Source: an uncultured Bacteroidales bacterium (GTDB taxonomy: Bacteria > Bacteroidota > Bacteroidia > Bacteroidales > UBA932). From it: a stretch of 33,150 bases of DNA. Shown here in pieces: positions 1-33,150 of the stretch (position 1 is its first letter; every line of letters starts with the position of its first letter). The position numbers were made by a program, and so were the translations under genes. The stretch covers positions 1 to 33,150 of the forward strand of contig ONTQ01000035.1 in NCBI GenBank assembly GCA_900320795.1. The letters run 5' to 3'. The notes below the pieces were generated by a model that searched no databases, was not told where the DNA came from, and saw only the letters and a list, made by a program, of their open reading frames with translations.

Positions 1-344
1 AGTCCTTCCCCATAATAACTGAAGAAGAATTTAAGGATAGGGCCGAAACTGACCGGAGCAAAAATATTCAGCGGCGTCTGCCGTCCCTTCATGCCCAGGG
101 TGGAAAGCAGGCCGAAGATTCCAAAGACATGGTCTCCGTGAATGTGGCTCAGGAAGATGGAATCCAGTTTCATCATGGGGACTTTCTCCTCCACCATCCG
201 GTATTGGGTTCCCTCGCCGCAATCAATAAGGAACAAGCGCCCATGCACAGAGAGTGCCTGGGCGCTTTGATTCCGACCCTTGACGGGCATGGCCGAAGCC
301 GTGCCCAGCAAGGTCAGTGTAAATGTATTCGGGGTATTACTCAC
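1..344 (-). CDS. rnz: Ribonuclease Z, N-terminal part (cut by window edge)
   Basis: This is the first 114 residues of a metallo-beta-lactamase-fold endonuclease that in its family trims the 3' trailers of tRNA precursors. The visible part has the typical start (TLLGTASAMP, then NQSAQAL), the DCGEGTQYR strand and the zinc-binding HIHGDH motif at residues 67-72. I chose a GTG start at 342-344 because it precedes the conserved N-terminal strand and overlaps the end of rpsA by 8 bases, which suggests translational coupling. The 3' end lies outside the window, so the C-terminal zinc ligands cannot be checked. The rpsA-rnz order is, as I recall it, common in Bacteroidetes. The family assignment is firm; the GTG start is likely. 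Confidence 0.93.
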   Translation of the reverse strand, partial: MSNTPNTFTLTLLGTASAMPVKGRNQSAQALSVHGRLFLIDCGEGTQYRMVEEKVPMMKLDSIFLSHIHGDHVFGIFGLLSTLGMKGRQTPLNIFAPVSFGPILKFFFSYYGEG

Positions 345-2169
345 CCTTTTCCAGCTGCTCCTTCAAGGCGGCCAGAGCGGAGATGTCACCGAGGGTGGTC
401 TTCTCTACATTGCTCTGGACCTTCTTGATGGCCTTCTTGGCGGATTCGGCCTCGGCGTTTTCACGGGCGGCTTTCACCTCCTGATAGGTGCGGACGTGGG
501 ACACACGGATGGTGCGGGTGCTGCGGCGCAGATCCACAACCTTCACGGGCAGGGTTTCGCCGGCGATCGCCTGCTTGCCATCTTCCTTCACCATCTCACG
601 GTTGAAGGCGGTAGCCTCGGTGCCGTCAGCGAAGGTAACGGTGGTGTTCTTGTCGCTCACGGCAGCCACGGTGGCGTCTGCAACAGTACCCACCGGGTAC
701 TTAGCCTCGAGTTCGTCCCAAGGGTTGGGAGTCAGCTGCTTGTGGCCGAGGGACAGCTTGTGGCTGTTCTCATCGAAGTCGAGGATGACGACATCGATGA
801 CGTCACCGCTCTGTACCATCTCGGCGGGATGCTTGATCTTGTTCCAGGAGAGGTCGGAGATGTGGATGAGACCTTCTACACCGTCCTCCAGTTCTGCGAA
901 CACACCGAAGTTGGTGATATTGCGAACGGTAGCCTTGTGCTGGGAACCGACAGGGTATTTCTCGCGGATGCTCTCCCAAGGATTGGCGGTGAGCTGCTTG
1001 ATGCCGAGAGACATCTTGCGGGCCTCGCGGTCGAGGGTGAGGATAACGGCCTCCACCTCGTCACCCATCTTGAGGAATTCCTGAGCGCTGTGGAGACGGG
1101 GGCTCCAGCTCATTTCGCTCACGTGTACCAGGCCTTCCACGCCGGGTTCAACCTCTACAAATGCGCCGTAATCGGCCACGGCGACCACTTTGCCCTTCAC
1201 CGTGTCACCCACCTTGAGGTCGGCGGAGAGAGCCTCCCACGGGTGCGGGGTAAGCTGCTTGAGACCGAGGGCAATGCGCTTCTGCTGCTCGTTGAAGTCC
1301 AGGACGACCACGTTGATCTTCTGGTCCAGGGCAACCACCTCTTCCGGATGGGAAATGCGGCCCCAACTGAGGTCGGTGATGTGGATGAGACCGTCCACAC
1401 CGCCCAGGTCAACGAATACGCCGTAGTTGGTGATGTTCTTGACGACGCCTTCCAGCACCTGACCCTTCTCCAGTTTGGAGATGAGTTCTGCGCGCTTGAG
1501 TTCCTGCTCGGCCTCGAGGAGAGCCTTGTGGGAAACCACGACGTTGCGGAATTCCTGATTGATTTTGACAATCTTGAAGTCCATGGTGGTGTCCACGAAC
1601 ACATCGTAGTCACGGATGGGCTTGATATCGATCTGGGAGCCGGGGAGGAAGGCCTCGATGCCGAACACGTCCACAATCATACCACCCTTGGTGCGGGTCT
1701 TCACATAACCCTTCACCACTTCACCGCTCTCGTAGGCGGCGTTAACCATATCCCAAGACTTGAGCTGGCGGGCTTTCTTATGAGAGATGACAAGCTGACC
1801 TTTGCGGTCCTCCGTGCTTTCCACGAGCACTTCCACCTTGTCACCGACCTTGAGGTCCGGGTTGTAACGGAATTCAGGGGCGGAGATGACACCTTCGCTC
1901 TTGGCGCCGATGTTCACAACGACCTCACGCTTGTTGATGGAGGTAACCACGCCTTCCACGACCTCGTTCTCGGAGATCTTGGAGAGGGTCTGCTCGTACT
2001 TGGCCAGGGTTTCTTCCTTGGAACCCTTCTCGATGCCTTCATTCTCAAAGGCTTCCCAGTCGAAATCCTCGGGAGCCACAGAGGCATTGAGCACAGCCTT
2101 CTTGGTTTCTTTCTGGACAGGAGCCTCGTTCTGGAGCTCTTCTGCCACGTTCTTCATTTCTTCAGACAT
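337..2169 (-). CDS. rpsA: 30S ribosomal protein S1
   Basis: S1 binds mRNA on the small ribosomal subunit and helps translation initiation. The 610-residue product has an acidic, low-complexity N-terminus of about 60 residues. A chain of S1/OB-fold repeats follows at roughly residues 65-130, 145-215, 235-305, 320-390 and 405-478. A more divergent sixth repeat lies near 490-555, and the C-terminal tail is charged and helical. Repeats three to five carry the classic pattern (GVFVDLGGVDGLIHITDLSW and close variants). Length matches Bacteroidetes S1 proteins. The gene has its own strong promoter match upstream and overlaps rnz at its 3' end. Long open frames on the opposite strand are shadows of its biased codon use. 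Confidence 0.97.
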   Translation of the reverse strand: MSEEMKNVAEELQNEAPVQKETKKAVLNASVAPEDFDWEAFENEGIEKGSKEETLAKYEQTLSKISENEVVEGVVTSINKREVVVNIGAKSEGVISAPEFRYNPDLKVGDKVEVLVESTEDRKGQLVISHKKARQLKSWDMVNAAYESGEVVKGYVKTRTKGGMIVDVFGIEAFLPGSQIDIKPIRDYDVFVDTTMDFKIVKINQEFRNVVVSHKALLEAEQELKRAELISKLEKGQVLEGVVKNITNYGVFVDLGGVDGLIHITDLSWGRISHPEEVVALDQKINVVVLDFNEQQKRIALGLKQLTPHPWEALSADLKVGDTVKGKVVAVADYGAFVEVEPGVEGLVHVSEMSWSPRLHSAQEFLKMGDEVEAVILTLDREARKMSLGIKQLTANPWESIREKYPVGSQHKATVRNITNFGVFAELEDGVEGLIHISDLSWNKIKHPAEMVQSGDVIDVVILDFDENSHKLSLGHKQLTPNPWDELEAKYPVGTVADATVAAVSDKNTTVTFADGTEATAFNREMVKEDGKQAIAGETLPVKVVDLRRSTRTIRVSHVRTYQEVKAARENAEAESAKKAIKKVQSNVEKTTLGDISALAALKEQLEKGE

Positions 2170-2244
2170 AAAAATTGACTAAAAAAAACTAGTAGTTAAA
2201 CATTATTTCTTGAGCCGTTTCCGCCCGTGGGCGAAAAAAGCGCG

Positions 2245-2276
2245 CAAATATACTGATTATTATTTGATTTTGCAAA
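2245..2276 (-). promoter_or_regulatory. rpsA promoter (Bacteroidetes -33/-7 type)
   Basis: On the minus strand there is a perfect TATATTTG (-7 consensus TAnnTTTG) at 2252-2245. A TTTG -33 element lies at 2276-2273, 20 bases upstream, which is the expected spacing. Transcription would start near 2238 and give a leader of about 70 bases. That leader begins with a small GC hairpin: CGCC at 2222-2225 pairs with GGCG at 2230-2233, extended by A/T pairs around a bulge. Whether this hairpin is involved in S1 autoregulation is unknown. Confidence 0.75.
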
Positions 2277-2309
2277 AAAGTCGTAACTTCGCGTGATAAT
2301 AACATCCCT

Positions 2310-4520
2310 ATGAGAAAAATCCTCGTCCTATTCTTTTCCCTGCTGCTTATTGGCCGGGCGGCCCAGGCCCAGAAAGCGGAACCTTACCTGACGGTCCCTC
2401 AACTGCCGGACGCCACCCGCTTCCTCCCCGCCCCGCCGGAAGAGGGATCCCCTGCCTACGTGCAGGATACCGCCATGTATTTTTATGCCAAGAGCCACCT
2501 GCGCACCGAACAGAGGACTCTCCGTGCCATCCGGGAGGGAACGACAAACGTGGATTCCATGGCTCTTCTTTTCAGCGGGGCCTTCGGCCGGGAACTCTCC
2601 CGGGAAAAAACACCCAGGACGCTGCATCTGCTGCATCGTTGCATCCGTACCTTCCGGCTCGCCGCCACCAACCCGAAGGCAACCTACATGCGTCTGCGTC
2701 CTTATGTCTTTTATCGGGAAGGCACGCTCATTCCGGAAGATGAAGAGCACGAGCGCCGTACGGGATCGTATCCTTCGGGACACTCCATCCGGGGCTGGGG
2801 TATGGCTCTGGTCCTTTCAGCCTTGTATCCGGAGAGGCAGGACACCCTCCTCCGGGCCGGATACGAATGGGGACAGAGCCGCGTCATCGCGGGCTATCAC
2901 TGGCAGAGTGACGTGGATGCTTCCCGCCATCTGGCGGGTGCCTGCTTCGCCCGCCTGCAGGACAGCGAGGAATACCGGAACGATTTTGCATCGGCCTGGG
3001 AAGAACTGCATGGCGGAAAAGCCCCCGAAGCCGGAGACGAACTGCTGCTCCGCAACTGGATCCGCACCATCGCTTCCGACGCGTTCGGCGGCCGTAAGCC
3101 GATGACCCCATACGAGGACGTCACCGTAAAGTATCTCGCCGGCGAACTGGAGAAGCTGGGCCTGGAGCCCGCATTTGGAGAGAGTTGGTTCCAGCCTTTC
3201 GGCCTGATATCCGTCACTGTCCGACCGGCAGGGTCGAAGATTCAAGTCAAAGGCAGGGGAAAAGCGGTCCTGAACTACCCGGAAGACCTGGTCATCTGGA
3301 CGGCGCAAGCCCGTGAAAAAGTAGAACTGAAGGCCGCGGAATACGTTTTCTGCGGATTCGGCATCGACGCTCCAGAATACGGATGGAACGACTTCGACGG
3401 CATCGACGTCAAGGGGAAAATCGTCATTGCCATGGTGAACGACCCCGGTTTCTACGACCCTTCCCTCTTCCGGGGCCGGAACATGACGTATTATGGCCGA
3501 TGGCTCTATAAGTTTGAGGAAGCCCGGCGCCGGGGTGCCGCCGGATGCCTGGTGCTGCACAACACCGCCGCGGCCAGTTATGGCTGGCACGTCTGCGTCA
3601 ATGGCCACATGGACAACAACCTGGCCCTCTATAACCCGGATACGCACAATGCCGACGAACTGGGCGTCAAGGGCTGGCTGCACGAGGACGGCGCCCGGAA
3701 AATCTTCACCGCTGCCGGCGTCGATTTTGACAAGGCGCTGGAAGCGGCCAAGCGACCCGGCTTCCGGAGCATTCCGCTCAAGGCCCGGAGCGACATCCGC
3801 CTGGACGTCACCTGCGATATCCGGGAGACCCGCAACGTGGGGGCCCTCCTGCGCGGAAGCGACGATGCCGGCGAAGTGGTGGTGGTGAACGCCCACTGGG
3901 ACCACCTGGGAATCGGCACGCCGGACGAAAAAGGCGACGCAATCTACAACGGAGCCGCCGACAACGCCACCGGCATGGCCGGAGCGCTCCTCCTGGCCAA
4001 GCGATTCGGCGAAATGCCCGTCCGGCCCGGCCGCAGCATCCTTTTCCTCTTCCCCTCCTCGGAGGAGAGCGGTCTCTTCGGCTCGGAGTATTACTGCGCC
4101 CATCCGGTCTTCCCGATGGACAAAACCGTCGCATGCCTCAACTTCGAGAGCATCGGCCCGGCCGAACTTACCCGCGACGTAGTGATTCTGGGAGGCGGAG
4201 CAAGCAAACTGGACCGTTACTATGAAGCGGCCGCAGCCGCCCAGGGCCGATATATCTATTATGACGATGACAACTCCGACGGATGGTTCTTCCGCTCGGA
4301 CCACTACAACTTCGTAAAAAAAGGCGTCCCGGCCGTGGTGATGGAGAACGGTCTTCACCCGGTGGACCCGGCAAGGCCCAACCAGTATCCCTTCCAGCTG
4401 TGGTATCACAAGCCTTCGGACGAATACAGGGAAAACTGGGACCTCAGCGGAACGATGGCAAATGTAAACCTCGTTTTCAGCGTGGCCCTTTCCCTGTCCA
4501 ATGCCCATGAAGACCTTTAG
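2310..4520 (+). CDS. Secreted fusion of class A acid phosphatase (PAP2) and M28 metallopeptidase
   Basis: The 736-residue protein has a signal peptide (about residues 1-20, ending AAQAQ). The first half is a class A acid phosphatase of the PAP2 superfamily, with all three signature parts: K123-x6-R130-P131, PSGH at 155-158, and S190-R191-x5-H197-x3-D201. From about residue 245 a full M28 aminopeptidase follows. It has an inserted PA-like segment near 330-430 and the expected metal and catalytic residues: H529, D551, E585-E586, E613 and H665. Both halves therefore look active, presumably in the periplasm or at the cell surface. The substrate is unknown; phosphorylated peptides or combined phosphate and amino-acid scavenging are only guesses. 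The gene stands alone, divergent from rpsA. A weak promoter (TTTG 2263-2266, TAACTTCG 2284-2291) precedes the ATG. Confidence 0.88.
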   Translation: MRKILVLFFSLLLIGRAAQAQKAEPYLTVPQLPDATRFLPAPPEEGSPAYVQDTAMYFYAKSHLRTEQRTLRAIREGTTNVDSMALLFSGAFGRELSREKTPRTLHLLHRCIRTFRLAATNPKATYMRLRPYVFYREGTLIPEDEEHERRTGSYPSGHSIRGWGMALVLSALYPERQDTLLRAGYEWGQSRVIAGYHWQSDVDASRHLAGACFARLQDSEEYRNDFASAWEELHGGKAPEAGDELLLRNWIRTIASDAFGGRKPMTPYEDVTVKYLAGELEKLGLEPAFGESWFQPFGLISVTVRPAGSKIQVKGRGKAVLNYPEDLVIWTAQAREKVELKAAEYVFCGFGIDAPEYGWNDFDGIDVKGKIVIAMVNDPGFYDPSLFRGRNMTYYGRWLYKFEEARRRGAAGCLVLHNTAAASYGWHVCVNGHMDNNLALYNPDTHNADELGVKGWLHEDGARKIFTAAGVDFDKALEAAKRPGFRSIPLKARSDIRLDVTCDIRETRNVGALLRGSDDAGEVVVVNAHWDHLGIGTPDEKGDAIYNGAADNATGMAGALLLAKRFGEMPVRPGRSILFLFPSSEESGLFGSEYYCAHPVFPMDKTVACLNFESIGPAELTRDVVILGGGASKLDRYYEAAAAAQGRYIYYDDDNSDGWFFRSDHYNFVKKGVPAVVMENGLHPVDPARPNQYPFQLWYHKPSDEYRENWDLSGTMANVNLVFSVALSLSNAHEDL

Positions 4521-4581
4521 CCATCCTTCGGGCTATGGCATCCCCGGCTTGACGGTATGTATCGCAAAAATAAGGATTTCG

Positions 4582-4612
4582 CTTGTCTTTTCATATTTTT
4601 TAAGTATTTTTG
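4582..4612 (+). promoter_or_regulatory. corA promoter
   Basis: TATTTTTG at 4605-4612 matches the -7 consensus TAnnTTTG exactly. A CTTG at 4582-4585 sits 19 bases upstream in the -33 position. Transcription would begin near 4619, leaving a leader of about 105 bases before the corA ATG. Confidence 0.6.
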
Positions 4613-4723
4613 CAGGCTGACTTTTCCGTAATGTCAGCTGGTTCATAGGGTAAGGGGCCTTTGGCCCGCGAAATTTTAAACTCCATCCGGTGCGACTGGC
4701 CCGGAGCTAAAACAGAAAGAGAT
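4613..4723 (+). promoter_or_regulatory. corA 5' leader with two stem-loops
   Basis: The leader contains two perfect inverted repeats. GCTGAC at 4616-4621 pairs with GTCAGC at 4633-4638 (11-base loop). GGGCC at 4655-4659 pairs with GGCCC at 4663-4667 (TTT loop). The first sits at or just before the predicted transcript start. No U-tract follows either stem, so they are not simple terminators. I do not recognise an M-box or other known magnesium riboswitch. A regulatory role is inference. Confidence 0.35.
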
Positions 4724-5689
4724 ATGCTGAGTATCTTCTACAGAGAAAACGGAAAAATTCTCCTCTCCCAGTCGGAGAAAGACTTCCTGACAATCAAACT
4801 GGAGGAAACCGTGTGGATAGACCTGGTGGATCCCACCGGGGACGAAAAACGTGCGGTTGAGTCCTTTATGGGCACTGAAATCCAGAGCCGCGCACAGGCG
4901 GAGGAAATTGAATCATCGTCCCGTTATTTCGAGACCGACGACGCCATCTTCGCCAACACGAACTTCCTCACGCCAGGGCCGGACGAATACATGATGCAGG
5001 CTGTGTCGTTCACCATCGTGGACGATACCCTGGCCACGCTCCGTGAGGTACCGCTGCGCTCGTTTACCGAACTGCAGCGCCGCCTGCAGGTGAACCCCAA
5101 GCAATACCCTTCCGGCTTCAGCGTCTTCGCCAGCATCCTGGACCAACGTGTGGATCTGGATGCCGATATGATCGAGCTCCTTTCCAAGGAAATCTCCCAG
5201 TACGCCAAGCAAATCAACGACCAGGAAGACATTGACCAGGAACTCCTCATCGATATCTCCCAGATGCAGGAGAACACCATGATTGTCCGCGAGAACGTCG
5301 TGGATAAACAGCGCCTCATCTCCAACCTCATGCGTTCCACCAAGGTGCCCCGCAACCTGGAAAACCGCCTGAACGTGCTCCTGCAGGATATCAGTTCCCT
5401 CCTCAACCACACCAACTTCTGCTTCGAGCGTCTGGAATACCTCCAAGATACCGTGCTGGGTCTTATCAACCTGGAGCAGAACAAGATTATGAAGGTGTTC
5501 ACCGTGGTGAGCGTATTCCTGATGCCGCCCACCCTCATCGCCGGCTTCTACGGCATGAACGTGCGCCTGCCCATGATTAACGCCGGCGACCCCAACGCCA
5601 ACTTCTGGAACTGGATCATCATCCTGGCCCTCATGGCCCTCAGTTGCCTTGTTGTCTGGTTCCTCTTCCGCCGAAAGAAACTCCTCTAA
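4724..5689 (+). CDS. corA: CorA-family magnesium/divalent cation transporter
   Basis: This inner-membrane channel admits Mg2+ (or Co2+/Ni2+) down the membrane potential as a homopentamer. The 321-residue product has a long soluble, largely helical N-terminal domain. Two membrane helices follow near the C-terminus. The first ends in the selectivity motif YGMN (GMN at 277-279); the second is the hydrophobic stretch WIIILALMALSCLVVWFLF, followed by the basic tail RRKKLL. I start at the ATG at 4724 (MLSIFYRENGK). The frame is open upstream to a TTG at 4661, but that lies inside a predicted leader stem-loop and would add residues not expected for the family. The lipoprotein gene begins 65 bases downstream and could be cotranscribed. 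Confidence 0.93.
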   Translation: MLSIFYRENGKILLSQSEKDFLTIKLEETVWIDLVDPTGDEKRAVESFMGTEIQSRAQAEEIESSSRYFETDDAIFANTNFLTPGPDEYMMQAVSFTIVDDTLATLREVPLRSFTELQRRLQVNPKQYPSGFSVFASILDQRVDLDADMIELLSKEISQYAKQINDQEDIDQELLIDISQMQENTMIVRENVVDKQRLISNLMRSTKVPRNLENRLNVLLQDISSLLNHTNFCFERLEYLQDTVLGLINLEQNKIMKVFTVVSVFLMPPTLIAGFYGMNVRLPMINAGDPNANFWNWIIILALMALSCLVVWFLFRRKKLL

Positions 5690-5754
5690 AAAAGGTTTAT
5701 TTTTTGGTGTATGTCCGTGCAAGATTCCGGTGTTTCGGGGATTATATTGATGCT

Positions 5755-6219
5755 ATGAAGATTAATTGGAAATATTTTGCAGGTTCGTTGTTTGCGCTTC
5801 TGGGATTTGGAGGTTGCAACAAGATTGACATCGGCGGCGGTCTGGCAATGTACGGGCAGCCATCGGCCGATTACAAACTCATAGGCAACGTGAAAGGACC
5901 GGACGGAAAACCCGTGGAAGGCATCCAGGCTGTTTTCGTCCCCAGGGAGGATTGGGCTTACCCCCACGAAAATGACACGCTTTACTCGAACGCACAGGGA
6001 CATTTTGAGAAAGGACGTCTCAAATACGACTGGCCGGACGACTTGAAGGACGCCAAACTCATCCTGGAGGATGTGGACGGTCCGGAAAACGGAAGTTTCA
6101 AAACCAAAACCCTGAGCAGAACCAATTTGAAGGTGGAGCAAACCAGGGAACGCAGCGGCGACTGGTATAAAGGCGCTTTCACCGTATCGGCCGATGTAAG
6201 TTTGGACAAGGACGAATAA
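5755..6219 (+). CDS. Putative lipoprotein of the radical SAM/lipoprotein system
   Basis: This is a 154-residue lipoprotein. Its signal peptide ends in a lipobox-like LGFGGC with the acylated cysteine at C21. The mature part starts with a glycine-rich stretch and MYGQPSADYK. It continues with a beta-rich region resembling carboxypeptidase-regulatory or Ig-like domains (GPDGKPVEGIQAVFVP, then DTLYSNAQGHF). The MYGxPxADYK opening and the neighbouring radical SAM gene fit the Bacteroidetes family I recall as 'lipoprotein, rSAM/lipoprotein system' (TIGR04134). The stop codon overlaps the next ATG by one base (TAATG), so the two are translationally coupled. The mature protein could be the substrate of the enzyme, or a partner; neither is shown. 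The start follows from the signal peptide. Confidence 0.85.
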   Translation: MKINWKYFAGSLFALLGFGGCNKIDIGGGLAMYGQPSADYKLIGNVKGPDGKPVEGIQAVFVPREDWAYPHENDTLYSNAQGHFEKGRLKYDWPDDLKDAKLILEDVDGPENGSFKTKTLSRTNLKVEQTRERSGDWYKGAFTVSADVSLDKDE

Positions 6220-7283
6220 TGGAACGTCTTTCCCTTCGGCGCCGCCTGGCGCTGGACATCAACAAAAAGTTGCAGGACGATGTGATTGCTGAGCATCCTC
6301 TCCGGCAACTTTTTTGGGAATGCACGCTTCGCTGCAATCTCCGTTGCCGCCACTGCGGCAGCGACTGCAAACAGACGGCCCTGGTGAAAGACATGCCCAA
6401 GGAAGACTTCGGGCGGGTGCTGGACAGCATATCGGCCCGGATGAATCCGCATAAAGTGATGATCAATATCACCGGCGGGGAGCCTCTGATGAGGCCCGAC
6501 CTGGAAGAATGCGGCCGGATGATCTACGAAAAAGGCTTCCCCTGGGGCATGGTAACCAATGCGCTGGCCCTCACGCCGGAACGTTATGTCCGCCTTCTGC
6601 AGAGCGGACTCAGAGCCATGACCATCAGCCTGGATGGTCTGGAGGACAATCATGACTGGATGCGCGGCCGGGAAGGCTCTTTCCGGCGGGCCACGGAAGC
6701 CATCCGTATGGTAGTGGCCTCCGGCGAGATTGCCTTCGACGTTGTCACCTGCGTAAACCGGCGCAATTACGGGCAGTTGGAGGCGCTGAAAGAGCATCTC
6801 ATCGGCCTGGGCGTCAAGGGCTGGCGGCTATTCACCATATTTCCCGTCGGGCGGGCGGCCGATGACCCGGAACTGAGACTCAGCCGGGAAGAACTGCACG
6901 GGGTCATGGCGTTCATCCGCCACTGCCGGAAAGAAGGGAGAATCCACACGGAATTCGCCTGCGAAGGCTTTTTGGGTAATTATGAAGGCGATGTGCGGGA
7001 CCGTTTTTACATGTGCAACGCCGGCGTTACCATCGGTTCCGTCCTGGCCGACGGCTCCATATCGGCCTGCCCCAGCATCCGGGCCAATTATGTGCAGGGA
7101 AACATCTACAAGGACGACTTCATGCACATCTGGGAGAAGGCCTATCTCCCTTACCGCGACCGCTCCTGGATGCACAGGGACGAATGCGCCGGCTGCCCCC
7201 ACTGGAAATACTGCCGGGGTGGAGGCATGCACCTCAGAGACGACGAAGGCCGATTGGTCCAGTGCCTCCTGAAGCGGATGTAA
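6219..7283 (+). CDS. Radical SAM/SPASM enzyme of the rSAM/lipoprotein system
   Basis: The 354-residue protein is a radical SAM enzyme. The 4Fe-4S motif is C39-x3-C43-x2-C46, flanked by extra cysteines at 35 and 50. The glycine-rich SAM-binding segment NITGGEP follows near residues 83-89, and ISLDGLEDNHDWMRG later. The C-terminal third is a SPASM domain with cysteines 266, 284, 323, 326, 332 and 349, which normally hold auxiliary iron-sulphur clusters. Enzymes with this layout usually modify peptides or proteins. Together with the lipoprotein just upstream it matches the family I recall as TIGR04133. No reaction is known to me. It has no signal peptide, so any modification would precede export of the lipoprotein. 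Its stop abuts the convergent queC stop with no gap. Confidence 0.9.
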   Translation: MERLSLRRRLALDINKKLQDDVIAEHPLRQLFWECTLRCNLRCRHCGSDCKQTALVKDMPKEDFGRVLDSISARMNPHKVMINITGGEPLMRPDLEECGRMIYEKGFPWGMVTNALALTPERYVRLLQSGLRAMTISLDGLEDNHDWMRGREGSFRRATEAIRMVVASGEIAFDVVTCVNRRNYGQLEALKEHLIGLGVKGWRLFTIFPVGRAADDPELRLSREELHGVMAFIRHCRKEGRIHTEFACEGFLGNYEGDVRDRFYMCNAGVTIGSVLADGSISACPSIRANYVQGNIYKDDFMHIWEKAYLPYRDRSWMHRDECAGCPHWKYCRGGGMHLRDDEGRLVQCLLKRM

Positions 7284-7925
7284 TCATGCCTCGTACTCAG
7301 TGGGATCGAAGCCTTCCAGGGCTTCCTTGCGCTCGGTGCAGGTACCGCACTTGCCGCAGTGCTTCTCTCCCCCTTTGTAGCAGGAATACGTAAGGGAATA
7401 ATCCAGGCCGATGGCCTTGCCCCTCAGGGCGATGTCCCGCTTGGTGATGTCGCAATACGGAGACACCACGCGGATACCTTCATAGGTACCGGCCTTCACG
7501 GCCGCATCCATGGCCTCCACGAACGCCGGCCGGCAGTCCGGATAGATGGCATGGTCTCCGCTGTGATTGGCCAGAAGCACCGTGTCCAGGCCATAACTCT
7601 CCGCCAGGCCGGCCGCCACGGAAAGCATGATGCCGTTGCGGAAAGGCACCACCGTGCTTTTCATGTTCTCCTCTGCATAATTGCCCTCGGGAATCTCTCC
7701 TCCACTCAGGAGAAGGTCACTCTTGAAATACTGGCCGATAAAGCCCAGCGGAATCACCAGATGCTTAATTCCCAGCCGTTTGCAATTCTCAATTGCACAG
7801 GCGATTTCCCGGGCATTGTGCTTGGAGCCATAGTCGAACGTAACGGCCAGCGCAATGCTGTCCTCATACTCATACAGCAGCGTAGTGCTGTCCAGACCTC
7901 CGGAATAAATCAATAACGCCTTCAT
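7284..7925 (-). CDS. queC: 7-cyano-7-deazaguanine (preQ0) synthase
   Basis: QueC converts 7-carboxy-7-deazaguanine to preQ0 using ATP and ammonia, in the queuosine tRNA-modification pathway. The 213-residue protein has the ATP-pyrophosphatase loop SGGLDST at residues 8-14. Near the C-terminus it has the zinc site C182, C190, C193 and C196 (CYKGGEKHCGKCGTC). It is the last gene of a minus-strand cluster. Its ATG overlaps the stop of the GltD-like gene in an ATGA junction. The other preQ0 genes, queD and queE, lie about 6 kb away on the plus strand. Confidence 0.96.
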   Translation of the reverse strand: MKALLIYSGGLDSTTLLYEYEDSIALAVTFDYGSKHNAREIACAIENCKRLGIKHLVIPLGFIGQYFKSDLLLSGGEIPEGNYAEENMKSTVVPFRNGIMLSVAAGLAESYGLDTVLLANHSGDHAIYPDCRPAFVEAMDAAVKAGTYEGIRVVSPYCDITKRDIALRGKAIGLDYSLTYSCYKGGEKHCGKCGTCTERKEALEGFDPTEYEA

Positions 7926-9139
7926 AGTTTCTCCATCATTTCATTCACGGCCGTCCGGGCCGATGCGACGGCTTCCACCACGGTCTTGGGACCCAGGATA
8001 AAATCTCCGGCCACCCAGACGTTGCCCATACCTTCCACCTGACCGCCTTCGGATGTAGCGGGCCAGCCCCACTCGTTCATGGCGGCCGGCGTTCCCTGAA
8101 ACAGGCCGAAGTCAGGCTTCTCGCTGATGGCGGTAAGAAGGGTATCACACGCCACGAAATGGTCGGTGCCTTCGATGATGCGTGTAACCACGCGGCCACC
8201 GTCCTCGGGCTGCACGTTCTCGCAGTCCCGGAACACCACGCCGCCTTCCTTCACCTCCACCGGAGCCTGGAACACGCGGAACTGCACGCCATCGGCCTTG
8301 GCTTCTTCCACTTCCAGCGGATTGGCAGGCATATTCTCGAAGGTCTTGCGGTAATACACCCAGGTTTCGGCCCCCTGGCGTACGGCCGTACGGCAGGCAT
8401 CCATGGCTACATTGCCGCCACCGATGACAATCACCTTCCTGCCCAGTTCGAAAGCCGAAGGATTCTTGAGGAAAGGAAGCGCCTGCACGGCCTTTTCTTC
8501 CCCGGGAATATGCAGGGTTGCAGGTTTTTCGGCTCCGGCGCCCACAAGGACAGCATCATAGGAGGCAGAAAGTTGCGCCAGGGTGACATCACGCCCCACC
8601 TCCGTGGAACCCTTGAAAGCGATGCCGGCCTTTTCGAACATGGCCTCAAAGGCGTCGCAGTACTTCTTGTCCAGGCGGAAGGCCGGAATGCCGTAGCGAA
8701 GCACGCCGCCCATCCGGGGATTGGCGTCAATGAGGGTGACATCGGCCCCGGCTTCATAGAGCCAGACAGCGGCGGCGATGCCCACCGGACCGGCCCCGAC
8801 AAGGGCGATACGCTTTCCCTCCAATTCCGTACTGCGGCGCTGAAGCTGATGCTTGAAAAGGTATTCCCCGGAAATCTCCTGCTCAATTTCGTACCAGCGC
8901 ACCGGGACCTGCTTCACATTGAGGACACAGTGGCCGTAGCAGAACTGTTTCCAGTCACAGACCAGGGATGTGACGGCACTCAGGGGGTTGTTCCGGAAGA
9001 GCATCGCTCCGGCTTCATCCAGTTTTCCCTGCCGATACAGGAGCATACACTCCGGGACAGGCGTATGGACCGGACAGCCCTGAAGGGCACATTTGGGCTT
9101 TTTGCACAACAAGCAACGCAGTGCTTCGTCATTCATCAT
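7922..9139 (-). CDS. GltD-like NAD(P)H-dependent flavoprotein oxidoreductase
   Basis: The 405-residue protein resembles the small subunit of glutamate synthase and related electron-transfer flavoproteins. The N-terminal cluster-binding region has C9, C12, C17 and C22-P23, then C61, C67 and C71. Two dinucleotide-binding motifs follow: VGAGPVG near 114-120 for FAD, and VIGGGNVAMD near 238-247 for NAD(P)H. The C-terminal motif WVAGDFILGP is typical of this fold. No large glutamate synthase subunit is nearby. It may instead pass electrons to another partner, as stand-alone GltD homologues such as NfnB/SudA types do. It overlaps recR and queC by 4 bases each, so expression is coupled. The partner and substrate cannot be told from sequence. 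Confidence 0.85.
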   Translation of the reverse strand: MMNDEALRCLLCKKPKCALQGCPVHTPVPECMLLYRQGKLDEAGAMLFRNNPLSAVTSLVCDWKQFCYGHCVLNVKQVPVRWYEIEQEISGEYLFKHQLQRRSTELEGKRIALVGAGPVGIAAAVWLYEAGADVTLIDANPRMGGVLRYGIPAFRLDKKYCDAFEAMFEKAGIAFKGSTEVGRDVTLAQLSASYDAVLVGAGAEKPATLHIPGEEKAVQALPFLKNPSAFELGRKVIVIGGGNVAMDACRTAVRQGAETWVYYRKTFENMPANPLEVEEAKADGVQFRVFQAPVEVKEGGVVFRDCENVQPEDGGRVVTRIIEGTDHFVACDTLLTAISEKPDFGLFQGTPAAMNEWGWPATSEGGQVEGMGNVWVAGDFILGPKTVVEAVASARTAVNEMMEKL

Positions 9140-9762
9140 GGTTTAAAAATTTGGCGGTTAGTAAGAGAACGGCCGAGGGTGAGGGAATCGGCATATTCCA
9201 AATCATCGCCGAAACCGAGTCCCCGGGCGAGGGAGGTAATCCGGATGCCGGACGCCTCAATTTGTCTGTAGATGTAGAAGGCCGTGGTTTCCCCTTCCAC
9301 ATCTCCGCTGAGAGCGAGGATCACCTCGGCCCCGGCAGGGTCTTCCAATCGGGTCACCCGCTCTGTCAATTCCTTGATACTAAGGTCCGAAGGACCGACA
9401 CCTGCAATGGGAGAAATGATCCCGCCCAAGACATGGTAAACTCCGTGGTACTGGCCGGTGGCCTCGATGCTCATCACGTCCCGCACGCTCTCCACCACGC
9501 AGATGGTGCGCTGGTCGCGGCTGCGGTCGCTGCAGATGGAGCAGATTTCCTCGTCTGAAATCATGCGGCAGCGCTTGCAGTAACAAACGTTATCCCGGAG
9601 ATCGTTGATGGCCGATGTGAAATGGTGGACATTCCCGGCCGGCTGCTTCAGGAGATGCAGAGCCAGGCGAAGGGCGCTTCTCCTTCCCACGCCCGGAAGG
9701 GAACTGATGGCCTCGACGGCCTCCGACAACAGTGCGGAAGGATAATTCTCTTTATACGGCAT
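9136..9762 (-). CDS. recR: Recombination mediator protein RecR
   Basis: RecR works with RecO, and RecF where present, to load RecA on single-stranded DNA at gaps. The 208-residue protein, close to the usual 200, has an N-terminal helix-hairpin-helix (ISSLPGVGRRSALRLALHLL, 19-38). A zinc finger follows with cysteines at 60, 62, 65, 74 and 77, then a Toprim domain starting at TICVVESVRDVM, with GVYHVLGG and the GEGT-like DVEGETTA. The ATG lies inside the end of the upstream kinase gene (11-base overlap). Its stop overlaps the next ATG by 4 bases. Confidence 0.97.
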   Translation of the reverse strand: MPYKENYPSALLSEAVEAISSLPGVGRRSALRLALHLLKQPAGNVHHFTSAINDLRDNVCYCKRCRMISDEEICSICSDRSRDQRTICVVESVRDVMSIEATGQYHGVYHVLGGIISPIAGVGPSDLSIKELTERVTRLEDPAGAEVILALSGDVEGETTAFYIYRQIEASGIRITSLARGLGFGDDLEYADSLTLGRSLTNRQIFKP

Positions 9763-10555
9763 GGTACTTCAGAAGGCCTTCCAGCGGAGAAGCCAGAATG
9801 GTTATGTTTTCGATATCGTATTCCCGGCCGATACGCGCCAGGATTTCCCGGCAGGCATAACCGAAGCCGCCCACCATCCCGACAGGGAGACAGTCGTAGC
9901 GACAGACGGTGCGTTCGAAAAAGGCTCGGAAGTTATTGTCAACCAGCTCCTTCACATACTCCTCACCCGCATAGTGCGAAAGAAGGAACGGTGCGAATCC
10001 ACCCAGGTAACGGGCCGGAGCCGCCGCGCCATAAACGTTCTTGACCAGGGTGGGATAGTCTGCCTTGAACGCCTGGCTGAACGCAGCGGACAAACGCTCC
10101 GGTACAAAACCCTTGATATAATCGGTAATGAAAAGGCGGCCCAGCACAGAAGCGGAGCCTTCATCTCCAAGGATGAAGCCGCCGCAATCGATCTTGCGGG
10201 TGATTCCCTGCCCGTCGTACTGACAGGTATTGGCGCCGGTTCCCACGATGGCAGCGATGCCGGCATCCCGGCCGCATACGGCACGGGCGGCCCCCAGCAT
10301 ATCGGAAGCGTATTCAATGGTGGCGCCGGGGAACCATCGGCCCAGGTCCACGGGCGGTTCTCCCACGAGACCGGCGGCGTAGAAATGGACACGGGTGATG
10401 CCGGGACCCAGTTTTTCCGCCGCATCCTTCAGGATGGCATCCAACTGTTCCGACGGCGTATGGGCCAGGTTGAAGCCGGGCGTACGGACGGATTTCCCGC
10501 CCGCAATCACCCAGTCCGCCTTGGTGGCGCCGCAATCTACGATGAGCCTTTTCAC
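9752..10555 (-). CDS. BadF/N-acetylglucosamine-kinase-type ATPase
   Basis: The 267-residue protein belongs to the ASKHA sugar-kinase/actin fold. It has the phosphate-1 motif (DCGATKADW near residues 7-15), IVGTGANTC in the middle, the GDEGSA signature of the BadF/NAGK group, and a C-terminal adenosine motif (VGMVGGFGY). Relatives phosphorylate N-acetylglucosamine or drive benzoyl-CoA reductase activation. Without an iron-sulphur motif, a small-molecule kinase is more likely. The start is the GTG at 10553-10555, which shares the GTGA junction with the pnuC stop. That coupling hints that it might phosphorylate a compound entering through PnuC, but this is inference; amino-sugar recycling is the default expectation. 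Confidence 0.82.
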   Translation of the reverse strand: MKRLIVDCGATKADWVIAGGKSVRTPGFNLAHTPSEQLDAILKDAAEKLGPGITRVHFYAAGLVGEPPVDLGRWFPGATIEYASDMLGAARAVCGRDAGIAAIVGTGANTCQYDGQGITRKIDCGGFILGDEGSASVLGRLFITDYIKGFVPERLSAAFSQAFKADYPTLVKNVYGAAAPARYLGGFAPFLLSHYAGEEYVKELVDNNFRAFFERTVCRYDCLPVGMVGGFGYACREILARIGREYDIENITILASPLEGLLKYHAV

Positions 10556-11142
10556 GCTTGCGAAGTTACGTATTTTCCGTGCCTTTTCCAATGGAAGTAG
10601 CCGTAAATGGCCGAGCCCACATAAAGCGTGTACAACAGGGCCATCCAATACTGTCCGGTGCTGATGCAGAGGGCGGTGGAAAGAATATCGGCCACAATCC
10701 AGAGCATCCATTGCTGAAGATAACTCTGGGCCAGCCACCAGGTGCCGATGACGCTGAGCATGGTGGCCATGCCGTCCAGCACAGGAGCGGAGTCTCCGGT
10801 GGCGCGAAGAAGGCCGATGAGGGCCAGGGACCCCAGCAGGAAAAGTACTGTGCTCCAGACCGCAACGCCAGCCGGGATGAGCCGGAGGTGGATTTCCCCT
10901 TCGGTCACCTGCTGCGCATCCTTCTTCCAGCGGATGAAGCCCAGGACGGACACTGCCACATAGTAGATATTCAGTCCCATGGATGCCCAGACATGCTGCA
11001 CCCCGAAACTGAAGGCGCAGGCAGCCCCTGTAAGGATGCCCAGCACCCACATGGCGTTCTTCTGCAGGATTTCCAGCACCACATAAGCGATGCCGGTCAC
11101 CATGGCGAAAATCTCTATGGCTTGTATCCAATCCATCGTCAT
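10552..11142 (-). CDS. pnuC: PnuC-family vitamin transporter (nicotinamide riboside type)
   Basis: This is a 196-residue integral membrane protein with about seven hydrophobic helices and little else. Family motifs are visible: NIYYVAVSVLGFIRWKK in the first half, and in the second half WWLAQSYLQQWMLWIV and ALLYTLYVGSAIYGYFHWK. PnuC proteins move nicotinamide riboside by facilitated diffusion and depend on a kinase to trap it; relatives carry thiamine or riboflavin. The substrate here cannot be fixed by eye. Two ATGs are possible (11142 and 11136). It follows the FKBP gene by 21 bases and overlaps the kinase start by 4. Confidence 0.88.
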   Translation of the reverse strand: MTMDWIQAIEIFAMVTGIAYVVLEILQKNAMWVLGILTGAACAFSFGVQHVWASMGLNIYYVAVSVLGFIRWKKDAQQVTEGEIHLRLIPAGVAVWSTVLFLLGSLALIGLLRATGDSAPVLDGMATMLSVIGTWWLAQSYLQQWMLWIVADILSTALCISTGQYWMALLYTLYVGSAIYGYFHWKRHGKYVTSQA

Positions 11143-11163
11143 ACCCGCCCAACAGGGTATCTC

Positions 11164-11766
11164 CTACCTTACCTCTATCAGTTCCACCACAAATTTGAGG
11201 GCGCTGCACGGAGGAATGCCGCGGGTGCCGGTTTCGCCGTAGGCCAGGTGGTAGGGCAGGTATAGTTCGTACTTGGCGCCTTCGCTCATGAGTTGCAGGC
11301 CTTCCGTCCATCCTTTGATCACCTGATTGAGGCCGAATTCGATGGGCTCTCCCCTCTTGTAGGAGCTGTCGAACACCTGGCCGTCGGGGAAAGTCCCCTC
11401 ATAATGGCAATATACCTTGTCCGTCGCTTTGGGTTTACGGCCGGTACCTTCCTTGATGACCTTGTACATGAGGCCGCTGCCGGTGGCTTTCACAGCAGGG
11501 TCCTTGGCCATCTGGGCCAGGAACTTCTCCCCTTCTTCCTTGGCGGCGGCACCGGCTGCAGCGGCCCGCTCGGACGTTTCCTCTTCCAGTTCCTTATAGA
11601 AGGCTTCCAGGGCTTCACCAGCCTCTTCCAGGCTGATGGCGGGCTGGGCGCCGGTGAGCATAGCCTTGAGGCCGGCCACGAAATCATCTACGTTGGAGAT
11701 TCTGATCCCCTGCTGATAAAAGCTGGAGGCAACACTCATTCCGAATGCGTAAGATTTTTTATCCAT
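11164..11766 (-). CDS. FKBP-type peptidyl-prolyl cis-trans isomerase
   Basis: The 200-residue protein has an N-terminal FKBP_N dimerisation domain (about residues 1-75, starting SYAFGMSVASSF) and a charged Ala/Glu-rich helix near 75-95. A C-terminal FKBP catalytic domain follows (VYCHYEGTFPDGQVFDSSY, QVIKGWTEGLQLMSEG, ending LKFVVELIEVR). This is the FklB/FkpA architecture. No signal peptide is present, so it should act in the cytoplasm on proline-limited folding. The enzyme is 15 bases downstream of the flavoprotein gene and 21 bases upstream of pnuC, inside the same minus-strand run. Confidence 0.93.
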   Translation of the reverse strand: MDKKSYAFGMSVASSFYQQGIRISNVDDFVAGLKAMLTGAQPAISLEEAGEALEAFYKELEEETSERAAAAGAAAKEEGEKFLAQMAKDPAVKATGSGLMYKVIKEGTGRKPKATDKVYCHYEGTFPDGQVFDSSYKRGEPIEFGLNQVIKGWTEGLQLMSEGAKYELYLPYHLAYGETGTRGIPPCSALKFVVELIEVR

Positions 11767-11781
11767 AATATATTCTAAAGA

Positions 11782-13266
11782 TTATTCATTCAAGGCTTTC
11801 GCCGCACTCTCGCCGGCCATATAGCCCGTGCAGAAGGCCAGTTGCAGATTGTATCCGCCCGTATCGGCATCCATATCCAGTACCTCGCCGGCCCAATAGA
11901 GGCCGGGCTGTTTCTTGGATTCCAGGGTCTTGGCAACCACCTCCGTGGTATTGATGCCGCCGGCTGTAACTACGCAGCGCTCGAATCCCACAAAACCGGC
12001 AATCTCCATGCGCCAGTCCTTCAACAAGGCGGCCAGGGTATCCACGCTCACCTTGGGGTTGGTCTTGAGGAAAGCCAGCGTGAGGTTCCAGGGAATGAGT
12101 TTTCCCAGCATGATGCGGAAAAGCCGCTGGAAACTCTGTCCTTCAGAGCGTTCGTCATGGATGACTTCCTCCCACTTGGCGTGGACGTCCGCATCCAGTT
12201 TTTCCAGTTCCACGGCAGGTTTCAGGTCCAGGCTCACGGAAACTTTCTGACCCTCAATCATGGCTTTCACCGCCTTTCGGCTCACCATGAACCCCAGCGG
12301 GCCTTCCAGGCCGCCGTCGGTGAACTCGATGTCTCCGAATTCCTGCTGCACGGCCGTTCCGTTCACGCTGAGGGTAAGTTGCACGTTCTCCAGGTTGTTG
12401 CCGTTGAAGAGTTCTCCCAGATCGCTGAGCGGTGTGATGCGTTCGATATGCTTTTCGAAGGTAGGATACCAATTGGGCAGCGGGGCAATCTTGCGCTCTT
12501 TGGCCTTTCCATACACGGTACGGCCGCGGAAGGCCTGTTTGATTTCCCCGGCCAGGGAGCCTTTCTCTTTGTAGCCAACCGGGACGAGGGCGGTCATGCT
12601 GTGGCCCAGCTCCTCACCCCCCATATATCCGTCTCCAGTGGAGCCGGTACCGGGATAGGACAGGCCGCCGGTCGCAATGATCAGTTTCCGGCAGGTGTAT
12701 TCCACTGGTTCGATAGTGAGTTCCTCCCGGGTGGGGACGGGTTTGCCGGGCCTAAGTTTCCGGGGATCATCCACCCGGATGCGCACCTGCTTGCGACTGG
12801 TCTGAACACAGTCCAGCGAGAACCCGCGGGGGGTGGTGTCAACGGTTTTCACTTCGCAGTCCGTCACCACTTTCACGCCGGAAAGGGTGCAGGCCCGCAG
12901 GAGCGTATCCACCACGTCTCCGGCCATATGAGAGGCCGGGAAAGCGCGGTCTCCCCGCTCCACGACACTCTGAAGACCATATTCCTTCAGGAGGTCCATC
13001 ATGCCCTGCGGCGTGAGATTGTGCCACGAAGGACTCACAAAATTGACATCGGTCCGAATATGGGAAGAGAAATCCTGCCAGTCCTTTACATTGGTGAAAT
13101 TACAGCGGCCTTTTCCCGTAATCATGACTTTACGGCCCGCCTTGGGCATTTTCTCCAGGACGGTCACCGTCCCGCCTTTTTCACTTTCTGCCAACACTTT
13201 TGCGGCACCGATGGCCGCCACGAGCCCTGCAGCTCCTCCTCCGATTACAATGATGTCCGAACGCAT
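11782..13266 (-). CDS. BaiN/HI0933-family FAD-dependent oxidoreductase
   Basis: The 494-residue flavoprotein begins with the FAD-binding motif IVIGGGAAGLVAA. It carries the family markers ITGKGRCNFTN (about 50-60), ATGGLSYPGTGSTGDGY and the C-terminal GLYWAGEVLDMDADTGGYNLQLAF. Members are annotated as BaiN-like or RdsA-like NAD(P)/FAD oxidoreductases, and their substrates are mostly unknown. It is roughly 80 residues longer than the usual 400-420. The extra length seems to lie in a loop before ATGGLSYPG (near 155-195) and in the middle domain. It is the first gene of the seven-gene minus-strand run and has a promoter match just upstream. Confidence 0.88.
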   Translation of the reverse strand: MRSDIIVIGGGAAGLVAAIGAAKVLAESEKGGTVTVLEKMPKAGRKVMITGKGRCNFTNVKDWQDFSSHIRTDVNFVSPSWHNLTPQGMMDLLKEYGLQSVVERGDRAFPASHMAGDVVDTLLRACTLSGVKVVTDCEVKTVDTTPRGFSLDCVQTSRKQVRIRVDDPRKLRPGKPVPTREELTIEPVEYTCRKLIIATGGLSYPGTGSTGDGYMGGEELGHSMTALVPVGYKEKGSLAGEIKQAFRGRTVYGKAKERKIAPLPNWYPTFEKHIERITPLSDLGELFNGNNLENVQLTLSVNGTAVQQEFGDIEFTDGGLEGPLGFMVSRKAVKAMIEGQKVSVSLDLKPAVELEKLDADVHAKWEEVIHDERSEGQSFQRLFRIMLGKLIPWNLTLAFLKTNPKVSVDTLAALLKDWRMEIAGFVGFERCVVTAGGINTTEVVAKTLESKKQPGLYWAGEVLDMDADTGGYNLQLAFCTGYMAGESAAKALNE

Positions 13267-13279
13267 AGATTTTAATTTG

Positions 13280-13311
13280 TTTGCAAAAATACAAAAAATC
13301 CTTTATATTTG
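13280..13311 (+). promoter_or_regulatory. tRNA-Thr promoter
   Basis: TTTG at 13280-13283 and TATATTTG at 13304-13311 are both perfect matches to the Bacteroidetes -33 and -7 elements, with the expected 20-base spacing. The tRNA begins 28 bases after the -7 box, leaving a 5' leader of about 20 bases for RNase P to remove. Confidence 0.78.
13284..13291 (-). promoter_or_regulatory. -7 box for the seven-gene minus-strand cluster
   Basis: On the minus strand, TATTTTTG (13291-13284) matches the -7 consensus and lies 17 bases before the flavoprotein ATG, leaving a leader of about 10 bases. No clear TTTG stands at the -33 distance. The box directly abuts the -33 element of the tRNA promoter on the other strand, so the two promoters may compete. 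Confidence 0.5.
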
Positions 13312-13338
13312 CAGTCCCGATTCACCACAATCGGACAG

Positions 13339-13411
13339 GCCACTTTAGCTCAGTCGGTAGAGCAGCGCATTCGTAACGCGCAGGTCGTCAGTTCGAGCCT
13401 GATGAGTGGCT
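13339..13411 (+). tRNA. tRNA-Thr (anticodon CGT)
   Basis: The 73-base gene folds as a full cloverleaf. The acceptor is GCCACTT/GAGTGGC with one G-T pair. The D-arm is GCTC/GAGC and the T-arm GTCAG/CTGAT with loop TTCGAGC. The anticodon loop is TTCGTAA, reading ACG codons. The last base pair of the anticodon stem is an A-C mismatch. The discriminator is T. The CCA end is not encoded; the genome continues CAC. The gene is followed directly by a strong terminator that includes its last six bases. Confidence 0.95.
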
Positions 13412-13457
13412 CACAAAAAAGGCTTCCGGAAAACCGGAAGCCTTTTTTGTGAGCCAC
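13406..13457 (+). terminator. Terminator whose stem includes the tRNA-Thr 3' end
   Basis: Two perfectly complementary 24-base arms (13406-13429 and 13434-13457) enclose an AAAA loop. The inner part, GGCTTCCGG/CCGGAAGCC followed by six T (13443-13448), is a textbook intrinsic terminator. The complementarity continues past the T-tract and takes in the last six bases of the mature tRNA (GTGGCT, 13406-13411). Confidence 0.88.
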
Positions 13458-13565
13458 AGGCGCCAACGTTACCCCTCCCCAACCCCTCCCTCAGGGAGGG
13501 GCTTCAGTCGGCCTTCGGCCTCCGATCAGATGGTTCCGGAAGCCTTTTTTGTGAGCCACAGGTGC
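13434..13565 (+). repeat. Duplicated terminator arm flanking a GC-rich hairpin segment
   Basis: A 30-base sequence at 13434-13463 recurs at 13536-13565 with a single mismatch (C at 13461, T at 13563). It contains the second terminator arm with its T-tract and GTGAGCCACAGG. The repeat interval is 102 bases. Between the copies lie two inverted repeats: CCCCTCCC/GGGAGGGG (13483-13490 and 13494-13501) and GGCC-TTC-GGCC (13510-13520). The second copy lacks its own matching left arm but can still form the TTCCGGAA palindrome at 13534-13541. It looks like a small duplication or a miniature repeat inserted behind the tRNA. No coding sequence is credible here. Confidence 0.75.
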
Positions 13566-13594
13566 GCAGAATCGCCGTACGAGAAATAATTTTG

Positions 13595-13602
13595 TATCTT
13601 TG
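13595..13602 (+). promoter_or_regulatory. -7 box for queD-queE
   Basis: TATCTTTG matches the -7 consensus exactly and sits 19 bases before the queD ATG, giving a leader of about 12 bases. The -33 position has no clear TTTG. No preQ1 riboswitch is visible, and the leader would be too short to hold one. Confidence 0.6.
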
Positions 13603-13621
13603 CAGAAATTTGAGACAAACT

Positions 13622-13951
13622 ATGTATTACGTCTGCAAACGACTGGAGATTTCATCGGCCCATGCTCTGCATCTTTCGTATGAGAGCAAATGCGAGGATC
13701 TGCACGGTCATAACTGGATTGTAAAAGTGTACTGCAAGAGCGAGACGCTCAACGAGGACGGCATGGTGACGGACTTCACCCACATCAAGCGGGACATCTG
13801 CGGCGTGCTGGACCACAAGAACCTCAATGAGGTGCTGCCCTTCAATCCCACGGCGGAGAACATCGCCCGCTGGATCTGCGACCATGTGGAGAACGCCTAC
13901 AAGGTGGAAGTGTGGGAAAGCGAGAATAACATGGCCGCATATGAACGGTAA
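13622..13951 (+). CDS. queD: 6-carboxy-5,6,7,8-tetrahydropterin synthase
   Basis: QueD turns dihydroneopterin triphosphate into 6-carboxytetrahydropterin, an early step of the preQ0/queuosine pathway. The 109-residue protein has zinc ligands H14, H28 and H30 (HGH), the catalytic cysteine C24, and the D64-H65 pair in LDHKNLN. The substrate-binding PTAEN and the final WES motif are also present. It is slightly shorter than the usual 115-120 residues but has every key residue. The ATG at 13622 follows the promoter box; upstream in-frame codons fall in the repeat region. Its last 11 bases overlap queE. Confidence 0.95.
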   Translation: MYYVCKRLEISSAHALHLSYESKCEDLHGHNWIVKVYCKSETLNEDGMVTDFTHIKRDICGVLDHKNLNEVLPFNPTAENIARWICDHVENAYKVEVWESENNMAAYER

Positions 13952-14549
13952 GTACCGGGTCAACGAGATTTTCTACAGTCTTCAGGGCGAGGGTTTCTGG
14001 ACAGGAGCTCCCATGGTTTTTGTGCGCATGAGCGGCTGCAACCTGCAGTGCTCTTTCTGCGACACGGACCATCGGCCTTATACGGAGATGAGCGCGCAGG
14101 AAATCCTGCAGGAGGTGCAGCAGTACCGCTGTCCGCGCATCTGCCTCACCGGCGGAGAGCCGATGCTGCAACTGGACGATGAGTTTCTGGATACGTTCAG
14201 CACCTTCATCGTACACATGGAAACCAACGGGACCGTCAACAAGCCGGCAGTCAATCGGGTTCAATGGGTTACGCTGAGTCCAAAGAATCATCTTCCCGAC
14301 TATTCGGGCCGGGGAAAGGTGAACATTACCGAGGCCGATGAGATAAAAATCGTCTATGACGGCAGCCTCACGGCCGAACAAATCTGCGCCTGGGAAGGCT
14401 TTCCAGCCAGCCATCTGTTCCTTCAACCCTGCGATGTGCCGGACCTCGCAAAACGGCAGCAACTTCTGGAAGAAACCATTACCTTCGTGAAACAGCATCC
14501 CCTCTGGCGCCTCTCCCTACAAACCCATAAACTGCTGAATATCCGCTAG
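13941..14549 (+). CDS. queE: 7-carboxy-7-deazaguanine synthase (radical SAM)
   Basis: QueE rearranges 6-carboxytetrahydropterin to 7-carboxy-7-deazaguanine with SAM and Mg2+. The 202-residue protein opens with NEIFYSLQGEGFWTGAP, a family hallmark. The cluster cysteines are at 33, 37 and 40 (CNLQCSFC, standard CX3CX2C spacing), followed by DTDH and ICLTGGEPMLQ. The start is the ATG at 13941 inside the queD end. Further upstream codons in this frame are only queD read out of frame. A strong stem-loop follows 43 bases after the stop. Confidence 0.96.
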   Translation: MNGKYRVNEIFYSLQGEGFWTGAPMVFVRMSGCNLQCSFCDTDHRPYTEMSAQEILQEVQQYRCPRICLTGGEPMLQLDDEFLDTFSTFIVHMETNGTVNKPAVNRVQWVTLSPKNHLPDYSGRGKVNITEADEIKIVYDGSLTAEQICAWEGFPASHLFLQPCDVPDLAKRQQLLEETITFVKQHPLWRLSLQTHKLLNIR

Positions 14550-14592
14550 ATTCCGCGTGACATCCAACTAGTTGATTATCAATAATTTCCAC

Positions 14593-14625
14593 ATATTCCT
14601 CGTTCAATTTTCGAACGAGGAATAT
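14593..14625. terminator. Bidirectional stem-loop between queE and ybaK
   Basis: Two perfect 13-base arms (ATATTCCTCGTTC at 14593-14605, GAACGAGGAATAT at 14613-14625) enclose a 7-base loop between convergent genes. The flanks are AT-rich but have no long T-tract, so a shared terminator is likely rather than certain. A separate 10-base palindrome, CAACTAGTTG, lies at 14565-14574. Confidence 0.65.
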
Positions 14626-14668
14626 TATATAATTCACTCAGCAACAGCAATTTATCCGCCACGGATAA

Positions 14669-15139
14669 TTACAAGGGATAGATGCCGGCACCGACAAAGC
14701 CGATCAGCGCCTGAGGCTCGATACAGATCTGCAGGCCGCGAACACCGGCGCTCACGTAAATGCTGTCATACAGCAGGGCACTCTCGTGAATGAATGTCGG
14801 GAAAGGCTTTTTCATGCCGATGGGGCTGCATCCGCCCCGGATATAGCCGGTGAGCGGCAGCAGCTCCTTCACATGAATCATGGCACAGTTCTTATTGCCG
14901 GAGATGCGCGCCGCCACCTTGAGGTCCACCTCCATGGAACCGGGGACTACACAGACAAACAGCCCCGTGCGGTCTCCCCGGAGCACCAGGGTTTTGAACA
15001 CCCGGTCCAGGTCTTCTCCCAGCTGTTCGGCCACATGGGAGGCCTCCAGATGGTCCTCGTCCACTTCATAGGGAACCAGTGTGTAAGAAATGCCGGCGGC
15101 GTCCAGGAGCCGGGCTGCGTTTGTTTTCTGTAAAGCCAT
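14669..15139 (-). CDS. ybaK: YbaK-type Cys-tRNA(Pro) deacylase
   Basis: YbaK-family proteins hydrolyse mischarged Cys-tRNA(Pro) and so guard translation accuracy in trans. The 156-residue protein has the family's compact alpha/beta editing domain. It shows RVFKTLVLRGDR, the conserved VVPGSMEVDLKVAA segment and the glycine-rich GYIRGGCSPIGMKK loop around the active site, ending in LQICIEPQALI. Length is normal. It is a single gene, convergent with queE and divergent from recQ, with a -7 box only a few bases before the start codon. Confidence 0.93.
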   Translation of the reverse strand: MALQKTNAARLLDAAGISYTLVPYEVDEDHLEASHVAEQLGEDLDRVFKTLVLRGDRTGLFVCVVPGSMEVDLKVAARISGNKNCAMIHVKELLPLTGYIRGGCSPIGMKKPFPTFIHESALLYDSIYVSAGVRGLQICIEPQALIGFVGAGIYPL

Positions 15140-15143
15140 GATA

Positions 15144-15151
15144 CAAAAATA
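15144..15151 (-). promoter_or_regulatory. -7 box directly before ybaK
   Basis: On the minus strand, TATTTTTG (15151-15144) matches the -7 consensus and ends 4 bases before the ybaK ATG at 15139. With the usual 5-7 base distance to the start site, the mRNA would have almost no leader. Confidence 0.5.
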
Positions 15152-15180
15152 CGGAAATAATTGCTATCTTCGTAATTTAG

Positions 15181-15235
15181 GATGAAGAGATTCTTCGCTT
15201 CGTTCAGAATGGCAAGGCTCGCTCAGAAAGACAGG
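15181..15235 (+). repeat. Dispersed repeat in the recQ leader (copy A)
   Basis: The core GATTCTTCGCTTCGTTCAGA at 15189-15208, followed by ATGGCA, matches 20 of 26 ungapped positions with a second copy inside the CBM9-like gene at 25474-25499. The next stretch (GCTCAGAAAGACAGGG) looks like a degenerate partial repeat of the same end. It fills the space between a TATCTTCG promoter-like box (15165-15172) and the recQ ATG. I recall similar CTTCGCTCAGAATGACA repeats as common in Bacteroidales genomes. Confidence 0.55.
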
Positions 15236-15237
15236 GT

Positions 15238-17100
15238 ATGATACCACAAGAGGTACTGAAGAAATATTGGGGGTATGACTGTTTCCGCCCCATGCAGGAA
15301 GAGATTGTCCGGGAAGCCCTGGAAGGCCGGGACGTTCTGGCCATCCTGCCCACCGGCGGCGGAAAGAGCGTGTGCTTCCAGGTACCGGCCCTTATGAAGG
15401 AGGGCATCGCCCTTGTGGTCACGCCACTCATCGCCCTCATGAAAGACCAGGTCCAGAACCTACAGGAGAGAGGCATCCGTGCCATGGCCATCCACGCCGG
15501 CATGAACCGGCACGAAGTGGACCTCGCCCTCAACAATGCCGCCTACGGCGACTATAAGTTCCTATATCTGTCTCCCGAACGCCTGAACACCCCCCTTTTC
15601 CAGTCTTACCTGGGCGTTCTGAAAGTCTCCTTCATCGTCGTGGACGAAGCCCACTGCATCTCGCAGTGGGGCTATGATTTCCGCCCCAACTATCTGGAAA
15701 TCGGCCGTTTGCGAGAACGGATATCGGCTCCGGTCCTGGCCCTGACGGCGACGGCCACTCCCCTGGTGGCCCACGACATCATGGAACGGCTGCGTTTCCG
15801 GGAGGAAAACCTCCTTCGTTCCGGTTTCGAGCGGCCCAATCTGAGTTATATCGTACGCAAGGCGCAAGACAAGATCGGCCAGATCCGCAGCATCTGCGAA
15901 GGGGTTCCCGGGACGGGAATCGTCTATGTCCGCAGCCGGGCCCGCGCCCAGGAACTGGCGGAGAGCCTGAAGGCTGTCGGCATCAGCGCGTCTTTCTACC
16001 ACGCCGGGCTGGGCCCCGAGACCCGTACCCTCCGCCAGGAGGAGTGGAAGAGCGGGACGACACGCGTGATGGTGTGTACCAACGCCTTCGGCATGGGCAT
16101 CGACAAGGCCGATGTACGCTTCGTGGCGCACGCCGACCTCCCCGACAGCCCCGAAGCCTATTTCCAGGAAGCCGGCCGGGCAGGACGCGACGGGAAACCC
16201 TCCTATGCCGTCCTCCTTTGGAACGGGACCGACGAGGCTCGCCTCAAGCAACTCCAAGAGGTCTCATTCCCTTCCCTGGAATACATCGAAGACATTTATC
16301 ACAAGGTCCATATCTTCTTTGAGATTCCTTACGATACCGGCATGGGGCGCATGCTCAAATTCGACCTCGCCGCTTTTTGTAAGCAATACCGGCTGCAGCG
16401 CGCTCCCGCCTACTATGCAATCAAGTATCTGGAGCGGGAAGGGCACTGGACCCTGTCAGAAGACATGGACATCCAGACCCGCATCCGCATCGAGACAGAC
16501 CGGCAGCAATTATACAATGTCGAATTACCGGACCCGCAGATGCCTGCCGTCCTGGAGGCCCTCATGCGAATGTACACAGGCATCTTTTCGTTCCCGCAGC
16601 CGATCGACGAAGAAGCCGTCGCCCGCCGTTCCGGCTTGAGTGTACCGCAACTGAGGCAGCTCCTGTACGGGCTCAGCGTGAACCACGTCATCCGCTATAT
16701 CCCGGCCGATCACGCCACGGTGCTGTTCATCGCACACGACCGCCTGCGCCCCGGCAATGTGCAACTTTCTCCAAAACGGTATCAGATGCTTCGCGGCACT
16801 TATGGGGAACGGGTACAGACCATGCTGGAATTCGTGAAAGAAGAGGACGAATGCCGCTCGCAGTTCCTGCTCCGCTATTTCGGGCAGGAGAAGAGTCGTC
16901 CCTGCGGGAAATGCGACATCTGCCGCAGCGGATCCGCCCAAACCAAGGAACTCGGCACACAGATCAAAGCCTGGATTGAAGCCCGCGGGGGGAAGTATTC
17001 CCTCGCCGAGGCGCGCGCAGCCTTCGGCCAGGCCGACGAGAACTGGCTGGGGGTCCTCCGGGAGCTGATCGACCGCAAGGACGTTCCGTCTTACACGTAA
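15238..17100 (+). CDS. recQ: ATP-dependent DNA helicase RecQ
   Basis: RecQ unwinds DNA 3' to 5' in recombination and fork repair. The 620-residue protein has the RecQ motif 0 (FRPMQEEIV), Walker A GGGKS at 40-44, DEAH at about 134-137 and the motif VI QEAGRAGRDG. A zinc-binding RQC region follows, with a cysteine near 539 and CGKCDIC near 555. A winged-helix segment lies before the zinc site in the altered order common in Bacteroidetes. No complete HRDC domain is visible; only about 45 residues follow the zinc site. The ATG at 15238 follows a dispersed repeat and a weak -7 box. Confidence 0.95.
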   Translation: MIPQEVLKKYWGYDCFRPMQEEIVREALEGRDVLAILPTGGGKSVCFQVPALMKEGIALVVTPLIALMKDQVQNLQERGIRAMAIHAGMNRHEVDLALNNAAYGDYKFLYLSPERLNTPLFQSYLGVLKVSFIVVDEAHCISQWGYDFRPNYLEIGRLRERISAPVLALTATATPLVAHDIMERLRFREENLLRSGFERPNLSYIVRKAQDKIGQIRSICEGVPGTGIVYVRSRARAQELAESLKAVGISASFYHAGLGPETRTLRQEEWKSGTTRVMVCTNAFGMGIDKADVRFVAHADLPDSPEAYFQEAGRAGRDGKPSYAVLLWNGTDEARLKQLQEVSFPSLEYIEDIYHKVHIFFEIPYDTGMGRMLKFDLAAFCKQYRLQRAPAYYAIKYLEREGHWTLSEDMDIQTRIRIETDRQQLYNVELPDPQMPAVLEALMRMYTGIFSFPQPIDEEAVARRSGLSVPQLRQLLYGLSVNHVIRYIPADHATVLFIAHDRLRPGNVQLSPKRYQMLRGTYGERVQTMLEFVKEEDECRSQFLLRYFGQEKSRPCGKCDICRSGSAQTKELGTQIKAWIEARGGKYSLAEARAAFGQADENWLGVLRELIDRKDVPSYT

Positions 17101-17106
17101 ATTGCG

Positions 17107-17114
17107 TATCTTTG
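17107..17114 (+). promoter_or_regulatory. -7 box before the MATE gene
   Basis: TATCTTTG matches the -7 consensus and lies 10 bases before the MATE ATG at 17125, overlapping the space just after the recQ stop. The resulting leader would be about 4 bases. Confidence 0.5.
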
Positions 17115-17124
17115 TATTTTGACC

Positions 17125-18522
17125 ATGGCCGCAAGCAAAGACATATTCCTGCAAAGCATCCGCAACGGAGGCTCACTCAGCCTGGGGCAGCAGATCCGGC
17201 TGTGCCTGATGCTCAGTTACCCGGCTATCCTGGCCCAGTTGTCCTCCGTGATGATGCAGTATATCGACGCCTCCATGGTCGGCCATCTGGGTCCCGCCGC
17301 AGGAGCGTCCATCGGCCTGGTATCCACTTGCCTGTGGCTTTTCGGCGGCTTTGGAATGGCGGTCACCAGCGGTTTCTCCGTCCAGGTGGCACATCTTTTC
17401 GGGGCAAATGACTTTGCCGGGGCACGCTCGGTGCTGCGACAGGCACTGGTTTGCGGATTGGGATTCAGCGTATTCCTGGCTGTGGCAGGCATGGCCATAT
17501 CCCCTTTCCTTCCCTATTGGCTGGGCGGCGGGCAGGACATCGGCCCGGATGCCTCCCGCTACTTTTTCATTATGGCGCTGTTCATGCCGGCCATGCTGAT
17601 GGACTGGACCTGCGCCGCCATCCTGCAGGCCAGCGGGAACATGAAAGTGCCCAGCATCCTGAGCATCGGCATGTGCGTGCTGGATGTGGTGTTCAACTAT
17701 CTGTTCATCTATGTGCTGGACATGGGCGTGACGGGCGCCGCACTGGGCAGCGGCCTGGCCGAAGTCATTACCGGAATGGCCATGTTCTCTTTCCTCGTTT
17801 TCAAGAGCCCGGAACTCAACCTGCGGCAGGAAAGAGGCAGTTTCCGACCTACGGCGGTGGTCGTACGAAAGGCTCTCGGCATCAGCGGGCCGATGGCCCT
17901 GCAGAATCTCCTGATGCGAGGAGCACACATCGCCTCTACTGTCATCGTGGCCCCGCTCGGTACCATTTCCATCGCCGCCAACTCCTTCGCCATCACGGCG
18001 GAAAGCTTTTGCTACATGCCCGGTTATGGCATCGCCGATGCCGCCACCACCCTGGTGGGACAGTCTGTCGGCGCCGGCCGAAGGTCCCTGGCCAAACGTT
18101 TCGCCTGGATTACCACGGGGCTCGGGATGGGCATCATGGGCATGCTGGCCGTGCTGATGTACATCTTCGCCCCGCAGATGATGGGGCTTCTCTCCCCGGA
18201 TGCGGAGGTCATCGGCCTGGGTGCCCGGGTGCTTCGCATCGAGTCGTTCGCGGAACTGGGCTATGCTGCCTCCATCGTGGCCTACGGCGCCTGCGTGGGT
18301 GCCGGCGACACCAGGTGGCCCAGCATCATGAACTTCGGATCCATGTGGATTGTCCGCATCATCCCCGCCATTTTCCTCACCCGCATCTACGGACTGGTGG
18401 GCTTCTGGATCTGCATGGCGGTAGAACTGAGCTTCCGCGGCATCATCTTCCTTGTGCGCCTGTACCGGGGCCGCTGGCTCAACGCCGCCCTCCCGGGTGA
18501 CAAACAAACATCTGACAATTAA
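17125..18522 (+). CDS. MATE-family multidrug/cation efflux transporter
   Basis: This is a 465-residue inner-membrane protein with about twelve hydrophobic helices in two similar halves. The N-terminal half has the conserved LSYPAILAQLSSVMMQYIDASMVGHLG, and the C-terminal half repeats the pattern with ISGPMALQNLLMRGAHIAS. The stretch PGYGIADAATTLVGQSVGAG is characteristic of MATE exporters. These proteins expel drugs or metabolites using Na+ or H+ gradients; the substrate is unknown. I start at the ATG at 17125; a TTG two codons upstream lies within the promoter spacing. It begins 24 bases after recQ. Confidence 0.92.
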   Translation: MAASKDIFLQSIRNGGSLSLGQQIRLCLMLSYPAILAQLSSVMMQYIDASMVGHLGPAAGASIGLVSTCLWLFGGFGMAVTSGFSVQVAHLFGANDFAGARSVLRQALVCGLGFSVFLAVAGMAISPFLPYWLGGGQDIGPDASRYFFIMALFMPAMLMDWTCAAILQASGNMKVPSILSIGMCVLDVVFNYLFIYVLDMGVTGAALGSGLAEVITGMAMFSFLVFKSPELNLRQERGSFRPTAVVVRKALGISGPMALQNLLMRGAHIASTVIVAPLGTISIAANSFAITAESFCYMPGYGIADAATTLVGQSVGAGRRSLAKRFAWITTGLGMGIMGMLAVLMYIFAPQMMGLLSPDAEVIGLGARVLRIESFAELGYAASIVAYGACVGAGDTRWPSIMNFGSMWIVRIIPAIFLTRIYGLVGFWICMAVELSFRGIIFLVRLYRGRWLNAALPGDKQTSDN

Positions 18523-18605
18523 TTACTTACAACTTTTTCTCTGCGCTTTTTGCTCCGAGGATTATACGAAAAAAACTGATAGATAAATAGTTAAGAATCA
18601 CCATT

Positions 18606-19400
18606 ATGTTGGGAATTGTTTTACAGAAAGGAGACGACAAGCTGCTGGGCGCGCTGGTGCTCCAGAAATGCAAGGATTTCATGGTCTATCTGCCGGAGAA
18701 TGATCCCGCAGAGGCCGATTATGACGCACAGCTCCAAATCCGGCACGGAAACTGGCAGGATGTGGAAGAACCGCTCGTGTGTCTGCTGGAGCCCGGAGCC
18801 CTGCCGGATCCGAACTTCGTAAAAAGCATCCTCCGCACTTCTAGGCGCCATCCCGACTTCGATGTCTATCATGTGAACGTAAGCGGCGAAAAAGCCTTCC
18901 CCCGAAAGGCCAGCCCCAAGAAAGTCTTCCGGCTGTGCATCCTCGGAGACACCGCCGCCCCGCTTTCCTGTTTCATTTTCCGGAACGAACGGCTTCGCGA
19001 GAAGGCCGTCTATGAGGCCGACGGAGACCTGGAAACCCTTCCCACCGTCCTCAACTGTGCCCAGGAACGCCCCGTACGCAATGTCTGGCGGCAGGAGTTG
19101 GCCTGGACACCAGCCACCCCCTCCTCCAATCCGGCCGTGCAGGAAGAAGCCATCCGCGCCAGGATTAACCTCCTCCGCTGGACGGAGAGTTTCTTCGGCG
19201 ACGACGATTACCCGCTCAGCGTGGGAGACCAGCTGGAACTGTTTGCCAGCGAAGTCGCCAAACTCTATCCCAATTACACGGCCGAAGAACTGAAAGAGAT
19301 GATGAACAGTTTCCAGGTGTCCCAGGGAGCTGTCCGCAAACTGCGAGCTTCCAGTGCGCTTAATTCCGCCCTGAAACTGCGCAAGAAAGAATGGCAGTAG
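18606..19400 (+). CDS. Unrecognised protein with glycosyltransferase-2-like features
   Basis: I do not recognise this 264-residue soluble protein. It has no signal peptide or membrane segment. The middle resembles a GT-A/GT2 fold: a strand LVCLLEPGALPDPNFVKSIL where GT2 enzymes show the DxD region, and later SCFIFRNERLREKAVYEADG, like the acceptor-site segment. The catalytic DxD itself is absent (EPGA in its place). The C-terminal 80 residues are charged and helical. It could be an inactive or highly divergent glycosyltransferase, or unrelated. It lies 83 bases after the MATE gene and converges on the M28-like gene, with one base between stops. Confidence 0.6.
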   Translation: MLGIVLQKGDDKLLGALVLQKCKDFMVYLPENDPAEADYDAQLQIRHGNWQDVEEPLVCLLEPGALPDPNFVKSILRTSRRHPDFDVYHVNVSGEKAFPRKASPKKVFRLCILGDTAAPLSCFIFRNERLREKAVYEADGDLETLPTVLNCAQERPVRNVWRQELAWTPATPSSNPAVQEEAIRARINLLRWTESFFGDDDYPLSVGDQLELFASEVAKLYPNYTAEELKEMMNSFQVSQGAVRKLRASSALNSALKLRKKEWQ

Positions 19401-19401
19401 T

Positions 19402-20394
19402 TTAAAGGATCTTTTCCAACCAATAGAAGATGAGTTGGATGCGCTTTCGCATGAGCGTATAGTCCAGCGTATCGGGCGTATCCGTCACTTTGTTGTTGTT
19501 AAGCGTGATGCCGGATGTGAACATCACGGCAGGGATATCATGTTCCAGGAACACGCGCTGGTCGCTCACGCGGCGGTAGAACAGTTGCGTGAAATCCTTG
19601 CTGCCATAATAGTCGTACCCCAGTTCCAGGCCGATATTGAGGTCCCGGTTTACACTCTCCAGCGTACTGCGGCGGCCGGTGGACGCCTCCGAGAGCATCA
19701 TCAGGTACTGGGGGTTTCCCTTGGTGAGGGGGGCCAGTCCGGTTCCCAGCTGATCCAGGTTTACGGCCAGGACAATCTGCCCCGGGGAGACAGCCTGTCC
19801 GCTTACAGGGTCTTTCAGTTTGCCCTGTTCGATGAGACGCCACAAATCGGCGGCACCGGAGAGGTCTTTTTCCTTTCCGTCCAATGCAGCGATGATGAGA
19901 CCGGTCCCGTATGTCTTTCTGCATTCCTTCATATGGAAAAACATGCGGGCAACCTCCAGGAGGGCGGCCACGCCGGAAGCATTGCTGTCGGCCCCCGGGT
20001 AGGTGTTGCCGCCCAAGGTGCCCAGGTTGTCAAAATGGGCCATCACCACCACATAGCGGGCGGGAGAAGCCGTGCCGGGCAGCAGTCCCAGGATGTTCCG
20101 GCCGAAAAAGCCCGCTCCGCGGAAACCGTGCATCCAGGCCCCGCTGAAGGGCTCCAGGTGAAGGTCCATAAACTGGTCTTCCAGCCAGACGGCCGCTTTC
20201 TTGGAGCCTTCCGTTCCGCTGGCCCGTCCTCCGAGGGAAGGGTCGGAGAGGAAATCCACCGTGGCACGGATGTTCTCCGTATGCAGGACCGTCTCCGCGT
20301 TTTTGGGACTGATGGTGTATCGGACGCCTTGCGCTGCGGCAGGAATACAGACCGACAGCGACAAAATCATCAAAATTTTTATTAACTTTGTCAT
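19402..20394 (-). CDS. Secreted M28-peptidase homologue with altered active site
   Basis: The 330-residue protein has a signal peptide (MTKLIKILMILSLSVCIPAAAQ) and a single M28 domain. Metal-binding positions H120 and D122 (AHFDN), D136 (GADSNASG) and D214 (NLDQLG) are kept. The usual Glu-Glu pair reads K174-E175, so the general base appears replaced by lysine. The final His of the SDH motif reads Q279 (SDQRVF). It may be an inactive binding protein or use altered chemistry. I start at the ATG at 20394 because it gives a clean signal peptide and a TAATTTCG box lies just upstream. A GTG at 20418 and an ATG at 20412 are also in frame. Confidence 0.82.
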   Translation of the reverse strand: MTKLIKILMILSLSVCIPAAAQGVRYTISPKNAETVLHTENIRATVDFLSDPSLGGRASGTEGSKKAAVWLEDQFMDLHLEPFSGAWMHGFRGAGFFGRNILGLLPGTASPARYVVVMAHFDNLGTLGGNTYPGADSNASGVAALLEVARMFFHMKECRKTYGTGLIIAALDGKEKDLSGAADLWRLIEQGKLKDPVSGQAVSPGQIVLAVNLDQLGTGLAPLTKGNPQYLMMLSEASTGRRSTLESVNRDLNIGLELGYDYYGSKDFTQLFYRRVSDQRVFLEHDIPAVMFTSGITLNNNKVTDTPDTLDYTLMRKRIQLIFYWLEKIL

Positions 20395-20400
20395 TTGGTG

Positions 20401-20408
20401 CGAAATTA
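20401..20408 (-). promoter_or_regulatory. -7-like box before the M28 homologue
   Basis: On the minus strand, TAATTTCG (20408-20401) differs from TAnnTTTG at one base and ends 6 bases before the ATG at 20394. If used, it rules out the upstream in-frame start codons. Confidence 0.4.
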
Positions 20409-20439
20409 GCATTTTCACGGCGGAAAAGAAAATTATTTT

Positions 20440-22425
20440 ATGAAAAACGTTTGGCGCATACTTCCCATCTGTCTGACATTGTTGCTGTGTCTGCCTTCAT
20501 GGGGCCAGTATGACAAGGACGTCTTCTCCTTCCGTGGCCGCTCGGCCCTTCAGGACGGCCGGCTCAACGAGGCCGTAGCCAATTTCAACATCCTGGCCCA
20601 GCTGGACAGCACCGATCATTGGACCTTTTTCTACCGCGGCATCGCCAAATACAACCTCGGAGACATCCGCGGCGCCAAGGCCGATTTCTCCACGGCCGTG
20701 CGTCTGAACCCGGTCTTCACTTCCGGATTCCATTACCGTGCCATTACCGAAAGCCGTACCGGAGATTATGAAGGTGCCCTGAAGGATCTGGAAAGGGCCA
20801 TCGAACTGCGACCAGGGTCTTCCGGCCTGTATTTTACCCGCGGCGTCACTTATTTCCTGAGCCGCCAGTTCGAGCGGGCCGTGGCGGATTTCGACAAATA
20901 CATCCGCAAGGAAGCCAAGGACCCTTCGTCCTACCTGAACCGGGGCGCCTCCTATCTTTTCCTCGGAGACACCACCAAAGCCCTGGCCGACTACAACCAC
21001 GCCATCCGGCTCGACCGTTTCGAGCCCGAAGGCTACATCCGGAGGGGCGGGCTCAAGGCATCCCGAAAGCAATACGACGAAGCCCTCGCAGACTTCAACA
21101 AGGCCGTAGAACTGGACTCCACCCTTACCCTGGCCTATTTCCAAAGAGCCATCGTCCGGAGTGAGACCGGAGACTTGAATGCCGCCATGAAGGACCTCAA
21201 CACGGTGCTCAAGTACGAACCCGGCAATGCGCTCACCCTGTACAACCGAAGCCTTCTGAGCGCCCAGGTGGGCGATTACGAAGGGGCCCTGTCCGACATG
21301 GACCGCGTCATCGCCATCAACCCGGGCAACGTGCTGGCCTATTTCAACCGTGCCGGCTACTTCATTGAAATGCAGCGCTGGGATGATGCCCTGGCCGACT
21401 ACAACAAAGCTATCGAACTGTATCCGGACTTCGCCAAGGCCTACATGAACCGTGCATTCGTGGAACTGCAGATGGGCATGAACCGCGCTTCCAAGGAAGA
21501 CTACCGCACCGCTCGCAGCAAGGTGGCCGATTACGAGAAGGCCACCGCCGGAGGTGCCAATTTCTCCGATACCACCAAAAAATACAGCAACCTGCTTGCG
21601 CTGGATGCCGATTTCGCCCGGGGCGGCAATTTCGAGAACGAAATGCTCCGCCACAGGGATGTGGATATCAACTTGAAACCGCTCTATCGCTTTGTCCTCA
21701 CCAAGGAACGGGACGACGCCAAGTACGCCCTTGCCCACCGGTACGAGAACCGCCTGCTGGACGGCTTCCTCGCGAAAGCGCCCCTGCCGGCAGAAATCAC
21801 GTCCGCCCCTACCAAGCTCCAGGCGACATCGGCCATCCTGACGGAGAAGGTGGATAATCCTTTTTTCAAGGGGATGCAGGACATGGGGCTCAAGCAGTAT
21901 TCCCTGGCGCTCCAGCACTTCACGGAGGCCGTGGAAGAGAACAGTCTGGATCCATACGCCCAGTACTACAAAGCGTTCTACCTCATGAACCGGGGCGCGC
22001 TCAGGGCCGAAATGATCGAGTTCATCGCCTCCTTCGAGTCCAATGTACAGACCCTCACCATGGATGACAAGGGCAATACCCGCGCCCGGGTGCGGGATCA
22101 GGTAACCCGCGAGTACGATTACAGCGAAGCCCTGCAGGACATGGAAGCGGCCGTAGCCATCCTGCCTTCCCTGCCATACCTGCAGTTCAACCTGGGCAAC
22201 CTGTACAGCCTCAGTTCCCGTTTCGTCGAAGCCATCGAAAGTTACGACAAGGCCATCCGGCTGTATCCCTGGCTGGGCAGCGCCTACTTCAACCGTGGTC
22301 TGGTGCTCATCTATCTGAAAGACAAGGAAAAAGGCTGTATCGACCTGTCCCGTGCCGGAGAACTGGGCGTAGAAGGATCCTACGATGTCATCTCCCGTTA
22401 CTGCGAGAAGGAGGAGCGGCCATGA
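20440..22425 (+). CDS. Secreted TPR-repeat protein
   Basis: The 661-residue protein has a signal peptide (MKNVWRILPICLTLLLCLPSWGQ) followed by about ten tetratricopeptide repeats up to residue 360. Each shows the A-x-x-D-x-x-x-A-I-x-L-x-P pattern, for example YEGALKDLERAIELRP and YDEALADFNKAVELDS. A linker of roughly 110 less regular residues follows. More TPRs come near the C-terminus (SRFVEAIESYDKAIRLYPWL). It should be a periplasmic protein-interaction scaffold with unknown partners. Its stop overlaps the start of the MBL-fold gene in an ATGA junction, so the two are coupled. It is divergent from the M28 homologue. Confidence 0.9.
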   Translation: MKNVWRILPICLTLLLCLPSWGQYDKDVFSFRGRSALQDGRLNEAVANFNILAQLDSTDHWTFFYRGIAKYNLGDIRGAKADFSTAVRLNPVFTSGFHYRAITESRTGDYEGALKDLERAIELRPGSSGLYFTRGVTYFLSRQFERAVADFDKYIRKEAKDPSSYLNRGASYLFLGDTTKALADYNHAIRLDRFEPEGYIRRGGLKASRKQYDEALADFNKAVELDSTLTLAYFQRAIVRSETGDLNAAMKDLNTVLKYEPGNALTLYNRSLLSAQVGDYEGALSDMDRVIAINPGNVLAYFNRAGYFIEMQRWDDALADYNKAIELYPDFAKAYMNRAFVELQMGMNRASKEDYRTARSKVADYEKATAGGANFSDTTKKYSNLLALDADFARGGNFENEMLRHRDVDINLKPLYRFVLTKERDDAKYALAHRYENRLLDGFLAKAPLPAEITSAPTKLQATSAILTEKVDNPFFKGMQDMGLKQYSLALQHFTEAVEENSLDPYAQYYKAFYLMNRGALRAEMIEFIASFESNVQTLTMDDKGNTRARVRDQVTREYDYSEALQDMEAAVAILPSLPYLQFNLGNLYSLSSRFVEAIESYDKAIRLYPWLGSAYFNRGLVLIYLKDKEKGCIDLSRAGELGVEGSYDVISRYCEKEERP

Positions 22426-23219
22426 TGCGCTTCGTCAGTTTTTCCAGCGGCAGTTGCGGGAACTGTTCCCTCCTTCTGGGTCCGCATTCCGGCATCCTGA
22501 TCGATGCCGGCGTCGGAATCCGCCGCATCAAGAAAGAACTGGAAAGCCTGCATCTGGGATATGCCGACATATCGGCCATCCTGGTCACGCACGACCACGG
22601 GGACCACATACGTTCCCTCGGATCCTTCTGCAAACGACTGGCCGTGCCGGTCTGGACCACGCAGGTGCTCAATGACGCCCTGCTGCGCCATCCTTTCACG
22701 CGGGACTGGATCGGCCCGTGCAAGCAGAATCTCACCCCCGGCATATGGAACCCCGTGACGGAGGATTTCGATGTACAGTATTTCGTGGTCCCGCACGATG
22801 CCTCCCAGTGCGTGGGGTATGCCCTCCGTTGCGGGGAAGAGCTCTTCGTACTGATGACGGACATGGGACATACCACGCCCGAGGCACTTCACTGGGCTTC
22901 CCTGGCCACTACGGTGGTGGTGGAATCCAATTATGACATGGACATGCTGCTGGGCGGAGACTATCCCCAGGAGCTGAAGGACCGCATCAGCCACGGCATC
23001 GGCCATCTGTCCAACGACGCCTGCGCCGAAGCCATCGGCGCTTTCCTCCATCCGGGACTCAGGAACCTATTCCTCTGCCACCTGAGCGGCAACAACAATA
23101 CTCCCGCGCTGGCCTACGCAAGCGCCCGGAACGCGCTCATGGCCGCCGGCGTAGACCCGGGCTCCATCAACCTCCGCGTCCTCAAACGGGGAATTGCCTC
23201 TCCGCTGCTGGTACTGTAA
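22422..23219 (+). CDS. MBL-fold metallohydrolase (YycJ/WalJ-like)
   Basis: The 265-residue protein begins FVSFSSGSCGNCSLL, the hallmark of the YycJ/WalJ group. It has the metal site THDHGDH near residues 56-62, then the later ligands VVPHDA, MTDMGH and CHLSGNNN. YycJ-type proteins are reported or proposed to be nucleases linked to DNA repair or cell-wall signalling. The specific substrate here is not evident. There is no signal peptide, so it acts in the cytoplasm even though its coupled upstream partner is exported. Confidence 0.87.
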   Translation: MMRFVSFSSGSCGNCSLLLGPHSGILIDAGVGIRRIKKELESLHLGYADISAILVTHDHGDHIRSLGSFCKRLAVPVWTTQVLNDALLRHPFTRDWIGPCKQNLTPGIWNPVTEDFDVQYFVVPHDASQCVGYALRCGEELFVLMTDMGHTTPEALHWASLATTVVVESNYDMDMLLGGDYPQELKDRISHGIGHLSNDACAEAIGAFLHPGLRNLFLCHLSGNNNTPALAYASARNALMAAGVDPGSINLRVLKRGIASPLLVL

Positions 23220-23230
23220 AGGATTTTTGC

Positions 23231-23238
23231 TATCTTTG
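23231..23238 (+). promoter_or_regulatory. -7 box directly before the ABC exporter
   Basis: TATCTTTG matches the -7 consensus and ends 5 bases before the ATG at 23244, so a transcript from here would be leaderless or nearly so. The -33 position shows no clear TTTG. Confidence 0.5.
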
Positions 23239-23243
23239 TAAGC

Positions 23244-25094
23244 ATGCGGGACTTTTTGAAAATGATGAGGCAGTATGCCTCGCCCTATAAAGGCCATCTG
23301 GCCGCATCGGTCGTGCTGAATATCCTCAGCGCCGTCTTCAACATCTTTTCCTTCGCCGTCCTGGTACCCCTGCTGGACATCCTGTTCAAGGTGAACGATA
23401 CGGTTTACGCATTCATTCCGTGGGACACGGAGATGGAATTCCGCGAGAAACTGCTCAACAACCTATACTATTACGTATCGGACTTTTCCGCCACCTACGG
23501 AGCATCCAACACCCTGTTCATGCTTGCCGGCGTGATGATTCTCTTCACAGCCCTCAAGACCAGCTGCTACTTCGGATCCAACGCCGTCATGATCCCTATT
23601 TCCACGGGCATCGTGAAAGAGATTCGCTGCCGCATCTACAACAAGATCCTGAACCTTCCCATCGGCTTTTTTACGGAAGAGCGCAAGGGCGACATCATCG
23701 CCCGCATCACCGGAGACGTCTCAGAGGTGGAGAATTCCATCATCGCGTCGCTCTCCATGCTCATCAAAGATCCCATCCTCATTCTCATCTATTTCGGTTT
23801 CCTCACCTGGCTGAGCCCGGAGATGATGGTCTTCACCATCGTCTTCGCCCCGGCCTTCGTATGGGTGATGGGGGTCATCGGCAAGCAGCTCAAGCGTTCT
23901 TCCCTGGAGGCGCAGGCCCTCTGGAGTGACACCATGAGCCAGGTGGACGAAACGTTGGGCGGTCTCCGCGTGGTCAAGGCTTTCAATGCCGAGAAAACCA
24001 TGCGCCGGCGTTTCCACGACATCACGGACCGCATGCGCCGCAAGGTCGCCCGCGTAAGCATCCGCCAGGCCACGGCCCATCCCGTGAGCGAGTTCCTGGG
24101 AACGGTGATGCTCATGATCGTGCTCTGCGTGGGTGGTGTCATGATCATCAACGGAAAGAGTTTCATCGGCGGCGGGAAATTCATTGACGCTCCCACTTTC
24201 ATTTATTTTCTCGTCATCCTTTACTCGGTGATTGAACCCATCAAGGAACTTTCCCGTGCCACCTACAGCGTACGCAAGGGACTGGCCTCCATGGAACGCA
24301 TCAACAAGATTCTCGAGGCCGATAATCCCATCCAGGACCCGGAGAACCCGCAGGCACTCTGCGCTTTCAACGAAAGCATCCGCTTTGAGGACGTGAGTTT
24401 CACCTACGACGGGAGCAAGCAGATCCTGGACCATGTGACCCTGGAGATCCCGCACGGCAAGATGATTGCCATCGTGGGCGAATCCGGTGCCGGAAAATCC
24501 ACCCTGGTGGATCTCATTCCCCGTTTCTGGGACGTCACCGGCGGCCGGCTCTCCATTGACGGGAAAGATGTACGGGACGTGGCCGTCAAGGACCTCCGCG
24601 CCCTTATGGGCAACGTAAACCAGGATCCCATCCTATTCAACGATACCATTTTCAACAACATCGCCTTCGGCGTGGAAGGAGCCACCGAAGAGCAGGTCAT
24701 CGCTGCCGCCAGGATTGCCAATGCCCATGAATTCATCCTGGAGAAGGAGCAGGGATACCAGACCAATATCGGCGACCGGGGAAGCAAGCTCTCCGGCGGC
24801 CAGCGGCAGCGGTTGTCCATTGCCCGCGCCATTCTCAAGAACCCGCCCATCCTCATTCTGGACGAGGCTACTGCTTCCCTGGACACGGAGAGCGAGCGTC
24901 TGGTGCAGGATGCCCTGGAACGTCTGATGAGCACCCGCACCACCATCGCCATCGCCCACCGGCTCTCCACCATCCGCCATGCCGATGAAATCGTGGTGAT
25001 GCATGAAGGAAAGATTGTAGAGCGCGGAAAGCACGAGGAGCTCATCGCCCTGGGTGGTTATTACAAGAAACTCAATGACATGCAAGCCCTATGA
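23244..25094 (+). CDS. ABC exporter, fused membrane and ATPase domains (MsbA-like)
   Basis: The 616-residue half-transporter has an N-terminal transmembrane domain of about six helices (to residue 340), with the coupling-helix region TEERKGDIIARITGDVSEVE. A C-terminal ATPase domain follows. Walker A is GESGAGKST at 412-420, the signature LSGGQ at 516-520, Walker B ILILDE to E541, and the H-loop is in IAIAHRLST. It should work as a homodimer exporting lipids, lipid A precursors or drugs. The family alone does not give the substrate. It starts a coupled set with the CBM9-like, VanZ-like and amidase-like genes; its stop overlaps the next ATG by 4 bases. Confidence 0.93.
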   Translation: MRDFLKMMRQYASPYKGHLAASVVLNILSAVFNIFSFAVLVPLLDILFKVNDTVYAFIPWDTEMEFREKLLNNLYYYVSDFSATYGASNTLFMLAGVMILFTALKTSCYFGSNAVMIPISTGIVKEIRCRIYNKILNLPIGFFTEERKGDIIARITGDVSEVENSIIASLSMLIKDPILILIYFGFLTWLSPEMMVFTIVFAPAFVWVMGVIGKQLKRSSLEAQALWSDTMSQVDETLGGLRVVKAFNAEKTMRRRFHDITDRMRRKVARVSIRQATAHPVSEFLGTVMLMIVLCVGGVMIINGKSFIGGGKFIDAPTFIYFLVILYSVIEPIKELSRATYSVRKGLASMERINKILEADNPIQDPENPQALCAFNESIRFEDVSFTYDGSKQILDHVTLEIPHGKMIAIVGESGAGKSTLVDLIPRFWDVTGGRLSIDGKDVRDVAVKDLRALMGNVNQDPILFNDTIFNNIAFGVEGATEEQVIAAARIANAHEFILEKEQGYQTNIGDRGSKLSGGQRQRLSIARAILKNPPILILDEATASLDTESERLVQDALERLMSTRTTIAIAHRLSTIRHADEIVVMHEGKIVERGKHEELIALGGYYKKLNDMQAL

Positions 25095-25717
25095 TAAAGA
25101 AACTGAATGTTCCCCTGGTCGACTTTGAGAACCAGGACCTGGATACTGCGATGGAGCTTGGCGGTGCCCGTTTTGACGTGGACCGGCTGAACTGGCCGGA
25201 GGCCTTCCCCTATGCTCCCCTCTGCTGCGGACGTATCGCCCGGACGGAAGATGCCCTGGTGGTGGATTTCCGCGTCTCGGGCCTGGACCTCCGGGCACAG
25301 AACACGGAGGACAACGGCCGACAGTGGGAGGACAGCTGCGTCGAGGTGTTCATCGAAGACCCGGACGGCAGTTGCTACTATAATTTCGAAATCAATGCCT
25401 TGGGAAAGGTGCTGGCCGCGACCGGTGCCGACCGGCACAACCGTCAGACAAGGCCGGCGGAGGAGATGGATGAGATTCTACGATTCTCGCAGAATGACAG
25501 TGGGGAGGGAGAAGGGCTTCACTCCTGGCGGGTTTGTGTCGTGATTCCCTTCTGGCTCATCGGCATGGACGCTGACCGCCTGCCGAAGATGATTCGCGCC
25601 AACTTCTACAAATGCGGGGACAAGACCGCCCATCCGCATTTCCTCAGCTGGAGCCCTGTTTCCACAGAAAAACCCGATTTCCATCGGCCTGAGTATTTTG
25701 GAGAACTATACCTGTAA
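25091..25717 (+). CDS. CBM9-like carbohydrate-binding protein
   Basis: The 208-residue protein resembles the family 9 carbohydrate-binding-like proteins common in Bacteroidetes. It has an early aromatic strand (RLNWPEAFPYAP), WEDSCVEVFIEDPDGSCYYN, the NALGKVLAA segment, and the end HPHFLSWSPVSTEKPDFHRP. No signal peptide is evident, which is odd for a glycan-binding protein. Residues around 126-150 (MDEILRFSQNDSGEGEGLHS) are encoded by a copy of a dispersed DNA repeat that keeps the frame open, adding a loop before the strand HSWRVCVVIPF. The gene overlaps the ABC gene by 4 bases and the VanZ-like gene by one (TAATG). Confidence 0.78.
   Translation: MIKKLNVPLVDFENQDLDTAMELGGARFDVDRLNWPEAFPYAPLCCGRIARTEDALVVDFRVSGLDLRAQNTEDNGRQWEDSCVEVFIEDPDGSCYYNFEINALGKVLAATGADRHNRQTRPAEEMDEILRFSQNDSGEGEGLHSWRVCVVIPFWLIGMDADRLPKMIRANFYKCGDKTAHPHFLSWSPVSTEKPDFHRPEYFGELYL
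25474..25500 (+). repeat. Dispersed repeat inside the CBM9-like gene (copy B)
   Basis: The core starting GATTCTACGATTCTCGCAGA matches copy A in the recQ leader at 20 of 26 ungapped positions. It is read in frame as ILRFSQNDS without a stop. The purine-rich tail after it (GTGGGGAGGGAGAAGGGC) may belong to the insertion. Confidence 0.55.
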
Positions 25718-26124
25718 TGACCCGACGCAAGAGAATCGCTTTCCGAGCCATTTTTTTCTTATATGTGGCAATCGTGCTGTTTCTTTGCTTCGGCAAGTTT
25801 GACAGCGCGCCTTCCATCCCGCGGACCATCTTCGGCCTCCCCAGCGACAAGCTGGTGCACTTTTGCATGTTTTTCCCCTTCCCCATCCTGGCGTTCCTGG
25901 CCTTTGACCAGTTTACGGAGAACATTTCACATACCCTGGTCTTCTCCGGGATCACCCTTGCCATCGGCCTCCTGCTGGCCGTCGGGACGGAATGGGGGCA
26001 AGCCCGTTTGACCAACTACCGCAGCGGAGACTCGCTGGACCTGCTGGCCGATACCCTGGCCCTGGTCCTGAGCACCGCCATCGTCATTTTCTGGGATATC
26101 CGGAAACAGAAAAAGAAAGCATGA
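25717..26124 (+). CDS. VanZ-like membrane protein
   Basis: The 135-residue protein has about four hydrophobic segments. The VanZ-family pattern appears in the last third: EWGQARLTNYRSGDSLDLLA, with conserved Glu, Gln, Arg and Asp. An early loop reads DKLVHFCMFFPF. VanZ-type proteins are linked to glycopeptide resistance in some species, but most family members have no known function. It starts in a TAATG overlap with the CBM9-like gene and ends in an ATGA overlap with the amidase-like gene, so all four genes of this run are coupled. Confidence 0.88.
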   Translation: MTRRKRIAFRAIFFLYVAIVLFLCFGKFDSAPSIPRTIFGLPSDKLVHFCMFFPFPILAFLAFDQFTENISHTLVFSGITLAIGLLLAVGTEWGQARLTNYRSGDSLDLLADTLALVLSTAIVIFWDIRKQKKKA

Positions 26125-29060
26125 GAAAGCTCTTCGCCTTCCTCTTCCTCCTTTGCCTGCTGACTCCGCAGGCCGTCTTTTCCCAGCCGCGCCCCCGGGA
26201 TTTCCGCGAGGCCAACGACTCGCTCCAGCAGCGGCTCAAACGCCGCACCGGCGTGAACAACCTCCTCAAGCTGGAAAAGGTGACAGTAAGAGGGACATCC
26301 CTGGATTTCTACTATTCTGCCAGCATCGGCACTTATCCCTGGCGTCCCGGAGATGTCACCTGGCTGCGGAAGCAGCTGGGGGAACTGGCCGCCTCTGCAC
26401 TGGGAAGCTACTCCGTGGGCAGCATCTATGCAAAAAAACAGAATATCGCGGATCTGGTGCTTCCCGCCATCGGAAACAACGGGAAACCCGTTCCTGTCAG
26501 CGCATACCAGGTAGCCGATACCCGCACCGCCACTGCGCCGCTGGTCCGCGGAGATGACGACTGGCCCAAAGGCCTGAGCGGGAGACATATCGCCCTCTGG
26601 CAGAGCCATGGCCGGTACTGGGAGGAGAGCACGCGCCGCTGGGAATGGCAACGCAGTGCCACTCATCGTACGGTGGAAGACCTCTACACACAAAGTTACG
26701 TAGTTCCCTTCCTGATGCCTATGCTGGAAAACGCCGGCGCCGTGGTCCTGTCGCCCCGCGAACGGGATCCGCAAAGCTGGGAGGTAGTCTGTGACAATGA
26801 TGCCGCCTTCCCCGGCTCCCGCAGCGCCGAGGTCAGGATTCAGGGCCGATACGAAGAAAAAGGCACCTGGGATAGCGCCGGCGAAGGCTTCGCCGACGCC
26901 AAGGAGCGCTACAGCGGGACGGACAATCCCTTCCGGATGGGGACGGCGCGGATGAGCGCCACTTCCCGCACTGAAGACGAAGAACACAGCGAAGCCATCT
27001 GGCGTCCCGACATCCCCGAAAAAGGTGTCTATGCCGTCTATGTGAGCTACAAGACCCTTCCCCGCAGCACCAACGATGCCCGCTACACCGTCCATCACCT
27101 GGGCGGAGAAACCCTTCGGCATGTGAACCAGCAGATGGGAGGCGGCACCTGGATCTATCTGGGCAGTTTTTACTTTGACAAAGGTACAAAGGGCTATGTC
27201 TCCCTGAGCAGCCGCAGCAGCCACAATGGCGTAGTGACGGCAGATGCCGTCCGCTTCGGCGGCGGAATGGGAAAAGTGGAGCGGGAAGGTACTCTTTCCG
27301 GCCTGCCCTCCTACGTGGAAGGCGCCCTGTATAATTACCAGTATTCCGGCCTGGACATGACCCTGCTGGACAAATGGGAGGGCGATTACAAGAAAGATCT
27401 TTCTTCCCGGGGGATATGGGTGAATGAAATGAGCGGCGGTTCCCGCGTGAATCCCGACACGCCCGGGCGCAAGGTTCCGCTGGACCTGGCCCTGGCCTTC
27501 CACTCCGATGCCGGAGTCACCCCCAATGATTCCATCGTCGGTACCCTCGCCATTTACACCCTCCGAAGTGAAGGGAAGGAAGAGTTCCCGGACGGAGAAA
27601 CTCGCCTTACAAGCCGCCTGTTGGCCGATTTCGTGCAAAGCCAGGTAGTGCAGGACATCCGGGCAGAATATGAGCCGCTGTGGACGCGTCGCGATATCCG
27701 AGACCGCTCCTACAGCGAGAGCCGCGTCCCGCAGGTCCCGTCCATGATTCTGGAACTTTTGGCCCACCAGAACTTTGCCGACATGCGCTACGGGCTGGAT
27801 CCGAAGTTCCGCTTTACCGTGGCCCGCAGTGTTTACAAAGGAATTCTCAAATACCTGAGTTCCAGGTATAACTGTTCCTATGTGGTGCAGCCCCTGCCGG
27901 TAGAAAAGTTCAGGGCCAGGCTGGAAGGAGAGAAAGTACATCTTTCCTGGCAGCCCGCTGAAGATGCGCTGGAGCCCACCGCGCGGCCCGACTATTACAA
28001 AGTGTATGTCCGCCGCGGCGGAGGAGCCTTCACCAAAGGACTGCAGATTCAGGATACCACCTGCACCCTGTCGCTGGAACCCGGAGAGCTGTTCAGTTAT
28101 GCCATTACGGCCTGCAATCAGGGAGGCGAGAGTTTCCCCTCCGAGATCCTGGCGGCCGGGAAGCCCCGGGAAAGCACTCGGAAAGTCCTTATTGTCAATA
28201 ATTTCACGCGGGTAGCCGCCCCTGCCTGGTTCGATTCTCCCCAGTTCGCCGGTTTTACCGACCACTTGGATAGCGGCGTTCCCTGGGGAAATGACCTCCT
28301 GCTGGCCGGTACGGTCTATGAGTATGACCGTTCCAAAGAATGGACCGATGATGACAATCCCGGTTTCGGCGGTTCCAACACCGACATGGGCGGAAGTCTC
28401 ATCGCCGGCAACAACTTTGATTTCGTTGCCCGTCATGCCCGGACGCTCCTGCATGCCGGTTACGCCGTGGAATCCAGCAGCGTGGCCGCCTTCGACGGTA
28501 ACTCAGATGCCTTCGCCCTGGATCTGATTTGCGGAAAGCAGGTGACAACACGCATTGGAAGAGGTGTCATTCCCCATCGTTACAGTGTATTCCCGGAGTC
28601 GCTCCAAAATGCGCTGCGCCAGTTCACAGCCGGCAGCGGGAACGTGATTCTTTCCGGCAGTTACATTGCCACGGATGTCTGGGACAGCGTATATCCCGGC
28701 GTCCCCAAGGCATCGGAACAGACAAGGAGTTTTGTCAAGGAGGTGCTGGGATACCAGTGGGTGAGCAACTTCGGAGACTATTCCGGCATCGTGCAGCCCT
28801 TCGCCGAAAGCGGATTTCCCACGGCCAGTTACAACCGCGCCTGGACCCCCCTGATGTACCGGGTAGAGAATCCGGACGGTCTGGCTCCGGCATCGGACCA
28901 TACCCAGGCCGTCATGCGCTACCAGGGAACTAATGTCACCGCCGCCACCTTCTTTGATGCCGGCGCATGGCGTGTCGCCGCTTTCGGCTTCCCCCTGGAA
29001 ACCTCGCCCGAGATGGAAGCCATCATGAAAACCGTCCTCCGAAAATTCGAAGGACGGTAA
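26121..29060 (+). CDS. Large secreted protein: amidase_3-like domain split by a golvesin-like domain, FN3 and C-terminal domain
   Basis: The 979-residue protein has a signal peptide (to about residue 21). Residues 155-215 look like the first half of an N-acetylmuramoyl-L-alanine amidase (amidase_3): a strand ending in H163, then E186, then a helix and VVLSPRERD. Residues 455-580 look like the second half (ALAFHSDAG with H461, then MILELLAHQNF with E545). A beta-rich golvesin/xanthan-lyase-like domain of about 140 residues sits between them (about 240-380). An FN3-like domain (about 595-690) and an unassigned alpha/beta domain follow. Database relatives are often labelled 'xanthan lyase' or golvesin-domain proteins. 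Peptidoglycan cleavage is my inference from the four conserved residues. Start: the ATG in the VanZ overlap. Confidence 0.75.
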   Translation: MRKLFAFLFLLCLLTPQAVFSQPRPRDFREANDSLQQRLKRRTGVNNLLKLEKVTVRGTSLDFYYSASIGTYPWRPGDVTWLRKQLGELAASALGSYSVGSIYAKKQNIADLVLPAIGNNGKPVPVSAYQVADTRTATAPLVRGDDDWPKGLSGRHIALWQSHGRYWEESTRRWEWQRSATHRTVEDLYTQSYVVPFLMPMLENAGAVVLSPRERDPQSWEVVCDNDAAFPGSRSAEVRIQGRYEEKGTWDSAGEGFADAKERYSGTDNPFRMGTARMSATSRTEDEEHSEAIWRPDIPEKGVYAVYVSYKTLPRSTNDARYTVHHLGGETLRHVNQQMGGGTWIYLGSFYFDKGTKGYVSLSSRSSHNGVVTADAVRFGGGMGKVEREGTLSGLPSYVEGALYNYQYSGLDMTLLDKWEGDYKKDLSSRGIWVNEMSGGSRVNPDTPGRKVPLDLALAFHSDAGVTPNDSIVGTLAIYTLRSEGKEEFPDGETRLTSRLLADFVQSQVVQDIRAEYEPLWTRRDIRDRSYSESRVPQVPSMILELLAHQNFADMRYGLDPKFRFTVARSVYKGILKYLSSRYNCSYVVQPLPVEKFRARLEGEKVHLSWQPAEDALEPTARPDYYKVYVRRGGGAFTKGLQIQDTTCTLSLEPGELFSYAITACNQGGESFPSEILAAGKPRESTRKVLIVNNFTRVAAPAWFDSPQFAGFTDHLDSGVPWGNDLLLAGTVYEYDRSKEWTDDDNPGFGGSNTDMGGSLIAGNNFDFVARHARTLLHAGYAVESSSVAAFDGNSDAFALDLICGKQVTTRIGRGVIPHRYSVFPESLQNALRQFTAGSGNVILSGSYIATDVWDSVYPGVPKASEQTRSFVKEVLGYQWVSNFGDYSGIVQPFAESGFPTASYNRAWTPLMYRVENPDGLAPASDHTQAVMRYQGTNVTAATFFDAGAWRVAAFGFPLETSPEMEAIMKTVLRKFEGR

Positions 29061-29063
29061 GCA

Positions 29064-30845
29064 TTACATTCTTTCCGGAAGTTCTATCCCCAGCAGGGAC
29101 ATGGCGCTTCGGAGGGTCCGGGCCAGTGTTTCAATAAGTTCCAGCCGATACCTGAGCACCGCCATCTCCGTCTCCTTGAGGATGGGGGTGTCGTGGTAAT
29201 ATTGGTTGAACTCCTTAGCCAGTTCGTAGGCGTAGTTGGCGATGACGGCAGGGCTCAGCGCAGTGCCGGCCTCGGCCACTTTGCCGGGATACAGACTCAA
29301 AAGCTTTATCAGTCGCACCTCCTTGGCCGAAGGCTTGGCATCGGCCTGGATACTCTCGGGGCCGAAAGATACCGTCGCTTTGCGAAGGATGCTGCAGATG
29401 CGGGCGTGCGTATACTGGATGAAGGGGCCCGTGTTGCCGTTGAAGTCAATCGATTCCTTGGGGTTGAAGAGCATGGTCTTCTTGGGATCCACCTTGATGA
29501 TGAAGTACTTCAGGGCACCCAGGCCGATGATGTGGTACAGTCTGTCCTTCTCTTCCTCGGACAGGTCTTCCAGCTTTCCGCTTTCCTCAGAGGTCTTTTT
29601 GGCTTCCTGGTACATGCTTTCGATGAGGTCGTCGGCATCCACCACGGTGCCCTCGCGGGATTTCATCTTGCCTTCCGGAAGCTCAACCATGCCATAAGAA
29701 AGGTGATAAATCTGGTCGGCCCAGTCGAAGCCCAGTTTCTTCAGGATGAGTTTGAGCACCTGGAAATGATAATCCTGTTCGTTGCCCACCACATACACGT
29801 GGGAATCCAGTTTGTAGGTGTTGAAGCGGCGCTCGGCCGTACCGAGGTCCTGCGTGATGTACACGGAAGTACCGTCACCGCGTAGAACCAGTTTGCGGTC
29901 CAGGCCGTCGGCGGTAAGGTCGCACCAGACGGATCCGTCGGCCTCGGTCTCGAAGACGCCTTCACGGAGGCCCTTCTGCACCAGTTCCTTGCCCAGCAGG
30001 TACGTTTCAGACTCATGGTCCACCTGGTCGAAGCTGATGCCCAGGGCGGCATAGGTCTGGTCAAACCCCTTGTACACCCAGCCGTTCATCATCTCCCAGA
30101 GGGCGCGTACCTGAGGGTCGTTCTGCTCCCACTTGACCAGCATCTCATGGGCTTCCTTGAGGGACGGAGCCTGCTTCTTGGCATCCTCCTCGCTGAGGCC
30201 TTCCTCCATGAGTTCCTTTACCTCGGCCTTATACAGCTTGTCAAAGGCCACATAGCAGTCTCCCACCAGGTGGTCTCCCTTGATGCCGGTGTTTTCCGGG
30301 GTTTTGCCATCGAAGCATTTTTTCCAGGCCAGCATGCTCTTGCAGATGTGTACGCCGCGGTCGTTCACAATGGTGGATTTGATGACCTCGTTGCCACAGG
30401 CCTTGAGGATGCGGGACACGCTGTCACCCAGGAGGTTGTTGCGGATATGACCAAGGTGCAGTGGCTTGTTGGTGTTGGGCGAAGAGAACTCCACCATAAT
30501 GCGGCGACCGGTGGCCGGAAGCCTGCCAAAATCGTTTCCGGAGGCAATCTCCTGCAGGCTCTCGTTCCAGTAAACCGGCGAAAAAGAAAGGTTCAGGAAC
30601 CCCTTCACGCTGTTGTAGGCCGATATTTCCTTCACATTTTGCATCAGCCACGCGCCGATGGCATTGCCGGTGGCATCCGGCGCCTGGCGGGTAATTTTCA
30701 GGAGCGGGAAAGTGACAAGGGTATAGTCTCCCTCGAATTCCTTGCGGGTAACAGAAACTTGAAGTGACGTTTCCACCACTTCAGTTCCGTAGATCGCCAG
30801 GATGGCCTTGGCAGCCTGCTGTTGAATAAAGGCTTCCGGCGTCAT
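29064..30845 (-). CDS. argS: Arginine--tRNA ligase
   Basis: This is a class I synthetase that attaches arginine to tRNA-Arg. The 593-residue protein has the N-terminal Add-1 domain, [18 protein letters not shown] with the HIGH-type HLGH near residues 130-135, and a KMSKS-like GKMKSREGT near 393. The C-terminal DALR anticodon-binding domain ends in [18 protein letters not shown]. Length is typical. Its ATG overlaps the stop of the sigma factor gene in an ATGA junction, so it is probably translated from the same transcript. Its stop lies three bases from the convergent amidase-like gene, leaving no room for a terminator. Confidence 0.97.
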
Positions 30846-31702
30846 CCCAGGTACGATTTAAGAAGTTTGCTGCGGGAAGGGCTCTTGAGGCGGCGGATGG
30901 CCTTCTCCTTGATCTGGCGCACACGCTCACGGGTGAGACCGAAGCGCTCTCCAATCTCTTCCAGGGTCATTTCCTGGCAGCCGATACCGAAAAAGCTCTT
31001 GATAATCTCGCGTTCACGGTCGGTGAGGGTGCTCAGGGCACGCTCGATTTCCGTATTGAGACTCTCGTTCACGAGGCCGCGATCGGCACTGGGGGAATCG
31101 TCGTTGGGAAGCACGTCCAGCAGGCTGTTGTCCTCTCCTTCCACGAAGGGCGCATCCACGCTGACATGACGGCTGCCCACCCGGAGGGTGTCGGAAATCT
31201 TGTCCTTGGGGACGTCGATCATCTCGGATAGTTCCTCGTTGGAAGGCTGGCGCTCGTTCTCCTGTTCAAACTTGGAAAGGGCCTTGTTGATCTTGTTCAG
31301 GGAACCCACCTGGTTCAGGGGCAGCCGCACGATGCGGCTCTGCTCCGCGAGGGCCTGGAGGATGCTCTGACGGATCCACCACACGGCGTAAGAGATGAAT
31401 TTGAAACCGCGGGTTTCATCGAATTTCTCGGCCGCCTTGATTAGGCCCAGGTTGCCTTCGTTGATGAGGTCCGGCAGGCTGAGGCCCTGGTTCTGATACT
31501 GCTTGGCCACGGATACCACGAAGCGCAGGTTGGCGCGGGTGAGTTTTTCCAGGGCTTCCTGGTCTCCCTTGCGGATGCGCTGGGCCAGTTCCACTTCTTC
31601 GTCCGGGGTCACGAGTTCTTCGCGGCCGATTTCCTGCAGGTACTTGTCCAGCGACGCGCTCTCGCGGTTGGTGATGGATTTGGTAATTTTAAGTTGTCTC
31701 AT
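30842..31702 (-). CDS. rpoD: Primary RNA polymerase sigma factor (RpoD/SigA type)
   Basis: The 286-residue sigma-70 protein starts directly at region 1.2 ([20 protein letters not shown]) and lacks region 1.1, as Bacteroidetes primary sigma factors do. Region 2 contains [18 protein letters not shown] and [13 protein letters not shown]. Region 3 follows, and region 4 ends in the helix-turn-helix [20 protein letters not shown]. It would recognise the TTTG/TAnnTTTG promoters seen across this window. It overlaps argS by 4 bases. A stem-loop just upstream separates it from the PDZ gene; its own -7 box (TTATTTTG) would be a one-mismatch match at the foot of that stem. Confidence 0.96.
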
Positions 31703-31719
31703 TATACTAGTACAAAATA

Positions 31720-31757
31720 ATTCCGGTCGGTTCCATGAGCAAGAAACCGACCGGAAT
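31720..31757 (-). terminator. Stem-loop terminator after the PDZ gene
   Basis: Perfect 13-base arms, ATTCCGGTCGGTT (31720-31732) and AACCGACCGGAAT (31745-31757), enclose a 12-base loop. Read on the minus strand, the stem lies 21 bases after the PDZ-protein stop and is followed by TATTTTGTA. It probably ends that transcript just before the sigma factor gene. Confidence 0.75.
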
Positions 31758-31778
31758 CAAGTTATTATCGGCAGTTCC

Positions 31779-32693
31779 TTACTTGCCGAAACCAAAGTAG
31801 AATGCTCTTCCGTTCATATCTACACCTTCGATGTAGATGGCACGGCTCGCCTTCTTGGCTTTGGCGACGACATCTTCGGGGCTTGAAACGGCCTCGCCGT
31901 TCACATGGGTGATGAAGGTATTCACCCGGGCACCGGCTTCCGCCATCCTGCCACTACCCACAGAAAGGATTCTTACTCCGGAACGAAGCCCTAACCCTTT
32001 CAGGGTATCGGCTTCGCCCTTCATTAAGCGGGCACCGTAGAAAACGACAGAACCGTTGAGATCCACCTCGCCATTCTCCTGGGCGGCGGCCTGGAATTCA
32101 ACCGTAGCCTCATACTGTTTTCCGTCACGGATGTAGGTGATGACGGCCTTGTCTCCAGGGTGGTAACTGCTCACCTTTGCCTGTACGGACGAAGCATCGC
32201 TAATCTTCTGTCCATCAATGGCTACCATAACGTCGTTCTTTTGCAGGCCGGCCTTTTCCGCGGCACTTCCTTTCAAAACCTCGTTAATATATACGCCATT
32301 TACGGAGGAAAGTTTCATTTCGTCGGCAATTTTCTTGTCCACCGTACCCATGGTGATGCCCAGCACGGCACGCTTCACGGAGCCATAGTCCATCAGGTCT
32401 TCGGTGTCGTACTCGTAGTAACCGTTGTCGTAGCCATCCCACAGCCAGTACAACTCCTCGGTACGACGGGCCATGCTGCGGTAGGCGTCGTCGAGTTTCC
32501 TGTAGAGGTCGGGGTGTTTTTCCATCAACTCCAGTTTATCCACGTCGGTCGTGTTCTTCTCGCGAATCAGGTCCACCAGTGTCTTCACTTCCTCATCGGT
32601 CAGTTCGACGGTACTTTCTCCGTGGGTTGTCACGTCTCCGCCGAAGTGTGAATAACCCAGCGACTGCTCGCATTCAATAGTAAATGTTGCCAT
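31779..32693 (-). CDS. HtrA-like tandem PDZ protein lacking the protease domain
   Basis: The 304-residue protein has an N-terminal region of about 105 residues that I do not recognise, rich in acidic and aromatic residues (EELYWLWDGYDNGYYEYD). Two PDZ domains follow at about 107-202 and 218-304. PDZ1 reads like a DegQ/HtrA domain (GVYINEVLKGSAAEKAGL, then NDVMVAIDGQKI). PDZ2 ends like Bacteroidetes HtrA (SGRMAEAGARVNTFITHVNG, final GRAFYFGFGK). The trypsin-like protease domain is missing, and so is any signal peptide with the start used here. I chose the ATG at 32693 because an ATG at 32723 would sit at the predicted transcription start. It may be a cytoplasmic peptide-binding or adaptor protein. 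Confidence 0.82.
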   Translation of the reverse strand: MATFTIECEQSLGYSHFGGDVTTHGESTVELTDEEVKTLVDLIREKNTTDVDKLELMEKHPDLYRKLDDAYRSMARRTEELYWLWDGYDNGYYEYDTEDLMDYGSVKRAVLGITMGTVDKKIADEMKLSSVNGVYINEVLKGSAAEKAGLQKNDVMVAIDGQKISDASSVQAKVSSYHPGDKAVITYIRDGKQYEATVEFQAAAQENGEVDLNGSVVFYGARLMKGEADTLKGLGLRSGVRILSVGSGRMAEAGARVNTFITHVNGEAVSSPEDVVAKAKKASRAIYIEGVDMNGRAFYFGFGK

Positions 32694-32728
32694 AACTGAA
32701 TATAATTTAATATTTGACTTCACAGGTG

Positions 32729-32736
32729 CAAAGGTA
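32729..32736 (-). promoter_or_regulatory. -7 box of the PDZ gene
   Basis: On the minus strand, TACCTTTG (32736-32729) matches the -7 consensus. A TTTA lies about 20 bases upstream at the -33 position. Transcription would start near 32722, giving a leader of about 29 bases. Confidence 0.6.
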
Positions 32737-32803
32737 TAAATAAAAAGTGGACTTGGCTAAAGATTTATACCTATAAGTGATTCTAATATGCAAACCTACG
32801 TCT

Positions 32804-32840
32804 TTTTCATATGCCCCAAGTCATTTGGGGCATATGAAAA
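32804..32840. terminator. Long perfect inverted repeat (terminator or binding site)
   Basis: Sixteen-base arms, TTTTCATATGCCCCAA (32804-32819) and TTGGGGCATATGAAAA (32825-32840), surround a 5-base loop. It lies after the 48-residue membrane protein gene and about 45 bases upstream of the PDZ gene -33 region. The stem is strong, but no T-tract follows it on the minus strand. It may end the upstream transcript or bind a dimeric regulator. Confidence 0.55.
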
Positions 32841-32887
32841 CCGGTCAGCTTGCAAAAAGGGATTTGGGGAGTGGCGGGGCTGTTGCA

Positions 32888-33034
32888 TTACGATCTTCCT
32901 ATCAGTACCAATAGGCCGAACAGGAGGAGGATGACCAGAATGTAGCAAATGGCTCTGTTCACTACGAAATTGATATACTCGCCCACGGAATTGAATTCCC
33001 AAATGATGCCGTCAAATTTTTTGAAGAATCTCAT
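32888..33034 (-). CDS. Small single-span membrane protein, 48 residues
   Basis: The frame ATG (33034) to TAA (32888) encodes 48 residues. It starts MRFFKKFDGIIWEFNSVGEY, continues with NFVVNRA, and then has one hydrophobic helix (ICYILVILLLFGLLVLIG) ending in RS. A basic start, an amphipathic segment and one membrane helix make it a credible small inner-membrane protein. A -7 box lies upstream with a leader of about 85 bases, and a strong inverted repeat lies downstream. I do not recognise a family; function is unknown. Confidence 0.6.
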   Translation of the reverse strand: MRFFKKFDGIIWEFNSVGEYINFVVNRAICYILVILLLFGLLVLIGRS

Positions 33035-33083
33035 TGTGTTTTATTTTATATGTTTAACAATCTGGTTCTTAGTTCGTATGACT

Positions 33084-33132
33084 TATACTTGAAGTATAGG
33101 TTCTTGAAGCTATTGCTTACATTGCAAAAGTA
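33084..33132 (-). promoter_or_regulatory. Promoter and palindrome before the small membrane protein
   Basis: On the minus strand, TACTTTTG (33132-33125) matches the -7 consensus; the -33 region falls outside the window. Downstream of the start site is a near-perfect palindrome, TATACTT-G-AAGTATA (33084-33098), of operator size. The heptamer GGTTCTT occurs on the plus strand at 33064-33070 and 33099-33105 on either side of it. Confidence 0.45.
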
Positions 33133-33150
33133 CCCAGAAAATTTGATATG

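Follow-up and report, generated by a model that had tools for sequence, protein, structure and literature searches.

Among the closest described counterparts of the gene pair analyzed here is the PlpX/PlpY splicease of Pleurocapsa, which gives rise to spliceotides. According to PMC11002830, PlpX, together with the truncated RRE PlpY, cuts tyramine from Xaa-Tyr-Gly, which yields an alpha-keto amide. PMC10533398 names MYG and LYG as PlpX sites, assigns the enzyme to IPR026482, and states that no leader is required and that tags such as GGPIRPLYGLPI are processed. Scott et al. 2022 are cited, in two further papers (PMC10373908, PMC11117315), for the splicease reaction being widespread and for its products inhibiting proteases. 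Two NCBIfam hypothetical equivalogs, TIGR04133 (rSAM_w_lipo) and TIGR04134 (lipo_with_rSAM), pair a radical SAM enzyme with a lipoprotein, and their library entries give no reaction. In the literature, we found no paper on TIGR04133/TIGR04134, on the name of the lipoprotein family, or on a splicease combined with a lipoprotein, and no title among the matches listed concerned this pair.

Such a pair is present in a stretch of 33,150 nucleotides (hereafter, the window) of contig ONTQ01000035.1 from an uncultured Bacteroidales bacterium. A gene for a 154-amino acid lipoprotein, the proposed substrate (positions 5755-6219, plus strand), is followed by a gene for a 354-amino acid radical SAM/SPASM enzyme (6219-7283, plus strand). 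A first-pass annotation, made from the sequence, had named the two families and the one-base TAATG overlap, and both assignments were borne out: base 6219 belongs to both ORFs, the lipoprotein stop codon TAA being 6217-6219, and in an HMM search with NCBIfam profiles and their curated cut-offs, the enzyme scores 560 bits against TIGR04133 (cut-off 425) and the lipoprotein 81.4 bits against TIGR04134 (cut-off 39.8). The enzyme also scores above the Pfam cut-offs for both the Radical_SAM and SPASM domains. The 5' neighbor of the pair is a CorA-type gene, and the 3' neighbor is an ORF on the minus strand (7284-7925) that, by eye, is QueC-like; we recognized no peptide-biosynthesis gene adjoining the pair and, at this locus, no gene for a PlpY-like truncated RRE. 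On contig C123, the same genome (2.8 Mb, 85% complete) encodes another such enzyme, adjacent to a divergent lipoprotein that begins with CYGSPQ. It also encodes a further TIGR04134 lipoprotein, with AMYGPPPNADYK (L068:3475-3945, contig C178), and there is no enzyme on the 8500 bases read around it; this protein could be a substrate that is acted on in trans.

Like PlpX, the window enzyme combines a radical SAM CX3CX2C motif (C39, C43 and C46; 6333-6356, plus strand) with a SPASM region (7014-7265, plus strand) recognized by Pfam; the cysteines of the former and Cys266, 284, 323, 326, 332 and 349 of the latter are invariant in 17 aligned enzymes. One SPASM cysteine is replaced, by Gly336, a position occupied by cysteine in a TIGR03913-like enzyme of Aureibacter. 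The structural model of the enzyme (pLDDT 92.6) has SkfB, SuiB and anSME as the nearest solved folds, and by sequence the solved structures give distant matches only (best E 2.9e-12, over residues 30-214). We take PlpX to be a member of TIGR04103, and the window enzyme falls far under the cut-off of that profile (127.8 against 725 bits). Nor can HMM scores serve as proof of kinship with PlpX, because several SPASM families score alike and TIGR04053 scores highest (133.6 bits, followed by TIGR04103, by MftC with 122.9 and by TIGR03913 with 114.9).

In a tree of 35 sequences, TIGR04133, TIGR04103, TIGR03913 and two unnamed enzymes are set apart from MftC, PqqE, NirJ, TIGR04347 and TIGR04053 with support of 100/98, in trees that lack AhbD, NirJ2 and some other SPASM families; the same split around TIGR04133/TIGR04103/TIGR03913 is recovered at 90/86 with 33 sequences, after removal of two long branches. 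The support for the PlpX-like group within the tree is weak (77/64). Constrained topologies that unite TIGR04133 with MftC, TIGR04053 or NirJ/TIGR04347 are weakly rejected (p-AU 0.039, 0.047 and 0.044, respectively), and the union with PqqE stands unrejected (p-AU 0.248). Judging from these comparisons, the kinship of TIGR04133 with the TIGR04103 and TIGR03913 enzymes appears to be moderate.

In the lipoprotein, a signal peptide ending in the lipobox FGGC (5755-5817, plus strand; identified by eye and with a regular expression) places Cys21 as the residue to be lipidated. It is followed by the segment M32-Y33-G34-Q35-P36-S37-A38-D39-Y40 (5848-5874, plus strand), which fits the consensus X-Y-G-x-P-x-x-x-[Y/F] described below and, by motif enrichment and register, contains the proposed site M32-Y33-G34, the counterpart of the X-Tyr-Gly of PlpX substrates. 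The AlphaFold2 model (mean pLDDT 87.8) predicts a beta-sandwich domain (5863-6216, plus strand) with residues 37-47 as the first strand; the motif precedes this strand, in a less certain stretch of the model, and the best matches of the domain in the PDB are weak (TM-score about 0.5). The first-pass annotation had singled out MYGQPSADYK as a possible place of modification directly after the acylated cysteine; the likely site holds up, but not its position, MYGQP being residues 32-36, 11 residues past the cysteine. The earlier argument that the usual thioether cross-links are unlikely is also upheld, as the lipoprotein contains no cysteine other than Cys21, the one to be lipidated, which rules out thioether chemistry within this protein. 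A further shared feature of the beta-sandwich partners is an L-G-F sequence shortly before the lipobox (5800-5811 in the window): in an alignment of 31 sequences picked for the presence of YGxP, Gly17 is invariant and Leu16 and Phe18 nearly so, and these residues of the signal peptide could be a recognition element for the enzyme. The invariance of Y33, G34 and P36 in the same alignment is not counted as evidence, given how its rows were picked.

The lipoprotein and the enzyme co-occur beyond chance. Among 393 genomes of the order, 94 encode TIGR04133 (E<=1e-80) and 58 encode TIGR04134 above the cut-off, and the enzyme is found in 55 of these 58 genomes compared with 39 of the 335 others (the genomes are not independent). 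The actual set of partners is wider than TIGR04134, given that in 35 of the 39 enzyme-only genomes, an exported partner with YG is encoded close to an enzyme; in the other four (G463, G524, G566 and G717), no such partner was found near the enzyme. Frequent occurrence of each gene on its own, which the first-pass annotation had named as evidence that would speak against a joint function, is thus not what we observe.

In an even draw of 395 genomes from the phylum, the enzyme was detected in three, the window's own genome included, which makes it mainly a feature of this order. Its cultured hosts include Phocaeicola coprocola DSM 17136, Phocaeicola massiliensis DSM 17679, Xylanibacter brevis ATCC 19188 and Parabacteroides distasonis, and a scan of genome contigs confirmed at least 575 relatives, of which the best 80 were kept. 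An outlier from outside the order resides on a plasmid of Treponema saccharophilum, where the pair (L147:2749-5041) lies beside a DNA invertase gene (annotated as Mpi-family serine recombinase), a setting that might point to transfer or phase variation.

For the analysis of partners, we compiled 204 enzyme ORFs that are distinct over the last 150 residues, out of 267 sequences (120 from genomes, the 80 best of the at least 575 relatives from the contig scan, three from plasmids, and the window enzyme). For 189 of these, an exported partner with Tyr-Gly is encoded nearby, and for two (L175 and L196), a partner with Tyr-Ala; for 13, none was found, and in six of these, the sequence ends close to the enzyme (L262, L234, L140, L092, L219 and L102), which is not the case for the remaining seven (L236, L256, L110, L105, L078, L235 and L129). 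The script that identified 168 of the partners required a lipobox ORF, at most 600 nt away on either side, whose first 110 mature residues contain YG; 21 more were recognized by eye in the face of odd signal peptides, overlap or distance (861 nt in one case). When the enzymes are clustered at 70% identity, 71 of the 77 clusters have a YG partner. Several short lipoproteins can accompany one enzyme, for example, four with YG around the L251 enzyme (L251:2358-4289) and several in L103.

These counts came from a search for YG itself. In a fairer test that was blind to the motif, the nearest upstream lipobox ORF on the same strand, within 150 nt of the enzyme, was taken, which gave 130 distinct ORFs. 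YG is present in the first 60 mature residues of 117 of these (32.0 in shuffled sequences) and YGxP in 104 (2.4 in shuffled sequences), with the lipobox defined by our own regular expression and the counts coming from related sequences, so that they are not independent events. Extending the stretch to 110 residues leaves seven of the 130 ORFs without YG, among them two in which Tyr-Ala immediately follows the cysteine (L175 and L089) and three fragments of long ORFs (L236, L243 and L196). Tyr-Ala in place of Tyr-Gly is seen near some enzymes as CYAPAP, LYAVP and CYASQ (L175, L196 and L089, respectively), as in some of the DUF1843 peptides discussed below. The residue that precedes YG varies (C in 36, E in 33, M in 22 and others in 32 of 123 partners), which fits a site named XYG, and 63 of the 204 distinct YG lipobox partners (the coincidence with the number of enzymes is accidental) contain two to four YG.

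With the motif removed, these 204 partners fall into 58 clusters, one of 128, some of the singletons being apparently spurious, such as a membrane protein at L261. They include beta-sandwich proteins, coiled-coil-like proteins and 33 short proteins (53-106 residues) that contain YGxP and fall outside the main cluster; among ten representatives, one scores above the TIGR04134 cut-off and none above any other NCBIfam or Pfam curated cut-off. We accordingly reject a single fixed substrate fold, the partners being unalike outside the motif. What they have in common is the extended consensus X-Y-G-x-P-x-x-x-[Y/F], which is very probably the target of the enzyme. Taken together, the pairing across genomes and the shared motif make the lipoprotein a likely substrate, as the same annotation had suggested. 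It is highly improbable that the adjacency is a historical accident and that the two proteins do not cooperate: the 13 partnerless enzymes and the three of the 58 genomes that have TIGR04134 above the cut-off and no TIGR04133 enzyme would fit such a view, but not the ordered position of the 168 script-found partners (139 upstream and 21 downstream on the same strand, eight on the opposite strand), nor the sharing of one motif by unlike partners.

Alternatively, the motif could serve as a signal for sorting or export, or as part of a linker, with the enzyme modifying another part of the protein or another molecule. Its location, mostly near the lipidated cysteine, is as expected of a sorting signal, and two proteins in G618, where no enzyme was detected, retain YG. 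Yet lipobox ORFs located more than 1500 nt from an enzyme lack the motif (YG in 5 of 38 against 4.9 in shuffled sequences; YGxP in 1 of 38 against 0.15), and partners without a lipobox (L106, L116 and L126) keep it, as AQYGAP or AQYGSW, after a signal-like stretch. Furthermore, Tyr or Tyr-Gly has disappeared from the TIGR04134 homologs of G696 (GNGSPYAKF) and G758 (NKTPHADY), two genomes in which no enzyme was detected at E<=1e-15, and from a paralog in G521 that is encoded away from its enzyme; this comparison, which includes G618, is mixed and small, and involves draft genomes (G758 is 75% complete). On balance, we regard the sorting or linker explanation as improbable.

The conservation of the motif among unlike lipoproteins allows a reaction to be proposed, namely, PlpX-type tyramine excision at XYG, with the loss of C8H9NO, which would leave a ketoamide in the product. 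The motif resembles the known splicease sites: X-Tyr-Gly is enriched across the partners and is often followed by x-Pro (compared here with the PlpX sites in PMC10533398). The likeness extends to a Nostoc enzyme annotated as nif11-class maturase 3 (TIGR04103), adjacent to which a Nif11 peptide ends in ALYGLPPELF and so fits YGxPxxx[YF], the extended motif of the TIGR04133 partners. The TIGR03913-type enzymes, which join TIGR04133 in the trees, offer a partial parallel: eight DUF1843 peptides beside three such enzymes from Azospirillum and Aureibacter carry YG near the N-terminus in four cases, and YA and YM in two cases each. These enzymes differ from the pair in the window in having about 30% identity to the window enzyme and small partner peptides without a signal sequence. 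On a plasmid of Aureibacter tunicatorum (L151:2144-4347), three DUF1843 peptides with N-terminal PYG, MYA and LYA are encoded in a row, followed by a radical SAM enzyme close to TIGR03913/TIGR04103; the DUF1843 peptides may be substrates of enzymes of this kind. For the related enzymes of Agathobacter and Tropicibacter, we recognized no clear partner peptide in the vicinity.

Tyramine excision at X-Tyr-Gly by the TIGR04133 enzyme is, in our assessment, somewhat probable. The YA and YM in half of the DUF1843 peptides, the YG proteins of G618 and the 13 partnerless enzymes count against it, and it gives no explanation for the aromatic residue conserved at +7 (92% of the 96 motifs in the main non-CYG class, 63% of the 38 in small proteins). 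This residue lends some weight to the chief rival, in which the enzyme modifies the Tyr-Gly motif by another reaction, such as cross-linking of Tyr33 to a neighbor (for example, the +7 aromatic), or oxidation or epimerization near the tyrosine. Cross-links or epimers are the products of many SPASM enzymes, the nearest solved folds, such as SkfB and SuiB, are peptide-modifying, and the SPASM region lacks the cysteine that the Aureibacter enzyme has. Against this rival, which we consider rather unlikely, the +7 aromatic is mostly absent from the CYG class (6% of 33), and the strictest pair is Tyr-Gly with a variable X, as in the published splicease site (PMC10533398).

Our best reading, again somewhat probable, is that of a splicease-like, leaderless enzyme that acts on lipoproteins before export. 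Given the cytosolic location of radical SAM enzymes and the accessibility expected of the site, modification before export is likely. In the cytosol, the enzyme would edit the still unfolded pre-lipoprotein at Tyr-Gly, within the motif that lies between the cysteine to be lipidated and the folded domain; the edited protein would then be exported, lipidated and displayed on the envelope, its linker carrying an electrophilic ketoamide. In the 36 of 123 partners whose X is the lipidated cysteine, splicing would alter only the carbonyl side of this residue, such that lipidation could still proceed, and would place the keto group immediately next to the lipid anchor. We infer that the enzyme works like a splicease and do not class it as one, because the kinship is moderate, the TIGR04103 cut-off is missed, position 336 is Gly and no PlpY-like gene adjoins; the partner, too, is a lipoprotein versus the Nif11 or nitrile-hydratase-type precursors of PlpX. 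As a guess, motivated by the reported inhibition of proteases by ketoamide peptides, the linker ketoamide might trap proteases or other nucleophiles. The full proposal, under which envelope lipoproteins of Bacteroidales are edited by a widespread family of leaderless spliceases and then present membrane-anchored alpha-keto-beta-amino acids as covalent traps, is tentative and falls slightly short of an even chance.

The pairing itself is already named in databases; the motif and the likely chemistry are the new addition, but the novelty of the link is uncertain, because the survey by Scott et al. (2022), 'Widespread microbial utilization of ribosomal beta-amino acid-containing peptides and proteins', may cover such proteins. 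If the proposal is correct, a form of backbone editing known from RiPP peptides would operate on entire lipoproteins across a large group of bacteria from gut and rumen, and a database pair listed without a function could be tested cheaply, by way of a loss of about 135 Da at X-Tyr-Gly. The proposal would also provide editing enzymes that are leaderless and have a short motif, and would suggest that commensals carry surface-exposed electrophiles.
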